Made by a program: the position numbers and the translations under genes | Notes under the pieces: model-generated | What the model saw: the letters and a program-made list of their open reading frames with translations, nothing else | Told to the model about the DNA's origin: nothing | Databases searched by the model: none | Shown: positions 1 to 62,242 of the stretch, piece by piece | Position numbering within the stretch: position 1 is the first letter of the stretch | Layout: every line of letters starts with the position of its first letter | Source of the DNA: Lachnospiraceae bacterium | GTDB lineage: Bacteria > Bacillota > Clostridia > Lachnospirales > Lachnospiraceae | NCBI GenBank assembly: GCA_024699045.1 | Contig: JAILQK010000133.1 | Coordinates: 1-62,242 of the forward strand | Direction: 5' to 3' | DNA: 62,242 bases

Positions 1-1
1 T

Positions 2-721
2 ATGACAAATGCCATAAAGGATAATCTTAAAAGCGCCGGATTTGAAGTCAGCTTTTGTTCTCCTGTCGTAAATGATCTGAATAAAGAAAAGAAAAGATCA
101 ATCATACTCCTATATCTCGGGGATTACGTGAAAAATTCCGGAGAGGGACTGATCTACCTGAAGGACAAGGTCGTCGAGGATGAAGCCAGAATGTTTATCG
201 TCGGAAGCAATGACGAGATAAAAGAAACCAGGGCATTTATACCGGATGCATTGATCACGCGGACCTTTGAGCGGCCGCTTAACGTAAAAAATCTGGTAAA
301 TGCAATGAATGAGACCAGCAGGCTCATAGAGGAAGAGGGAGAGAAGAAAAAGATCCTTGTGGTCGATGATGATCCCGTGATGCTCCGTACGATAAAGGGA
401 TGGCTGGAGGGGACTTATCAGATAACGATGGTCAATTCCGGAATGAATGCCATAACATATCTGGCAAAGAACAAACCGGATCTTATCCTCCTGGACTACG
501 AAATGCCTGTGATCACCGGCGCAAAGGTGCTTGAAATGATCAGATCCGAGATCTCAACATCGTCATTACCGGTAATCTTTCTTACATCAAAAGGCGATAA
601 GGAGTCGGTTATGGAGGTTTTGAAGCTTAAGCCTGAAGGCTATCTGCTTAAGACGATGTCTCCGGGAGAGATACTTAAAGCACTTGAGGAATTTTTCGAA
701 AAGCAGAAACAGGCAGGATAA
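2..721 (+). CDS. Tandem receiver-domain protein (response regulator), 5' end cut by the window edge
   Basis: The reading frame is open from the first bases, so the methionine at base 2 is probably internal. Residues 1-105 have the pattern of a receiver domain that lacks its first beta strand (presumably upstream of the window) and has no clear phosphorylatable Asp. Residues 117-235 are a complete receiver domain: acidic cluster D122-D124, phosphoacceptor D165 in an LLDYEMP context, T195/S196 and invariant K217. No DNA-binding or enzymatic output domain follows, so the visible protein is a two-receiver, CheY-like signalling or scaffold protein. The partner kinase is not in the window. Flagellar genes lie 2 kb downstream, so a motility role is possible, but this is only inference. 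Confidence 0.8.
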   Translation: MTNAIKDNLKSAGFEVSFCSPVVNDLNKEKKRSIILLYLGDYVKNSGEGLIYLKDKVVEDEARMFIVGSNDEIKETRAFIPDALITRTFERPLNVKNLVNAMNETSRLIEEEGEKKKILVVDDDPVMLRTIKGWLEGTYQITMVNSGMNAITYLAKNKPDLILLDYEMPVITGAKVLEMIRSEISTSSLPVIFLTSKGDKESVMEVLKLKPEGYLLKTMSPGEILKALEEFFEKQKQAG

Positions 722-782
722 TAAACCTGCATCAATAAACAATATATATTTCAAAACAATCTAATCAGGAGGTAAGGGGCAA

Positions 783-2372
783 ATGGGAGTAAAAGAAGCG
801 ATCGAGGCAGGAAAGACAACTATAGGGATCGAATTCGGGTCAACGAATATCAAGGCAGTTCTTATAGGAGAGGATTTCAGTGTGCTCGCATCCGGAAAGC
901 ACGGCTGGGAGAACCGGTTGGAGAACGGAATATGGACATACAGCCTGGATGATATCTGGGGTGGACTGCAGGACTGTTATGCAGGTCTTAGAAAAGATGT
1001 ACAGGAAAAATACGGAGTGAACCTTACCACTACCGGAGCCATAGGATTTTCCGCCATGATGCACGGCTATATGGCGTTTAACGAAAAGGACGAACTGCTG
1101 GTACCTTTCCGGACATGGAGAAATACCATAACGGGGGAAGCAGCGGACAAGCTTACAAAGCTTCTTGACTTCAACATTCCGCAGAGATGGACCATTGCTC
1201 ATTTGTATCAGGCTATCCTCAATAAAGAAGAACATGTCAAAGATATCAGAACGCTCATGACACTGTCGGAATATATCCATTGGCAGCTTTCAGGAGAGAA
1301 GGTTGCCGGAGTCGGTGAGGCATCGGGAATGTTCCCCATAGATTCCGATATCAATGATTATGATCAGGATCGCCTGGACAAGTTTGATTCGGCGATAGCA
1401 TCATATGGATTTTCATGGAAGATCAGAGATATATTTCCCAAGGTTCTGGTGGCAGGTGACAATGCCGGAAAGCTCACGGAAGAAGGAGCGAAGAAGATCG
1501 ACGTTTCAGGGAATCTCAAGGCCGGGATACCCATGTGTCCTCCCGAAGGTGACGCAGGGACTGGCATGACCGCTACAAATTCGGTCGCGGTACGGACCGG
1601 AAATGTTTCGGCGGGAACAAGCTGCTTTGCCATGATAGTTCTGGAAAAGCCGCTTTCAAAGGTTTATCAGGAGCTTGACATGGTGACGACGCCTTCCGGA
1701 AAACCCGTGGCAATGGCACATGTCAATAACTGTACGTCCGACCTGAATTACTGGGTGAACATTTTCAAAGAGGTTTTGGCGCTTTGCGGGGCAAAAGAGC
1801 CGGAGGATCTTTACACGGAGTTGTTTAACAAGGCACTTACCGAAGATCCGGATTGCGCAGGAGTGCTTTCCTATAATTATTTCTCCGGAGAGCCGGTCAC
1901 GGGCATGGAAGAAGGCCGTCCGCTACTCGTGCGTACGCCCGATGCCAGATTTGACCTTGCCAATCTTATGCGCTCGATCCTGTATTCCGCAATGGGCGCA
2001 TTAAAGATAGGGATGGATATTCTCATACGCAAGGAAAATGTTGAGGTGGATAAGATCACCGGACATGGTGGATGGTTTAATTCCGGGAAGAGCGCAGCCA
2101 AGGTTATGGCGGCAGCGCTTGATATCCCTGTATCAACCATGGCTACGGCAGGAGAAGGAGGTCCCTGGGGACAGGCGATCCATGCAGCATATATGATAGG
2201 CAAGGCGGAGGGAGAGACTCTGGATGATTATCTCGCAAACAGAGTTTTTGCTGGTTCGGAGACCGTAACGACTGAACCGGACGCAAAAGATGTCGAGGGC
2301 TTTGACAAATGGCTTGATATATATAAAGCAGGGCTTTCCATTGAGAGGGCGGCTATAGAGAGCATAAAATGA
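783..2372 (+). CDS. FGGY-family carbohydrate kinase (ribulokinase/xylulokinase type)
   Basis: The 529-aa length fits the FGGY kinases, cytoplasmic enzymes that phosphorylate a sugar with ATP. The N-terminal phosphate-binding strand reads [15 protein letters not shown] (about residues 15-29), a GFSAMMHGY segment (about 87) sits in the substrate region, and GHGGWFNSG (about 430) and EGGPWGQA (about 460) match the C-terminal adenosine-binding part. An AGGAGGT Shine-Dalgarno at 767-773 lies 9 nt before the ATG. The gene appears monocistronic, with a strong terminator at 2396-2438. An AraD-type epimerase and a transketolase occur 18-20 kb downstream, which makes a pentulose such as L-ribulose or D-xylulose a reasonable substrate. 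The sequence alone does not settle it. Confidence 0.85.
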
Positions 2373-2395
2373 CCGGCCGGGTTCAGGCCTGAAAC

Positions 2396-2438
2396 ATACA
2401 TCCCGGTACCGCTCCGGCAGCGGTCCGGGATGTATTTG
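2396..2438 (+). terminator. Rho-independent terminator after the FGGY kinase
   Basis: An 11-bp stem (2396-2406 with 2425-2435) is extended by an inner ACCGC/GCGGT stem (2408-2412 with 2420-2424), with one bulged T and a 7-nt loop. It is followed by a T-rich stretch. It lies 24 nt after the kinase stop codon and separates the kinase from the flagellar block. Confidence 0.8.
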
Positions 2439-2486
2439 TATTATAAATGGTCCTTAAGGATCTTTAAGGTATCTGAAATAATGAGA

Positions 2487-2514
2487 TAAACTTATCGCGG
2501 GATTTAACCGATAA
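2487..2514 (+). promoter_or_regulatory. Sigma-28 (FliA/SigD)-type flagellar promoter
   Basis: TAAA at 2487-2490 and ACCGATAA at 2507-2514 are separated by 16 nt. The sigma-28 consensus is TAAA, about 15 nt, then GCCGATAA. It stands directly before the first gene of the flagellar block, which supports the assignment. The -10 box ends only 7 nt before the ATG at 2522, so the predicted transcript would begin at or next to the start codon. Confidence 0.65.
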
Positions 2515-2521
2515 ATTATAC

Positions 2522-5413
2522 ATGAGAATTGATTTTGATCAGCTGCAGGCAAAAAATATCGCAGATCCGCAGGTTTCGGCAGCGGCCACTAAAAACGGAT
2601 CGGCAAAAGACGCGTCAGGACCTTCCGGACTTACCGCTGGCGGTATAATGTTCGGTCACTCGGAAGACAATATCCTTTACCATGACAGGACGAAGAAGAG
2701 ATCCGTAGTGGATCAGGCAGCTCAGGCGGATGCTGTGGGGGTGGATACGCAGATGGATCAGATGCTCATCGTTGCGCAGACCATGTCGCCACAGGATGCG
2801 GGGAAGCTTGCCGAGGAAGGGTACAATATGAGTGAGATGGATCCTGAAGATGCGGTGAATTCGCTTGACCGCATTAAAGTCCGTCTGGCGCAGGCCGGAG
2901 TGAACGTTGCCGGGTACACGGATACGGTCTCATCCGTAAAAGTAGAGCAGATCACCGGATCGGCCGTAGCCTCGGGAGATCTGGCCACCGAAGATACCGT
3001 TACGGAAACCGCAAAGAAGGAGGATGCCTTTGTAAAGGACCGTCCGGCTGTAAATGAAGAAAAATATCTTACGAGCGGGATTTCGGACGACGAGATAAGT
3101 GAAACCCTTGAGGCATATGATCTTCCCGCTTCAAAGGAGAATATCGATTCTGTCAGGGAGGCTTTGAACGTGGCTTCCCAGCTTAAGAGTCTTACCGAAA
3201 ACGCCCGATTGTTTCTGGCAGGCGGAGACATGGAACCTACAATCAGAAACGTATTCACGGCAGAGTATTCGAGCGGTAAGGCACAGACCGGCGGAAATTC
3301 AAGATACATTGCTGATGATACGGGTTATGTGGGGCGTTCAGGAAATCTCGGGAGCGAGGCGATTACCGAAGAAAGCGGATTGTCCGGGATCGATGAGGCT
3401 TTTGCCAGACAGATCAGGGATACGATCGGACAGGCAGGGTATGAGGTTTCACCGGAACTGGAGAACCATGCGGTAAAAATGATAAATGCAGGAGTTCCAC
3501 TTACTGTTCAATCTATTCAAAGATATGAGGATGCGGGGAATATAGATATACGTCCGACCAGAAAAGAGGTAATGGAAGCGATCGCTTCAGGCGGGCGGGG
3601 AGTAGATGCTTATCTTATCTCCGATTACAAAAAGATCCGGGCGGAAAGGGTTACAAAAGAAGCAGCGATCTCCATGGCTGCTGAGGCAAATCTGAAAAAT
3701 ATAGATAAAGAGCTTAATCTGGACACGGATTATCTCGAAAAAGATGTTGAAACACTGAAGACCAGAGAAAAAGAGGTCTTTGATCTGCTTGAAGAAACGA
3801 TGTCCGCAAGATCCGAAATCCTCAGGAGCCCTGCGGCACTCGTAGCGGATAACGAGGTGATAAGGGCTTTTGCGGCAGCAGGCAGAAGCGATATGGTGCC
3901 GACCGGAACGCCTCAGGAACTGAATCTTGGAAAGCTGCATGATAAGGCGGTCAGCCTGACCCGCGATCATGAAAGAATGAACCGGACTTATGAGGCGGTC
4001 GGAACCGAGGTAAGGAAGGATCTGGGAGACAGTATCCGAAAGGCATTTGAGGGCACAGATTTTGATGCTGTCCTAAAAGGGTTTGGCATAGAGGACAATC
4101 CGCAAAATGAGAGGGCGGTACGTATCGCCGCATATTCAAATACGGAACTTACGGCAGAAAATATTGCCTCCATCAGCGCTGCAGATGACAGGCTGAATGC
4201 TGTGCTTGAAAAGCTCACGCCGCCGAGAGTGCTCAGAATGATACGGGAAAATATCAATCCGTTGGAGATCCCGGTCGATGAACTTGAGAGCAATCTTACA
4301 CGATATGAGGATGAAGAAGACCGTCCGGTGGAAGATTTTGCGAAATATCTGGTGGAGGAGAGGAACAAAGGTAATATAACCGATGCGGAAGCGACCTCGT
4401 ACATAGGCATATACAGGTTCATGAACCTTATCGATTCGGGAGATCATAGTGCAGTCGGGGCTGTTGTCGCAAGCGGCAGGGAAATGAACTTTTCAACTCT
4501 GCTGTCGGCTGCGCGCACCGGGAAAAAAGCGCATATTGACCGCTATATCGATAATAACTTCAACGGTTTGGATATTCCGGTCACACAGGGAAGTCCCCGT
4601 ATAGATCAGATGATACGGGCGGCCTTTTCTTCGGAAGATACGTCTCGGGAGCAATATCAGGATGAGGCCGGAAAGTTTGCGGAAGCAGCCAAAGCGGAGG
4701 AGGAGTTATACAGGGCTCTCGAGGAGGCCGGGATACCTAAAAGCGCTGCGAATATAACGGCATACGAGCAGCTGGTGGCAGAAGGCGGGAATCGGTTTGT
4801 AAGGGAACTCCGGGCCGGTGCCTCATCCAGGGCAGAGGAAAAAATACGAAAGGCCGAAAAGAAAGTGCAGGATGCTCTGGGAGACGGTGATGCCGAAAAA
4901 ATAAAGGAGTGCTACGATGAAATGGTAAAAGCCGAGCTCATAGGGGCTTTGGAGGGCGAGACCATCGATATAAGGGCGCTCAGATCGACCGACAAGGTAT
5001 TGCATATCAAGCAGGAACTCGCAAAAAAGGATGAATATCATATGCCGGTCGAGTTCAACGGTGAACTGATCAATATAAATTTAAAAATTAAGCATGGCGG
5101 AAATCAAAATTCTGTCGATATATATTTTGAGACCGAAGAATTCGGCTCTGTCCACGCCGAGCTCCGGGTGACGGACGGGATCCGGGGAGCTGTCAAGAGC
5201 GAGAGGACAGCCGGAGATGATTATATGAGAGAGCGGCTTGAAAGCATTACAAAAGCCGTGAGCGATACTTCGGGAAAAGAAACATATCTTAAGATCGGGA
5301 ATATGGATGTCCCCGATGATAACGAAGCCATGGATGGCGGGCAAGGCAACGAGGCCATGCTCTACCGTACGGCCAAAGCGGCCCTTAACGCAATGCTTGC
5401 ACAGGAAGCATAG
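2522..5413 (+). CDS. Large flagellar-region protein with FliK-like C-terminal domain (DUF6240-like)
   Basis: This 963-aa protein has no signal peptide or membrane segment and is rich in Ala, Glu, Asp and Arg with long predicted helices. The N-terminal 250 residues look disordered. Residues about 842-920 (from HMPVEFNGELININ, through FGSVHAELRV, to RERLESITKAV) resemble the C-terminal domain of the hook-length protein FliK in strand pattern. From memory it resembles proteins labelled DUF6240 in Lachnospiraceae flagellar regions; I could not verify this. A sigma-28-type promoter precedes it and flagellin follows after 61 nt, so a flagellar role (hook-length ruler, export or assembly) is likely. 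The ATG at 2522 has no Shine-Dalgarno. The next in-frame ATG (2648) has none either, so the first start was kept. Confidence 0.6.
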   Translation: MRIDFDQLQAKNIADPQVSAAATKNGSAKDASGPSGLTAGGIMFGHSEDNILYHDRTKKRSVVDQAAQADAVGVDTQMDQMLIVAQTMSPQDAGKLAEEGYNMSEMDPEDAVNSLDRIKVRLAQAGVNVAGYTDTVSSVKVEQITGSAVASGDLATEDTVTETAKKEDAFVKDRPAVNEEKYLTSGISDDEISETLEAYDLPASKENIDSVREALNVASQLKSLTENARLFLAGGDMEPTIRNVFTAEYSSGKAQTGGNSRYIADDTGYVGRSGNLGSEAITEESGLSGIDEAFARQIRDTIGQAGYEVSPELENHAVKMINAGVPLTVQSIQRYEDAGNIDIRPTRKEVMEAIASGGRGVDAYLISDYKKIRAERVTKEAAISMAAEANLKNIDKELNLDTDYLEKDVETLKTREKEVFDLLEETMSARSEILRSPAALVADNEVIRAFAAAGRSDMVPTGTPQELNLGKLHDKAVSLTRDHERMNRTYEAVGTEVRKDLGDSIRKAFEGTDFDAVLKGFGIEDNPQNERAVRIAAYSNTELTAENIASISAADDRLNAVLEKLTPPRVLRMIRENINPLEIPVDELESNLTRYEDEEDRPVEDFAKYLVEERNKGNITDAEATSYIGIYRFMNLIDSGDHSAVGAVVASGREMNFSTLLSAARTGKKAHIDRYIDNNFNGLDIPVTQGSPRIDQMIRAAFSSEDTSREQYQDEAGKFAEAAKAEEELYRALEEAGIPKSAANITAYEQLVAEGGNRFVRELRAGASSRAEEKIRKAEKKVQDALGDGDAEKIKECYDEMVKAELIGALEGETIDIRALRSTDKVLHIKQELAKKDEYHMPVEFNGELININLKIKHGGNQNSVDIYFETEEFGSVHAELRVTDGIRGAVKSERTAGDDYMRERLESITKAVSDTSGKETYLKIGNMDVPDDNEAMDGGQGNEAMLYRTAKAALNAMLAQEA

Positions 5414-5474
5414 CGTGCAGACGGGATACGGCAGCCTTATCAGTAATCCAAGACCATAGAAAGAGGGACAGTCC

Positions 5475-6638
5475 ATGAAGATCAACAGCAATATCACAGC
5501 CTATATCACAAATAATGCCTATTCACAGAATGAGAAGAGGCTTTCCAAGTCGACAGCCAGACTTTCAAGTGGTTATAAACTTAATACATCAGGGGATGAT
5601 CCGGCCAATTTTGCGATCGCGGCAAAGATGAGATCGATGATCAAGGGTCTTGACAAGGTTCAGACAAATACAACGACCGGAATATCCGTGATCCAGACAG
5701 CGGAAGCTGCTATCGAGGAATCTCAGCTTATGATCCAGAGGATGAATGAGCTTGCGATCAAAGCATCCAACGGTACGATATCGAGTTCGGATCGCCAGAA
5801 CATTCAGGATGAAGTGGATCAGCTTATGAAAGAAATGGATCGTATCGCGGAAACAACCCAGTTTAACGGGATGAAGCTTCTGAACGGTTCATTTCAGGAT
5901 AAGGGATATACAAATAACAGCAAAGTGAGCATAATAGATTATTCGGAGGAAACGGTCGCAGGGAAATATCTTATGAAGCTGTCAAAAGGAAGCGATGGCA
6001 ACTATATCATAAATAATACCGGGAATGCCGGAAGCACAGGATATGAAGGCTATAAAGAAGTAGAGGAACTCTTTGGAAGCCTGGACACTTCAAAGATCTC
6101 CGTTAACACGGAAACCACCGAGGATGATGATGGGACTATAACGGAATATGTGAAGATAAAAGGCTTGCAGGGTTCGGAAATGCGCTTTAAGGTTGAAGCG
6201 GGAGCTGATCTCTCGGAGAATATCGAGCTGGATGTGACGGGACTGGGATCAATGCGTCTGCAGGTCGGCACCGAGGAGGGGGAAGTGATATCCGCATCCA
6301 TGCCTCTCATGACAACAGAGGCCATGGGGCTTTCCAATCTCAAAATGACAACAAAGGAAGATGCATACGAAGCTATAGACAAGGTCAATACAGCGATGGA
6401 GTACGTGAACCGGGCAAGATCCAGGATGGGAGCATATCAAAACCGTCTGGAGAATACGGATGCGTTCCTCGATGCATATAACGAAGATATAACTACTTCA
6501 CTTTCACGGATACAGGACACCGACATGGCTGAGGAGATGACGGAATTCACCAATGCCCAGATACTGACACAGGCAGGTATCAGCATGCTGTCGCAGGCGA
6601 ATGAAGCGCCCCAGCAGGCACTACAGCTGCTTCAGTAA
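5475..6638 (+). CDS. fliC: Flagellin
   Basis: This is the 387-aa filament subunit. The conserved N-terminal D0/D1 region (residues 1-140) contains RLSSGYKLNTSGDDPANFAIA and the ETTQFNGMKLLNG turn. The C-terminal D1/D0 region (about 295-387) contains the MAEEMTEFTNAQILTQAG segment and ends with the QALQLLQ helix. Residues about 145-290 form a variable, exposed domain. It has no cysteine. The Shine-Dalgarno AAAGAGGGA precedes the ATG. No sigma-28 promoter is visible in the 61-nt gap, so it is probably transcribed with the 963-aa gene. The FliS-like chaperone gene follows immediately. Whether it is the major or a minor flagellin of this organism cannot be told here. Confidence 0.95.
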   Translation: MKINSNITAYITNNAYSQNEKRLSKSTARLSSGYKLNTSGDDPANFAIAAKMRSMIKGLDKVQTNTTTGISVIQTAEAAIEESQLMIQRMNELAIKASNGTISSSDRQNIQDEVDQLMKEMDRIAETTQFNGMKLLNGSFQDKGYTNNSKVSIIDYSEETVAGKYLMKLSKGSDGNYIINNTGNAGSTGYEGYKEVEELFGSLDTSKISVNTETTEDDDGTITEYVKIKGLQGSEMRFKVEAGADLSENIELDVTGLGSMRLQVGTEEGEVISASMPLMTTEAMGLSNLKMTTKEDAYEAIDKVNTAMEYVNRARSRMGAYQNRLENTDAFLDAYNEDITTSLSRIQDTDMAEEMTEFTNAQILTQAGISMLSQANEAPQQALQLLQ

Positions 6639-6665
6639 GACAGACGGGTGGATCGGAGGGGTATC

Positions 6666-7118
6666 ATGACATCAGAAAAGAAGCAGGAGTATACAAGACG
6701 CATAATCGAAGCGAATCCGACGGGTATAATAGCCATTACCTACGAGATCGCCAGGGGTTATTATCAGGATGCCCTCACCGCGTTCAGGGCCGGTGACAGA
6801 GATACATACAGACTCGAGATATCACGGGGAAATAAATGCATAGAACAGCTGATCATGGCTCTCGATCCCAAATATAAGATATCGATCTATCTTCTCAGGA
6901 TATACAATTATATCCTTGAGTGCGCAAGAAGAGCTTCATTCAGGTATGACACCGGAGAGCTGGAGGAACCTATGGAGATACTTGCAAGGATAGGCGGGAC
7001 GTTCGAGGAGATAGCCCCGCAGGATAAAAGAGGTGCGGCAGTGCAGGGTGGTGAGGAAGTCTATGAGGGTCTTACCTATAATGCAAAGGGTTATACAAAT
7101 ACAACGGTAAAGAGATAG
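6666..7118 (+). CDS. fliS: FliS-like flagellin export chaperone
   Basis: The 150-aa product is helical. FliS binds the C-terminal helix of flagellin in the cytoplasm to stop premature polymerisation and help export. Residues about 8-105 follow the FliS pattern: EYTRRIIEANPTGIIAITYE, an A-x-x-A-x-x-AGD segment, a CIEQLIMALDP helix, and a LLRIYNYILECA helix followed by the LEEPMEILARIG segment. It directly follows flagellin. I chose ATG 6666 because GGAGGGG (6655-6661) sits 4 nt upstream; the GTG at 6648 has no good site. The last 40 residues, with a TNTTVKR end, are longer than in typical FliS and are not recognised. Confidence 0.75.
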   Translation: MTSEKKQEYTRRIIEANPTGIIAITYEIARGYYQDALTAFRAGDRDTYRLEISRGNKCIEQLIMALDPKYKISIYLLRIYNYILECARRASFRYDTGELEEPMEILARIGGTFEEIAPQDKRGAAVQGGEEVYEGLTYNAKGYTNTTVKR

Positions 7119-7180
7119 ATCCGGACAGGGTCATAAGGGTGATCATAACCCGGATGACAGACAGGGATCACGGATAGAAG

Positions 7181-7214
7181 CTATCGGGCAGGGATAATGC
7201 CCGATAGTTTTATT
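7181..7214 (+). terminator. Rho-independent terminator after the flagellin/FliS pair
   Basis: A perfect 10-bp stem CTATCGGGCA/TGCCCGATAG (7181-7190 with 7198-7207), a 7-nt loop and a TTTTATT tail end the flagellar transcript. Confidence 0.88.
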
Positions 7215-7239
7215 ATACCGGCAGTCAGACCGGGTAATA

Positions 7240-7269
7240 TTTACGGAGTGCCACGGTCTGTGATATAGT
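7240..7269 (+). promoter_or_regulatory. Candidate sigma-A promoter of trpS
   Basis: TTTACG (7240-7245), an 18-nt spacer and TATAGT (7264-7269) lie 34 nt before the trpS start. No T-box leader fits in the short space between this promoter and the gene. Confidence 0.4.
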
Positions 7270-7303
7270 AGCTTTGCTTTGATAAAACTATGCGGAGGAA
7301 AAA

Positions 7304-8305
7304 ATGGAAAACACAAAAAAACGTATGTTGTCAGGCATACAGCCAAGCGGGGATCTTCATCTCGGAAACTACCTGGGTGCGATAAAAAACTGGGCCGACA
7401 GGGTCGATGACTATGAGTGCTATTATTTTATGGCGGATATGCATACGATCACGGTCCGCCAGGAGCCGGCTGAGCTAAGACGAAGATCATTGGGGCAGCT
7501 TGCCCAGTATATAGCCTGCGGGCTGGATCCGGAAAAAAATGTGTTGTTCCTTCAATCACATGTTCCCGCGCATGCGCAGTTGTCATGGGTCCTTAACTGT
7601 TACACGATGTTCGGGGAGCTTTCCCGCATGACACAGTTTAAGGATAAGTCTTCAAAATACAAAGATAACATCAATGCGGGACTGTTTACTTATCCTGTTC
7701 TGATGGCTGCCGATATCCTGTTGTATCAGCCGGACTATGTTCCGGTGGGAGAGGACCAGAAACAGCATGTCGAACTGACACGGGATATCGCTCAGCGGTT
7801 CAACAGCATATACGGAGAGGTATTTAAGATACCGGAGCCCTTTATATCGGAAACCGGGGCCAGGATCTATGGTCTTATGTCCCCGGCGGATAAAATGTCC
7901 AAATCGGATCCGAACGGCTGTGTTTTCATAATGGATGATCCGGATACTATAATGAGAAAATTTAAGAAGGCTGTAACCGACAGCGACACGGAAAATCCTG
8001 TCCGTTTTGATAAAGTGAATAAACCCGGGGTGGCCAATCTCATGAACATATACTCGACACTCAGCGGAAAATCTTACACTGAGATAGAAAATGAGTTTGA
8101 CGGTAAGGGCTACGGGGCCTTTAAGCCCGCGGTGGCAGAGCTTGTTATTGATATCCTCCGACCCATAAGGGAGGAGGCGGACAGGCTTTTGAAGGATAAA
8201 GCGTATCTTGACGGTGTATATAAAGACGGTGCGGAAAGAGCTTCCTATATTGCGGGAAAGACACTCAGGAAGGTCTACAGGAAGGTAGGTTTTTACCAGG
8301 GATAG
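7304..8305 (+). CDS. trpS: Tryptophanyl-tRNA synthetase
   Basis: This class I synthetase (333 aa, usual bacterial length) charges tRNA-Trp using ATP. The HIGH-type motif is DLHLGNYLG at residues 17-25 after the family hallmark SGIQPSG. The KMSKS loop is K197-S201 followed by DPNG. The active-site segment YPVLMAADILLYQ and the GEDQKQHVELTRDIA helix are also present. GGAGGAAAAA precedes the ATG. It is flanked by terminators on both sides and so forms its own transcription unit. There is no sign of T-box control. Confidence 0.97.
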   Translation: MENTKKRMLSGIQPSGDLHLGNYLGAIKNWADRVDDYECYYFMADMHTITVRQEPAELRRRSLGQLAQYIACGLDPEKNVLFLQSHVPAHAQLSWVLNCYTMFGELSRMTQFKDKSSKYKDNINAGLFTYPVLMAADILLYQPDYVPVGEDQKQHVELTRDIAQRFNSIYGEVFKIPEPFISETGARIYGLMSPADKMSKSDPNGCVFIMDDPDTIMRKFKKAVTDSDTENPVRFDKVNKPGVANLMNIYSTLSGKSYTEIENEFDGKGYGAFKPAVAELVIDILRPIREEADRLLKDKAYLDGVYKDGAERASYIAGKTLRKVYRKVGFYQG

Positions 8306-8356
8306 AAGGCTGATTCTTATTGTATGGAAAAAAATACAATGAACAGCCTTTATTTT
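8306..8356 (+). terminator. Terminator after trpS
   Basis: The stem AAGGCTG/CAGCCTT (8306-8312 with 8344-8350) is extended by an imperfect TTGTAT/ATACAA arm around a GGAAAAAA loop. It is followed by TATTTT and starts immediately after the trpS stop codon. Confidence 0.7.
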
Positions 8357-8430
8357 CGGCTTGTGATGACGATATACTATTTGAAACGAAGTTTTACTTT
8401 GTCTCATTGCTGTGAAAGGAGGGATTGAAT

Positions 8431-8853
8431 ATGAGTATAAGGATCGGTTCCAATATACCGTCGTTTTACAATTCAAACAGGATCAATCAGACGCCTGACA
8501 TAGACAATACCCCCCGGATAGAGCAGCAGAGTCAGGTAAACGATCAGAAGGAAGGCAGAAACAGCGCCGGACAATATATATCGCAGGAACACGGCGGAGT
8601 TGTTCAGACCAGAGTCGCCGATGCGAATTCTTTTAAGAAAGCACAGCTGGATGGCAACCGCGAGAGGATCGAAGAGATGGCGAACAAGCTGTACAGCAAG
8701 TTGCCGGATATCTTCGCGGATATGAGCAGACTGACGACAGGTTCGGATGATCAGACAGCGGCAAGCCGTGTGGCAGTCAACGAAAGAAATGTTGCGGCGG
8801 TTGCGGACAAGCAGGCAGATCAGACGGAACAGCTCGTGAACTTCACATTATAA
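8431..8853 (+). CDS. Small hydrophilic protein, possibly flagellar (unrecognised)
   Basis: I do not recognise this 140-aa protein. It is hydrophilic, Asn/Gln-rich at the N terminus, and has a central helix (KKAQLDGNRERIEEMANKLY). It has no signal peptide, membrane segment or cysteine. The opening SIRIGSNIPSFYNSNR and the closing EQLVNFTL recall the ends of flagellar rod or axial small proteins, and flagellar genes lie 1.3 kb upstream, so a flagellar or secreted role is possible but unproven. AAAGGAGGG (8415-8423) supports the ATG at 8431 over the TTG at 8425. It is monocistronic, with a terminator at 8920. Confidence 0.6.
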   Translation: MSIRIGSNIPSFYNSNRINQTPDIDNTPRIEQQSQVNDQKEGRNSAGQYISQEHGGVVQTRVADANSFKKAQLDGNRERIEEMANKLYSKLPDIFADMSRLTTGSDDQTAASRVAVNERNVAAVADKQADQTEQLVNFTL

Positions 8854-8919
8854 TCTCTTAATAGCGAAAGCAGAGGTTTGAAGGGAACCATAGATCGAAG
8901 GAAATATAAGAAGACAGAC

Positions 8920-8945
8920 CCCCACGTCATAAGACGTGGGGTTTT
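8920..8945 (+). terminator. Rho-independent terminator
   Basis: A perfect 9-bp stem CCCCACGTC/GACGTGGGG (8920-8928 with 8933-8941), an ATAA loop and TTTT end the small-protein transcript before metG. Confidence 0.9.
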
Positions 8946-9056
8946 ATATAGAGGAGAGAAAAAAGAGCAGACGTGAGAATGAAACCGGATTAGGCAACCG
9001 TTGCTTTTTATGATAAACTGTGTCATATATCAGCTTACAGGAGGAAGGGCGCGATA

Positions 9057-11042
9057 ATGTCGGATAAAGGGCCATATTATATAACTACAGCCATAGCATA
9101 TGCATCCGGAAAACCTCACATCGGAAACACATATGAGATAGTGCTTGCCGACGCCGTGGCGAGATTTAAGCGGCAACAGGGCTACGATGTCTTTTTTCAG
9201 ACCGGTACGGATGAGCATGGGATCAAAATAGAGGAAAAAGCCGAGGCGGAAAAGATCTCACCGAAACAATTCGTGGACAACGCATATGGGGAGATCCGGA
9301 AGATCTGGGATCTTATGAATACTTCTTATGATAAGTTCATAAGGACCACCGATAAAGACCACGAGGAGCAGGTTCAGAAGATATTCCGGAAGCTTTACGA
9401 CCAGGGGGATATTTATAAGGGCTCCTACGAGGGAATGTACTGTACTCCCTGCGAGTCATTCTGGACCCCTTCACAGCTGGTTGACGGCATGTGCCCCGAT
9501 TGCGGACGTCCCGTGCAGCCCGCGAGCGAGGAAGCATATTTCTTCAGAATGAGCAAGTACGCGCCGAAGCTTATGGACTATATAGAGGAGCATCCCGAGT
9601 TCATACAGCCCACGGCAAGGAAAAACGAGATGATAAATAATTTCCTGAAGCCGGGACTTCAGGATCTCTGTGTGTCACGCACATCATTTACATGGGGGAT
9701 ACCGGTAACCTTTGATGAAAAACATGTAGTGTATGTTTGGCTTGATGCGCTCGTGAACTATATTACCGGTATAGGATATGATGCTGACGGGGATCATTCC
9801 GATCTGTATAAAAGCCATTGGCCGGCGGATCTCCATCTGATAGGTAAGGATATAGTAAGATTTCACACGATATACTGGCCGATATTCCTGATGGCTCTCG
9901 GAGAACCGCTTCCCAAGCAGGTGTTTGGGCATCCGTGGCTTCTGGTCGGTGACGGCAAAATGAGCAAATCAAAGGGGAATACCATATATGCGGACACTCT
10001 TGTAGATATGTTCGGAGTAGATGCGGTACGGTATTATATGATCCATGAGATGCCGTTCGATAATGACGGAGTATTTACATGGGATACTATGGTCGAGCGT
10101 TATAATTCCGATCTTGCCAATACCCTCGGAAACCTTGTGAACCGGACAATATCCATGGCTGATCAGTACCTTGGGGGCACGGTCGAGGACAAGGGGATAA
10201 AAGAGCCGGTGGACGACGATCTTTATGAGACAGTTCTCGGAGTCAAGGCGAAGGTCGAGGATCTGATGTCAACGCTGCATGTCGCGGATGCGATCACCGA
10301 GATATTCGATCTGTTCAAGCGATGCAACAAATATATTGACGAGACAACTCCCTGGATACTGGCAAAAGAGGAAGCCGGGAAGGATCGTCTGTCTACAGTT
10401 CTCTATAATCTCTGTGATTCCATAGTTATCGGAGCATCGCTTTTGACACCGTATATGCCGGATACATCAAGGGCGATCCTTTCACAGATGAATACCGAAG
10501 CCGTCGAGTATGGAAAGCTTGATACAAGAGGCATGTTCATTTCGGGTACAAAAGTCACCGAAGAGCCGAAGATACTTTTTGAGAGAAAGAAACTGCAGGA
10601 TGTACTTAAGGAAGTCGACAGACTCTATCCGCCAAGGAAAGAGGAGAAGTCGGGCGGAGGTGACCGTAAGAAGGAAAGCCGCAAGAATGCCGACAGCAAG
10701 GATGGGATCCATAAAACACAGGTAAGCATCGCTGACTTTGACAAGCTTGAACTAAGAGTAGGAGTCATAAAGTCATGTGAAGCGGTTGAAGGCTCCAAAA
10801 AACTGTTATGCAGTCAGGTAGATATCGGAGACCGGACTCTCCAGATTGTCTCGGGGATAAGAAAATATTATTCGCCGGAAGAGATGGTCGGGAAAAAAGT
10901 TATGGCTATCGTAAATCTTGCGCCTGCAAAGCTTGCCGGAACAGAGTCACAGGGGATGCTGCTCTGCGCCGAGGATCCCGACGGAAACCTTGCGCTGATG
11001 TCACCTGAAAAAGATATGCCGGCAGGGGCTGAGATCTGCTGA
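9057..11042 (+). CDS. metG: Methionyl-tRNA synthetase with C-terminal tRNA-binding domain
   Basis: This 661-aa class I synthetase charges tRNA-Met. The HIGH-type motif is KPHIGNTYE (about residues 17-25) and KMSKS is K301-S305. A zinc knuckle is formed by CTPC (about 128) and CPDC (about 148). The anticodon-binding helical domain follows. After it comes a Lys/Arg/Glu-rich linker (about residues 520-555), then an EMAP/Arc1p-like tRNA-binding domain from about 563 (FDKLELRVGVIKSCE, VSGIRKYYSPEEMVGKKVMAIVNL). GGAGGAAGGG precedes the ATG. Co-directional genes follow after 33 nt, so metG probably heads the operon that runs to tadA. Confidence 0.97.
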   Translation: MSDKGPYYITTAIAYASGKPHIGNTYEIVLADAVARFKRQQGYDVFFQTGTDEHGIKIEEKAEAEKISPKQFVDNAYGEIRKIWDLMNTSYDKFIRTTDKDHEEQVQKIFRKLYDQGDIYKGSYEGMYCTPCESFWTPSQLVDGMCPDCGRPVQPASEEAYFFRMSKYAPKLMDYIEEHPEFIQPTARKNEMINNFLKPGLQDLCVSRTSFTWGIPVTFDEKHVVYVWLDALVNYITGIGYDADGDHSDLYKSHWPADLHLIGKDIVRFHTIYWPIFLMALGEPLPKQVFGHPWLLVGDGKMSKSKGNTIYADTLVDMFGVDAVRYYMIHEMPFDNDGVFTWDTMVERYNSDLANTLGNLVNRTISMADQYLGGTVEDKGIKEPVDDDLYETVLGVKAKVEDLMSTLHVADAITEIFDLFKRCNKYIDETTPWILAKEEAGKDRLSTVLYNLCDSIVIGASLLTPYMPDTSRAILSQMNTEAVEYGKLDTRGMFISGTKVTEEPKILFERKKLQDVLKEVDRLYPPRKEEKSGGGDRKKESRKNADSKDGIHKTQVSIADFDKLELRVGVIKSCEAVEGSKKLLCSQVDIGDRTLQIVSGIRKYYSPEEMVGKKVMAIVNLAPAKLAGTESQGMLLCAEDPDGNLALMSPEKDMPAGAEIC

Positions 11043-11075
11043 TAATAATCAGGATTAAAGGCGGAGGTTGACGGA

Positions 11076-11978
11076 ATGAGAGAGTTCAGTATTGACAGTC
11101 GGGATATGAAGACACGACTGGCATGCTACGTTTGGGAACCGGGCGTTGAGGCGAAGGCGATACTGGTGCTGGCTCACGGTATGCAGGAACATATGATGAG
11201 ATACACGGAGATAGCAGAGTATCTTGTGTCTCAGAATATAATATTCGCCGGACTCGATCATCTTGGACACGGCAAAAGCGCTGCCACAACAGATGACTTT
11301 GGATATTTTTGTGAGCAGGATCCGGCGACCGTTCTCGTAAGGGATGTACATCGACTGAAAAAGACGGTTCAGGCCGAACACCCGGGGATTCCCGTATTTC
11401 TCATGGGCCATTCGATGGGATCTTTTATTGCAAGGAATTATATAGAAAGATATGGAACCGGGATACAGGGCGTCATAATACAGGGAGGCGGTGATACTCC
11501 CTGGATCATAGGGGCCGGCGGTAAAATGCTGACAGGAACCATCGCTCTTTTTCATGGGTGGAGATACAGGTCGCCGTTTTGCGACCGCATAGTGCTGGGA
11601 GCATTTGACAAAGCATTTACGGGCGAGCACAGTTGGATCTGCGGCCGCGAGGAAGTTGTGAAGCAGTTTTTGGAGGATCCTCTGACTGATTTTACTTTTA
11701 CTCTGAACGGATATCATACCCTTTCAGAGTTAACATTACGATCCCGCAGTAAAAAGCTCATCGCCCGCATACCGAAGGAGCTCCCGATGCTCATCCTTTC
11801 AGGAGCTGAGGACCCGGTGGGCGAGATGGGGAAGGGTGTACAGAGAATGTACGAGCTGTATAAAAACTGTGGCATGAAGAACGTTAAGCTGGATATAAGA
11901 CCCGGCGACAGACATGAACTCCATCATGAAGAAGATCGATATAAGGTATTTGAAGAAATAAAGGAATTCATATTATGA
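11076..11978 (+). CDS. Alpha/beta hydrolase of the monoglyceride lipase / lysophospholipase group
   Basis: The 300-aa protein has the serine-hydrolase fold. The oxyanion segment is AHGMQEH (about residue 34), the nucleophile elbow is GHSMGS with Ser near 112, a likely acid lies in the SGAEDPVG segment (about 248), and the catalytic His is in the GDRHELHHE segment (about 279-282). The start of the sequence and the GLDHLGHGKS segment match the Hydrolase_4 (monoacylglycerol lipase-like) family. It has no signal peptide, so it is cytoplasmic. The true substrate cannot be read from sequence; a lysophospholipid or glyceride ester is typical. Its ATGA stop/start overlap with the next gene suggests translational coupling. 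Confidence 0.85.
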   Translation: MREFSIDSRDMKTRLACYVWEPGVEAKAILVLAHGMQEHMMRYTEIAEYLVSQNIIFAGLDHLGHGKSAATTDDFGYFCEQDPATVLVRDVHRLKKTVQAEHPGIPVFLMGHSMGSFIARNYIERYGTGIQGVIIQGGGDTPWIIGAGGKMLTGTIALFHGWRYRSPFCDRIVLGAFDKAFTGEHSWICGREEVVKQFLEDPLTDFTFTLNGYHTLSELTLRSRSKKLIARIPKELPMLILSGAEDPVGEMGKGVQRMYELYKNCGMKNVKLDIRPGDRHELHHEEDRYKVFEEIKEFIL

Positions 11979-12967
11979 AAAAAGCGATATCGGCGATACT
12001 CCTGTTTATATTGTGCCTTGGAATGACAGTTCCGGTCATGGCAGGAGAAAATGTCATCACATTCGGAAGCGATCAGGCGAATACGGAGCAGGAGGATAAG
12101 AGCAAGCCGTACCTGGCGCTCGGGTCGGATCTTACACAGGATCAGCTGGCGGTAGTATTGTCCGCAATGGGACTTTCCGGTACCGATCTCTCCGATTACC
12201 ATGTTGTTTATGTGACCAACGCGGAGGAGCATCAATATCTGGATCAGTATATTTCTCCGGCGGTCATCGGTACGAAATCTCTGTCTTCTGTTTTGGTAAA
12301 GCCGGCCGAATCCGGACACGGGATCAATGTGAGTGCCTATAATATCGATTATTGTACGACAGGTATGTATAAAAATGCCCTGCTTACCGCCGGGGTAGAG
12401 AATGCGGATATAATCGTGGCTGCTCCGACGCAGATCTCCGGGACCGCGGCTCTGATCGGCGCCCTTAAAGCATATGCCGATATGAAGGATGAAAGCCTTG
12501 ACACAACGGCGCTTGACACCTCTTTGAATGAACTCGTGACCACAGGGCAGATAGAAGAAGCCCTGGATGGGGCGACCAAGCAGGACGTTGAGGAAATGAT
12601 CGCTTTCATCAAGGCAGAAATAGCCGGCAAGGATCTTAACACCCGCGAGGAGATAGATGCGGCTGTCAGAAAGGCCATCGCAGACTATAATGAGCTTCAG
12701 AAGGCAAATTGGAGCCTGTCCGAGGATGAGATAAAGCAGATAGTGGATCTTATGGTAAAGATCAAGGCTTTGGGATTGGATTATGATACTTTGCTGGATC
12801 AGGCGGCGGATATTTATGCCAAGTTCGGAGACAAGCTTACGGCAGATGATCTTAGCTCGATCGCAGCACAGGGTGTTGCTTCAACCATAAAAGAAAAGGT
12901 GGGAGAGGCCTTTACGGGGATATACGAGGGGATCAAAGGCTTCTTTTCCATTATTTTCGGCAAATGA
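11975..12967 (+). CDS. Secreted DUF1002 (YpuA-like) protein
   Basis: This 330-aa protein has a clear Sec signal peptide (residues 1-22: a KK start, an ILLFILCLGM core and an MAG cleavage region), so it is exported. The mature N terminus has the DUF1002 pattern: VITFGSD, then LALGSDLTQDQLAVVLSAMG, then YVTNAEEHQYLDQY. The second half is helical and acidic and ends in a hydrophobic FFSIIFGK tail. The family includes Bacillus YpuA, whose function is unknown to me. It overlaps the preceding hydrolase and the following GNAT gene by 4 nt each. Confidence 0.85.
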   Translation: MKKAISAILLFILCLGMTVPVMAGENVITFGSDQANTEQEDKSKPYLALGSDLTQDQLAVVLSAMGLSGTDLSDYHVVYVTNAEEHQYLDQYISPAVIGTKSLSSVLVKPAESGHGINVSAYNIDYCTTGMYKNALLTAGVENADIIVAAPTQISGTAALIGALKAYADMKDESLDTTALDTSLNELVTTGQIEEALDGATKQDVEEMIAFIKAEIAGKDLNTREEIDAAVRKAIADYNELQKANWSLSEDEIKQIVDLMVKIKALGLDYDTLLDQAADIYAKFGDKLTADDLSSIAAQGVASTIKEKVGEAFTGIYEGIKGFFSIIFGK

Positions 12968-13494
12968 GCGAAACATTCAGCGTCAGGTTTCTTTCAAAGA
13001 CGGAGTATTCGGCCGCAATGGATCTTTGCTGGAGAGTTTTCAGTGATTCTGAAGCAGAGATCACCGGCAGTGAAGGAAGAGAAAGCTTTAGACGTTTTAT
13101 CACGGACGATACACTGCATACCATTTTTCTTAACGGGGGATTCCCCATGATCGCCGCATATGACGGGAACGGGATGATCGGTGTAGCCGCCTTAAGGTAT
13201 GGCCCCCATCTGTCCCTGCTGTTTGTGGAAACAGCATATCAGCACAGAGGGGTAGGATCGGCCATGCTGGATTATCTGAGAGAGTGGCTTCTTGATGTAC
13301 CGGGCCGGTTCGGAGGCTCAAGACTTACCGTTAACGCATCGACTACAGGGACGGGTTTTTACCACAGGCTGGGGTTTAAGGATACCGGAGAGAGAAAATA
13401 CAAAGACGGCATCTTCTCTACTCCGATGGAACTTGAGTTACAGGAGAAGGGGTTTTATGATAACAAATCAGGTGATCCAGAAAGCGTTGGATGA
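12964..13494 (+). CDS. GNAT-family N-acetyltransferase
   Basis: The 176-aa protein has the GNAT fold. The acetyl-CoA-binding segment HRGVGSAMLDYLREWL (about residues 94-110) carries the R/Q-x-x-G-x-G/A signature, and NASTTGTGFYHRLGFKDTGE (about 122-141) is the usual beta 5 to alpha 4 region. The acceptor substrate is unknown. It starts on the ATGA overlap with the DUF1002 gene, and its 3' end overlaps the following PucR-type regulator by 38 nt. Such a deep overlap suggests coupled expression, and both reading frames look intact. Confidence 0.85.
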   Translation: MSETFSVRFLSKTEYSAAMDLCWRVFSDSEAEITGSEGRESFRRFITDDTLHTIFLNGGFPMIAAYDGNGMIGVAALRYGPHLSLLFVETAYQHRGVGSAMLDYLREWLLDVPGRFGGSRLTVNASTTGTGFYHRLGFKDTGERKYKDGIFSTPMELELQEKGFYDNKSGDPESVG

Positions 13495-14548
13495 ATTAAA
13501 GGAAATATCGGGGGTTGATCTGGCAGTGATGGAGTTGAACGGCAGTCAGGCGGCATCTACTTTTTCGACCGACGATATATCGTCGGTCGCGATCAGATCT
13601 TTTATCGATTCCGGGGCTGAAGAAGGAGTAAATGACAAGAGGCATTTTTACAGGATAGTGGATGAAGAGGTTACAAACTATGTCCTCATCGTTCAGGGAA
13701 ATGACGAGAAAGCTGAAATCATAGGCCGTGTGGCCAGATCCGAGATGACGGCTCTTTCTGCGGCATATAAGGAGAAATTTGACAAGAATGCTTTTTTCCA
13801 GAATCTTATAATGGACAATATGCTGGTCGTAGATATATACAGCCGGGCAAAAAAACTCCGTGTTCCGACCGACAGTACGAGATGTGTATTTATTGTTGAG
13901 ACCGAAGGCAGCAAGGAGATATCGGGGATCGACCTGCTCAGATCGGTATTTCCCTCAGGAGCTAACGACTACGTGATAGAGGCCGATGAAAGGGCCTATG
14001 TTGTGATCAAATCCCTTGATCCGCTTGAGGACGAGGAGCAGCAGGTTAAGGAAACGGCAGAGATGCTGGTGGATACAATGAACACACAGGCTATGGTGAG
14101 GGTAAGGGTTTCCTACGGAAAGGTCGTTTCCGAGATAAAGCAGGTCTCGGCCTCTTATAAAGAAGCAAAGATGGCGATGGAGGTAGGAAAGATATTCTAT
14201 CAGGAAAAATCCATCGTGTCTTACGGAACTCTGGGGATCGGACGTCTTATCTATCAGCTGCAGCCGTCTCTTTGCGAGGTATTCCTTCATGAGATATACG
14301 GAGATGACATACCGGATCATCTGGATGAGGAGACTCTAAATACCATCAATAAGTTTTTTGAGAACAATCTTAATGTATCGGAGACTTCGAGGCAGCTTTT
14401 TGTGCATCGCAATACACTGGTATACAGGATAGAGAAGCTTCAAAAGATGACCGGCCTCGATATACGTACTTTTGATGACGCACTAACATTCAAGATAGCA
14501 TTGATGGTGGTCAACTACATGAAGTATATAAGATCTCATGAGTTTTGA
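13457..14548 (+). CDS. PucR/CdaR-type helix-turn-helix transcriptional regulator
   Basis: The start at ATG 13457 (363 aa) is preferred because AGGAGAAGGGG lies just before it; upstream in-frame starts run deep into the acetyltransferase gene. The N-terminal half resembles a sugar-diacid or GAF-like sensing module (EISGVDLAVMELNG at the start). The C terminus (about residues 290-360) is the PucR-type HTH: a linker FFENNLNVSETSRQLFVHRN, then TLVYRIEKLQKMTGLDIR. Proteins of this group act as DNA-binding activators. The ligand and targets are not evident. It lies within the metG-to-tadA gene chain, overlapping the upstream gene. Confidence 0.85.
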   Translation: MITNQVIQKALDELKEISGVDLAVMELNGSQAASTFSTDDISSVAIRSFIDSGAEEGVNDKRHFYRIVDEEVTNYVLIVQGNDEKAEIIGRVARSEMTALSAAYKEKFDKNAFFQNLIMDNMLVVDIYSRAKKLRVPTDSTRCVFIVETEGSKEISGIDLLRSVFPSGANDYVIEADERAYVVIKSLDPLEDEEQQVKETAEMLVDTMNTQAMVRVRVSYGKVVSEIKQVSASYKEAKMAMEVGKIFYQEKSIVSYGTLGIGRLIYQLQPSLCEVFLHEIYGDDIPDHLDEETLNTINKFFENNLNVSETSRQLFVHRNTLVYRIEKLQKMTGLDIRTFDDALTFKIALMVVNYMKYIRSHEF

Positions 14549-14565
14549 TAACAGGCGGTGATCGG

Positions 14566-15261
14566 ATGCATATAGCCGGAATGACAAAAAACACACTGCT
14601 TGACTATCCCGGAAGGGTAGCGGCAACAATATTTACGGGAGGCTGTAATCTCAGATGCCTTTTCTGTCAGAACAGCTCGCTGGTCGAAGGGCTTATCCCT
14701 AAGATCAGAGAAGAGGATGTGCTTGCTTTTCTTGAAAAAAGAAAAAATGTGCTCAGCGGGGTATGTATAACGGGAGGGGAACCGACCCTTCAGCCTGATC
14801 TTATAGATTTTATACATAAAGTGCGCGATCTGGGATACGCGGTCAAGCTGGATACAAACGGAACGGAACCGGGAGTTTTGAGGGAACTGGCGGATAAAGA
14901 GCTATTGGATTATGTCGCTCTTGATATTAAGACCGATAAAAACAAATATCGGGAACTATGCAATATAGACATAGATGTGGAAAAGGTGAGCGAAAGCGCA
15001 GAGCTTCTGATAGAGGGCAGGTTTCCGGATTATGAGTTCCGGACTACGGTAGTGGCGGAGTATTTTGACAGAGAGACTGCGGCGGCAGTTGGAGAGTGGC
15101 TTAAAGGAGCGCACCGATACTATCTTCAGAATTATGTGGATACAAATACGACCTTTGCGGGCAGAGGAGTACTGCATGGTCAGACAAGAGAAGAGATAGA
15201 GGCATACGCGGACATCCTCAGGGAGACTATATCGGAGGTGGCACTTCGTGGAATCGATTGA
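14566..15261 (+). CDS. nrdG: Anaerobic ribonucleotide reductase-activating protein (radical SAM, NrdG2 type)
   Basis: The 231-aa protein carries the radical SAM cluster motif C27-x3-C31-x2-C34 (CNLRCLFC). The GGEPTLQPDL segment (about 74) and the DTNGTEPG strand are also typical. It matches the NrdG2 subgroup (opening GMTKNTLLDYPGRVAAT), which is annotated as generating the glycyl radical on class III ribonucleotide reductase. NrdD is not in this window, so the client is inferred from family only. ATG 14566 follows GGCGGTGA with a good gap; the upstream TTG at 14545 overlaps the regulator stop and was not chosen. Confidence 0.85.
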   Translation: MHIAGMTKNTLLDYPGRVAATIFTGGCNLRCLFCQNSSLVEGLIPKIREEDVLAFLEKRKNVLSGVCITGGEPTLQPDLIDFIHKVRDLGYAVKLDTNGTEPGVLRELADKELLDYVALDIKTDKNKYRELCNIDIDVEKVSESAELLIEGRFPDYEFRTTVVAEYFDRETAAAVGEWLKGAHRYYLQNYVDTNTTFAGRGVLHGQTREEIEAYADILRETISEVALRGID

Positions 15262-15733
15262 TACGCTCATCGGAGATGACGAAAAATACATGAAGGAAGC
15301 CATGAAACAGGCAAAAAAAGCTTATGAGGCCGGGGAGGTCCCGATAGGCTGCGTTATTGTCGAAACCATCACCGGAAAGATCATAGGACGCGGATACAAT
15401 CGGAGAAATACGGATAAAACGACACTTGCTCATGCCGAGATCACGGCCATCAAAAAGGCGACCAGGGCAATAGGGGACTGGAGACTGGAAGGGTGTACGA
15501 TATACATCACGCTTGAGCCGTGCCCCATGTGTGCGGGAGCGATAGTGCAGGCCCGGATCGACAGATGTGTATATGCAGCTCCGTCAGACAAGGCCGGTTG
15601 CGCTGGATCGGTCGTAAATCTGCTCAACATATCAAGCTTCAATCATCAGGTGGAAGTAACCAGAGGGATAATGGAAGAGGAATCCCAGGCTTTGATCAGG
15701 CAATTCTTTAAGGAACTCAGACAAAGGATCTGA
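15248..15733 (+). CDS. tadA: tRNA-specific adenosine deaminase
   Basis: TadA deaminates adenosine 34 of tRNA-Arg(ACG) to inosine. The 161-aa protein shows the catalytic H62-A-E64 motif and the zinc ligands in PCPMCAGA (C92, C95), with the EVPIGCVIV strand before them. The start is GTG at 15248, supported by GGAGGTG (15234-15240) 7 nt upstream, and it overlaps the nrdG-type gene by 14 nt. An internal ATG at 15290 would also give a usable TadA N terminus. In Bacillus tadA precedes the SRP RNA gene and dnaX; here pfkA occupies that position. Confidence 0.95.
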   Translation: MESIDTLIGDDEKYMKEAMKQAKKAYEAGEVPIGCVIVETITGKIIGRGYNRRNTDKTTLAHAEITAIKKATRAIGDWRLEGCTIYITLEPCPMCAGAIVQARIDRCVYAAPSDKAGCAGSVVNLLNISSFNHQVEVTRGIMEEESQALIRQFFKELRQRI

Positions 15734-15806
15734 ACGGGAGCCGTCGTACCTGTTCGTATATATCCGTATATACCGCAAACTCAAAGTGGTATGCCTGAGC
15801 GTTTCT

Positions 15807-15816
15807 ATGGTATAAT
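15807..15816 (+). promoter_or_regulatory. Extended -10 promoter of pfkA
   Basis: A perfect TATAAT (15811-15816) is preceded by TGG, giving the extended TGn motif. The -35 region at the right distance is poor, as is common for extended -10 promoters. The leader of about 50 nt to the pfkA ATG contains a GAGGGGGAAGG Shine-Dalgarno. Confidence 0.65.
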
Positions 15817-15871
15817 ATCTTTGTTGCATTTCTTTACAAAAAACTCATTAAATCAAAGAGGGGGAAGGCAT

Positions 15872-16945
15872 ATGAAGCGTATCGGGTTACTTACCAGCGG
15901 CGGCGACTGTCAGGCTCTAAATGCGGCAATGAGAGGCGTTGTCAAGTCTTTAGTTAATTCTGGAGAGCAGATCGAACTGTACGGATTCCTTGATGGATAC
16001 AAGGGACTGATTTACGGCGAGTACAGAATGCTCGATATTTCGGATTTTTCCGGTATACTGACGCGTGGCGGTACGATACTGGGGACATCAAGAGTTCCGT
16101 TTAAGACGATAAGAGAACCCGATGAGGACGGACGTGATAAGGTCGAGTCAATGAAGCATTCTTATTACAAGCTGAGGCTGGACTGCCTCGTTATCCTCGG
16201 AGGAAACGGAACCCACAAAACGGCAAATCTTTTGCGTGAAGAAGGACTTAACATAGTCACGCTTCCAAAGACGATCGATAATGACCTTTGGGGTACGGAT
16301 ATGACCTTCGGTTTCCAGAGCGCTGTCGATATAGCGACGCAGACTCTGGATTATATCCATACCACGGCAGATTCCCACGGAAGAGTATTTATAGTGGAGA
16401 TAATGGGGCATAAGGTGGGATTCCTGCCTCTCAACGCGGGAATGGCCGGAGGCGCAGATATAATCCTGCTCCCTGAGATCCCGTATGATATAGATAAGGT
16501 AGTCGATGCCATTGAGCTAAGAAAGAAAAGAGGAGCCAAATTCACGATAATCGTTGTGGCCGAGGGAGCTATCAGCAAGCAGGATGCCAAACTCTCGAAA
16601 AAAGAGTATAAGGAAAAAGTCGCGAAGAGCAAGTATCCTTCCGTTTCATATGAGATCGCCGAAAAGATACAGAAAAAAACCGGCAAAGAAGTCAGAGTCA
16701 CAGTACCGGGACATATTCAGCGCGGCGGAGCACCGGATTCATACGACAGGGTCTTTGCTTCAAGACTGGGATCTGAGGCAGGCAAACTGATCCTTAAAGG
16801 GGAGTACGGCTTCATGGTCGGTTATAAGAACAGAGAGATAGTAAAGGTTCCTCTGGATCAGGTTGCGGGCAAACTGAAGAGCCTGGATCCGAATGCGGCG
16901 ATCATCAAAGAGGCAAAGATGCTCGGTATTTCATTCGGAGACTGA
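15872..16945 (+). CDS. pfkA: 6-phosphofructokinase, mixed-substrate clade (ATP or PPi)
   Basis: This 357-aa glycolytic enzyme phosphorylates fructose 6-phosphate. GGNGT at residues 110-114 and PKTIDND at 132-138 (catalytic Asp136) form the donor and active-site loops. MGHKVGFLPLNAGMAGGAD matches the sugar-phosphate site. Glycine at the position equivalent to E. coli Gly104 favours ATP, while lysine at the Gly124 position favours pyrophosphate. The Mg-binding Asp103 position is Asn here. This combination belongs to the mixed clade, so the donor is uncertain. I chose ATG 15872 because of the Shine-Dalgarno and the standard MKRIGLLTSGGD opening. dnaX follows after 11 nt. Confidence 0.93.
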   Translation: MKRIGLLTSGGDCQALNAAMRGVVKSLVNSGEQIELYGFLDGYKGLIYGEYRMLDISDFSGILTRGGTILGTSRVPFKTIREPDEDGRDKVESMKHSYYKLRLDCLVILGGNGTHKTANLLREEGLNIVTLPKTIDNDLWGTDMTFGFQSAVDIATQTLDYIHTTADSHGRVFIVEIMGHKVGFLPLNAGMAGGADIILLPEIPYDIDKVVDAIELRKKRGAKFTIIVVAEGAISKQDAKLSKKEYKEKVAKSKYPSVSYEIAEKIQKKTGKEVRVTVPGHIQRGGAPDSYDRVFASRLGSEAGKLILKGEYGFMVGYKNREIVKVPLDQVAGKLKSLDPNAAIIKEAKMLGISFGD

Positions 16946-16956
16946 TGACAGAATAA

Positions 16957-18528
16957 ATGGTTCATCAGTCACTGTACAGAAAATACAGACCTAAAAGATT
17001 TGCAGATGTTACGGGACAGGATCCCATAGTCAGGGCCATCGGGAATCAGGTCATCACAGGAACGCTTGCGAATGCATATCTTTTTACGGGGACAAGGGGT
17101 ACGGGAAAGACAACCGTGGCAAAGATCTTTGCGAGGGCGGTCAACTGCGAAAATGTGCAGCCTGACGGCAGCCCCTGCGGAGAATGCCCAACCTGTAAAG
17201 GGATAGCGGACGGATCGCTTATGAACGTGATTGAGATCGATGCGGCGTCAAACAACGGTGTTGACAATGTCCGGACAATCATAGAGGAAGTGGCATACAG
17301 TCCCCAGAGCGGCAAGAAAAAGGTTTATATCATTGACGAGGCGCATATGCTTTCACCTGCAGCGGCCAACGCCCTGCTCAAGACGATCGAGGAGCCTCCC
17401 GATTACATGATGTTCATTCTTGCCACGACAGAGGCGGGATCGCTGCCCATCACCATCTTGTCCAGATGTCAGAGATATGATTTCAGGCGGATGACAGCTG
17501 ATGTGCTGGCCGCCAGAATGAAAAAGGTTCTTGCCGAAGAGAACAGGGAAGCCGAGGACAAAGCGATCTCATTCATAGCAAGACAGGCGGACGGATCGAT
17601 GAGAGACGCGCTTTCACTGCTTGATCAATGCATAGCTTTTAATCTGGGGGAGACTCTTACGTATGACAGGACTCTCGATATACTGGGAGCGGTCGACACG
17701 ACGGTTTATGACTCTCTTATGAAAGCGGTAACGGAAGGCCGCCTCAAGGATGCGGTCATGGTGCTTGATGATGCGGTAATGAAGGGCAGGGAAGTCCAGG
17801 CTTTTGTCATAGACTTTATATCTTATATGAGAAATCTGCTTCTTATTTCCGCAAACGGCAGCACCGGAGCGGATATTGCCGATATTCTGGGAGTATCTTC
17901 CGATACCTACGAGCGGATGGGACAGATCGCCGGCAAAACGGATGCGGATACATTGATGAGATACATCCGGATCTTTTCCGAGTTATCATCTGAGATCAAA
18001 TATTCTTCTCAAAAAAAGATATTGACGGAGATCGCCATAGTACGGATGATGCATCCCGAGATGCAGGAGGATGCTGCCTCACTGAGGCAGAGAATGGCGA
18101 TCCTGGAGAGAAAGCTTGACCGGATGGAGCGGGAAGGAGTAAAGACTGCAGGGGCAGCCGGCGCTCAGTCACCCCAACAGGTTACGGTAAAAAAAGTGCC
18201 GTTACCTGAGGCACTGCCGGCAGATGTTAAGATGGTCTGCGACAATTGGGGCAGGATAATACATGATGCCAAAGATATCGTAAGAGGGATACTCTCGGAG
18301 GCAAAGCCGTCGGTTGACAAGGATAAGCTTGTGATAGTCTGTAAGGATGAGATATCCGCCGGCTCACTGAAGGAAAATGCGAAAGAGCTGGAAGAGATAC
18401 TTGAACGGGAGACAAAGAAAGAGATCCGATTTGATATATACGGTCCTGCAAAAGGGGATGACCCGGAGACCAGATATCCCGATCTCGAATCCATGATCAA
18501 TTTCACGATCAATATAACAAACGAATAA
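16957..18528 (+). CDS. dnaX: DNA polymerase III subunit gamma/tau
   Basis: This is the clamp-loader ATPase of the replisome, 523 aa. The N terminus YRKYRPKRFADVTGQ is diagnostic. Walker A is GTRGTGKTT with K51, the zinc module uses C64, C74, C77 and C80, and the DEAH segment (IDEAHMLS) and the arginine-finger region ILSRCQRYDF follow. The C-terminal 150 residues form the variable tau-like region. It begins 11 nt after pfkA with only a weak Shine-Dalgarno, and ybaB follows after 12 nt. The dnaX-ybaB-recR order is the standard Firmicutes arrangement. Confidence 0.97.
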   Translation: MVHQSLYRKYRPKRFADVTGQDPIVRAIGNQVITGTLANAYLFTGTRGTGKTTVAKIFARAVNCENVQPDGSPCGECPTCKGIADGSLMNVIEIDAASNNGVDNVRTIIEEVAYSPQSGKKKVYIIDEAHMLSPAAANALLKTIEEPPDYMMFILATTEAGSLPITILSRCQRYDFRRMTADVLAARMKKVLAEENREAEDKAISFIARQADGSMRDALSLLDQCIAFNLGETLTYDRTLDILGAVDTTVYDSLMKAVTEGRLKDAVMVLDDAVMKGREVQAFVIDFISYMRNLLLISANGSTGADIADILGVSSDTYERMGQIAGKTDADTLMRYIRIFSELSSEIKYSSQKKILTEIAIVRMMHPEMQEDAASLRQRMAILERKLDRMEREGVKTAGAAGAQSPQQVTVKKVPLPEALPADVKMVCDNWGRIIHDAKDIVRGILSEAKPSVDKDKLVIVCKDEISAGSLKENAKELEEILERETKKEIRFDIYGPAKGDDPETRYPDLESMINFTINITNE

Positions 18529-18540
18529 GGAGTAACGAAC

Positions 18541-18882
18541 ATGTCAAAAAGAGGCGGTTTTCCGGGGGGAGGCATGCCCGGAAATATGAATAACCTTATG
18601 AAACAGGCACAGCGTATGCAGAGGCAGATGGCCGAAAAGCAGGAAGAGCTTGAAGGCAAGGAATATACCGCCGCAGCAGGAGGCGGTGCGGTAGAGGTTG
18701 TAGTGTCCGGAAAAAAGGAACTGACGAAGATCTCGATCTCCCCGGAGGCTTGCGATCCGGATGATGTCGAGATGCTTCAGGATATGATACTTGCGGCTGT
18801 AAATGAGGCCATGAAAAAAGCGGATGATGCTTCGGCTGCGGCGATGGGAAGCCTTACCGGCGGCCTGGGAGGTCTGATCTAG
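18541..18882 (+). CDS. ybaB: YbaB/EbfC-family nucleoid-associated protein
   Basis: The 113-aa dimeric DNA-binding protein has a Gly-rich N terminus (GGFPGGGMPGNMNNLMKQA), a long helix (QRMQRQMAEKQEEL) and a beta hairpin containing GGGAVEVVVSGKKELTKISI. This gene almost always lies between dnaX and recR, as here. It is thought to influence DNA organisation or recombinational repair. An AGGAGT Shine-Dalgarno lies before the ATG. Confidence 0.95.
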   Translation: MSKRGGFPGGGMPGNMNNLMKQAQRMQRQMAEKQEELEGKEYTAAAGGGAVEVVVSGKKELTKISISPEACDPDDVEMLQDMILAAVNEAMKKADDASAAAMGSLTGGLGGLI

Positions 18883-18887
18883 CCGGC

Positions 18888-19487
18888 ATGAAACTTTACT
18901 CCGGAAAGATGAACAGACTGGTGGAAGAGCTGGCTGCTCTTCCCGGAATTGGGGAAAAGTCTGCGGGCAGGCTGGCGGATCACCTGATCAGAATGCCGAA
19001 AGAAAGGGTTCAAAAGCTTACAGACGCAATAACCGATGCCAGAGAAAACGTTCATTTCTGCAGGGAATGTTTCACCCTTACCGATGCGGAGATCTGTCCG
19101 GTATGTGCCAATGATACCAGGGATCATGAAACCATAATGGTCGTTGAAGACACCCGTGACATGCAGGCCTATGAGAAAACGGGAAAATATGCAGGGGTCT
19201 ATCATGTACTTCAGGGCGCTATATCTCCCATGCTTGGGATCGGTCCCAATGACATACGGCTTAAAGAACTTATGAACAGGCTTGAGGCAAAAGATATAAA
19301 GGAGGTTATAATAGCGACAAATTCATCGCTTGAGGGGGAGACCACAGCGATGTATATAAGTAAGCTGATAAAGCCTGCGGGAATTAAAGTTACAAGAATA
19401 GCAAGCGGAGTGCCTGTGGGGGGCGATCTGGAGAATATAGACGAGATCACGCTGCTCAGGGCTCTTGACGGACGAGTGGAACTTTGA
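18888..19487 (+). CDS. recR: Recombination mediator RecR
   Basis: RecR works with RecO, and in some cases RecF, to load RecA on SSB-coated single-stranded DNA. The 199-aa length is standard. It shows the helix-hairpin-helix region (ALPGIGEKSAGRLADHLI), the zinc finger C-x2-C-x12-C-x2-C pattern in CRECFTLTDAEICPVC (about residues 56-71), a Toprim domain starting MVVEDTRDM, and the C-terminal GVPVGGDLENIDEITLLRAL. It starts 5 nt after ybaB. Confidence 0.97.
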   Translation: MKLYSGKMNRLVEELAALPGIGEKSAGRLADHLIRMPKERVQKLTDAITDARENVHFCRECFTLTDAEICPVCANDTRDHETIMVVEDTRDMQAYEKTGKYAGVYHVLQGAISPMLGIGPNDIRLKELMNRLEAKDIKEVIIATNSSLEGETTAMYISKLIKPAGIKVTRIASGVPVGGDLENIDEITLLRALDGRVEL

Positions 19488-19511
19488 AAAAGTATAGGAG
19501 GCTGAAAGTCA

Positions 19512-20516
19512 ATGGACAATAAGGTGTTTGAGCTTACAAATAAAAACGGGATGAAGGTAAAGCTAACGGATTTTGGGGCGAACATTATGGAAATATGGGC
19601 GCCTGACAGAAACGGCAAGGTACAGGATGTTGTCATGGGATTTGACTCTCCCGAAGAATATAAGGATAACGGATGCTTTTTCGGAGCATGCATAGGACGT
19701 ATGGCAAATCGTATCAATGATGCAAAGTTTTCTATAGATGGCAAGGAATATAAGCTTAAGGTGAATGATGGGAAGAACAACCTTCATACCGATGCCGATA
19801 CCGGATTTCATAAAATGCACTGGGATGGGACACAGGACGGAAACAGCGTCATATTCAGGTTCACAAGTCCTGACGGTGACGGAGGGTTTCCCGGAAAGCT
19901 TGATATGACAGTGACTTATACGCTTACGGAGGAGAACGGTCTCAAGATCCATTATGAGGGCATATCGGACAAGAAGACCCTGATAAACTGTACAAATCAT
20001 TCATACTTCAATCTGAGCGGAGATCTTTCGAGTTCGATCCACGATCATGAATTAAAGCTCTGGTCGCATCAGTACACTCCGGTAGTGGCGGGAGCCATAC
20101 CGACGGGAGAGATCACGAAAACAGCGGGAACGGTTTTTGATTTCAGCGATTTCAGACAGGTAGGTAAAAATATTGATGATGATCTCGAACAGCTTACTCT
20201 TGTTCAGGGTTATGATCACAACTTTGTGCTCGATCATCTGACCGGCGATTATACGCAGGTTGCGGAGGTAAGGTGTGACAGATCCGGAAGAAAGATGGAG
20301 GTTTATACGGATCTTCCGTGCATACAGTTCTATGCGGGCAACTGCATTTCGCCTCAGACGGGAAAGGGCGGCGTTAAGTACGATAAAAGACAGGCTCTTT
20401 GTCTTGAGACTCAGTACGCACCGGATGCGGTCAATCAGCCGGGATTCGAAAAACCCATATTTGAGGCGGGACAAAAATATGATACCGTTACGGAGTACAG
20501 ATTCGGAACATACTGA
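19512..20516 (+). CDS. galM: Aldose 1-epimerase (mutarotase)
   Basis: The 334-aa protein is cytoplasmic and interconverts alpha and beta anomers of hexoses or pentoses such as galactose, glucose and arabinose. Family hallmarks are FGANIMEIWAPD, the GRMANRI segment (about 62), the catalytic NHSYFNLSG motif (about 161-169) with its histidine, the YDHNFVL segment and the C-terminal LETQYAPDAVNQPG with the catalytic glutamate. AGGAGG precedes the ATG. It is followed by an AraD-type epimerase and transketolase genes, which favours a role in sugar entry to the pentose phosphate pathway. Confidence 0.93.
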   Translation: MDNKVFELTNKNGMKVKLTDFGANIMEIWAPDRNGKVQDVVMGFDSPEEYKDNGCFFGACIGRMANRINDAKFSIDGKEYKLKVNDGKNNLHTDADTGFHKMHWDGTQDGNSVIFRFTSPDGDGGFPGKLDMTVTYTLTEENGLKIHYEGISDKKTLINCTNHSYFNLSGDLSSSIHDHELKLWSHQYTPVVAGAIPTGEITKTAGTVFDFSDFRQVGKNIDDDLEQLTLVQGYDHNFVLDHLTGDYTQVAEVRCDRSGRKMEVYTDLPCIQFYAGNCISPQTGKGGVKYDKRQALCLETQYAPDAVNQPGFEKPIFEAGQKYDTVTEYRFGTY

Positions 20517-20552
20517 TCCGAACTGCTTCAGCTAAAGAATTGGAGGAATGAT

Positions 20553-21245
20553 ATGCTTGAAGAGTTAAAAAAAGAAGTTTATGAGGCAAATATGCTGTTG
20601 CCGAAGCATGACCTGGTGACCTTTACCTGGGGAAATGTCAGCGGAGTTGACCGGGATAAAGGCGTTTTCGTCATAAAACCCTCAGGAGTGCCGTATGAAG
20701 AGCTTACCCCGGATGATATGGTCGTAGTAGACTTCGACGGGAAAAAGGTTGAGGGAAAGCTGAACCCGTCATCGGATACGGCAACCCATGCAGTGCTTTA
20801 CACCAAATTCAAGGATATAGGCGGAGTGGTCCATACTCACAGTCCCTGGGCTACGAGCTGGGCTCAGGCGGGAAGATCCATTCCCTGCTACGGTACCACG
20901 CATGCGGATTATTTTTACGGCAGTGTACCCTGCCTTCGCGTACTGACCCGTGAGGAGATGGACGACGGATATGAAAAGAACACCGGGGTGCTCATAACGG
21001 ATTACTTTGAGGATAAGGATCATAATGCCGTTCAGGCAGTGTTATGTAAAAATCACGGCCCGTTTACATGGGGCAAGGATGCGGAGGATGCCGTCCATTG
21101 CGCCGTGGTGCTGGAAGAAGTGGCAAAGATGGCATGCCGTACCGAAATGATAAATCCTAAGGTGGAGATAACTCCCCAGCACCTTATGGATAAGCATTAT
21201 TACAGAAAACACGGGGAGAATGCGTACTACGGACAGGGTAATTAA
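20553..21245 (+). CDS. araD: L-ribulose-5-phosphate 4-epimerase
   Basis: This 230-aa class II aldolase-fold, metal-dependent enzyme converts L-ribulose 5-phosphate to D-xylulose 5-phosphate. The diagnostic segments are TFTWGNVSG (substrate phosphate), PSSDTATHAVLY, the metal-binding HTHSPWATSWAQAGR, GTTHADYF, and the third metal ligand in KNHGPFTWG. Length and motifs match AraD rather than fuculose aldolase. It lies between galM and transketolase, whose substrate is its product. Araban-specific genes such as araA are absent from the window; the FGGY kinase at 783 could supply the substrate. Confidence 0.95.
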   Translation: MLEELKKEVYEANMLLPKHDLVTFTWGNVSGVDRDKGVFVIKPSGVPYEELTPDDMVVVDFDGKKVEGKLNPSSDTATHAVLYTKFKDIGGVVHTHSPWATSWAQAGRSIPCYGTTHADYFYGSVPCLRVLTREEMDDGYEKNTGVLITDYFEDKDHNAVQAVLCKNHGPFTWGKDAEDAVHCAVVLEEVAKMACRTEMINPKVEITPQHLMDKHYYRKHGENAYYGQGN

Positions 21246-21294
21246 GGTGAGACGATCACTTTAACAATATACAATATGCTATCAGGAGGTATAC

Positions 21295-22125
21295 ATGGAC
21301 AAGAAAGAATTACAACAGACTGCCGTTAAAGTCCGTAAAGGGATAGTAACTGCGGTACATGCGGCAAAAGCCGGTCATCCGGGCGGCTCTCTCTCTGCAG
21401 CGGATATTTTTACGTATCTGTATTTTAAGGAAATGAATATAGATCCGAAGGATCCGAGAAAGCCTGACAGAGACAGGTTTGTATTGTCAAAGGGGCACAC
21501 GGCTCCCGGTCTTTATTCCGCAATGGCAAACAGAGGTTATTTCCCCGTGGATGAGCTTACAACACTTAGAAAGCTCGGGTCAAAGCTTCAGGGACATCCC
21601 AATATGAACGATGTTCCCGGCATAGATATGTCGTCGGGATCGCTTGGACAGGGGCTTTCGGCAGCAGACGGAATGGCGCTTGCCGCAAAGCTCGACGGGA
21701 AGAGTTACCGTGTATACTGTCTTTGCGGGGATGGCGAGCTTCAGGAGGGACAGATCTGGGAAGCGGCTATGTTTGCGGGTGCAAAAGGGCTGGATAACCT
21801 TTGTGTCATAGTAGACAATAATAATCTGCAGATCGACGGCACCATAGAGCAGGTATGCTCTCCTTATCCCATTGACAAAAAATTTGAAGCCTTTAATTTC
21901 CATGTGATCAATATAGACGGGAATGATTTTGACCAGATAGAAAAGGCATTTGAGGAAGCCAGATCCACAAAAGGACAGCCAACCTGTATCGTTGCAAAGA
22001 CGGTAAAGGGAAAGGGAGTTTCTTTCATGGAGAATAATGTGAGCTGGCACGGAACGGCGCCGAACGACGAGCAGTATGCCGTGGCTATGGCAGACCTCGA
22101 TAAATTAGAGGAGGGCTTAAAATGA
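21295..22125 (+). CDS. tktA: Transketolase, N-terminal subunit
   Basis: The 276-aa subunit is the thiamine diphosphate pyrophosphate-binding half of the two-gene transketolase used by many Clostridia. AKAGHPGGSLSAADI, LSKGHTAPGLYSAMANRG and the thiamine-binding GDGELQEGQIWEAAMFAG...NNN motif are present. It transfers two-carbon units in the pentose phosphate pathway. An AGGAGGT Shine-Dalgarno precedes the ATG. The stop overlaps the start of the C-terminal subunit by 4 nt, which supports equimolar synthesis. Confidence 0.97.
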   Translation: MDKKELQQTAVKVRKGIVTAVHAAKAGHPGGSLSAADIFTYLYFKEMNIDPKDPRKPDRDRFVLSKGHTAPGLYSAMANRGYFPVDELTTLRKLGSKLQGHPNMNDVPGIDMSSGSLGQGLSAADGMALAAKLDGKSYRVYCLCGDGELQEGQIWEAAMFAGAKGLDNLCVIVDNNNLQIDGTIEQVCSPYPIDKKFEAFNFHVINIDGNDFDQIEKAFEEARSTKGQPTCIVAKTVKGKGVSFMENNVSWHGTAPNDEQYAVAMADLDKLEEGLK

Positions 22126-23063
22126 GTGAAGAGATCAAAAAAGTAGCTACCAGACAGAGCTATGGAGAGGCATTGGCAGAGCTTGGTGATCAGTATCCTG
22201 ATCTTGTGGTCCTTGATGCGGATCTTGCCAATGCGACAAAGACAGGGATCTTTCAGAAGAAATATCCTGACAGACATATAGACTGCGGTATCGCGGAAGC
22301 TGATATGACAGGTATAGCGGCAGGGCTTGCAACATGCGGCAAGATACCGTTTATGAGTTCGTTCGCCATGTTCGCATCAGGGAGGAACTTCGAACAGGTG
22401 CGAAACTCCATAGGTTATCCGCACCTCAATGTCAAGATAGGAGCCACTCATGCGGGAATTACCGTAGGAGAGGACGGAGCATCCCATCAGTGTCTTGAAG
22501 ATCTGGCGCTTATGAGGACAATCCCCGGAATGACGGTTGTATGCCCTTCGGATGATGTGGAGACTAAGGCAGCGGTTAAAGCGGCGCTCGATATGAAGGG
22601 ACCTTTTTATATGAGGACCAGCCGGGCGGCCACACCGGTGATCAATGACAGGCCCGACTACAAGTTTGAGCTTGGTAAAGGGATCCTGATGAAGGAAGGT
22701 TCCGATATAACTATAATCGCGACCGGGGTGGAAGTGAGTTATGCACTTGAGGCGGCCGGACTCCTCGAAGCGGACGGGGTTTCTGTAAGAGTCATAAATA
22801 TCCATACGATCAAGCCTCTTGATGAGGAGATCGTGCTCAAGGCCGCAAAGGAGACAAAGAAGATCTTTACCGTTGAAGAAGCTACGGTGATAGGAGGACT
22901 CGGTTCAGCCGTTACGGAGCTTACCGCTGCAAAGAATCCGGCCGAAGTGCATCGCATCGGTATTCAGGATGTGTTCGGAGAATCCGGATCCTGGTCCGGG
23001 CTTCTTGAAAAGTATCAGCTTGACGGAAAAGGGATATATGGACAGATAAAGAGCATGCTCTGA
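22122..23063 (+). CDS. tktB: Transketolase, C-terminal subunit
   Basis: The 313-aa subunit carries the pyrimidine-binding domain, including the catalytic-type glutamate in the CGIAEADMTGIAAGLA segment (about 50-65), THAGITVGEDGASHQ, and the C-terminal transketolase domain (TIKPLDEEIVLKAAKETKKIFTVEEATVIGGLGSAV). It acts with the upstream N-terminal subunit. The start codon overlaps the stop of that gene. No clear terminator follows before the next gene, whose promoter starts only 3 nt after this stop. Confidence 0.96.
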   Translation: MSEEIKKVATRQSYGEALAELGDQYPDLVVLDADLANATKTGIFQKKYPDRHIDCGIAEADMTGIAAGLATCGKIPFMSSFAMFASGRNFEQVRNSIGYPHLNVKIGATHAGITVGEDGASHQCLEDLALMRTIPGMTVVCPSDDVETKAAVKAALDMKGPFYMRTSRAATPVINDRPDYKFELGKGILMKEGSDITIIATGVEVSYALEAAGLLEADGVSVRVINIHTIKPLDEEIVLKAAKETKKIFTVEEATVIGGLGSAVTELTAAKNPAEVHRIGIQDVFGESGSWSGLLEKYQLDGKGIYGQIKSML

Positions 23064-23066
23064 TTT

Positions 23067-23094
23067 TTGCATCTTCTGACTTATGTGGTAAAAT
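23067..23094 (+). promoter_or_regulatory. Promoter abutting the DUF5711 start codon
   Basis: TTGCAT (23067-23072), a 16-nt spacer and TAAAAT (23089-23094) preceded by TGG (extended -10). Only 6 nt separate the -10 box from the ATG at 23101, so the transcript should begin at about the start codon. Confidence 0.6.
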
Positions 23095-23100
23095 ATCCGC

Positions 23101-24288
23101 ATGTCAGGTTTTACTTTAATAAAAGGAAACAGATCGGCAGAAGACGGAAATGCCGATAGAGAGATCCTGAAGCATCGTATCAGGAAGGTACTCAGGGTCG
23201 CGGCGCTGACTGCGGCCCTGATTTTTGTCATCTGGTTTATTCATCGTCTGTATCAGAACACCACTTTCAATGATTATGAAATTTTGTCAAAGGCAGTCCG
23301 GCAGGATTCGGAGACATCCGAATACATCGCATACAACGGTCATATCCTGAAACTGTCCAGGGACGGAGCTGAAGCCTTTGAGGGAACCGGGAAAGCCATA
23401 TGGAACGTTACATATGAAATGCAGGATCCAAAAGCGGCCACCTGCGGAGATTTTGTCGCGATAGCGGATGAGCAGGGCACGGAGATATATGTCGCATCCG
23501 CGGCGGAAGATATGCACAAGATATCGACCAAACTTCCGGTAATGGACATCAGTGTGTCAAAGCAGGGGGTGGTGGCTGCGGTACTGGAGGATGCCGGGAC
23601 ATCATGGATCCGGCTTTACGATAAGACCGGAAATGAATTGGCGTCAATAAAATGTACGATGTCGGAGAGCGGATATCCGATGGATATATCGATATCGCCC
23701 TCCGGTTATCTGCTGGCGGTCGCATATTCCCGGGTAGAAGGCGATTCCATGAGGAGTTCTGTCGCATTCTATAATTTCGGAGAGGTGGGCGCGAATGAGA
23801 GCGACCATTATATGAGCGGGTATGATTTCACCGGGACGATGATCCCGAGAGTCAAGTTCTTAAACGATTCCACCGCATTTGCGATAGGAACGGATAAAAT
23901 GATCATTTTCGGGGGAGATCAGAAACCGGAAAAAAAATATGAATACAGCTTCGACAGCAGGATAAAGGGGGTCTTTTACAGCGAAGACCGTATAGTTCTT
24001 GTAAGGGAGAGCGCTATCGAAGGTGGATTTTCTGCGTCGGTATTCAATCTGTCCGGTGAGGAGCTGCTCACGATCCCGTTTGATTTTGATTATATTGATG
24101 TACAGGTCAGCAAAAAGAGGATAGTGATATACAGTGATACACATATGATGATATGTGATATGAGAGGTACCGTAAAATACGACGGAGCGCTTGACGATTC
24201 CACTCTGCTGGTGTCCGCAACAGACAATACGAGAAGATATATACTGGTGAACCGGGAGACCGTCAAGCTGATACAGCTTATCAAATAA
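23101..24288 (+). CDS. Membrane-anchored DUF5711-type protein
   Basis: The 395-aa protein has a basic cytoplasmic N terminus (residues 1-33), a single membrane anchor at about 34-53, and a large extracytoplasmic part made of short repeated beta segments, such as NGHILKLSRDGAEAF, VVAAVLEDAGTSWIRLYDKTG and DISISPSGYLLAVAYSR. These look like propeller blades. The layout matches the clostridial DUF5711 family, of unknown function. There is no Shine-Dalgarno; a promoter ends 6 nt before the ATG. A CvpA-like membrane protein follows after 11 nt, so the two may form a small envelope unit. Confidence 0.75.
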   Translation: MSGFTLIKGNRSAEDGNADREILKHRIRKVLRVAALTAALIFVIWFIHRLYQNTTFNDYEILSKAVRQDSETSEYIAYNGHILKLSRDGAEAFEGTGKAIWNVTYEMQDPKAATCGDFVAIADEQGTEIYVASAAEDMHKISTKLPVMDISVSKQGVVAAVLEDAGTSWIRLYDKTGNELASIKCTMSESGYPMDISISPSGYLLAVAYSRVEGDSMRSSVAFYNFGEVGANESDHYMSGYDFTGTMIPRVKFLNDSTAFAIGTDKMIIFGGDQKPEKKYEYSFDSRIKGVFYSEDRIVLVRESAIEGGFSASVFNLSGEELLTIPFDFDYIDVQVSKKRIVIYSDTHMMICDMRGTVKYDGALDDSTLLVSATDNTRRYILVNRETVKLIQLIK

Positions 24289-24299
24289 AGAGGTGTCTG

Positions 24300-24806
24300 A
24301 TGGATCCCAACATATTGTTTTTCGGTATAATAGCAATACTTCTGGTCTGTTTTTTCTCCGGACGGAGAGCCGGGCTTATATGTACGCTTATCCCTGTCGT
24401 TTCGGCACTGGCTTCATTCTGGCTGCTTACAGCGGCCGTTCCGGTATTCAGGGAAGATATCACAGGGGAGATCTCGGAATTTGCTTTTCGTGATGCACTG
24501 ATAGATGTTGCGGCATTTGCGGTATCGTTCTTTTTGCTCAGATGGATCATCAGGAGGATACTGAAATTTTTCAAGCTGATCGGGGATGCTCCGGTACTGG
24601 GAAGCGTAAACCGTCTGCTCGGCGGCGTCGTCGGGTTTATAGGCGGACTCATACTGATCTGGGGAATATTCTTTTTTCTGCTCTTGTTCTACGGACCACA
24701 GGAGCTGCCGCAATTTTACAATGCCATAGGGCAAAATGAATTCGTAAAGCTTCTATATAATAACAATCTCCTGATGACATTTATCAATTTCTTTATTTTC
24801 ACTTAA
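24300..24806 (+). CDS. CvpA-family membrane protein
   Basis: The 168-aa protein has four predicted membrane segments (about residues 5-22, 27-46, 64-82 and 105-130) with a basic RWIIRRILKFFKLI stretch after the third and a GSVNRLLGGVVGFIGGLIL segment typical of CvpA. In E. coli CvpA is linked to colicin V production and envelope stress; the role in Firmicutes is unclear. GAGGTG precedes the ATG. It follows the DUF5711 gene by 11 nt. No convincing terminator is seen between it and the ribosomal promoter. Confidence 0.8.
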   Translation: MDPNILFFGIIAILLVCFFSGRRAGLICTLIPVVSALASFWLLTAAVPVFREDITGEISEFAFRDALIDVAAFAVSFFLLRWIIRRILKFFKLIGDAPVLGSVNRLLGGVVGFIGGLILIWGIFFFLLLFYGPQELPQFYNAIGQNEFVKLLYNNNLLMTFINFFIFT

Positions 24807-24875
24807 TGATATTAGTGGGTTTGTTCAATGGATACCACAAGATATTCTGTCTGAAGAAAAAAAACAAAATTTTTC

Positions 24876-24904
24876 TTGCAATGACCCTGAAACTGTGTTA
24901 ATCT
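24876..24904 (+). promoter_or_regulatory. Main promoter of the S10 ribosomal superoperon
   Basis: TTGCAA (24876-24881), a 17-nt spacer and TAATCT (24899-24904). The predicted transcription start is near 24911, about 277 nt before rpsJ. No gene lies between the promoter and rpsJ. Confidence 0.7.
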
Positions 24905-24910
24905 AGCACT

Positions 24911-25187
24911 TGCCGTGACGCGATAGCAAAGAAGCGGAAGTTGCTGCCGTCGGGTCGACATCTGTGGTGTCGGGATCCGGATAAGGCAGGTAATTTCGTG
25001 GAGCGAATGTCAAGTCATCGATACTGGCGACGAAGTCACTGTACAGCGATTGGATGGAGCGAAGCCCGCAGGGAACTGGCTCCGGACATAGATAAGCCTG
25101 AAATTGTGTTTTATATATATAGGACACACGCGGCAATGTGTACAGTCACCGATCCAAATTTTTATTATTAAGGAGGCGACTTTTTTT
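24911..25187 (+). ncRNA. Structured 5' leader of the S10 operon (candidate autoregulatory r-protein leader)
   Basis: This 277-nt untranslated leader can form several hairpins read directly from the sequence: GACG/CGTC (24917-24920 with 24948-24951) enclosing AGCAA/TTGCT (24925-24929 with 24941-24945); CGACA/TGTCG (24956-24960 with 24968-24972); TTCG/CGAA (24995-24998 with 25004-25007); GGAGC/GCTCC (25056-25060 with 25079-25083); and ACACA/TGTGT (25124-25128 with 25137-25141). S10 operons in other bacteria are controlled by an L4-binding leader, and computational S10 leader motifs have been proposed for Clostridia. I cannot confirm which ligand acts here. No stem followed by a T-run is obvious. 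Confidence 0.6.
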
Positions 25188-25508
25188 ATGGCAAAACAGA
25201 TTATGAGGATCACGCTCAAGGCATATGACCATGAGCTTGTCGATCAGTCAGCAGCAAAGATCATCGAGGCGGTAAGAAAGAACGGATCCGATGTTTCGGG
25301 GCCGGTACCTCTTCCGACCAAGAAAGAGGTGATCACTATCCTTCGTGCGGTGCATAAGTATAAGGATTCGAGAGAGCAGTTTGAGCAGAGAACGCACAAA
25401 AGGCTTATCGATGTGATCGCACCTACGCAGAAGACGGTGGATGTACTTCAGCGTCTTGAGATGCCTGCCGGCGTGCATATCGACATTAAGATGAAGGAAA
25501 AGAACTGA
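25188..25508 (+). CDS. rpsJ: 30S ribosomal protein S10 (NusE)
   Basis: The 106-aa protein is also the NusE antitermination factor. It has the standard [17 protein letters not shown] opening, the [26 protein letters not shown] loop and the [10 protein letters not shown] ending. I chose the ATG at 25188 for its AAGGAGG (25170-25176) and family length; an upstream in-frame start would add 28 residues of leader-encoded sequence. It is the first gene of the ribosomal superoperon. Confidence 0.98.
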
Positions 25509-25575
25509 TCAGGAAGTGCGTAATGAACGCATGCGTTAAGGCAGAGCGTTCCGAGGCGCAGAAAGGAAGCAGAAG

Positions 25576-26259
25576 ATGAAAAAAGCAATACTTGCGAAAA
25601 AAGTGGGTATGACACAGATCTTTGATGAAAACGGTATTCTTATACCGGTGACGGTACTGGAGGCCGGTCCCTGTGTCGTAACTCAGCTCAAGACCATGGA
25701 TAATGACGGCTATGAGGCTGTTCAGGTTGGTTTTGGAGAGAAGAAGGAGAAAGTGGTCACAAAGGATAAAGGCGGTTCCAGATCGGTAGCTCACAGACAC
25801 GGAGCCAATAAACCTGAAATGGGACACTTTAAGAAGGCGGGAGTAGAGCCTAAACAGTATCTCAGAGAGTTCAGATTTGAGAATTGCGCCGATTATGAGA
25901 TAGGTGCCGAGATTAAGGCGGATATTTTTGAAGTCGGGGACAAGGTAGATGCTACGGCGATCTCCAAAGGAAAAGGTTTTCAGGGTGCTATCAAGAGACT
26001 CGGACAGCACAGAGGACCCATGAAGCACGGTTCAAAATTCCACCGTCATCAGGGTTCGAATGGCGCTACATCCTCTCCCAGCCGTGTATTTAAGGGAAAA
26101 GGAATGCCCGGACACATGGGATCCGTACAGGTGACCGTACGCAACCTTGAGGTTGTTCGCGCGGATGCCGAGAAGAATCTGCTCCTTATCAAAGGGGCCG
26201 TACCCGGACCCAAAAAGGGGCTGATCACGATCAAAGAGACTACAAAGGTCTCTAAATAA
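25576..26259 (+). CDS. rplC: 50S ribosomal protein L3
   Basis: L3 binds 23S rRNA near the peptidyl transferase centre and is an early assembly protein. The 227-aa protein opens [17 protein letters not shown] and contains the extended loop [21 protein letters not shown] and the [10 protein letters not shown] motif. It is somewhat longer than the Bacillus protein, with a loop around residues 70-95 that includes [11 protein letters not shown] and [15 protein letters not shown]. The AAAGGAAG site before the ATG lies in a 67-nt gap after rpsJ. Confidence 0.98.
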
Positions 26260-26282
26260 TCCATAGGAAGGAGGATGCTAAA

Positions 26283-26903
26283 GTGGCTAGCGTAAAAGTT
26301 TACGATATGACAGGAAAAGAGACCGGCTCTATGGAGCTTGATGACGGGATATTTGCCATCAAGGTCAACGAGCATCTCATACATATGGCTGTAACACAGT
26401 ATCTTGCAGATAACCGTCAGGGTACTCAAAAGGCAAAAACAAGGTCGGAAGTATCCGGCGGAGGAAGGAAACCCTGGAGACAGAAGGGGACAGGACATGC
26501 AAGACAGGGATCGACCAGATCGCCGCAGTGGAGACACGGTGGAGTAGTATTTGCTCCGGTACCGAGAGATTACAGCTTCAAGCTTAATAAGAAAGAAAAG
26601 AGGATCGCCTTAAAGAGCGCACTTACTTCAAGGGTTGAGGCGGACAAGCTTATCGTTATCGACGAGCTGAAGCTTGACGGGATAAAGACAAAGGAGTTCA
26701 AGAAGGTGCTTGATGCGCTTAAGGTTGGAAAAGCTCTCGTTGTACTTGACTCTCTTGACAGGAACGTGATCCTTTCGGCGAGAAATCTGCCGACAGTTGC
26801 AACATGTCAGGCTAACAGCATCAACACATATGACATAATGAAGTACAGCACGGTAGTGGCTACGAAAGCCGCTGTTGAAAAGATACAGGAGGTATACGCA
26901 TAA
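26283..26903 (+). CDS. rplD: 50S ribosomal protein L4
   Basis: L4 lines the exit tunnel and in enterobacteria represses the S10 operon. The 206-aa protein contains the tunnel loop with [19 protein letters not shown] (about residues 59-77) and the closing [15 protein letters not shown]. It uses a GTG start at 26283 behind AAGGAGG. Its stop overlaps the rplW start by one base. Confidence 0.98.
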
Positions 26904-27202
26904 TGGCTGATATCAAATATTACGATGTGATACTCCGTCCTGTGATCACAGAGAAATCTATGAACATGCAGGCCGATAAGAAATACACATTTTATGTGGT
27001 ACCTTCGGCTAACAAAGTCATGATCAAAGAAGCTGTCGAGAAGATGTTCGAAGGCGTTAAAGTCGAGAAAGTCTACACGATGAACCTTACCGGCAAGAAA
27101 CGCAGGAGAGGCTATGTAGAGGGAATGACCGCAAAAAGGAAGAAGGCGATCGTTAAACTCACAGAGGATTCTAAGGATATAGAGATCTTCGCCGGACTGT
27201 AA
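26903..27202 (+). CDS. rplW: 50S ribosomal protein L23
   Basis: L23 is the tunnel-exit docking site for trigger factor and SRP. The 99-aa protein has the hallmark [12 protein letters not shown] (about 8-19), the [23 protein letters not shown] helix and an arginine-rich loop [19 protein letters not shown]. It is coupled to rplD by a one-base overlap. Confidence 0.98.
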
Positions 27203-27229
27203 TAGCCGACAGAGCATCAAAAACGGCCG

Positions 27230-27265
27230 CCTGTCCATACATGCCGGAAAGTCCGGAGATACAGG
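27230..27265 (+). promoter_or_regulatory. Hairpin in the unusually long rplW-rplB spacer
   Basis: The 184-nt spacer (27203-27386) holds no ORF. CCTGT (27230-27234) pairs with ACAGG (27261-27265) and encloses CCGGA (27244-27248) with TCCGG (27252-27256) around an AAG loop. A second long-range pairing, ATCTGA (27308-27313) with TCAGAT (27364-27369), ends just before the rplB Shine-Dalgarno. It may be a processing site or a regulatory element; neither is proven. Confidence 0.4.
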
Positions 27266-27386
27266 TTCAGTTGCCGTAAGAAAAAGAGATAAGAGAAGAA
27301 AGTAATTATCTGAGAGAAAAATATGCCCGGAAGTATGACCCGAACCCGGACGATAAAGATTATTCAGATATAGAAAGGAAAAGAAA

Positions 27387-28232
27387 ATGGGAATCAAGAC
27401 ATATAAGCCTTATACACCGTCAAGAAGAAACATGACGGGGTCGGATTTCTCGGAGATCACCAAGAAGGATCCGGAGAAGTCTCTGCTTGTATCACAGGGA
27501 AAGCATTCAGGAAGAAATAATCAAGGCAAGATAACGGTACGTCACAGAGGCGGCGGAAACAGGCAAAAGTACAGACTTATCGATTTTAAGAGGAACGATA
27601 AGGATGGCATACCGGCAAAGGTAGCCGGCATAGAGTATGATCCTAACCGGACAGCGAATATCGCGCTTTTGATCTATGCCGACGGAGAAAAGAGATATAT
27701 ACTGGCGCCTAACGGTCTTAAGGACGGAATGACGATAATGAACGGTCCCGAGGCCGAGATAAGGATAGGAAACTGTCTTCCTTTCAAATACATACCCGTC
27801 GGTACCGAGGTCCACAATATCGAGCTGTATCCCGGTAAGGGCGGACAGATGGTCCGCAGCGCGGGAACATCAGCACAGCTTATGGCTAAAGAAGGGAAAT
27901 ATGCGACACTCAAGCTTCCCTCCGGAGAGATGAGAATGGTTCCCATCGAGTGCAGGGCCACAATAGGAACAGTCGGAAACATTGACCATAACCTTATTAA
28001 TTACGGAAAAGCCGGTCGTATCCGTCACATGGGCTTCCGGCCTACAGTAAGAGGATCGGTCATGAACCCCAATGACCACCCGCACGGAGGTGGTGAAGGA
28101 CGCGCGCCTATCGGTCGTCCCGGGCCGTCCACTCCCTGGGGTAAGCCGGCTCTTGGATATAAGACCAGAAAGTCCAAGAAGGCGAGCAACAAGCTGATAG
28201 TGAGAAGAAGAAACGGCAAGGCACTTGGTTAA
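27387..28232 (+). CDS. rplB: 50S ribosomal protein L2
   Basis: L2 is a highly conserved protein needed for subunit joining and peptidyl transfer. The 281-aa protein has [18 protein letters not shown] at the start, the RNA-binding [15 protein letters not shown] segment, and the C-terminal [19 protein letters not shown] motif with the functionally important histidine. GAAAGGAAAAGAAA precedes the ATG, after a 184-nt spacer that is unusually long for this operon. Confidence 0.98.
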
Positions 28233-28246
28233 GGAGGGTAATATAG

Positions 28247-28528
28247 ATGTCACGTTCAATTAAAAAAGGACCTTTTGCGGATGAAAGCCTTTTGAAAAAG
28301 ATAGATGCAATGAATGCATCGGGGAAAAAAGAAGTGATCAAGACCTGGTCTCGTCGCTCTACTATCTTCCCTTCATTCGTGGGACATACCATAGCGGTTC
28401 ATGACGGAAGAAAGCATGTGCCGGTATATGTTACTGAAGATATGGTCGGACATAAGCTTGGAGAATTTGTGGCTACGAGGACATATCGCGGCCATGCATC
28501 ATCAGAGTCTAAGTCCGGTGTTAGATAA
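28247..28528 (+). CDS. rpsS: 30S ribosomal protein S19
   Basis: S19 sits in the 30S head and forms a complex with S13. The 93-aa protein has [17 protein letters not shown], the [22 protein letters not shown] core, and [22 protein letters not shown] lies before the ATG. It follows rplB after 14 nt. Confidence 0.98.
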
Positions 28529-28557
28529 GGATAATGAAGGAAGGAGGTCAGTAATCC

Positions 28558-28950
28558 ATGGCTAAAGGACATAGATCCCAGATAAAAAGGGAAAGAAATG
28601 AAAACAACAGGGAAAAGAGACCGCATGCCAAGTTATCCTTTGCGAGGATCCCGGTACAGAAGGCCTGTTTCGTACTGGATGCGATAAGAGGCAAGGATGT
28701 GGATGAGGCGGTAGCGATACTTACATATAATCCCAGACATGCATCGGAGGTTATCCTGAAGCTCGTAAATTCAGCCATAGCTAATGCGGAAAACAACAAC
28801 GGAATGGATCGTTCGAAGCTCTATATAGCAGAGTGTTATGCAACACAGGGTCCTATGCTCAAACGTATACAGCCCAGAGCTCAGGGGCGTGCATACAGGA
28901 TCTTAAAGAGAATGAGTCACATTAATGTTGTATTGGATGAAAGGAGCTGA
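28558..28950 (+). CDS. rplV: 50S ribosomal protein L22
   Basis: L22 lines the exit tunnel; changes in its loop give macrolide resistance. The 130-aa protein is longer than the usual 110-113 because of a charged N-terminal extension ([20 protein letters not shown]). The core has the tunnel loop with [21 protein letters not shown] and ends [10 protein letters not shown]-like. AAGGAGG precedes the ATG. Confidence 0.97.
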
Positions 28951-28955
28951 CATAT

Positions 28956-29681
28956 ATGGGACAGAAAGTTAATCCCCATGGTCTTAGGGTAGGCATAATA
29001 AAGGATTGGAGTTCGAGGTGGTTTGCACCCGACGGAGAATTTGCAGACAACCTTGTGGAGGATTACAAGATAAGGGAGTTCCTGAAGAAAGAACTGTTTC
29101 AGGCAGGGATTTCCAGGATCGAGATAGAGAGGGCTGCAGGAAAAGCCAAGGTCATCGTTTATGCCGCTAAGGTAGGTATAGTGATGGGCAAGGGCGGAAC
29201 GGAAATAGAGAAGACAAAAAAGAAGCTCCAGAAACTGTCCAAGGACACGCTGGTACTTGATGTGAGAGAAGTCCGCAGACCCGACAAGGATGCCCAGCTT
29301 GTGGCTGAGAACATAGCAGGACAGCTTGAAAACCGTGTATCCTTCAGGCGTGCCATGAAATCGGCGATGCAGAGGACGATGAAGAACGGCGCCAAGGGAA
29401 TAAAGGCAAGCGTATCCGGAAGACTCGGTGGCGCGGATATCGCGAGAAGAGAGTTTTATTCAGAGGGAACAATACCTCTGCAGACATTGAGAGCAGACAT
29501 AGATTATGGTTTCGCTGAGGCGGATACAACCTATGGAAAGATCGGAGTAAAAGTCTGGATCTATAAGGATGAAGTTCTTGGAAAGCATAAGTACGCGGTT
29601 TCCGAGGATGATCTGCCGGAGGATCCCAACGCAAGAAATAACAACAGAAGAAGAAACAACAGGAGGGAGGGTGACAGATAA
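28956..29681 (+). CDS. rpsC: 30S ribosomal protein S3
   Basis: S3 lies at the mRNA entry channel and has helicase-related function. The 241-aa protein opens [17 protein letters not shown] and has a KH domain with the GKGG loop (about residues 72-75). The C-terminal domain contains [21 protein letters not shown] 15-residue Asn/Arg-rich tail makes it longer than the Bacillus protein (218 aa). It starts 5 nt after rplV. Confidence 0.98.
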
Positions 29682-30130
29682 TGTTAATGCCAAAGAGAGT
29701 AAAGCATCGTAAACAAATGCGTGGAAAGATGCGAGGCAAGGCAAATTCAGGCAATACCATCGTTTATGGTGAGTATGGAATAGTCGCTCTCGAGCCCTGC
29801 TGGATCAAGTCAAATCAGATAGAGGCAGCCCGTGTAGCCATGACCAGATACATCAAGCGTGGAGGACAGGTCTGGATAAAGATATTCCCGGATAAGCCCG
29901 TAACCGCAAAGCCCGCCGAGACACGAATGGGGTCAGGAAAAGGAGCGCTTGAATACTGGGTATCTGTCGTAAAGCCGGGAAGAGTAATGTTTGAGATCGC
30001 AGGAGTGAATGAGGAGACGGCAAGAGAAGCTTTAAGGCTTGCATCACACAAGCTCCCCTGCAAATGCAAGATCTATACCAAAGAGGACCTTGCGGCGGAG
30101 GTAGCGGCGAAAGGCGGTGACAATAAATGA
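29681..30130 (+). CDS. rplP: 50S ribosomal protein L16
   Basis: L16 organises the A-site region of 23S rRNA. The 149-aa protein begins [12 protein letters not shown] and has the [13 protein letters not shown] and [12 protein letters not shown] segments with the catalytic-site Arg loop. Its start overlaps the rpsC stop by one base, and its own stop overlaps the rpmC start by 4 nt. Confidence 0.98.
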
Positions 30131-30333
30131 AAACAGATAAATATTTAGAGGAGCTGAGAGCAAAGTCAGGGACAGAGCTTGCAGGCGATCTCACCGCAGC
30201 GAAGAAGGAGCTTTTCAATCTTCGATTCCAGAATGCTACAAACCAGCTCGATAATACCTCCCGTATAAAAGAGGTCAGAAAGAATATAGCACGTATTCAG
30301 ACGGTCATTACCGAGAAATCGGCTGAAGCCTGA
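30127..30333 (+). CDS. rpmC: 50S ribosomal protein L29
   Basis: This small two-helix protein (68 aa) sits near the tunnel exit next to L23. It has the family pattern [26 protein letters not shown] followed by [16 protein letters not shown]. It overlaps rplP by 4 nt, so it is translationally coupled. Confidence 0.97.
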
Positions 30334-30350
30334 TCGGAAAGGAGATAAAC

Positions 30351-30608
30351 GTGGAAGAGAGAAATCTGAGAAAGATCCGTACAGGGAAGGTCACAAGCAA
30401 TAAAATGGATAAGACCATAACGGTAGATGTACAGGATAACGTACGCCACCCTCTGTACAAGAAGATCGTTAAACGTACATACAAGCTTCATGCACATGAT
30501 GAGAACAATGAAGCTAATATCGGAGATACCGTAAAGGTCATGGAAACACGTCCCCTTTCTAAATCAAAGAGATGGAGACTGGTCGAGATCATAGAGAGAG
30601 CAAAGTAA
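30351..30608 (+). CDS. rpsQ: 30S ribosomal protein S17
   Basis: S17 is a primary 16S rRNA-binding protein with an OB fold. The 85-aa protein has the [18 protein letters not shown] strand and the [23 protein letters not shown] core. It uses a GTG start at 30351 preceded by AAAGGAGA. The next gene starts after 18 nt. Confidence 0.98.
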
Positions 30609-30626
30609 GCCCGAAAGGAGAGGAAT

Positions 30627-30995
30627 ATGGTACAGCAGGAAACAAGATTAAGAGTTGCTGACAATACCGGTGCAAAAGAGCTCCTCACCATAAGGGTCAT
30701 GGGAGGCTCTACCAGAAGATATGCCAGCGTAGGAGACATCATTACCGCAACTGTGAAAGATGCGACCCCCGGCGGAGTGGTAAAGAAGGGGGATGTCGTA
30801 AAGGCCGTAGTAGTCCGTACGGTAAAATCGATCCGCCGCAAGGACGGTTCTTATATCCGTTTCGATGAAAACGCGGCAGTCATCATAAAGGATGACAATA
30901 CGCCAAGAGGAACACGTATTTTCGGGCCGGTAGCACGTGAGCTTCGTGACAAGCAGTTCATGAAGATCGTTTCACTGGCACCCGAAGTATTATAA
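30627..30995 (+). CDS. rplN: 50S ribosomal protein L14
   Basis: L14 binds 23S rRNA at the intersubunit face and the silencing factor RsfS. The 122-aa length and the motifs [40 protein letters not shown] and [14 protein letters not shown] are standard. GAAAGGAGAGG precedes the ATG. Confidence 0.98.
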
Positions 30996-31005
30996 GGAGG
31001 TCATC

Positions 31006-31317
31006 ATGGCGACATCAAAGATCAAAAAGGGCGATACCGTTCAGGTCATCGCAGGTAGAAATAAAGGGAAGCAGGGCAAGGTACTGTCCGTGGATACGAA
31101 GCACGGCAAGCTTGTGGTAGAAGGGGTGAACATGCTCACAAAGCATGAGAAACCCTCGGCATCAAACCCTGACGGAGGCATAACTCACAAGGAAGGCACG
31201 ATAGATATTTCAAATGCCATGTATGTACACAATGGAAAGCCTACCCGTGTCGGCTTCCAGACAAGTGGGGACAAGAAGGTCCGCATCGCCAAATCAACAG
31301 GCGATGTCATAGACTGA
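31006..31317 (+). CDS. rplX: 50S ribosomal protein L24
   Basis: L24 is an assembly initiator protein with a KOW motif (KKGDTVQVIAGRNKGKQGKVLSV, about residues 7-29). The 103-aa length is standard. TAAGGAGG precedes the ATG, 10 nt after rplN. Confidence 0.98.
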   Translation: MATSKIKKGDTVQVIAGRNKGKQGKVLSVDTKHGKLVVEGVNMLTKHEKPSASNPDGGITHKEGTIDISNAMYVHNGKPTRVGFQTSGDKKVRIAKSTGDVID

Positions 31318-31333
31318 TAAGGAGGCCTGAAAA

Positions 31334-31885
31334 TTGAGCAGATATAAAGATACATACAATACGGAAATAAGGGATGCCATGCAGAAGAAATTCGGATACA
31401 AGAATGTCATGGAGATCCCCAAGCTTGAAAAGATCGTTGTAAACATGGGTGTCGGCGAGGCGAAGGATAATGCCAAGCTTCTGGATTCGGCAGTATCCGA
31501 CCTTGAGAAGATAACCGGACAGCATGTCGTGACGACAAAGGCTAAAAAGGCGGTGGCTAATTTCAAGATCAGAGAAGGCATGCAGATCGGATGCAAGGTC
31601 ACTTTGAGAGGCGACAAGATGTATGATTTTCTTGACAGACTTGTAAACCTTGCACTTCCCCGTGTCCGCGACTTCAGAGGCGTATCCGCAAATTCCTTTG
31701 ACGGAAGAGGAAATTACGCACTCGGGATCAAAGAGCAGATCATATTCCCGGAGATCGAATATGACAAGATCGATAAGATCAGGGGTATGGATGTCATCAT
31801 TGTAACCACGGCAAAAACCGATGAAGAGGCAAGAGAGTTGTTGAGGCTCTTTAATATGCCGTTTGAGAAACAGGAGGCAATGTAA
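31334..31885 (+). CDS. rplE: 50S ribosomal protein L5
   Basis: L5 contacts 5S rRNA and the P-site tRNA. The 183-aa protein has [18 protein letters not shown] and the [18 protein letters not shown] segment, and it ends with the [10 protein letters not shown] helix. The start is TTG at 31334 behind GGAGG; no in-frame ATG keeps the full N terminus. Use of TTG in such a highly expressed gene is noteworthy. Confidence 0.97.
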
Positions 31886-31886
31886 T

Positions 31887-32072
31887 ATGGCAAAACTATC
31901 AATGAAAAGAAAGCAGCAGAGAAAGCCTAAGTTCTCAACCAGAGCATATACCCGCTGCAGGATCTGCGGACGTCCTCATTCAGTCCTCAAAAAGTATGGA
32001 ATCTGCCGCATATGTTTCAGAGAGCTGGCATATAAGGGACAGATACCCGGTGTGAAAAAAGCTTCGTGGTAA
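31887..32072 (+). CDS. rpsN: 30S ribosomal protein S14, zinc-binding type Z
   Basis: This is the 61-aa zinc form of S14, with CRICGRP and GICRIC giving the C-x2-C-x12-C-x2-C ribbon (about residues 24-43). ATG 31887 is preferred to the earlier in-frame start because AGGAGG (31872-31877) fits it and the length then matches type Z S14. It follows rplE immediately. No zinc-free paralogue lies in the window. Confidence 0.97.
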
Positions 32073-32108
32073 CAGGTAGCGGCAAGAAAACGAAAGGAGA
32101 TCAGATAA

Positions 32109-32516
32109 ATGCTTACGACTAATGATCCGATTGCAGATATGCTTACAAGAATCCGTAATGCAAACACTGCAAAACATGATACGGTCGAGATCCCGTCATC
32201 AAAGATGAAGCTTGCCATAGCTGGCATCCTTCAGGATGAGGGTTATATCAGAAAGTACGAGCTCGTCAATGCAGATAATGCCTTTAAGAACATAAAGATA
32301 GAGCTCAAATACAATGACAACAAAAAAGAGAAGGTCATTACCGGCCTTAAGAGGATATCAAAGCCCGGACTTCGTATATATGCCGGGAAGGATGAGCTCC
32401 CCAGAGTTCTGGGAGGTCTTGGAGTAGCTATAATCTCGACCAATAAGGGTGTAGTAACGGATAAGAAAGCGAGAGAGCTGGGTGTCGGCGGAGAAGTTCT
32501 CGCATTTGTTTGGTGA
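32109..32516 (+). CDS. rpsH: 30S ribosomal protein S8
   Basis: S8 binds central-domain 16S rRNA and in E. coli represses the spc operon. The 135-aa protein has [16 protein letters not shown] and the C-terminal segment [41 protein letters not shown] precedes the ATG. Confidence 0.98.
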
Positions 32517-32543
32517 TTCAATAAAAAAGAGGAGGTTGCGGGC

Positions 32544-33083
32544 ATGTCACGAATCGGAAAAATGCCTATCGCCATACCGTCCGGGGTGACGGTCAATGTG
32601 GCAGAAAATAATACAGTGACTGTAAAAGGAGCCAAGGGTGAGCTTACAAGAACTCTGCCTTCGGTTCTGACAATAAAGCAGGAGAACGGTCAGATCACGG
32701 TAGAGAGACCTGACGACGAAAAAGAAACCAAGGCGCTTCACGGCTTAACAAGATCTCTGCTCAACAATATGGTCATCGGAGTAACCGAAGGATATTCGAA
32801 GACTCTCGAGATCAACGGAGTGGGATACAGGGCTCAGAAGCAGGGAAAGAAGCTGACGCTTTCACTCGGATATTCGCATCCGGTAGTCATGGAGGATCCC
32901 GAGGGAATCTCTACGGAGGTTAAGGATAACCAGATCATAGTATCCGGCATCAGTAAAGAAGCGGTCGGACAATATGCGGCGGTCATAAGGAGCAAGAGGA
33001 GCCCAGAGCCATATAAAGGTAAGGGTATCAAGTATACAGACGAAGTGATCAGACGTAAGGTCGGTAAGACCGGTAAAAAGTAA
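32544..33083 (+). CDS. rplF: 50S ribosomal protein L6
   Basis: L6 is a two-domain 23S rRNA-binding protein near the factor-binding site. The 179-aa protein opens [16 protein letters not shown] and has the [24 protein letters not shown] segment and the closing [38 protein letters not shown] precedes the ATG. Confidence 0.98.
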
Positions 33084-33123
33084 GTCATAAAGAGCCAAAT
33101 CTTTTTATGCGGAAAGGAATGAT

Positions 33124-33492
33124 ATGATCAAGAAGAAATCAAGAGCGAAGATACGCGAAAAGAAACATATGCGTATCAGAAACCGTTTTAACGGAACTGC
33201 CGAAAGACCCAGACTGGCTGTTTTCAGAAGCAACAAACATATCTATGCCCAGATAGTGGATGATGATACGGCGACAACACTTGCAGCGGCGTCGACGGTC
33301 GAGAAAGATGTGAAGAGCCAGGTCAAGTATACGGACAATAAAGAGGCGGCGGAGCAGGTCGGAAAGATGATCGCCGAACGCGCCAAGGCTAAAGGAATAG
33401 AAGAGGTCGTATTTGACAGAGGCGGTTTTATATATCACGGCAAAGTCCAGGCACTTGCAGACGCAGCACGTGAAGCAGGACTTAAATTCTAA
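33124..33492 (+). CDS. rplR: 50S ribosomal protein L18
   Basis: L18 binds 5S rRNA together with L5. The 122-aa protein has [31 protein letters not shown] and the closing [35 protein letters not shown] lies before the ATG at 33124. Length is standard. Confidence 0.98.
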
Positions 33493-33509
33493 GGGAAAGG
33501 AGAGGACAG

Positions 33510-34046
33510 ATGGAAGCAGATAACAGAGACAGAAGAAGAAATTCCAGAAACGACAGAGAGCCGGATGACGGACTTGAAGATAAGGTCGTAACTATCAAGA
33601 GAGTCACAAAGGTTGTCAAGGGCGGTCGTAATATGCGCTTTTCCACCCTTGTGGTCGTAGGAGATAAGCAGGGACATGTTGGGGTAGGTCTCGGAAAAGC
33701 AACCGAGATACCGGAAGCTATCCGCAAGGGCAGGGAGGATGCCAAAAAGCATATGATCTCCGTTGCTCTTGATGATAACGGCTCTATATCACATGACTTT
33801 ATAGGTCACTTCGGAGGAGCAGAGATTCTTTTGAAGAGGGCTCCCGAAGGTACAGGTATAATAGCCGGAGGTCCGGCAAGAATAGTCTGCGAACTTTCAG
33901 GGATAAGAAATATACGGACAAAGTCACTTGGTTCAAACAATAAACAGAATGTAGTCCTTGCGGCTATCGATGCTCTTCAGCAGATCACATCTCCCGAGGA
34001 GGTGGCACGCAAGAGAGGCAAGTCTGTAGAGGAGGTGCGTGCATAA
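33510..34046 (+). CDS. rpsE: 30S ribosomal protein S5
   Basis: S5 affects decoding accuracy and mRNA helicase function. The 178-aa protein carries a charged N-terminal extension (about 20 residues rich in Arg, Asp and Glu) before the core [20 protein letters not shown]. The second domain has [32 protein letters not shown] precedes the ATG. Its stop overlaps the rpmD start by one base. Confidence 0.98.
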
Positions 34047-34231
34047 TGGCAAAGAAGCTTAAGATAACGCTTGCAAAGTCAACGATAGCGGCGCTTCCGA
34101 AGCATAAGAGAACCGTAGAGGCGCTCGGACTGCATAAGACTTATCATACGGTGGAGCAGCCGGACAATGATGCGATCAGAGGTATGATCAAGCAGGTCAG
34201 TCACCTGCTCAAGGTAGAAGAGATAGACTGA
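34046..34231 (+). CDS. rpmD: 50S ribosomal protein L30
   Basis: L30 (61 aa) has the standard KITLAKSTIAALPKHKRTVEALGL and the NDAIRGMIKQVSHLLKVEEI ending. It is coupled to rpsE by a one-base overlap. A 94-nt spacer with a GGGTTG/CAGCCC pairing separates it from rplO. Confidence 0.98.
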   Translation: MAKKLKITLAKSTIAALPKHKRTVEALGLHKTYHTVEQPDNDAIRGMIKQVSHLLKVEEID

Positions 34232-34325
34232 TAATATATGCGAGTGGATAAAGGCCGGAGTGGGTTGTAGGATCATGCAGCCCGTATCCGACCATGTCTG
34301 CGTAAAGCGAAAGGAGAAATGAACA

Positions 34326-34766
34326 ATGGAACTTCATGAGTTACATCCTGCAAAGGGATCAAAGTCTAACAGCTTCAGAAAGGGGCGCGGCCACGGATCC
34401 GGAAACGGCAAAACAGCCGGATACGGACACAAAGGACAGAAGGCAAGATCAGGCGCTCCCCGTGTAGGTTTTGAAGGCGGCCAGATGCCTCTTTACCGCA
34501 GACTGCCGAAGAGAGGCTTCAAAAACTATAATCATAAGGATATCGTGACACTTAACGTATCCCAGCTCGAGCAGTTTTATGAGGATGGTGCAACTGTGGT
34601 CTCAGAGGACCTTATCGAAAGGGGCATCATCAAGGATACAAGAGACGGATTGAAGATTTTAGGTAACGGAGAGCTCACAAAGAAGCTTGTCGTGAAGGCA
34701 AACGCTTTCTCAGAGTCAGCAAAACAAAAAATTGAAGCAGTGGGTGGAAAAGCCGAGGTGATCTGA
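34326..34766 (+). CDS. rplO: 50S ribosomal protein L15
   Basis: L15 is a late-assembly 23S rRNA-binding protein. The 146-aa protein opens [37 protein letters not shown] in two adjoining segments typical of the family, and has the [17 protein letters not shown] loop. GAAAGGAG precedes the ATG. Its last base is shared with the secY start. Confidence 0.98.
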
Positions 34767-36085
34767 TGTTCGAAACAGTACGTAACGCTTTCAAGATCAA
34801 AGAGATCAGAAACGGTATCATATTTACCGTTTTGATGCTTATTGTAGTACGGCTCGGATGTCAGCTGCCGGTTCCCGGGATAAACAGGGACTTTTTTGCC
34901 GAGTGGTTCTCGCAGATAACCGGTGACTCCGATTCTTTCAGTTTCTTTAATGCATTCACAGGCGGTTCTTTTGAGAACATGTCGGTTTTTGCATTGAACA
35001 TAACCCCGTATATCACATCGAGCATTATAATACAGCTCCTTACCATTGCGATCCCGGCTCTTGAGGAGATGCAAAAGGAAGGTGAGGAAGGAAGAAAAAA
35101 GCTTGTTGCGATTACGAGATATGTGACGATAGGTCTTGCGCTTGTAGAATCACTGGCTATGGCCATTGGCTTCGGAAGACAGGGCATATTGGAAAAGTAT
35201 GATGCATTTAATGTCATCCTTGTAATATGCACATTGACAGCGGGGTCGGCTTTCCTTATGTGGATAGGTGAGCAGATAACGGAGTACGGTGTCGGGAACG
35301 GTATATCGATCGTGCTGACGATAAATATCATTTCAAGGATACCGGATGATATGACGAGTCTTTATACCATGTTTGTTGCGGACAGACCCGTTGCGTATAT
35401 GATACTCAACGGAGCTATCATCCTTGCCATCATTCTTGTGACAGTGATCCTTACGATACTGTTGAATGATGCGGAGCGCCGGATACCGGTGCAGTACGCA
35501 AAAAAAATGCAGGGAAGAAAACAGTATGGCGGAAACAGCACATATATTCCCCTTAAAGTTAATACAGGTAACGTGATACCGATAATCTTTGCGTCATCGA
35601 TAATGCAGTTTCCCGTAGTCATCGCACAGCTTTTCGGCAAAACGGGCGGAAGTTCCGTTTGGGGACATATATTAAGGGCGCTAAGTTCCAGCAACTGGTT
35701 TAATATGGCGACCCCGTGGTATACACTGGGGGCATTGGTATATATCATTCTGGTGATATTCTTTGCATATTTTTATACATCGATCACATTTAATCCGCTT
35801 GAGATCGCAGATAACATGAAGAAACAGGGCGGTTTTGTTCCCGGTATACGCCCGGGAAAACCCACAAGCGATTATCTGACTAAGATCCTGAACTATATCA
35901 TTTTTATAGGTGCGGTTGGACTTGTGATAGTTGCCATGATACCTATCTTCTTCAACGGAGCGTTCAATGCGAATGTAACATTTGGAGGAACATCGCTCAT
36001 AATCATCGTAGGTGTCATCCTTGAAACGCTAAAGCAGATCGAATCAAAGATGGTAGTGAGAAATTACAAAGGATTCCTTTCTTAA
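34766..36085 (+). CDS. secY: Protein translocase subunit SecY
   Basis: SecY forms the protein-conducting channel in the cytoplasmic membrane with SecE and SecG. The 439-aa protein has about ten membrane segments; hallmarks are the plug region after TM1, GVFALNITPYI-like FALNITPYITSSIIIQLL in TM2, the RRIPVQYAKK cytoplasmic loop and the FAYFYTSITFNPLEIADNMKKQGGFVPGIRPG loop. The length is standard. It overlaps rplO by one base. Confidence 0.98.
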   Translation: MFETVRNAFKIKEIRNGIIFTVLMLIVVRLGCQLPVPGINRDFFAEWFSQITGDSDSFSFFNAFTGGSFENMSVFALNITPYITSSIIIQLLTIAIPALEEMQKEGEEGRKKLVAITRYVTIGLALVESLAMAIGFGRQGILEKYDAFNVILVICTLTAGSAFLMWIGEQITEYGVGNGISIVLTINIISRIPDDMTSLYTMFVADRPVAYMILNGAIILAIILVTVILTILLNDAERRIPVQYAKKMQGRKQYGGNSTYIPLKVNTGNVIPIIFASSIMQFPVVIAQLFGKTGGSSVWGHILRALSSSNWFNMATPWYTLGALVYIILVIFFAYFYTSITFNPLEIADNMKKQGGFVPGIRPGKPTSDYLTKILNYIIFIGAVGLVIVAMIPIFFNGAFNANVTFGGTSLIIIVGVILETLKQIESKMVVRNYKGFLS

Positions 36086-36141
36086 GTCATAAGAGATCGG
36101 TATATTGTCAGGATCTGTACACAGATAAAGGAGAATGCTAT

Positions 36142-36783
36142 ATGAAGATAGTTATGCTCGGAGCTCCCGGAGCGGGAAAAGGCACACAGGCTGAAAAGAT
36201 AGCAGAACAGTATAAACTGCCGCATATCTCTACAGGAGATATTTTCCGTAAGAATATAAAAGAAGGCACGGAACTAGGCAGGGAGGCGAAAAGCTATATG
36301 GATGCCGGCAGGCTGGTTCCCGATGAGCTTACCGTGAGAATGCTTCTTGACAGAGTCGGAAATGAAGATTGCAGGGAAGGATATATCCTGGACGGTTTTC
36401 CGAGGACAATTCCTCAGGCAGAGGCGCTTGATGCCGAGCTGACCAAGAGGGGTGAAGGCATAGACTATGCGATAGATGTAGAGGTACCGGATGATAACAT
36501 CGTGAACCGGATGTCAGGCAGAAGAGCGTGCCCCAATTGCGGAGCGACATACCATCTGGAATTCATACCTACCAGAAAAGAAGGGATCTGTGATGAGTGT
36601 GGAACAGAGCTTGTGATCAGAGATGATGACAAGCCTGAGACAGTAAAAAAACGTCTGGCGGTCTATCATGAACAGACACAGCCGCTTATAGATTATTATA
36701 AGAATAAAAAGGTGCTGTATACCGTGGATGGTACGGCAGACGTAGATGATGTTTTTGACGCAGTCAAAAACATCCTGAAATAA
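36142..36783 (+). CDS. adk: Adenylate kinase (zinc-lid form)
   Basis: Adenylate kinase equilibrates ATP, ADP and AMP. The 213-aa long form has the P-loop GAPGAGKGT (about 7-15) and the DGFPRTIPQAEAL segment. The lid has a zinc site: CPNCGATYHLEF, then CDECG (about 130-156), giving four cysteines. GATAAAGGAGA precedes the ATG. The usual next gene, methionine aminopeptidase (map), is absent; infA follows directly. Confidence 0.98.
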   Translation: MKIVMLGAPGAGKGTQAEKIAEQYKLPHISTGDIFRKNIKEGTELGREAKSYMDAGRLVPDELTVRMLLDRVGNEDCREGYILDGFPRTIPQAEALDAELTKRGEGIDYAIDVEVPDDNIVNRMSGRRACPNCGATYHLEFIPTRKEGICDECGTELVIRDDDKPETVKKRLAVYHEQTQPLIDYYKNKKVLYTVDGTADVDDVFDAVKNILK

Positions 36784-36792
36784 GGGGTGCAT

Positions 36793-37011
36793 ATGTCAAA
36801 AGCAGATGTGATTGAAGTAGAAGGAAAAGTCGTTGAGAAGCTGCCAAATGCAATGTTCCGTGTGACATTGGAGAACGGACATGAGGTACTGGCACATATC
36901 TCCGGTAAGCTTCGTATGAATTTCATAAAGATCCTTCCGGGAGATAAGGTGACCATAGAGCTTTCCCCTTATGATCTCACAAAAGGAAGGATAACCTGGA
37001 GAGATAAATAA
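36793..37011 (+). CDS. infA: Translation initiation factor IF-1
   Basis: IF-1 blocks the A site during initiation. The 72-aa OB-fold protein has the standard [21 protein letters not shown] and [24 protein letters not shown] chose ATG 36793 because it gives the canonical MSKADVIE start; a GTG at 36787 in frame is less likely. It follows adk after 9 nt. Confidence 0.98.
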
Positions 37012-37018
37012 AAAAACC

Positions 37019-37047
37019 TTGAAAAGGGAATCAGGCTATGATATGAT
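37019..37047 (+). promoter_or_regulatory. Internal promoter before rpmJ-rpsM-rpsK-rpsD-rpoA-rplQ
   Basis: TTGAAA (37019-37024), a 17-nt spacer and TATGAT (37042-37047) sit in the 121-nt infA-rpmJ gap. The predicted start is near 37054. It would allow separate control of the alpha-type segment of the superoperon. Confidence 0.65.
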
Positions 37048-37132
37048 ATTCGTCGGCTCTTTTTTTCGGAGGAGGTTCGCGAAAGCATAGCAGCATACGG
37101 GAATCTTCGGAACAGGTAAGGAGGATAAGATC

Positions 37133-37246
37133 ATGAAGGTAAGAAGTTCAGTAAAGCCTATCTGCGAAAAATGCAAGGTAGTCAGAAGAAAAGGAAAGGT
37201 GCGCATTATCTGCGAGAATCCTAAGCACAAGCAGGTACAGGGCTGA
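37133..37246 (+). CDS. rpmJ: 50S ribosomal protein L36 (zinc form)
   Basis: This 37-aa protein is translated [17 protein letters not shown] and onwards, ending HKQVQG. It carries the C-x2-C-x12-C-x4-H zinc ribbon (C11, C14, C27, H32). TAAGGAGG lies before the ATG. It is the first gene after the internal promoter. Confidence 0.97.
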
Positions 37247-37303
37247 AAAATGCCCGGTACCTGATGGCTTATATACTATAATAAAGAAAGGAGATGCTCA
37301 CTT

Positions 37304-37672
37304 ATGGCTCGAATCGCCGGTGTTGATTTGCCCAGGGACAAGCGTGTGGAGATTGGTCTTACATACATTTACGGGATCGGCAGATCTTCAGCTACAAGGA
37401 TCGTTAAGGAAGCAGGTGTCAACCCTGATACCCGTTGTAAGGATCTTACCGATGCTGAAGTCACAAAGATCCGTGATGTCATAGACAAGACACAGGTTAT
37501 AGAGGGTGATCTCAGGCGTGAAGTTGCGATGAACATCAAGCGACTCACGGAGATCGGCTGCTACAGAGGGATGCGCCACAGAAAAGGACTCCCCTGCCGC
37601 GGGCAAAAGACCAAGACCAATGCCAGGACATGTAAAGGTCCCAGAAGAACGGTCGCTAACAAGAAGAAGTAA
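37304..37672 (+). CDS. rpsM: 30S ribosomal protein S13
   Basis: S13 contacts P-site tRNA and the 50S subunit. The 122-aa protein has [25 protein letters not shown] and the C-terminal [41 protein letters not shown] precedes the ATG. Confidence 0.98.
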
Positions 37673-37716
37673 GGTAACTATTAACAAAAAGCATTTACGA
37701 AAGTAGGTTAGTTTTA

Positions 37717-38121
37717 ATGGCTGGAAAATCACAAGCAGGTGCGAAAAAAACAACAAAAAAGCGCATCAAGAAAAACGTTGAACACGGACAGGCACATATT
37801 CAGTCATCCTTCAATAACACTATCGTTACGCTGACGGATGCACAGGGAAATGCCTTATCATGGGCGAGTGCCGGAGGTCTGGGATTTAGAGGTTCAAGGA
37901 AATCTACTCCATATGCGGCTCAGATGGCAGCAGAGACTGCTACGAAAGCAGCCCTTCCTTATGGTTTGAAGTCTGTAGATGTCATGGTCAAGGGTCCCGG
38001 TTCGGGACGTGAGGCAGCGATCAGAGCGCTTGCCGCGGCAGGACTTCAGGTAACCAGTATCAAGGACGTGACACCGGTGCCTCACAACGGATGTCGTCCG
38101 CCGAAGCGCAGAAGAGTATGA
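37717..38121 (+). CDS. rpsK: 30S ribosomal protein S11
   Basis: S11 lies on the platform near the E site. The 134-aa protein has [31 protein letters not shown] and the closing [16 protein letters not shown]. It follows rpsM after 44 nt with a weak Shine-Dalgarno (GAAAGTAGG). Confidence 0.98.
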
Positions 38122-38179
38122 TCGAAGCGGCATATGATCCGCACGATCAAAGAGTTTATTTTAGGAGGAAGGAACATAT

Positions 38180-38773
38180 ATGGCAGTTAATAGAGAACCT
38201 GTTCTAAAAAGATGCAGAGCTTTGGGTCTTGATCCTGTACATCTTGGTTATGACAAAAAGTCCAATCGACAGGTGAGAAGATCCGGAAGAAAGATAAGTG
38301 AGTATGGGACTCAGCTTCGCGAAAAGCAGAAAGCTAAGTTCATATATGGCGTATTAGAGAAGCCGTTTAGAAATTACTACGATAAAGCTGATAAGATGAA
38401 GGGCATGACCGGTACGAACCTCATGATCATGCTCGAGAGAAGACTTGATAACGTTGTCTTCCGTCTCGGCTTTGCAAAGACACGCAGAGAAGCCCGCCAG
38501 ATGGTGGATCACAAGGTCTTTTCCGTAAACGGGAAGACAGTGTTTATCCCTTCATACAGCGTGAAACCGGGAGACGTGATAGAGATCAGAGAGAACAAGA
38601 GATCATCACAGCATATCAAAGACATTTTTGAAACCACATCCGGACGTGCGGTTCCCGCATGGCTTATAGCCGATCCTGAGCACTTTAAGGGCACGGTCGA
38701 CAGACTTCCCGAGAGAGAAGAGATCGATGTTCCCGTGGACGAGATGCTCATAGTCGAGTTGTACTCTAAGTAA
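38180..38773 (+). CDS. rpsD: 30S ribosomal protein S4
   Basis: S4 starts assembly of the 5' domain of 16S rRNA. The 197-aa protein has [20 protein letters not shown] and an S4 RNA-binding domain ([31 protein letters not shown]). The N-terminal cysteine zinc site of some S4 proteins is absent. AGGAGG precedes the ATG. It lies between rpsK and rpoA, the arrangement used in Clostridia. Confidence 0.98.
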
Positions 38774-38825
38774 GCAAGGCATACCAGTTGTAGTCCGTTG
38801 TAGTACGGAGTCAGGAGGTATTCGA

Positions 38826-39791
38826 TTGTTCGAATTTGACAAACCAAAGATTGAGATACAGGGGGGATCCGAGGACGGAAAATATGCAAGGTTTATCTGC
38901 ACACCTTTGGAAAGAGGATATGGGATAACCATAGGTAATTCCCTCAGAAGGATAATGCTCTCTTCGCTTCCCGGTACGGCTGTAAGCCAGGTAAAAGTTG
39001 ACGGAGTGCTGCATGAGTTTACTACGATATCCGGTGTCAAAGAGGATCTTACCGAGATCATTCTTAATATAAAGAATCTTGCCATTCGTAACAACAGTTC
39101 ATCGGATGAGCCCAAGACTGCATATATTGAATGTGACGGTGAAGGCGAGGTGACCGGAGCCGATGTACAGTGCGATCAGGATCTGGAGATCGTGAACAAG
39201 GATCAGCATATCGCTACGCTGAGCGGGAAGGATGCGAAGCTTTATATAGAGCTTACGATCACAAGCGGAAGAGGATATGTATCCGCAGAGCAGAATAAGA
39301 GTCCGGAGCTCCCGATAGGAGTGATCTCCATAGACTCGATCTATACTCCTGTAGAGAGAGTAAACATGAGTGTGGAGAATACCCGTGTAGGTCAGCAGAC
39401 AGACTTTGACAAGCTTACCCTCGATGTATATACGAACGGGGCACTGAGTCCCGAGGATGCTGTCAGCCTTGCGGCCAAGGTGCTTTCTGAACACCTGAAC
39501 CTGTTCGTGGATCTTTCCGATGCGGCGAGCAGAACGGAGGTCATGTCAGCCAAGAAAGAGGATGTTAAGGTTGATGTGATGAACATGTCGATCGACGAGC
39601 TGGAGCTGTCGGTGAGGTCGTATAATTGCCTGAAGAGGGCAGGGATCAATACCGTTTCAGAGCTTACCAACAAGACCTCCGAAGAGATGATGAAGGTCAG
39701 GAATCTCGGAAGAAAGTCGCTTGAAGAGGTGCTTGAGAAGTTAAAAGATCTCGGACTCGAGCTTAAGGCAGGAGTTCAGATCCCGGAATAA
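38826..39791 (+). CDS. rpoA: RNA polymerase subunit alpha
   Basis: The 321-aa alpha subunit has the N-terminal assembly domain ([28 protein letters not shown]-like segment at about 25-52) and a C-terminal DNA-binding domain (about 250-315: [21 protein letters not shown], then [16 protein letters not shown]). The start is TTG at 38826, behind CAGGAGG; no in-frame ATG precedes the conserved region. Confidence 0.98.
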
Positions 39792-39802
39792 CTGAGTAAC
39801 AG

Positions 39803-39839
39803 AGGGATCATGCGTAAATCCGCAGGTGGTATGATTCCT
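39803..39839 (+). promoter_or_regulatory. Hairpin between rpoA and rplQ
   Basis: AGGGATCAT (39803-39811) pairs with ATGATTCCT (39831-39839), with one G-U pair and an inner GCG/CGC. It lies in the 113-nt spacer, has no T-run, and could be a processing or regulatory hairpin. Confidence 0.35.
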
Positions 39840-39904
39840 TCCGCCGGGGCAGTAAGACCACAAGGCGTATCCCGGTATATGATTTATAATAAAGGAGAAT
39901 AAAA

Positions 39905-40438
39905 ATGGAGTACAGAAAATTAGGAAAGACATCTTCGCAAAGGAAGGCGCTGCTCAGGAATCAGGTAACAGCGCTCATCCTGAATGAGAAGATCGTAACT
40001 ACGCAGGCCCGTGCCGAGGAAGTACAGAAGATCGCGGAAAAACTTATCACGCTTGCCGTAAAGGAGAAGGATAATTTTGAAACGGTCAAGGTAAAGACGA
40101 AGGTCGCGCGTAAAGATAAAGACGGTAAACGCATTAAAGAAGAGAAGGACGGGAAAAAGGTCACAGTATACGATGAGACCGAGAAAGAGATCAAAAAAGA
40201 TCTTCCCTCAAGACTCCATGCGCGCCGTCAGATGCTAAAGGTGCTCTACCCTGTAACAGAGGTACCGAAAGAAGGCGCTAAGAGAAAGCAAAACACCAAA
40301 AAGGTCGATCTCGTAAAGAAGCTGTTTGATGAGATCGCTCCGAAATATGTGGACCGGAAGGGCGGATATACGCGTATCGTAAAGATCGGTCCCAGACACG
40401 GGGATGCGGCGATGGAAGTACTTATCGAGCTGGTTTAA
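39905..40438 (+). CDS. rplQ: 50S ribosomal protein L17 with lysine-rich insertion
   Basis: L17 is near the tunnel exit. The core is standard: [19 protein letters not shown], then RLHARRQM, and the closing [27 protein letters not shown]. At 177 aa it is about 55 residues longer than Bacillus L17. An insertion of about 50 residues (about 53-103, rich in Lys, Glu and Asp) lies between ITLAV and SRLHARR. AAAGGAGA precedes the ATG. It is the last gene of the ribosomal superoperon. Confidence 0.97.
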
Positions 40439-40464
40439 GCAACAAAAGGACTATATGGATAAGA

Positions 40465-40500
40465 TTGCCCAGATGATGTTTACATCATACTGGGCAATTT
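40465..40500 (+). terminator. Terminator of the ribosomal superoperon
   Basis: A long stem (40465-40478 with 40483-40497, one bulged A) around a TTTA loop, followed by TTTCTT. It lies 26 nt after the rplQ stop. Confidence 0.82.
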
Positions 40501-40548
40501 CTTACTGTGGGGCACGGTAAGACGATGTACCGTATAAGAGAGAAATAT

Positions 40549-40577
40549 TTGATTGCGACAGGGTTTTATTGTATATT
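40549..40577 (+). promoter_or_regulatory. Promoter abutting the ecfA1 start codon
   Basis: TTGATT (40549-40554), a 17-nt spacer and TATATT (40572-40577). The ATG of ecfA1 at 40587 is only 9 nt from the -10 box, so the leader would be 0-3 nt. Confidence 0.6.
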
Positions 40578-40586
40578 AAACGCGTT

Positions 40587-41450
40587 ATGGCTATTGTAGA
40601 GACTAAAGATCTGAGCTTTGATTATATCCGCCGGGATGATGAGGGCAATGTATCCTCGGTCAACCGGGCGCTGAACGATGTGGACCTCTCCGTTGAAAAA
40701 GGAGAGTTCATTGCGATACTCGGAGGCAACGGATCCGGAAAATCAACGCTTGCCAAGCATATAAATGCGATATTATATCCAACGGAAGGATATGTACTCG
40801 TAGATGGCGAGAATACTTCGGATGAGACAAAGACTCTTTCCATACGGCAGAAAGCGGGAATGATCTTCCAAAATCCGGACAATCAGATTATAGGATCGAT
40901 AGTCGAAGAGGACGTAGGGTTCGGTCCGGAGAATATCGGGATGCCGACCAAAGAGATCTGGGAAAGAGTGGAGGAGGCATTAAAGATCCTCGGCATGTGG
41001 GAATATCGTAAACACTCTCCCATGCGGCTGTCTGGAGGACAAAAACAGAGGGTTGCGATAGCGGGAGTCGTAGCGATGCATCCGAAATGTATAATTATGG
41101 ACGAGCCTACAGCGATGCTCGATCCCGTCGGACGAAAGGACGTGATCAGAGCGGCAAGGGCGCTTAATGATGTGGAACAGGTCACGGTGATACTCATCAC
41201 GCATTATATGGAAGAAGTGGTGTATGCGGACAGGGTATTTGTCATGGAGCATGGGAATATCAGGATGACGGGGACACCCAGAGAGATATTTTCTAGAGTC
41301 GAGGAACTGGAGGAACTTAGATTAAACGTGCCTCAGGCTACAAGACTTGCATATGAGCTGAAAAAGAGGGGGCTGTCGGAGCTTCCGGATGGAATACTTA
41401 CGGAGAAGGAGCTTGTAGCAGAGCTATGTCGATTATACTCGACCATATAA
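40587..41450 (+). CDS. ecfA1: ECF transporter ATPase A1
   Basis: The 287-aa ATPase powers energy-coupling-factor vitamin and metal uptake. Walker A is GGNGSGKST with K52, the signature is LSGGQKQR, Walker B is CIIMDEP, and ITHYMEEV holds the switch His. It pairs with ecfA2 and ecfT and serves substrate-binding S subunits encoded elsewhere. The ATG at 40587 matches the family N terminus (MAIVETKDLSF). It lacks a Shine-Dalgarno; an earlier in-frame TTG overlaps the -10 box and is unlikely. The 3' end overlaps ecfA2 by 25 nt. Confidence 0.96.
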   Translation: MAIVETKDLSFDYIRRDDEGNVSSVNRALNDVDLSVEKGEFIAILGGNGSGKSTLAKHINAILYPTEGYVLVDGENTSDETKTLSIRQKAGMIFQNPDNQIIGSIVEEDVGFGPENIGMPTKEIWERVEEALKILGMWEYRKHSPMRLSGGQKQRVAIAGVVAMHPKCIIMDEPTAMLDPVGRKDVIRAARALNDVEQVTVILITHYMEEVVYADRVFVMEHGNIRMTGTPREIFSRVEELEELRLNVPQATRLAYELKKRGLSELPDGILTEKELVAELCRLYSTI

Positions 41451-42277
41451 ATTATGTATACAGTAAAGGAACATCCGATGAGATAAAGGCGCTGGACGAT
41501 GTATCCATGGAGATCCGGACGGGGGATTTTCTGGGCCTTATAGGGCATACCGGATCCGGAAAATCGACACTGGTGCAACACCTGGACGGACTGCTCAAAG
41601 CCACATCGGGGCATATATATTATAACGGCGAAGATATATATGACGACGATTATGACATGAAAGGGCTAAGGGGCAAGGTAGGACTTGTATTCCAGTATCC
41701 GGAGCATCAGCTTTTCGAAGAGGATGTATTTAAGGATGTCTGCTTTGGTCCCAGAAATCTCGGAATGTCCGAAAAGGATATAGAACTAGCGGCATATTCG
41801 GCATTGAAGGCGGTAAAGCTTCCCGATGAACTGTTTTATGTTTCGCCGTTTCATCTTTCGGGTGGACAGAAGCGAAGGGTAGCCATAGCGGGAGTACTTG
41901 CGATGAAACCGGAGGTTCTTGTGCTTGATGAGCCTACGGCGGGACTCGATCCGGAGGGGCGGGACGAGATCCTGGATATGGTGAAAGGACTCCATGACGA
42001 GGACAATATCACGGTCGTGCTCGTTTCACATTCCATGGAGGATGTCGCAAATTATGCGGATCATATAGTGGTGATGGAAAAAGGACGGGTGCATATGGAC
42101 GGGACTCCGAAAGAGATCTTTTCACAAACGGAGGAGCTTGAAAGGATAGGTCTTGCAGCACCTCGTGTTACGTATATGATGTATGAGCTCAAAAGACGGG
42201 GCTTTGATGTGGATACAACGGCAACCACTATATCAGAGGCGGTAAATTCCGTTATAGGGGCAGTGTGGAATGCTTAG
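41426..42277 (+). CDS. ecfA2: ECF transporter ATPase A2
   Basis: The 283-aa second ATPase has Walker A GHTGSGKST with K46, Q-loop FQYPEHQLFEEDVFKDVCFGPRN, signature LSGGQKRR and Walker B VLVLDEPTAGLDPEGR. The conserved order A1-A2-T is the group II ECF core downstream of ribosomal genes. It overlaps ecfA1 by 25 nt and ecfT by 8 nt, consistent with coupled translation and stable complex formation. Confidence 0.96.
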   Translation: MSIILDHINYVYSKGTSDEIKALDDVSMEIRTGDFLGLIGHTGSGKSTLVQHLDGLLKATSGHIYYNGEDIYDDDYDMKGLRGKVGLVFQYPEHQLFEEDVFKDVCFGPRNLGMSEKDIELAAYSALKAVKLPDELFYVSPFHLSGGQKRRVAIAGVLAMKPEVLVLDEPTAGLDPEGRDEILDMVKGLHDEDNITVVLVSHSMEDVANYADHIVVMEKGRVHMDGTPKEIFSQTEELERIGLAAPRVTYMMYELKRRGFDVDTTATTISEAVNSVIGAVWNA

Positions 42278-43076
42278 GGAACTGACTCTCGGACAATATT
42301 ATCAGACGGAATCACGGCTTCACAGGCTCGATCCCAGAGTCAAGCTTTTCGGGACGATCATTTTTCTCATATCGCTTTTTATATCCCAGAAACCAAGCTG
42401 TTATGTTGTGGCGACAGTGTTTTTGATATGTCTTATACGTTTATCCAATGTTCCTTTCGGTTACATGGTAAGGGGCATGAAGGCCATAGTTTTTATCATG
42501 ATGATCACTGTTGTCTTTAACCTTCTCTTTACTCCCGGAGAGACGCTGGTAAAGTTAGGGGTCATTACCATCACGATACAGGGATTAAAAAATGCGATAT
42601 ATACAGCGATCAGGCTGACATATCTGATACTAGGGTCAACGCTTATGACTCTTACGACTACGCCGAACGATCTGACGGACGGTCTGGAAAGAGGACTGGG
42701 GTTCCTTAAGATCTTTAAGCTGCCGGTGCATGAAACAGCAACCATGATGTCGATAGCGCTTCGGTTTATTCCGATCCTTCTGGAGGAAACCGATAAGATA
42801 ATGAAGGCGCAACAGGCAAGAGGAGCGGATTTTGAAAGCGGGGGTATCATCAAAAGAGCGAGGGCGATGGTCCCGCTGCTTGTCCCGCTTTTTGTATCGG
42901 CTTTCAGGAGAGCGAATGATCTGGCTCTGGCAATGGAGGCAAGATGTTATAACGGAGGGGAGGGCAGGACAAAGATGAAACCCCTTGTTTATAAAGCGTG
43001 GGATAAGAGGGCGTATGTTATCCTTATAGGGTATCTGGTCCTTGTCGTGCTGCTGGGGATCTTTTCTCCTGTTTGA
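42270..43076 (+). CDS. ecfT: ECF transporter transmembrane protein T
   Basis: The 268-aa membrane scaffold has several membrane segments and two cytoplasmic coupling helices carrying the Ala-Arg-Gly type motif (QQARGAD at about 175 and MEARCYNGG at about 225), which bind the two ATPases. The opening GQYYQTESRLHRLDPRVKL is typical. It starts within ecfA2 by 8 nt. The following membrane protein overlaps its stop by one base (TGATG). Confidence 0.95.
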   Translation: MLRELTLGQYYQTESRLHRLDPRVKLFGTIIFLISLFISQKPSCYVVATVFLICLIRLSNVPFGYMVRGMKAIVFIMMITVVFNLLFTPGETLVKLGVITITIQGLKNAIYTAIRLTYLILGSTLMTLTTTPNDLTDGLERGLGFLKIFKLPVHETATMMSIALRFIPILLEETDKIMKAQQARGADFESGGIIKRARAMVPLLVPLFVSAFRRANDLALAMEARCYNGGEGRTKMKPLVYKAWDKRAYVILIGYLVLVVLLGIFSPV

Positions 43077-44788
43077 TGATGATATCACTGTTATTCGGAA
43101 TGAAATGTAACAGAAAACTGACGGAAACACTCCCGGTGGGAGTGTATTCTTTCATGCTGCTGGCATATCTGCTGGGGATAACGGGACATATAGGTCATAT
43201 AGTAGAGCTGTTTATCCTCTATGAAGCGATCGGGATGGCGGCAGTCATTTTTTTTGCGGCAGTCAAAAAGGAAGATATCAGAAAGCCGTTTTCCGATCCC
43301 GGCAATCTTATATTTCTGGTTCTTCTCCTGATACTCTGGATCGTAAGCCTGCATATGAGGGTAACGAATTTTGATGATTTTCATTCATGGGCGATAACAC
43401 CGAAAGATATCTTTTACGTTGATGGACTTCCGACAGGCAACAGAGCCAGTACCTTTTACAGGGACTATTTTCCTCTGGTTTATTTTATGGACTTTCTGGT
43501 GTTCAAGCTTATGGGGAGATATACCGAGAGTGCCATGTTTTTTGTCCTTTGGGCCTTGATGCTCGTGTCACTTACCGAAATGTTCCATCGGCGAGAAGAG
43601 GATGATCTCAGGGGATATATATGCAGAGTCGCGGCCGGAATTATGCTTCCGTTTCTTATGTCTTTTCAGTTTTTGCACTGTCTTGGGACCGATATTCTGG
43701 CGACTACGATCTTCGGAAGCGTACTGACATATATTATGACTTCAGAGCGGGAAACCGATCGGGATATGACCGTGGATATGCGAGCAGATATACTTGGGAA
43801 GGGGGGATTTGACCTTTTAAGGATCGTGCTTGCAACAACAGTCTTAAGCATGATGAAAACAACCAGCATGATCTTTTCGGCGGTCTGTATCGCTCTGTAT
43901 TTTGTGAGAAATATAGATCTAAAACGTCCTGTGTCCTGGGTCAGGTTTTCGATCCTGCCGGCTTGTACCGTGCTGTTTTGGGGATCATGGAAGGCTTTTT
44001 GCCGTATAAAAGGGAATACAACGTATCTATCTGAAAATCTGAACAAAAACATCTCTTCGGGACATAGTGGATTCCCATATTATACCGTTTCCACCATAAA
44101 AGAATATACAGCAAAGCTGTTTACATATGGATTAAATGACGGGGTCCTCGGGCTTACAAGTGTTATGATCCTTTTGCTGTTCATAATATCGTTCATGATA
44201 TATATGTCGATCAGAGGGAGGTCTGTCAGGGACAGATTGTCTCTCGGAGTCATAATACTGGGTATGGTAGGATATCTTTTGGTGATGATATATGTTTATC
44301 TGTTTGTTTTCGAGGAATGGGAGGCGCTGACTCTGTCAAGCTACGACAGGTATATCACGTCGTATTTCGGAGCCATGTTATATCTGGCCCTTTATCTGCT
44401 CCTGCTATCCGGAAAGACACCCGGATGGGTAATGCCCGCTTTTTTGGCGATGCTCGCGATCACGATCAATTATCCGTATGTGGCAAAAACCCTTATACCT
44501 TCGGGATATGAGAAAGAATACGGGGAAACCATAGAGGAGATCGAGGAGATTGAAAAAGAGTTTATGGATGCGGCAGGGGAGCTTCCGGCTTACGGAGAGA
44601 GTATACTTGTAGTAGAATATACTACAGATCAGCTGAGAGCAAAAGTAATACCATATGCGGCAGTTCCGGGGGTTACAAGACTCATCAGACCTTCCGAAGA
44701 AGGTGAGATGCCGACCGAGAGCGAGATAGAAGAAGCCGCAGCGGATTACGGGGCAAGAGTGATAGATCTTAGGGGAGACAGAGAATGA
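43076..44788 (+). CDS. Multi-pass membrane protein, GT-C glycosyltransferase-like
   Basis: The 570-aa protein has about a dozen membrane segments. After the early segments comes NFDDFHSWAITPKDIF (about 98-113): an acidic pair in the first large loop as in GT-C lipid-linked sugar transferases (DxD-type or DD site). The C-terminal 100 residues are soluble (EKEYGETIEEIEEIEKEF). I do not recognise a named family. A DPM1-type GT2 follows with a 4-nt overlap, which supplies polyprenyl-phosphate sugars, so a glycan-transfer role is a reasonable inference. The start is ATG 43076 at the TGATG overlap; ATG 43079 is possible. Confidence 0.65.
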   Translation: MMISLLFGMKCNRKLTETLPVGVYSFMLLAYLLGITGHIGHIVELFILYEAIGMAAVIFFAAVKKEDIRKPFSDPGNLIFLVLLLILWIVSLHMRVTNFDDFHSWAITPKDIFYVDGLPTGNRASTFYRDYFPLVYFMDFLVFKLMGRYTESAMFFVLWALMLVSLTEMFHRREEDDLRGYICRVAAGIMLPFLMSFQFLHCLGTDILATTIFGSVLTYIMTSERETDRDMTVDMRADILGKGGFDLLRIVLATTVLSMMKTTSMIFSAVCIALYFVRNIDLKRPVSWVRFSILPACTVLFWGSWKAFCRIKGNTTYLSENLNKNISSGHSGFPYYTVSTIKEYTAKLFTYGLNDGVLGLTSVMILLLFIISFMIYMSIRGRSVRDRLSLGVIILGMVGYLLVMIYVYLFVFEEWEALTLSSYDRYITSYFGAMLYLALYLLLLSGKTPGWVMPAFLAMLAITINYPYVAKTLIPSGYEKEYGETIEEIEEIEKEFMDAAGELPAYGESILVVEYTTDQLRAKVIPYAAVPGVTRLIRPSEEGEMPTESEIEEAAADYGARVIDLRGDRE

Positions 44789-45813
44789 AGACTGCGGTAC
44801 TCATACCATGCTATAACGAAGCCAAATCCATAAAAAAGGTGGTTGAAGACTTTAAGACCACAATGCCGGATGCGGAGATATATGTCTATGACAATAATTC
44901 TACCGACGGAACAGACGAGGTTGCAAGAGAAGCCGGTGCAGTCGTCAGATACGAGACCAGGCAGGGCAAGGGGAATGTCATAAGGACGATGTTCCGGGAA
45001 ATAGAGGCAGACTGTTATATCATCGTTGATGGAGACAACACTTATCCGGCAGCGTTTGCCCCGGGTTTTCGGAGAATGATCCTTTCGGGCGAGGCGGACA
45101 TGGTCATAGGAGACCGCCTCTCATCCAGTTACTTTACGGAAAATAAAAGGCGTTTTCATAATTTTGGAAACGTACTTGTGCGGTGGCTGATCAATCATTT
45201 GTTCCATGCCGGGATCAGTGATATCATGACCGGCGCCCGGGCTTTTTCGAGAGATTTTGTGAAGAGTTTCGCGGTTTTTTCCAAAGGCTTTGAGATCGAG
45301 ACGGAAATGACCATCTTTGCTCTTGAGAATAATTTTAAGATATCGGAGGTTCCCATAGAGTACAGAGACCGGGATTCGGATAATCCTTCAAAGCTATCGA
45401 CATACTCCGACGGATATAAAGTGATAAAGACGATCTTCAGACTGCTGAGGGATGACAAACCGGCGGTGTTTTTCGGAACCATCGGGTTCATCACGATTCT
45501 GATAGGACTGGCGCTGTTTATTCCGATCTTTATAGAATTCCTGAATACCGGCCAGGTTCTGAAGTATCCGACACTGATAGTGATATCGGCCTTTTGGGTC
45601 ATAGGGATCTTAAGCATCTTCTCGGGGATGATATTATCTCTTGTCAATACCAGAGCCCGGCAGGAATTTGAGCGATTTATGAACATGCTGTATATATGTG
45701 ACGGGATCAGAAAAAATCTGGAGGATCCGGATGAGACAGTCGGCGGGTACGGGGCCCCGGGGACAGACCGCCTAAGGCGCAGAAAAGAATGGAAAGGCTG
45801 GAATGAACGATAG
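44785..45813 (+). CDS. DPM1-type family 2 glycosyltransferase
   Basis: The 342-aa protein has a GT-A fold: VLIPCYNEAKSI (about 5-16), YDNNSTDGTDEVA, and catalytic IVDGDNTYP with the D82-G-D84 metal site. DIMTGARAFSRDFV follows, and two membrane segments lie at about 230-255 and 268-295. Such enzymes make polyprenyl-phosphate-linked sugars on the cytoplasmic face. It overlaps the GT-C-like gene by 4 nt, suggesting a donor and transferase pair. Sugar and acceptor are unknown. Confidence 0.85.
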   Translation: MKTAVLIPCYNEAKSIKKVVEDFKTTMPDAEIYVYDNNSTDGTDEVAREAGAVVRYETRQGKGNVIRTMFREIEADCYIIVDGDNTYPAAFAPGFRRMILSGEADMVIGDRLSSSYFTENKRRFHNFGNVLVRWLINHLFHAGISDIMTGARAFSRDFVKSFAVFSKGFEIETEMTIFALENNFKISEVPIEYRDRDSDNPSKLSTYSDGYKVIKTIFRLLRDDKPAVFFGTIGFITILIGLALFIPIFIEFLNTGQVLKYPTLIVISAFWVIGILSIFSGMILSLVNTRARQEFERFMNMLYICDGIRKNLEDPDETVGGYGAPGTDRLRRRKEWKGWNER

Positions 45814-45819
45814 CTGCCT

Positions 45820-46590
45820 ATGCCCAGAAGGATAATGCTTACAATAGCATATGACGGAACGGATTATCATGGATTTGCACGCCTTAAAGAAGATCCGGAT
45901 ACCATCGAGGGAAACATAGACAGGGCAATAAAAAAAGTTACCGGAGAAACGGTGGAGATCACGGGGGCATCCAGAACGGATTCAGGAGTGCATGCCCTTT
46001 GCAATGCGGCAGTCTTTGATACGGAAAGCTCCGTTCCGGCATTTAACTTTACCGATGCATTGAATACAAAACTTCCCCCGGACATAAGGATAAGGAGATC
46101 GACAGAGGTTCCCGGGGATTTTCATCCAAGGCATACCGATACCCTGAAGACCTACCGGTATGAGATAGATAACGAGAGGACGGCGGATCCTTTAAGATCC
46201 AGGTATTCAATGCTTGTCGGATATGCACTTGATACAGACAGTATGAACAGGGCCGGCGCAGAGCTTGTTGGGGAGCATGATTTCAAGAGTTTCTGTTCGG
46301 TTCATACACAGGCTGCATCGACTGTCAGAACCGTTACCGGGATCGAAGTCATACGGGACGGAACATGTTCCGAACGTATTTATATCATGGTGCGGGGACA
46401 TGGTTTTTTGTACAATATGGTAAGGATAATAGCGGGCACTCTCATAGATGTAGGGCGGGGAAGACTTGCTCCGGAGGATGTGACTGATATATTATATGCG
46501 GCGGACAGGACAAAGAATCCCTGCCCTACCGCGGAAGCAAAGGGACTTACGCTAATGGATATCGAGTTTTTGGGATTGGAGGACAGGTGA
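45820..46590 (+). CDS. truA: tRNA pseudouridine(38-40) synthase
   Basis: TruA makes pseudouridine in the anticodon arm. The 256-aa protein has [13 protein letters not shown], the catalytic [18 protein letters not shown] segment (Asp about 60), and the closing [25 protein letters not shown] 45820 (MPRRIM) fits the family; ATG 45835 has a better AGAAGG site and would shorten it by five residues. It ends on the stop that overlaps the next gene. Confidence 0.95.
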
Positions 46591-48881
46591 TGGCAGTTAT
46601 TGACGATGCGATAAAAGTAAAGGGACACGGGGCATACCTTATAAAGGGAAAAGAATTCAGCGACACCTCGGATATTTCAAGAGATGAGGCATTAAAGGGA
46701 ACCATGGCATATGGGATACTCAGATCGCATAACATGTCAGACAATATGGATTCATTGAATATTAAATTTGACTGTCTGACATCACATGACATCACTTATG
46801 TCGGTATAATACAGACACTGAGAGCGTCCGGGATAGAAAGATTTCCTGTGCCGTATATACTTACGAACTGTCATAATTCATTATGCGCAGTCGGCGGGAC
46901 CATCAATGAGGATGATCATGTCTTCGGACTTTCCGCAGCAAAACGTTACGGCGGAGTTTATGTCCCCCCTCATCAGGCTGTTATTCATCAGTATGCAAGG
47001 GAGATGCTCGCCGGATGCGGAAAGATGATACTCGGGTCAGATTCGCATACCCGGTACGGTGCTCTGGGAACGATGGCCATGGGAGAAGGAGGCGGTGAAC
47101 TGGTAAAACAGCTGTTGTCGCAGACCTATGATATCAGACGGCCTGAAGTAGTATCGATCCATCTGACCGGAACTCCGGGATACGGGGTCGGACCGCAGGA
47201 TGTGGCGCTTGCCCTGATCGGAAAGCTTTTTGCCGACGGAACGGTTAAAAACAAGGTAATGGAGTTTACCGGGCCGGGAGTCGGAGCGTTATCAGTGGAT
47301 TTTCGTATCGGAGTTGATGTGATGACCACAGAGACAACATGCCTTTCCTCAATCTGGGAGACAGATGAGAAAACGGAAGAATGGCTTGCACTCCACGGCA
47401 GGGCAGATGATTACAGGGAACTGAAGCCGGCGGATATCGCCTGGTATGACGAAGTGGTCGAGGTTGATCTTGGCAGGATCAGGCCGATGATCGCCATGCC
47501 GTTCCATCCTTCCAATGCATACGCGATAGATGAAGTCAATGCGAACCTGAAGGATGTGCTTCATGAGGTTGAGGAGAGAGCTGAGGTGTCGTTTGGAGGA
47601 AGAGTCCGTGTGGATCTGACAAAAAAGGTTCATGACGGCAAGCTTCTCGTGGATCAGGGGATAATAGCCGGTTGTGCGGGAGGAGGATTCGAAAATCTCT
47701 GTGCGGCAGCGGATATACTTGAAGGCGCAGATATCGGATCGGACGAGTTTACCATGAGTGTATACCCGGCCTCGATGCCGGTTTATGCCGAGCTTGTGAA
47801 AAACGGCGCCATGACCAGATTCATTGATGCCGGAGTGGTGGTGAAGACCTGTTTCTGCGGACCGTGTTTCGGAGCCGGAGATACTCCGTCCAATAATGCA
47901 TTTTCTGTCAGGCATTCGACCAGGAACTTCCCCAACAGAGAGGGATCCAAGGTGCAGAACGGCCAGATCTCATCGGTGGCCCTGATGGATGCAAGATCGA
48001 TCGCGGCTACGGCGGCAAACAAAGGGTATCTTACCGGAGCCGACAAGCTGGATGTCAGGATAGGAGAGTATAAGTATTTCTTTGACAGAAATATCTATGA
48101 AAAGCGTGTATTTGATTCAAAAGGGAAGGCAGACGAATCCAAAGATGTAGTTCTCGGCCCCAACATAAAGGACTGGCCGGAAATGGTCCCGCTTACGGAC
48201 AATCTCATGCTCCGTGTAGTGTCGGAGATCCATGACCCTGTCACTACAACGGATGAGCTGATACCTTCGGGAGAAACCTCCTCTTACAGATCCAATCCTC
48301 TGGGACTGGCAGAATTTACTCTTTCACGTAAGGATCCGGAGTATGTGGGACGGGCAAAAGCCGTCAGGATGTTTGAAGAGGCCAGGGAAAAAGGAACGGC
48401 TCATCTTGAAAAGGCTCTTGAGGGATCGGAAGACATGGGCGCGGCATGGAGCCGGATCCGAGCATCCTATGACGGAGCGGATTGGAGCAATACAGGGATA
48501 GGCTCTGTGATATTTGCCGTAAAACCCGGAGACGGCTCGGCCAGGGAACAGGCGGCGTCGTGTCAGAAAGTGCTTGGCGGATGGGCCAATATAGCAAATG
48601 AATATGCCACGAAGCGATACAGATCAAACCTGATAAACTGGGGGATGATCCCTTTTATAATACCTGAGGGAGAGCTTCCTTTCAAAAATCTAGACTATAT
48701 CTTCCTGCCCGGGATAAGAAGAGCTATAGAGGAAAAGGAAAGTGAGATAAAGGCAGTAGCCATAACCGGCGCGGGATCAAAGGAATTCAGTCTGACCATA
48801 GGAGACCTTACGGATCATGAGAGAGAGATAATCCTGGATGGCTGTCTGATCAATTTCAATCGGAAAAACCAAGCCGTTTAA
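46590..48881 (+). CDS. Aconitase-superfamily hydratase (uncharacterised subgroup)
   Basis: The 763-aa protein has the aconitase architecture: the [22 protein letters not shown] segment (about 150), an iron-sulphur set from [10 protein letters not shown] (first Cys, about 365) and [12 protein letters not shown] (other Cys, about 428), and the swivel domain with [20 protein letters not shown]. The usual GSSREH motif reads GSAREQ. It may hydrate/dehydrate a citrate-like or 2-methyl-citrate-like acid. No citrate synthase, isocitrate dehydrogenase or leuB is nearby, so substrate is unknown. ATG 46590 is 7 nt after GGAGG; a GTG at 46587 is also possible. Confidence 0.8.
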
Positions 48882-49905
48882 GACCATTCAGCGCGGGCTC
48901 ATAAGAGCCCGCTTTTTTATAATACAAAACGGCTTTTGTGTGATCCCCCAATACTTCGCAGATTACTCCGCAATTATACCAGGCCGCATAAGAATCCGTT
49001 CCTGCCACCGATGAGTGATGGCATTTGGTCGCACAGGTAAATGAGGCAACGGCTTCTTCAAAACGGGCATTGTTCATATATATCAGACCGCATAGGAAGA
49101 GATAATCCGCGCTGTCGGCATACTCTTCAAATGAGGTGAGGGCCAGAGCGTCCTTGGCACGACCGGTTTCCAGCAGAGAATAGCCATAGGTTTCGATAAG
49201 CGATTCCACATATTCGTCTGCGGTGTCGGCTCCGGCATCGATGGCTTTTTCAAATGCATCCGAGGCTTCGGGATATCTCTTCTCAACGTAATAAGTCCTG
49301 CCCAGCTGAAAAAAGACATAGGGGTCGGTATCTCCGTCCGCTATCATCCTTGTAAGAAGCTCCCGGTACGATGCGGATTTTTGGAGCATCCGGTCATGGT
49401 CGGCATAGCCGGAATGCCCGAGGATGATGTCGGCATTCTCGGTCGAAAACGGAGCGCCGTCGTTTGCGGTTACCTGTTCATGAACCCTTCCTTCGAAATG
49501 AAACATCCGGTTTCTGAAGAGGCGTGTGATGCGCTCTGTATTGCTGAGAGCATTATCTTCGGAAACATAAATGTTTTCACGTATCACACGGAATGCATCA
49601 ACACGGGCCTTTTTTTCATCGAAATCGAAAGTGGTGATATATTCATCGGTGTCGATCATGAGAACCCAGTCCGAAGTTACATGCTTCAGCCCGGCGTTTC
49701 TTGCGGCGGAGTAATCCCCGGGCCATGGAAGAAAGATCTCCTTTGCGCCGTATTCAAACAGGAGCTCATCTGTTGTATCATTTTCCACAGGTGAGGGGTC
49801 GACAACGGCCACTATCTCTGATACAATTCCCCGTATGGAGGAAAGGCAGCGTTTTAGCTCGCGGCACTCCCCTCTTTTTATTATCATAGCTGCGGATATT
49901 GACAT
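48856..49905 (-). CDS. Family 2 glycosyltransferase with TPR repeats
   Basis: The 349-aa protein starts [21 protein letters not shown], the usual opening of the TPR-containing GT2 group. The donor-binding site is MIDTDEYI (about 88-95), EGRVHEQV comes at about 138, and from about residue 195 tetratricopeptide repeats follow ([25 protein letters not shown], and later [17 protein letters not shown] and [22 protein letters not shown]). ATG 49905 is set by homology and lies 7 nt after the -10 box; upstream in-frame ATGs read through promoter sequence. It is the only minus-strand gene I support. Substrate unknown; neighbours suggest surface or flagellar glycan. Confidence 0.85.
48893..48918 (+). 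terminator. Terminator after the hydratase
   Basis: An 8-bp GC-rich stem GCGGGCTC/GAGCCCGC (48893-48900 with 48905-48912), an ATAA loop and six T's. It lies inside the 3' end of the convergent minus-strand gene and ends the ecfA1-to-hydratase run. Confidence 0.9.
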
Positions 49906-49912
49906 ACCATAT

Positions 49913-49941
49913 ATTGTATGATACATACGGTAAATGGTCAA
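49913..49941 (-). promoter_or_regulatory. Promoter abutting the TPR-glycosyltransferase start
   Basis: On the minus strand TTGACC (49941-49936), a 17-nt spacer and TACAAT (49918-49913). The start codon begins only 7 nt after the -10 box. There is no Shine-Dalgarno. Confidence 0.65.
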
Positions 49942-50008
49942 AATATTAGGTCGCGGGTGATTGTTCAAAATTATAAACAATCTTTTTGTGAAAAATCTCT
50001 GAAACCCC

Positions 50009-50037
50009 TTGAAATACTTGACAAATCGTGATATTCT
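50009..50037 (+). promoter_or_regulatory. Candidate promoter of the FliD-like gene
   Basis: TTGAAA (50009-50014), a 17-nt spacer and TATTCT (50032-50037). A TACGATAA at 50061-50068 resembles a sigma-28 -10 box but has no matching TAAA at the proper distance. Confidence 0.45.
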
Positions 50038-50114
50038 TAAAACGTATAAATGGATTATTATACGATAAGTGTATTGTCCGCTGACTATCAAGGAGGAAAG
50101 GAGGGGACGTCAAT

Positions 50115-51416
50115 ATGGCATCATTAGCATTACAGAATGTCTATAACAATTTCTTGCCGCAGTTCATGCCCAAGAGTTCACGTTACGACACACATAAAAA
50201 AGACGAGTTAAGAGACGTATATACAGCCATAATGCGTCAGACCAAAGAGTCGCCGCTGTTCCTTCCTTTGTCCGGAGAAAATGTGATCGAGTACGCTGTC
50301 AACATGAAGGAGAATGCAAGGGATCTCAGCAATGTCATAGCTTCTCTTTCAAATGACAAGTCCTTAAATCTTCTGGATAAGAAGACGGCCTTCTCCACCG
50401 ATGAGGATGTGGCGGTTGCAAAATATATCGGAGATGATAATTCTGTCGAGGCGGATGAGGTGCCTTCGTTTGATCTCGGAGTTCGCAGGCTTGCATCAAA
50501 GCAGGTAAATATGGGGTCATACATTGATAATGGTGCAATGACGCTTGAGCCGGACACATATTCATTTGATATACATATCGGGGATACGGATTATGAGTTC
50601 CAGTTTAATGTCGAGCCGGGAGACACCAACAGGGAGATGGAAGAGAAGCTGGCAAGACTTATAAACCGAAGCAATATCGGAGTCGAGGTGTCCGTGGTAT
50701 CTGATGAAGCGGGAAGATCCGCTCTCAGGATAGAGAGTATGGCTACGGGACAGCCGGGAGAAAAAGAGACGCTGTTCAACGTGTCAGACGACAATACCAG
50801 CAAGAGGACCGGAGCGGTAGACTATTTTGGACTCGGTGAAGTAACGGAAATGCCGAAAAATGCGGAATTTTCGCTCAACGGAAATATGCATAGCGCTTAT
50901 TCCAATTCATTTACGATAGATAAGGCCTACGAGATAACACTTAAGGGATTGAGCGAGGAAGGTCAGGATGCTCATATAGGACTTCGTCCGGATGTCGAGT
51001 CGCTCATAGAAAATGTTGAGAGCCTTGTCGAAGGATATAACTCGTTCATAACCAAGGCTATGGACTATACTGAGACATATGGGCTTTCCAATAAGTTCAG
51101 GAATGAAATGAGGAGTATCCAGAATGTATATCGTAACGAGCTGGATGCGATCGGGCTTAGTTTTAAGGAAAGCGGAGAGCTGGAGATAGACGATAAATAT
51201 CTGAGAGCTGCGGCATTTGAAGGTGATCATAATGAGACTCTCAGGCCTATCACGGATTTTGCAAGTGAGATACTTTTGGAGGCAAAAAAGATATCACTGA
51301 ATCCGATGAATTATACAGACAGGATAGTAGTGGAATATAAGAACCCCGGACATAATTTTTCCAATCCTTATATCACAAGCATGTATTCCGGGATGATGTT
51401 CAGTTCTTATACATGA
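50115..51416 (+). CDS. FliD-like flagellar cap/hook-associated protein (short, divergent)
   Basis: The 433-aa protein has a FliD-like middle: SFDIHIGDTDYEFQFNVEPGDTNREMEEKLARLINRSNIGVEVSVV (two adjoining segments at about 155-195), IESMATG, a bulky EMPKNAEFSLNG segment, and ESLVEGYNSFITKA near residue 300. The C terminus has NPYITSMYSGMMFSSYT. It lacks the canonical N-terminal SGLDTDSIV-type helix of FliD, so it may be a cap variant or a FliD-related assembly factor. AGGAGG lies before the ATG. It is flanked by a divergent promoter and a bidirectional-looking terminator. Confidence 0.6.
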   Translation: MASLALQNVYNNFLPQFMPKSSRYDTHKKDELRDVYTAIMRQTKESPLFLPLSGENVIEYAVNMKENARDLSNVIASLSNDKSLNLLDKKTAFSTDEDVAVAKYIGDDNSVEADEVPSFDLGVRRLASKQVNMGSYIDNGAMTLEPDTYSFDIHIGDTDYEFQFNVEPGDTNREMEEKLARLINRSNIGVEVSVVSDEAGRSALRIESMATGQPGEKETLFNVSDDNTSKRTGAVDYFGLGEVTEMPKNAEFSLNGNMHSAYSNSFTIDKAYEITLKGLSEEGQDAHIGLRPDVESLIENVESLVEGYNSFITKAMDYTETYGLSNKFRNEMRSIQNVYRNELDAIGLSFKESGELEIDDKYLRAAAFEGDHNETLRPITDFASEILLEAKKISLNPMNYTDRIVVEYKNPGHNFSNPYITSMYSGMMFSSYT

Positions 51417-51441
51417 GTGATGACCGAAATATAATACTTAT

Positions 51442-51476
51442 AAAAAGGCGTCTGCACAAGAGCAGACGCCTTTTTT
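51442..51476 (+). terminator. Terminator after the FliD-like gene
   Basis: An 8-bp stem GGCGTCTG/CAGACGCC (51447-51454 with 51463-51470) is flanked by an A-run (51442-51446) and a T-run (51471-51476), so it could work on either strand. Confidence 0.9.
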
Positions 51477-51498
51477 CGGTCAGTATGTCATATGAAAA

Positions 51499-51527
51499 TG
51501 GACTATCGTCGATACGGGTGATACAAT
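51499..51527 (+). promoter_or_regulatory. Promoter before the O-antigen ligase-like gene
   Basis: TGGACT (51499-51504), a 17-nt spacer and TACAAT (51522-51527) with an upstream TGA (extended -10). Confidence 0.5.
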
Positions 51528-51589
51528 ACAGATTGTCGGTCGGTAGATGGGAAGGACCTGTAAAAACTGATATATCAAGAAGGTAAGAG

Positions 51590-53218
51590 ATGAGCAGAAG
51601 ACTGTCGGGAAAAAAACACGATAATATAACAGACAACACTCCACTTTCCAAAAAGGTTCTGAAAGATGTTGTCGCTATATACATATTTTTCATGTTTGCG
51701 GTATATCCGCTGTATTACGAGGATAAATACTACAACATGGGAGATGCCAAGTGGCATTTCTTCAGGTGGGTCACGCTTGTCGGACTTATCATTATGGGCA
51801 TTGTGTTTATCTGGTATCAGGCGCATCTGGTCAGAGTGGGAAAGTTTGCGAGCTTTTGGGATTTCAGGCAAACCTCCGTTACGGACCGCTTTGTGCTGGC
51901 CTATGCATTAGCTGTTTTGAGTTCTTTCCTTTTATCTCCATATAAGGCTACTACACTGATCGGTTACGACGGATGGTATATGGGGCTGATCTCTCAATTG
52001 GCGTTTGTGTTGATCTATTATTTTGTGTCCCGGTTCTGGAGATGGGATGACCTTGTATTGATCATATATCTTGTAGTATCTGCGATCGTCTTTCTCATCT
52101 GTATCCTTAACAGGTTTAAGATAGACCCGTTAGAGATGTATAAGGATCTTTCGGAATACTATTTCATATATTTTGTTTCCACGCTTGGCCAGGCGACATG
52201 GTTTTCAAGCTATATGATCCTGATGTTCCCTATGGGATTATTCTTTTTCTGGCATAGTGACAAAGGGGTAAAGTATATAGTATCCGCGTTGTATGTGCTT
52301 CTGGGGACGGTAACCATGATAGCGCAGAATTCCGATGCGGCGCTGCTGGCTTACGCGGCGATCTATCTGATCCTGTTCTGCGCTTCGTTTAATGATAACC
52401 TGAGAATGAGAAGATTTTTGGAAAGCCTCATACTTCTGTTTGCCGGATGGAAGATAATGGGGATCCTTCAGGTAGTCTGTGCGGAAAGGGCAGTAAAACT
52501 TACGGGTGCGATGCGGGCTCTGTCGGTCGGTCCCATAAGCTGGATCCTTCTTGCGATCTCTGTCGTGCTAATGGTGCTGTATCGCAGACTTATGGAGAGG
52601 GACGGCTTTGATATAGGCAGATATAAGCCGTTCAGAAGGGCAGTGCTCGTATTTACGGTATTTGCCGTGGTTGCTCTCGTCATATATGTGGCCTTAAATA
52701 CCATGGGCGTTTTTGCGGGAACGCCGTTGGAATCTAATGCCGAATATCTGGTATTCAATTACAAATGGGGAAGTGACAGGGGGCTGTCATGGATCGCCGC
52801 TGTAGGGACTTTCATCAAGACCGATCCGGTCAGGAAGCTTTTCGGCGCCGGACCTGACGGATTCTGTCATGAGGTTTATCGTTTTTATTCCGAGCCGCTT
52901 GAGGCCAAGTGGGGTGAAAGTACCATTCTTACCTGCGCTCATAACGAATGGCTTAATTCTCTGATAACGGTAGGGCTTTTGGGGATGATCACGTATGTGG
53001 GGATCTTTATAAGCGGGTTTGTCAACTGTATGCGGAAGATGTCCAGGGTGCCGGAAACTTTGGCGGTTGCTATGTGTATCGCAGCGTATATGGCACATAA
53101 TTTTTTCTGCTATCAGCAGATCATATGCACTCCGGCAATCTTTATGATAATCGGAGCGGGTGATATGCTGTGCAGATACGGGAAACGGGAAATATGGGAA
53201 CCGGAAGGCGATATATAA
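51590..53218 (+). CDS. O-antigen ligase/polymerase-like membrane protein
   Basis: The 542-aa protein has about 11-12 membrane segments. The large extracytoplasmic loop near the C terminus (about 395-455) contains RGLSWIAAVGTFIKTDP, FGAGPDGFCHEVY and the conserved CAHNEWLNSLITVGLLG, the hallmark of the Wzy/WaaL (O-antigen ligase) superfamily. Such proteins join or polymerise lipid-linked glycans outside the membrane. Gram-positive members act on surface polysaccharides or glycoproteins. AGAAGG precedes the ATG. A UDP-galactopyranose mutase gene follows. Confidence 0.8.
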   Translation: MSRRLSGKKHDNITDNTPLSKKVLKDVVAIYIFFMFAVYPLYYEDKYYNMGDAKWHFFRWVTLVGLIIMGIVFIWYQAHLVRVGKFASFWDFRQTSVTDRFVLAYALAVLSSFLLSPYKATTLIGYDGWYMGLISQLAFVLIYYFVSRFWRWDDLVLIIYLVVSAIVFLICILNRFKIDPLEMYKDLSEYYFIYFVSTLGQATWFSSYMILMFPMGLFFFWHSDKGVKYIVSALYVLLGTVTMIAQNSDAALLAYAAIYLILFCASFNDNLRMRRFLESLILLFAGWKIMGILQVVCAERAVKLTGAMRALSVGPISWILLAISVVLMVLYRRLMERDGFDIGRYKPFRRAVLVFTVFAVVALVIYVALNTMGVFAGTPLESNAEYLVFNYKWGSDRGLSWIAAVGTFIKTDPVRKLFGAGPDGFCHEVYRFYSEPLEAKWGESTILTCAHNEWLNSLITVGLLGMITYVGIFISGFVNCMRKMSRVPETLAVAMCIAAYMAHNFFCYQQIICTPAIFMIIGAGDMLCRYGKREIWEPEGDI

Positions 53219-53233
53219 GGTATGGGAGGTAAA

Positions 53234-54355
53234 ATGTACGATTATCTGATTGTCGGAGCGGGTCTGTTCGGAGCGGTTGTGGCACGTGAACTGACTGATG
53301 CGGGAAAGAGAGTCCTTGTCATAGATCGAAGGGATCATGTTGCGGGAAATACATATACCGAAAGAGCAGAAGGGATAAATGTACATCGATACGGGGCTCA
53401 TATTTTTCATACAAACGATCCTGTTTCGTGGAAGTATGTGAATCGTTTTGCTGAATTCAACCGTTATACCAACTCGCCGATTGCCGATTACAAGGGAGAA
53501 TTGTATTCTCTTCCCTTTAATATGTATACCTTTAATAAAATGTGGGGGGTGGTGACCCCGGAAGAAGCTGCAAAAAAAATAGAGGAGCAGAGGCAGGAGA
53601 TCAAAGGGGAACCGCGAAATCTCGAGGAACAGGCAATATCACTGGTTGGAAGGGATATTTATGAGAAGCTGATAAAGGGATATACGGAAAAGCAGTGGGG
53701 GAGACAGTGCAGTGAACTGCCGTCATTCATAATAAAAAGACTCCCGGTAAGGTTTACGTACGATAATAATTACTTTAATGCCCTGTATCAGGGAATACCG
53801 AAAGGCGGCTACACAAAGCTTGTACAGAACATGTTATCCGGAATAGATACAGAGCTTGGGACTGACTTCCTTAAGGACAGGGATGCTCTTAGGGCAAGGG
53901 CCGGACGGTTGATCTATACCGGGCCTATAGACGCATATTTTGATTACAGTCTGGGACATTTGGAGTATCGATCGCTCCGCTTTGAGACTGAGCTTCTGGA
54001 TATCCCGAATTATCAGGGGAACGCAGTGGTGAACTATACCGACAGAGAGACCCCATGGACAAGGCTTATAGAGCATAAATGGTTCGAATTCGGAAAAGAT
54101 GAGGACGGAAACGATCTGCCGAAGACGGTGATATCCAAAGAGTACAGTATGGACTGGCATCCGGGAGACGAACCATACTATCCGGTAAACGACGAGGAGA
54201 ACGGAAGGCTGTATCGGGAGTACAGACAGCTTGCCGACAGGGAGAAGGATGTCATTTTCGGAGGACGTCTCGGAGAATACAAATATTACGATATGGATCA
54301 GGTTGTCTCAAAGGCGCTGGAAGTCTCGCACTGTTTGACAGTCCCCCAAAATTAA
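53234..54355 (+). CDS. glf: UDP-galactopyranose mutase
   Basis: The flavoenzyme makes UDP-galactofuranose for surface glycans. The 373-aa protein has the FAD Rossmann motif VGAGLFG (about 7-13), RRDHVAGN, the GAHIFHTNDPVSWKYVNRF segment, and the C-terminal GRLGEYKYYDMDQVV loop with conserved arginines. ATG 53234 follows GGGAGG closely and gives the family start MYDYLIVGAG; the ATG at 53222 is less likely. It follows the ligase-like gene by 15 nt, so Galf probably goes into a glycan handled there. Confidence 0.95.
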   Translation: MYDYLIVGAGLFGAVVARELTDAGKRVLVIDRRDHVAGNTYTERAEGINVHRYGAHIFHTNDPVSWKYVNRFAEFNRYTNSPIADYKGELYSLPFNMYTFNKMWGVVTPEEAAKKIEEQRQEIKGEPRNLEEQAISLVGRDIYEKLIKGYTEKQWGRQCSELPSFIIKRLPVRFTYDNNYFNALYQGIPKGGYTKLVQNMLSGIDTELGTDFLKDRDALRARAGRLIYTGPIDAYFDYSLGHLEYRSLRFETELLDIPNYQGNAVVNYTDRETPWTRLIEHKWFEFGKDEDGNDLPKTVISKEYSMDWHPGDEPYYPVNDEENGRLYREYRQLADREKDVIFGGRLGEYKYYDMDQVVSKALEVSHCLTVPQN

Positions 54356-54363
54356 GCGAGAAT
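54335..54363 (+). promoter_or_regulatory. Promoter overlapping the end of glf and abutting tsaE
   Basis: A perfect TTGACA (54335-54340), a 17-nt spacer and GAGAAT (54358-54363, four of six consensus bases). The ATG of tsaE is 7 nt further on, so the transcript could be leaderless. Confidence 0.45.
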
Positions 54364-54370
54364 AAAAAAT

Positions 54371-54811
54371 ATGAGAGCGGTAGAGACGTCATCGGCCGGT
54401 GAAACATTTGAACTGGCCCGGAATATCGGAGAAAAAGCGTTTCCCGGAGAGGTGATTGGACTTACGGGAGATCTGGGTACCGGAAAGACGGTCTTTGCGA
54501 AGGGGATAGCGGCCGGGCTTGGTATAACAGAGAGGGTCAATTCCCCGACTTTTACGATAATGCAGCAGTACGATGGCGGCAGATTGCCACTTTACCATTT
54601 TGATGTGTACCGCATCGGTGACATTTCCGAAATGGACGAGACCGGCTATGAAGATTATTTTTACGGCAAAGGGGTCTCAATCGTGGAGTGGGCCGAAACG
54701 ATCAAAGAGATAATGCCTGAAGATACCGTATGGATAACGATAGAAAAAGATCTGAAAAACGGGACGGATCACAGGCGGGTGAGTATAGAAGATGAACATA
54801 CTGGCAATTGA
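54371..54811 (+). CDS. tsaE: tRNA threonylcarbamoyladenosine biosynthesis ATPase
   Basis: TsaE is an ATPase that works with TsaB and TsaD to form t6A37 on ANN-decoding tRNAs. The 146-aa protein has Walker A GDLGTGKT (about 33-40), the SPTFTIMQQY segment, HFDVYRI, and VEWAE. The start overlaps no gene and has no Shine-Dalgarno. Its 3' end overlaps tsaB by 20 nt. Confidence 0.96.
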   Translation: MRAVETSSAGETFELARNIGEKAFPGEVIGLTGDLGTGKTVFAKGIAAGLGITERVNSPTFTIMQQYDGGRLPLYHFDVYRIGDISEMDETGYEDYFYGKGVSIVEWAETIKEIMPEDTVWITIEKDLKNGTDHRRVSIEDEHTGN

Positions 54812-55505
54812 CGCGTCGGGACTTGCGGCATCGGCGGCGGTTCTTTCCGATGAGGTTATAAAGGCGGAGTTTTGTGTATGCAATAAACTTACTCATTCAG
54901 AGACACTTATGCCGATGATAGATCAGGTTATAAACGCATCGGGGATGTCGCTGAAGGAGATAGAGGCCTTCGCGGTGACCGCAGGTCCCGGATCGTTTAC
55001 GGGGCTGCGTATCGGAGTTGCCACGGCAAAGGGGCTTTCCGAGGCTATGGAAAAACCGCTTATCGGAGTGCCTACGGTTGAATCCATCGCTCAGAATATG
55101 GCCGGCTTCGACGGTATCGTTGTCCCTCTTATGGATGCCAGAAGAGGGGAGACATATACGGGGATCTATGTTTTTAAGGGCGATGAGCTTGAAGTTTTAA
55201 GGGAACAGTGCGCGGTTCCTCTGGAGGAAATAATAAATGACGTCAACGACAGGGGGCAGCGGGTTGTTTTTCTTGGAGACGGGGTCAGGGTTTTCAGGGA
55301 ACGGATAGATAAAATATGCACAGTTCCTTATTATTATGCTCCGGCGGATCACAGACTGCAGCGTGCAGCTGGAGTAGCGATACTGGCTCAAAAATATTAT
55401 CTCGAGGGCAGATTTACGGATGCTGCGGATCTTGTCCCGGTATATCTGAGAAAATCACAGGCGGAGCGGGAGCGTGATAATATACGAGCACATGCAGATG
55501 CCTGA
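54792..55505 (+). CDS. tsaB: tRNA threonylcarbamoyladenosine biosynthesis protein
   Basis: TsaB is the non-catalytic partner that dimerises with TsaD. The 237-aa protein has LAIDASGLAASAAVLSD at the start, the HSETLMPMIDQVI helix, and AVTAGPGSFTGLRIGVATAKGL (about 57-78). It overlaps tsaE by 20 nt and rimI by 32 nt. The tsaE-tsaB-rimI order is common in Firmicutes. Confidence 0.96.
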   Translation: MNILAIDASGLAASAAVLSDEVIKAEFCVCNKLTHSETLMPMIDQVINASGMSLKEIEAFAVTAGPGSFTGLRIGVATAKGLSEAMEKPLIGVPTVESIAQNMAGFDGIVVPLMDARRGETYTGIYVFKGDELEVLREQCAVPLEEIINDVNDRGQRVVFLGDGVRVFRERIDKICTVPYYYAPADHRLQRAAGVAILAQKYYLEGRFTDAADLVPVYLRKSQAERERDNIRAHADA

Positions 55506-55932
55506 TTGTGACAGAGCATCAGAACTCGAAAAGAGCATATTCGGCAGTGATGCCTGGACCACGGCGGATTTCAGGGAATCTCTCTGTTGCGATTACGCGG
55601 TGTATGTAGTGGCCAGGGATCAGGATACAGGGAGGATGGTGGCATGTGCCGGCGTCCGCAACATGTGTGGGGACGGTGATATCACAAATGTTCTGGTGGA
55701 CAGAGAATACAGAAGACGCGGGATAGCAGAGAGCCTTCTGGGATATCTGATGGATGAAGGCAGGAAGATCGGGGTGCGAGCTTTTACTTTGGAAGTCAGA
55801 TGTTCAAACGTTCCGGCGATACGCCTTTATGAGAAACTTGGATTTGTCAGCGAAGGGATCCGGCCGGGGTTTTATGACGGTCCAAAGGAAGATGCCCTGA
55901 TATATTGGAAGAGAGACTGTAGCGATGTTTGA
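55474..55932 (+). CDS. rimI: Ribosomal-protein-alanine N-acetyltransferase (RimI-like)
   Basis: The 152-aa GNAT protein has ITNVLVDREYRRRGIAESLLGYLM (acetyl-CoA signature RRRGIA at about 78) and TLEVRCSNVPAIRLYEKLGFVSEGIRPGFY, the RimI pattern. It acetylates S18 in E. coli; the Firmicutes target is less clear. GTG 55474 with a GGAG upstream fits the family start (YEHMQMPDC). The start lies inside tsaB. Confidence 0.9.
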   Translation: MIIYEHMQMPDCDRASELEKSIFGSDAWTTADFRESLCCDYAVYVVARDQDTGRMVACAGVRNMCGDGDITNVLVDREYRRRGIAESLLGYLMDEGRKIGVRAFTLEVRCSNVPAIRLYEKLGFVSEGIRPGFYDGPKEDALIYWKRDCSDV

Positions 55933-56839
55933 TGTCACTTTGCTGGGAACAGGCGGGATGATGCCTTTGCCATATCGGTATCTGACCAGCCTCATGCTCA
56001 GATACGGAGGAAACGGTATCCTCATTGACTGCGGAGAGGCGACCCAGTGTGCAATGAGAAAGAAAAGTCTTTCTCCCAAGGGGATCGATGCGATCCTTTT
56101 TACACATTATCATGCGGATCATATAAGCGGTCTTCCGGGTATGATGCTTTCCATGGCGAATGCGGACAGAACAGAGCCGGTATTGCTTGCCGGTCCGAAA
56201 GGGCTGGAGAAAGTGGTCAGATCGTTACTCGTCATCGCACAGGGACTGCCTTTCGATATCCGACTCCTTGATCTGTCGGGGAGTGAGGAAGATTTTGATG
56301 TATACGGCATGCATGTGAGGGCCTTTAAGGTCAATCATAACGTTACCTGTTACGGATATTCGGTAAGCATAAAAAGAGCCGGGAGATTCGATGCGGATGA
56401 AGCAAAACGGCTGGGAATCCCGATCCGCTTCTGGAATCCGCTGCAAAAAGGAAGCACATGCAAGGATGATGACGGAAAAGTCTACACACCGGATATGGTG
56501 ATGGGAGAAGAGCGGCGGGGTCTTAAGGTTACATATACCACCGACACCCGGCCTACCAGATCCATAGAGGTAAATGCAGCAGATTCGGATCTTTTCATAT
56601 GCGAAGGCATGTATGGGGATCCTGAAGATATGCATAAAGCAAGAGAGAAGAAACATATGATGTTTACCGAGGCTGCTACACTTGCCGATGCAGCAAAGGT
56701 AAAAGAGCTTTGGCTTACTCATTACAGTCCGTCACTGACCGATCCGCGACAGTATCTGGGGCTGGCGAGGGATATCTTTCCCGGCACCGTAGCTGCGAAG
56801 GATGGCAGGACAAAGGAGCTTAACTATGAAGAAGAATAA
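55925..56839 (+). CDS. rnz: Ribonuclease Z
   Basis: RNase Z removes 3' trailers from precursor tRNAs that lack encoded CCA, as is the case for both tRNAs at the right end of this window. The 304-aa zinc enzyme of the metallo-beta-lactamase fold has THYHADH (H61, H63, D65, H66), the TDTRPT segment, and LTHYSPSL near the C terminus. It overlaps rimI by 8 nt. Confidence 0.95.
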   Translation: MFDVTLLGTGGMMPLPYRYLTSLMLRYGGNGILIDCGEATQCAMRKKSLSPKGIDAILFTHYHADHISGLPGMMLSMANADRTEPVLLAGPKGLEKVVRSLLVIAQGLPFDIRLLDLSGSEEDFDVYGMHVRAFKVNHNVTCYGYSVSIKRAGRFDADEAKRLGIPIRFWNPLQKGSTCKDDDGKVYTPDMVMGEERRGLKVTYTTDTRPTRSIEVNAADSDLFICEGMYGDPEDMHKAREKKHMMFTEAATLADAAKVKELWLTHYSPSLTDPRQYLGLARDIFPGTVAAKDGRTKELNYEEE

Positions 56840-57401
56840 CACCAGGAATACTGTGATCGGTCTTGTTATACTTGCCATAGCTGTGCTTGTTATATTCTTT
56901 CTGGCGATAAACACACCTGACAAGGAAGCCGAGACTGTACAGATCACGGCAGCAACCAAGCAGCTGGCCAAAGATTATGATCTTGCCTACCCGTCGACTC
57001 CAAGGGCAGTCGTAACGGAATACGCCGAGATAACCAGGTGTCTGTATGCTTCCGATACCGAGGAGGAACAGATAAAAGGACTCGCGGAGCAGATGAGGCG
57101 GCTGTTTGACGATGAACTGATCGCGAATCAGAGTTTTGATGATTTCTATGATTCCTTAAGATCCGAGATAGCCATCTACAGGGAGAAAAACAAGGTTGTG
57201 TCGAGTTATTCGGTATCATCAAGTACCGATGTAAAGTACGAGACAAATGAGTACGGCTCCATGGCCTCTTTGTATCTTTCCATTAATGTCAGGCAGGACG
57301 GGGTGATAAATACGATAAAAGAACAGTTCCTGCTCCGCCAGGACGCGGACGGACATTGGAAGATAGTTGGATGGGTTCCGGCAGACGGAGCTAAGGAGTA
57401 A
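56826..57401 (+). CDS. Membrane-anchored protein of unknown function
   Basis: The 191-aa protein has a short basic N terminus, one membrane helix (about residues 9-28, VIGLVILAIAVLVIFFLAI) and an extracytoplasmic domain with helices followed by beta strands (MASLYLSINVRQDGV, FLLRQDADGHWKIVGW), as in NTF2-like or DUF6715-like domains; I cannot assign a family. ATG 56826 is preferred to 56802 because AAGGAG lies 8 nt upstream. It sits between rnz and tsaD and touches tsaD. Confidence 0.75.
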   Translation: MKKNNTRNTVIGLVILAIAVLVIFFLAINTPDKEAETVQITAATKQLAKDYDLAYPSTPRAVVTEYAEITRCLYASDTEEEQIKGLAEQMRRLFDDELIANQSFDDFYDSLRSEIAIYREKNKVVSSYSVSSSTDVKYETNEYGSMASLYLSINVRQDGVINTIKEQFLLRQDADGHWKIVGWVPADGAKE

Positions 57402-58424
57402 ATGAAGGACATATATATACTGGGGATCGAGAGCTCATGTGACGAGACAGCTGCTGCGGTAGTAAAAAACGGCAGGGAAGTGCTGTCCAATGTCATTCTC
57501 TCGCAGATAGATACGCATACGATATATGGCGGAGTTGTTCCCGAAATAGCCTCGCGCAAGCATATAGAATCGATCGTGCAGGTGGTCCGGGAAGCATTGG
57601 ATCGGGCAAAAATGCAGTCCTCGGAACTGGATGCGGTCGCGGTTACATACGGGCCGGGACTGGTTGGTCCGCTTTTAGTGGGAGTTTCCTATGCAAAAGC
57701 ATATGCGTACGGATGCGGGAAGCCGCTTATAGGCGTGCATCACATCGAGGGCCACATTGCTGCAAATTATATTGAACACAGAGAGCTTGAACCTCCCTTT
57801 ATGTGCCTGATAGTGTCGGGGGGACATACGCACCTGGTAAACGTTAAGGATTACGGTGAATTTGAGATACTGGGCAGGACTATGGATGATGCGGCAGGAG
57901 AGGCGTATGACAAGGTGGCCAGAGCGATAGGCCTGGGATATCCGGGAGGACCCAAGATAGATGCTGTAGCCGGGGAAGGCGATCCGGGGGCGATCCTTTT
58001 TCCGAGAGCGCATATTGAAGGGGATGAATATGATTTTTCTTTTTCCGGATTAAAGAGCTCCGTCCTGAATTATCTAAACTCCTGCGAGATGCGGGGAGAG
58101 AAGGTGAACACGGCAGATGTCGCGGCTTCATTTCAGGAAGCGGTAGTGGATGTGCTCGTAGAAAACTCCATGAAAGCGGTAGACAGATTTAAGGCGGACA
58201 GATTTGCGATCGCGGGTGGGGTGGCATCCAATTCCGCATTGAGAAGTGCTATGGAAAAGGCTTGCGGCGAACGGGGAGTAGGGTTTTACAAGCCGTCGCC
58301 TTTGCTTTGCACCGATAATGGAGCTATGATCGCCTGTGCGGCTTACTTTGATCATATGAAGGGGGATTTTGCGGAACTGACACTGAATGCGATCCCCAAT
58401 CTAAGGTTAGGAGACAGATCATGA
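57402..58424 (+). CDS. tsaD: tRNA threonylcarbamoyladenosine transferase
   Basis: TsaD is the catalytic subunit that transfers threonylcarbamoyl to A37. The 340-aa protein has [19 protein letters not shown], the [11 protein letters not shown] segment, metal ligands in [11 protein letters not shown] (about 111-121), [10 protein letters not shown], the [10 protein letters not shown] segment, and the C-terminal [10 protein letters not shown] and [13 protein letters not shown]. It starts immediately after the stop codon of the membrane protein and overlaps the next GT2 gene by 4 nt. Confidence 0.97.
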
Positions 58425-59407
58425 GAGACAAGATTCCCAGATTATTTATCGTGATACCGTGTTATAACGAAGAAGAAGTACTTGAGGAATCCATGAAGAT
58501 ACTGCGGGATAAGCTTACAGGTCTTATCGGGGCAGGTAAAGTAAAGGATGACAGCAGGATAGTCTGTGTGGATGACGGTTCAAGGGACAGAACATGGGAC
58601 ATCATAGCGAAGAGGGCTTCGACGGATGATGTGTTTTTGGGATTGAAATTCAGCAGGAATTACGGTCACCAGAATGCGATCCTTGCAGGAATGCTCGAGT
58701 CCAGGAAGGCGGCGGACTGTGTGGTGACGATCGATGCGGACCTTCAGCAGGATGTAGAGGCTCTGGATGATTTTATCGCAAAATATATGGAAGGCTGCGA
58801 TGTGGTCTATGGAATAAGAAACGACAGGGATACGGATAAAGCAGGAAAAAAGATCACCGCAGAGGCTTTTTACATGCTGATGAGGCTGCTGGGGGCAAAG
58901 GTCATACCCAACAGTGCGGATTACAGGCTGCTTTCGGCCAAAGCGCTGGAGGCGCTTGCGGATTATCCCGAGTCGAATCTGTTTCTGAGAGGGCTTATCC
59001 CCACAATGGGGTTCAAGTCGGATGTGGTGTATTTTGATGTGAAGGACCGGACGGGCGGGCAGTCCAAGTATACCTTGAGTAAAATGCTCAATCTGGCGTT
59101 GGATGGGATCACGTCAATGAGTACCAGACCGCTTGAGCTTATTGTCGTGCTGGGGCTGGTTTTCTGCCTAATGGCGCTGGTGATCTTCATATTATCCATG
59201 ATAGACTGGGCGAGGGGTATGGTGGTCCAGGGATGGACAACTACCGTAGCGCTTCTTTGTCTGATAGGAGGGATGAATCTGCTCACCAACGGACTGGTCG
59301 GTCTTTATGTCGGAAAGACATACATAGAAATAAAGCACAGACCCAGATATATCATCGATCAATCCATCTGGGACGGCAGTGGGGTATTGGAGCTATATGA
59401 TCAGTAA
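58421..59407 (+). CDS. Polyprenyl-phosphate glycosyltransferase (GT2, DPM1/GtrB-like)
   Basis: The 328-aa protein has [16 protein letters not shown] at the start, [27 protein letters not shown], and the metal-binding TIDADLQQD (about 104-112), then [12 protein letters not shown], and two C-terminal membrane segments (about 240-265, 280-305). It matches GtrB-type enzymes that load undecaprenyl-phosphate with a hexose. The next gene is a GT-C-like membrane protein, overlapping by 11 nt. Sugar unknown. Confidence 0.9.
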
Positions 59408-60923
59408 GGTCAGAAAGGGATTAAGAGATCCATATAAGCTGTTCGGACTGGCGATGATCCTGTTCGTTGTTCTCTGCTACAATGTCCTGATCTTGCACAA
59501 CGGATACAGGTTTCTGAATTCCGATGATGCTTCGGAACTTGCTCTCGCGAGGATACTGGCATCGCAGCATAAGATCCTGACAAAAGACTGGATATACGCT
59601 TCGGAACTCAGGGTTCTGAATACGAATCTGATATTTGCACCCATGTTTTATCTTTTCAGATCATGGAGCATGGTGAGGGCGGTCGGCGGAAGCATAATGC
59701 TCCTTATCTATGTCGCTTCATATATCTGTATTCCATATGCGTGGAAATACAATACGAGGTGGTTCTATGTCACGGCTTTCATACTGATCATGCCGTTTTC
59801 GAACCCGTGGCAGTTTTTTGGACTGAAGATGTATTATCTTCCGCATGTCTTTATTTCTTTTGTGTCGTTTGCGATCCTTGGACTGATCCATAATTCCGGA
59901 AAGAAGAAAAGGATCATCATATACAGCGCAGTCCTTGCGATGTTGGCGTTTGTCGCGGGGCTTGGAGGGGCAAGATCCGTCGAATACACATATGCGCCGC
60001 TTTTGCTTACTGCGCTGATCGCTCTGGTATTTGATAAAGGAAGCCTGCGACTTGTGAAGGCAAGTGCGATCGCAGCCGTCATGTCTGCTGCGGGGTATCT
60101 GGTGAATGACAGGATCCTGTCGGGTATCTACTCATTTCATTCATATGCGAATGTCTCGTTCATCCGGTTTACATTTGAAAAACTGGAGTGGGTGATAGAT
60201 TGCATACTGACGGCTTTGGGATATTCGATAGGAGAATACTTCATAAGCTTTGGCGGTATATGCAACGCGATGTCATTCGTGATGATGATCCTTTTTCTGG
60301 CGGCGTTCCCGATGCTGCTTAAAAAACGAAAGGAAATGAGTGAAGTCCAGAGGTATATGTATTATTTTGCATCCATCACTTTTGTGCTAAACACTTTTCT
60401 CATGATGGTGGGTCAGAATAATGAATATGCAGACAGGTTTATTGCCATAGGAATGGTTCCGACGATGATGTTTATAGATCTGGTTTACAGGATGTATGCC
60501 GAGAAGACGGATCTTAAAGCACTGTATGCGGTTTTGGTGATGGTCTTTTTTCTGGCGATCGGAGCGAACGGATATCTGAATCTCCTGAAGACGGCAGGCA
60601 ACGGTGAGAGGCTCGGTTACATCAATTATCTGAAGGAAAATGGGTATGATTACGGGTATGCTACATTCTGGAATGCGAATATCACTACAGAGATGTCGGA
60701 CGGAGCGATAAACATGACGTCACTGGATCCAAATGCCGAGGAGCTGGTTGTTTTTTACTGGCTTACCGACAGAAGGCTGATAGAAGAAAAGCACGATAAG
60801 GCATTTTTGGTGCTCACCTCTGAAGAGCTGGATATGTATGAGGGGGGCGAACCGATCTACCGGGATGAGTATTTCAGCGTGTTTGATATTGCCGAAGATG
60901 AGATTTCATTTGAGGAACAGTAA
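59397..60923 (+). CDS. Multi-pass membrane protein, GT-C glycosyltransferase-like
   Basis: The 508-aa protein has about 11 membrane segments. LNSDDASELALARILA (about 40-55), just after the first segment, gives the acidic pair expected at a GT-C catalytic loop. The C-terminal 80 residues form a soluble domain (MTSLDPNAEELVVFYWLTD). ATG 59397, with TTGGAG upstream, is chosen over GTG 59379. It overlaps the GtrB-like gene by 11 nt, as donor-transferase pairs do. It is unlike the protein at 43076 in most of its sequence. Confidence 0.7.
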   Translation: MISKVRKGLRDPYKLFGLAMILFVVLCYNVLILHNGYRFLNSDDASELALARILASQHKILTKDWIYASELRVLNTNLIFAPMFYLFRSWSMVRAVGGSIMLLIYVASYICIPYAWKYNTRWFYVTAFILIMPFSNPWQFFGLKMYYLPHVFISFVSFAILGLIHNSGKKKRIIIYSAVLAMLAFVAGLGGARSVEYTYAPLLLTALIALVFDKGSLRLVKASAIAAVMSAAGYLVNDRILSGIYSFHSYANVSFIRFTFEKLEWVIDCILTALGYSIGEYFISFGGICNAMSFVMMILFLAAFPMLLKKRKEMSEVQRYMYYFASITFVLNTFLMMVGQNNEYADRFIAIGMVPTMMFIDLVYRMYAEKTDLKALYAVLVMVFFLAIGANGYLNLLKTAGNGERLGYINYLKENGYDYGYATFWNANITTEMSDGAINMTSLDPNAEELVVFYWLTDRRLIEEKHDKAFLVLTSEELDMYEGGEPIYRDEYFSVFDIAEDEISFEEQ

Positions 60924-60940
60924 CATGGAGGCATGAAGAT

Positions 60941-61669
60941 ATGAGATGCGCAGCGGTCATATTGTCAGGCGGGTCGGGAAAGCGCATGAATGCGCAGATC
61001 CCAAAACAATACATGGATCTGAAGGGGAAACCGGTGCTTCTGTATTCTCTGAAAACATTCTCCGAAGCGGAATTTGTCGATGAGATAGTGATAGTTGCCG
61101 ACAGAGAGCACAGGGATAAAGTTCAGAGTGATATAGTAGATCTGTACGGAATGCATAAAGTATCAAATGTAGTGGTCGGGGGTAAGGAGAGATATCATTC
61201 TGTGGCTCACGGGCTCGAGGCACTGTCGCGCGAAACGGATTATGTTTTCATTCATGACGGGGCAAGACCGTTTGTGACAATGTATACTCTGGAGAGATGT
61301 CTTCATTATGCGGAAAAATATAAGGCCGCCGTTGCCGCGGTCAGGTCGAAGGATACCGTAAAGGTTGCGGATGATGATGCAATGATCCGATCCACTCCGG
61401 ACAGGGCTCATGTCTGGATGGTACAGACACCTCAGACCTTTGAATATCCTCTGATAAAGGATGCATACAGAAGGCTGATAGACGATGAGGACAGACTCAG
61501 GGCGGCCGGGATCGCAGTGACGGATGATACAATGGTAGCAAAGATGTATGCGGACGTAGATGCACGTCTTGTGGAGAGTACATATGACAATATAAAGCTG
61601 ACCACACCGGAGGATATGGAGTATGCGGAAACCATCTGTGAAAAAATGCTGAAACTACCTGATAATTAA
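60941..61669 (+). CDS. ispD: 2-C-methyl-D-erythritol 4-phosphate cytidylyltransferase
   Basis: IspD makes CDP-methylerythritol in isoprenoid synthesis. The 242-aa protein has the CTP-binding ILSGGSGKRMNAQIPKQYM (about 7-25), FIHDGARPFV (about 104), and VWMVQTPQTFEYPLIKDAY, then VTDDTMVAKM. Ribitol-5-phosphate cytidylyltransferase (TarI) is a close relative and cannot be fully excluded. GGAGG lies 11 nt before the ATG. It is the last protein-coding gene before the rRNA operon. Confidence 0.88.
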   Translation: MRCAAVILSGGSGKRMNAQIPKQYMDLKGKPVLLYSLKTFSEAEFVDEIVIVADREHRDKVQSDIVDLYGMHKVSNVVVGGKERYHSVAHGLEALSRETDYVFIHDGARPFVTMYTLERCLHYAEKYKAAVAAVRSKDTVKVADDDAMIRSTPDRAHVWMVQTPQTFEYPLIKDAYRRLIDDEDRLRAAGIAVTDDTMVAKMYADVDARLVESTYDNIKLTTPEDMEYAETICEKMLKLPDN

Positions 61670-61671
61670 TG

Positions 61672-61700
61672 TTGACACAGATGAAGGGATTTGTTATGAT
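61672..61700 (+). promoter_or_regulatory. Near-consensus promoter of the tRNA-rRNA operon
   Basis: TTGACA (61672-61677), a 17-nt spacer and TATGAT (61695-61700). The predicted start is near 61707. It drives two serine tRNAs and 16S rRNA. Confidence 0.9.
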
Positions 61701-61703
61701 AGC

Positions 61704-61733
61704 AAATGCGCTCGCTTGAAGCGAAGCGCATTT
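61704..61733 (+). promoter_or_regulatory. Hairpin at the predicted start of the tRNA-rRNA transcript
   Basis: AAATGCGCT pairs with AGCGCATTT, and CGCTT pairs with AAGCG inside it. It is followed by TTTATCTTTG and ends about 8 nt before the first tRNA. It may be an early pause/attenuation or processing element, but the T-run is weak. Confidence 0.45.
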
Positions 61734-61741
61734 ATCTTTGT

Positions 61742-61827
61742 GGAGAGGTATCGAAGCGGTCATAACGAGGCGGTCTTGAAAACCGTTTGGCGGCAACGCC
61801 ACATGGGTTCGAATCCCATCCTCTCCG
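61742..61827 (+). tRNA. tRNA-Ser (anticodon UGA)
   Basis: The 86-nt gene has a 7-bp acceptor stem GGAGAGG/CCTCTCC with discriminator G, a long variable arm (type II tRNA), GGTTCGAATCC as the T arm, and the anticodon loop CTTGAAA with anticodon TGA. CCA is not encoded. It reads UCN serine codons. Confidence 0.96.
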
Positions 61828-61902
61828 TCGGGGAGAAACGATTGATACGCCCCGAAAGACCGAATATGGCAGTGGATAGGACCACTTGATTTTCAGACCT
61901 TT

Positions 61903-61992
61903 GGAGAAGTACCCAAGATGGCTGAAGGGACACCCCTGGAAAGGGTGCAGGTCGTTAATAGCGGCGCGAGGGTTCAAATCCCTCCTTCTCCG
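61903..61992 (+). tRNA. tRNA-Ser (anticodon GGA)
   Basis: The 90-nt type II tRNA has acceptor stem GGAGAAG/CTTCTCC with discriminator G. The anticodon stem-loop is CACCC-CTGGAAA-GGGTG with anticodon GGA, there is a long variable arm, and GGTTCAAATCC is the T arm. CCA is not encoded. The 75-nt spacer to the first tRNA contains CGGGG/CCCCG and AGTGG/CCACT pairings. Confidence 0.96.
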
Positions 61993-62151
61993 GTAGCACC
62001 TTGAAAATTAAACAGCAATGCAGCTTTGAAAAAAACCAATAAAAAGTTTGATTCAGAGTAAAGCGAACAAAACCAAGACAAACAGTAAGTGAACGGAGCA
62101 AAAGAAAAAGAAGCCGAGTTCAGACTGAAGGGTTCGCAACTCAAAGGATAT
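61993..62151 (+). promoter_or_regulatory. 16S rRNA leader with a boxA-like antitermination motif
   Basis: The 159-nt spacer has no gene. AGCACCTTGAAAATTAAAC at its start resembles the boxA-type leader motif of rRNA operons. The rest is A-rich and G-rich and probably pairs with the 16S trailer for RNase III processing, which cannot be checked here because the 16S gene is cut. Confidence 0.4.

Positions 62152-62242
<91 letters not shown>

Follow-up and report, generated by a model that had tools for sequence, protein, structure and literature searches.

The window analysed here, the whole stretch of 62,242 nt of contig JAILQK010000133.1 from a Lachnospiraceae bacterium (GCA_024699045.1), carries five genes, encoding a DUF6240 protein, a DUF5711 protein, the transporter ATPase EcfA1, a GT2 glycosyltransferase and TsaE, whose starts lack a strong Shine–Dalgarno (SD) site and are preceded by a promoter-like box ending 6–9 nt upstream, as a preliminary description of this DNA had stated. 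All these features were read in the sequence and are detailed in Table 1. In window order, the distances from box to start were 7, 6, 9, 7 and 7 nt, the 9 nt of ecfA1 lying at the edge of the leaderless criterion (about 6–8 nt), and the SD pairing energies were 0.0, -2.8, +0.9, +0.9 and -4.4 kcal/mol. An SD of -6 kcal/mol or better was present in 65% of the 209 genes called in the own-genome sample. Pairs of sigma-A type, with a -35/-10 spacing of 17 nt in each, were found at four sites (23101, 40587, 49905 on the minus strand and 54371), the GT2 site being exactly as described previously, TTGACC-17-TACAAT-7-ATG. The fifth site, at 2522, had also been assigned a -35/-10 pair; no good sigma-A pair was found there, and its box is CCGATAA, of the flagellar sigma-D/FliA type. 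No leader RNA was detected at the five sites with Rfam at the gathering cut-off.

Table 1. Genes, promoter elements and hairpin at the five sites of the window.
Feature	Position	Strand	Remarks
TAAA, candidate sigma-D -35 element, DUF6240 gene	2487..2490	+	
CCGATAA, sigma-D type -10	2508..2514	+	7 nt before DUF6240 ATG
DUF6240 gene	2522..5413	+	
Flagellin gene	5475-6638		Directly downstream of DUF6240 gene
-35-like TTTGCA, DUF5711 gene	23066..23071	+	
Extended -10 TGgTAAAAT	23089..23094	+	6 nt before DUF5711 ATG
DUF5711 gene	23101..24288	+	
Terminator-like hairpin after L17 gene	40462..40500	+	Upstream of ecfA1 promoter; -23.3 kcal/mol, z -6.1
-35 TTGATT, ecfA1	40549..40554	+	17 nt to -10
-10 TATATT	40572..40577	+	9 nt before ecfA1 ATG
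EcfA1 energy-coupling factor transporter ATPase gene	40587..41450	+	
GT2 glycosyltransferase gene, with TPR repeats	48856..49905	-	ATG at 49905 (49905-49903)
-10 TACAAT, GT2/TPR gene	49913..49918	-	7 nt before ATG
-35 TTGACC, GT2/TPR gene	49936..49941	-	Read in sequence
FliD-like gene	50115-51416		Adjoining GT2 gene
-35 TTGACA, tsaE	54335..54340	+	Within end of upstream gene
-10 GAGAAT, tsaE	54358..54363	+	7 nt before ATG; weak, 4/6
TsaE gene	54371..54811	+	

Other features of the window were also recorded. Operator-like repeats, GTATG-tat-CATAC-aatatatg-GTATG (49903-49928, minus strand), overlap the -10 and the ATG of the GT2 gene and are partly kept in G035 (genomes are cited by number). An S10-Clostridia ribosomal protein leader (RF03136) lies at 24921-25033, and the order and lengths of the genes after it resemble those of the S10-spc-alpha ribosomal protein operon; L17 at its end, which was checked, is followed by ecfA1. 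The window closes (61742-62242) with two tRNA genes and a 16S rRNA gene that the contig end truncates after its first 90 nt.

A total of 61 genomes was searched with each of the five proteins, up to 30 loci per protein were taken and their upstream regions were read. The named relatives (n = 35) were all Lachnospiraceae, many of them from rumen samples, and the closest listed was strain AC3007, with 85% identity in DUF5711. When four proteins of 25 genomes were concatenated and the resulting tree was rooted at its midpoint, 12 genomes including the own genome formed a monophyletic clade with a support of 1.0; AC3007, which is not among the 25, was placed with the clade by its DUF5711 identity. 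Most of the genomes are incomplete MAGs. The 16S-tail pattern was present in G032, G056 and G057 and had no match in seven of the ten assemblies, among them the own genome, AC3007 and four other clade genomes. Orthologues were scored by a script that allowed boxes at 4–10 nt and accepted lower scores than were required in the genome samples described below (4–9 nt). All 30 loci were scored for DUF5711 and 28 for EcfA1 (G007 and G010 were excluded by contig edges), together with 21 for GT2 (nine distant or edge loci omitted), 24 for TsaE (six weaker ones omitted) and 16 for DUF6240, where partial and distant loci were omitted, among them those of clade members G022 and G017.

Within the clade, a box near the start together with the lack of a strong SD was found in all ten scored orthologues of DUF6240, in 12/12 of DUF5711, always at 6 nt from the ATG, in 10/12 of EcfA1 (box absent in G002 and G035), in 6/9 of GT2, at 6–7 nt (absent in G002, G023 and G033), and in 8/11 of TsaE. 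The last count rose to 10/11, with the box absent in G024, when G017 and G033 were read by hand; the script had placed both starts 15 nt too far downstream, and the start of the gene caller lies 8 nt after the box. Among the matches listed, no close GT2 orthologue was present in G021, G022 or G024, and no TsaE match in G002. An SD of -6 kcal/mol or better was found in none of the 54 scored clade orthologues of the five families. In the region upstream of DUF5711, TG-n-TA-n-A-a-T and a TTT at -36 to -34 are kept and most other positions vary, and the tsaE -10 reads GAAAAT at 8 nt in six of 11 clade members. Read by eye in the sampled DNA of AC3007, DUF5711 has TATAAT, DUF6240 CCGATAT and GT2 TACAAT, each at 7 nt; the EcfA1 box is absent there, and TsaE falls outside the sampled DNA.

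Outside the clade the box was present in seven of 65 orthologues, distributed as 0/6 for DUF6240, 1/18 for DUF5711, 1/16 for EcfA1, 4/12 for GT2 and 1/13 for TsaE. The four GT2 boxes belong to a sister group (G001, G013, G026 and G029), the TsaE set includes G039, from another genus, and the outer DUF5711 match, in G009 and with a weak SD, is probably false. Strong SD sites were found in 5/6 (DUF6240), 4/18 (DUF5711), 2/16 (EcfA1), 4/12 (GT2) and 6/13 (TsaE) of these outside members. The remaining ones mostly show neither signal, partly because some of the starts, which were placed by script, are wrong; the TsaE starts of G007, G013 and G014 are probably misplaced. An O-antigen ligase-like gene of the window (51590-53218) has a start context with a weak SD (-5.6) that differs from that of its orthologues in G023 and G033, where TACAAT/TATAAT is found at 7 nt from the ATG, a possible further change of initiation type.

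The sequence before DUF6240, TAAA-N17-CCGATAA, follows the sigma-D promoter pattern (TAAA, 15–18 nt to CG, and a -10 of CCGATAA type). The CCGATAA box was present in nine of ten clade orthologues, and a sigma-A reading of the 2522 promoter was rejected in its favour; the TAAA -35 was present in two of the three clade members examined. In G024 a sigma-A TATAAT, 6 nt before the ATG, stands in place of the sigma-D box at nearly the same distance, and in G018 and G035 a sigma-A pair scores as well. FliA (TIGR02479) was above cut-off in 7/7 genomes searched, the own genome included (G000:C44), and DUF6240 is predicted to be transcribed by sigma-D/FliA. A search for SigD-type sites in the sampled DNA gave no second leaderless sigma-D gene.

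Among the outside relatives of DUF6240, G013 and G029 have TAAA-N15-CCGATAT upstream of an SD-led gene, with 128 and 102 nt, respectively, from the first base of the box to the start. In G007, CCGATAT lies 86 nt upstream and TAAA is absent, and G012 has CCGATAA about 62 nt before the start (-161 as counted from residue 34); no box of sigma-D type was found within 260 nt in G001 and G026. Since the outside relatives are SD-led, and two of them have a sigma-D promoter about 100–130 nt upstream, the promoter seems to have been kept and the leader lost. The leaderless arrangement of DUF6240 was probably derived within the clade, a direction of change that we infer from these comparisons. For DUF6240 there is good support for a shift from SD-led to leaderless, a shift that is suggested for TsaE, and the usual mode of initiation has apparently been replaced for at least one gene.

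To estimate the frequency of such starts, genes were called in sampled DNA of eleven groups, with neither SD sites nor promoters taken into account, and genes at 70 nt or less from the end of a stretch, as well as TTG starts, were left out of the promoter counts. In the own-genome sample (243 kb, 209 genes, 51 with ATG or GTG and no SD), a strict promoter pair 4–9 nt before the start was found in five genes, the controls being 0.0 in shuffles and 0 in the 10–15 nt bin. Three of these five are sites of the window; the GT2 site was not counted because the gene caller placed its start six codons downstream, nor the 2522 site because a sigma-D box falls outside the sigma-A matrix. The clade sample plus AC3007 (985 genes, 211 with ATG or GTG and no SD) gave 20 strict pairs at 4–9 nt versus three at 10–15 nt and 1.2 in shuffles, and 13 of the 20 genes belong to DUF5711, EcfA1 or TsaE. 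Among the SD-led genes of the clade sample, a strict promoter at 4–9 nt was found in 0/637 versus 5.0 in shuffles, partly because the SD site fills the place of the box.

Since the contigs from which the clade MAG stretches came were known to carry the five families, the 20 of 211 repeat a few orthologues, and the counts were made again without these families. The result was 7/960 genes for the clade (about 0.9 expected), 17/1554 for the whole genus and 0/406 for the order-level genomes (Fisher's test versus order level, 0.11 for the clade, which thus shows no difference, and 0.03 for the genus). With the families included, the four order-level genomes gave 0/408 strict pairs and one at a looser threshold. 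AC3007 alone, without the five families, had three pairs at 4–9 nt, two at 10–15 nt and two at 16–21 nt, with no clear peak. Among 120 reciprocal-best-hit clusters across the sampled stretches, whose overlap is small, a shared box was found in three, two of them among the five families.

The preliminary description had proposed a genome-wide habit. The strict count of the clade sample favours it weakly, and the own genome shows no excess of the exact pattern: TATAAT-N5-8-ATG occurred 163 times in the whole genome versus 180 for a shifted control. The same comparison gave 1170/1054 for six close relatives together, 519/517 for G032, 243/238 for G027 and 137/166 for G057. A reversed-pattern control had suggested a strong excess of TATAAT, which the shifted control traced mostly to the frequency of TATAAT itself, and it was given no weight as regards a habit. 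A single -10 matrix compared with its column permutations gave nine matches versus a mean of 3.5 in the own genome, 16 versus 9.9 in the clade MAGs and nine versus 5.0 (maximum 11) in AC3007; this matrix was too blunt, and the -35 and -10 were therefore scored together. By the strict test, leaderless genes would make up about 1% of genes, and the window appears unusually rich in them.

Transcription start points follow a pyrimidine–purine rule. This rule is stated for the species studied in PMC4782308. A pyrimidine at -1 was found in 25 of 27 candidates of the clade sample versus 284 of 600 SD-led genes (Fisher's test, 1.5e-6, orthologues counted separately), as the rule predicts if the A of the ATG is +1, and in 14 of 17 strict matches of the genus without the five families. 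The outside relatives of DUF6240 also have a pyrimidine at -1 (6/6), so that this sign is uninformative for that gene.

A terminator-like hairpin was located within 60 nt of the ATG in seven of the 54 clade orthologues, and in some relatives the promoter sits in or against the terminator-like hairpin of the upstream gene. After correction of two misplaced starts, the hairpin ends about 22–44 nt before the ATG in six of the 54, three of ecfA1 (G005, G021 and G024) and three of tsaE (G017, G033 and G023), which leaves scant room for a leader. The distance is 22 nt for tsaE of G023, and was read as 37 nt in G017 and G033 with the misplaced start. In these three tsaE loci (L094, L096, L097), the upstream gene's hairpin encloses the -35 TTGACA, and its T tract extends in the direction of the -10. 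The ecfA1 genes of G025, G006, G028 and G027 (L055, L056, L058, L060), of which the last 40 nt were read, have a GGGAGAG...CTCTCCC hairpin and a T-rich stretch, followed by the ATG; both SD and promoter box are absent between hairpin and ATG.

Genes without SD tend towards A/T-rich upstream sequence. The five genes might accordingly have ordinary leaders, transcribed from promoters further upstream and translated without SD, with the A/T-rich boxes acting as an unstructured landing sequence for the ribosome. Column-permuted -10 matrices also match near starts, and the many outside orthologues with neither SD nor box indicate that SD-less starts exist beyond the clade. Such an explanation is nevertheless unlikely in view of the conservation of promoter-like bases and spacing, namely TTGACA, the extended -10, CCGATAA and the constant 6 nt of DUF5711, of the lack of strict promoters at this distance from SD-led genes (a lack due in part to the SD filling the place), and of the little space that the hairpins leave in six clade orthologues.

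Chance clustering of promoter-like hexamers in one window would agree with the exact-pattern counts of the own genome and is hardly to be expected where up to 12 genomes keep the boxes at a constant or almost constant distance and the other upstream sequence has largely diverged. The starts themselves could be wrong, with another, SD-led codon being used: the gene caller chose a downstream codon for GT2, EcfA1 has an in-frame TTG upstream (40569), to which a weak SD-like AGGG stands at 5 nt, and GT2 has an in-frame TTG at 50091 and ATG at 49926 upstream. However, the N-terminal sequences of the clade are conserved from the ATGs of Table 1, the EcfA1 TTG is not general among the relatives read, and the alternative GT2 starts, 49887 and 49926, lack a strong SD. 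For DUF6240, DUF5711 and TsaE there is no in-frame ATG, GTG or TTG between the upstream stop and the start, and misplacement of the five starts is very improbable.

With a probability of about 80%, the five genes belong to a small, conserved and lineage-specific set of leaderless or nearly leaderless genes, a minority beside SD-led genes. Leaderless or nearly leaderless transcription, as proposed in the preliminary description, is well supported by the spacing between box and ATG, fixed or nearly fixed across the clade, and by the lack of strong SD sites in the clade orthologues, with the -1 pyrimidine as weaker support. From the sequence we infer the following course. The promoters, of sigma-A type for four genes and of sigma-D/FliA type for DUF6240 beside flagellin, would overlap the usual place of leader and SD, so that RNA polymerase would start at the A of the ATG or no more than about 3 nt away from it; boxes at 8–10 nt could give a leader of 1–4 nt. 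The mRNA would be leaderless or nearly so and would be translated without an SD interaction. The arrangement characterises a single clade within the genus and is shared for GT2 with G001, G013, G026 and G029. More tentatively, and with somewhat less than even probability, this clade of rumen Lachnospiraceae may have made leaderless genes out of genes that were SD-led or had some other leader, in at least one case by loss of the leader between promoter and ATG. Among them would be a flagellar gene still under sigma-D control, and some promoters are placed in the terminator of the upstream gene, so that the clade would be a natural experiment in becoming leaderless.

Gene callers that rely on SD sites could misplace leaderless starts. 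As leaderless-type and SD-led orthologues (DUF6240, partly TsaE) occur in one genus, with strain AC3007 close, the change can be tested directly, together with how it works and what it costs in expression. The authors of the start-site map of Lachnoclostridium phytofermentans asked whether leaderless transcription is equally uncommon in related bacteria (PMC5171806). No paper on such a leaderless set in this genus was found in the open-access literature.

Leaderless genes are widespread in bacteria, and were reported in 56 of 209 Firmicutes genomes, with a mean of 4.2% and a concentration in Lactobacillales and Mycoplasma (PMC3160421). Within the Clostridia, leaders shorter than 10 nt are reported for about 70 mRNAs (about 2%) of C. 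autoethanogenum (PMC6873888). The leaderless cases reported for the others are 15 genes in C. difficile (PMC7438776), 212 transcripts within the proteomically identified gene set of C. acetobutylicum (PMC4533764) and, for L. phytofermentans, 4% of the intergenic start sites (PMC5171806). The earlier remark that leaderless mRNAs are unusual for Firmicutes was thus overstated, as 15 genes to a few percent are reported in these four Clostridia, one of them a member of the Lachnospiraceae. Since leaderless genes were already reported in Clostridia, their kind is known, and what is added here is the conservation over a clade, the lack of SD and the sigma-D case. In the four species a small leaderless fraction was measured in single strains, whereas here the arrangement was read from sequence and is conserved over a clade. 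The candidates of L. phytofermentans are described as generally keeping a ribosome-binding site and another upstream start site (PMC5171806), in contrast to the lack of a strong SD here.

The genes resemble the TA-led genes of Zheng et al. 2011 (PMC3160421), which have a TANNNT box about 10–12 bp upstream and no SD; that paper also describes homologous genes that differ in their type of initiation, as is suggested here. They differ in belonging to a genus of Lachnospiraceae, and the sigma-D gene would escape a method based on sigma-70. The TAAA-N17-CCGATAA of DUF6240 fits the SigD promoters reported for C. difficile (PMC3865298), with 15–18 bases from TAAA to CG and CCGATAA in CD0226 and fliC. 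The five RACE-mapped start sites given for that species have leaders of 28–164 nt (PMC3865298), whereas the box described here ends 7 nt before the ATG.
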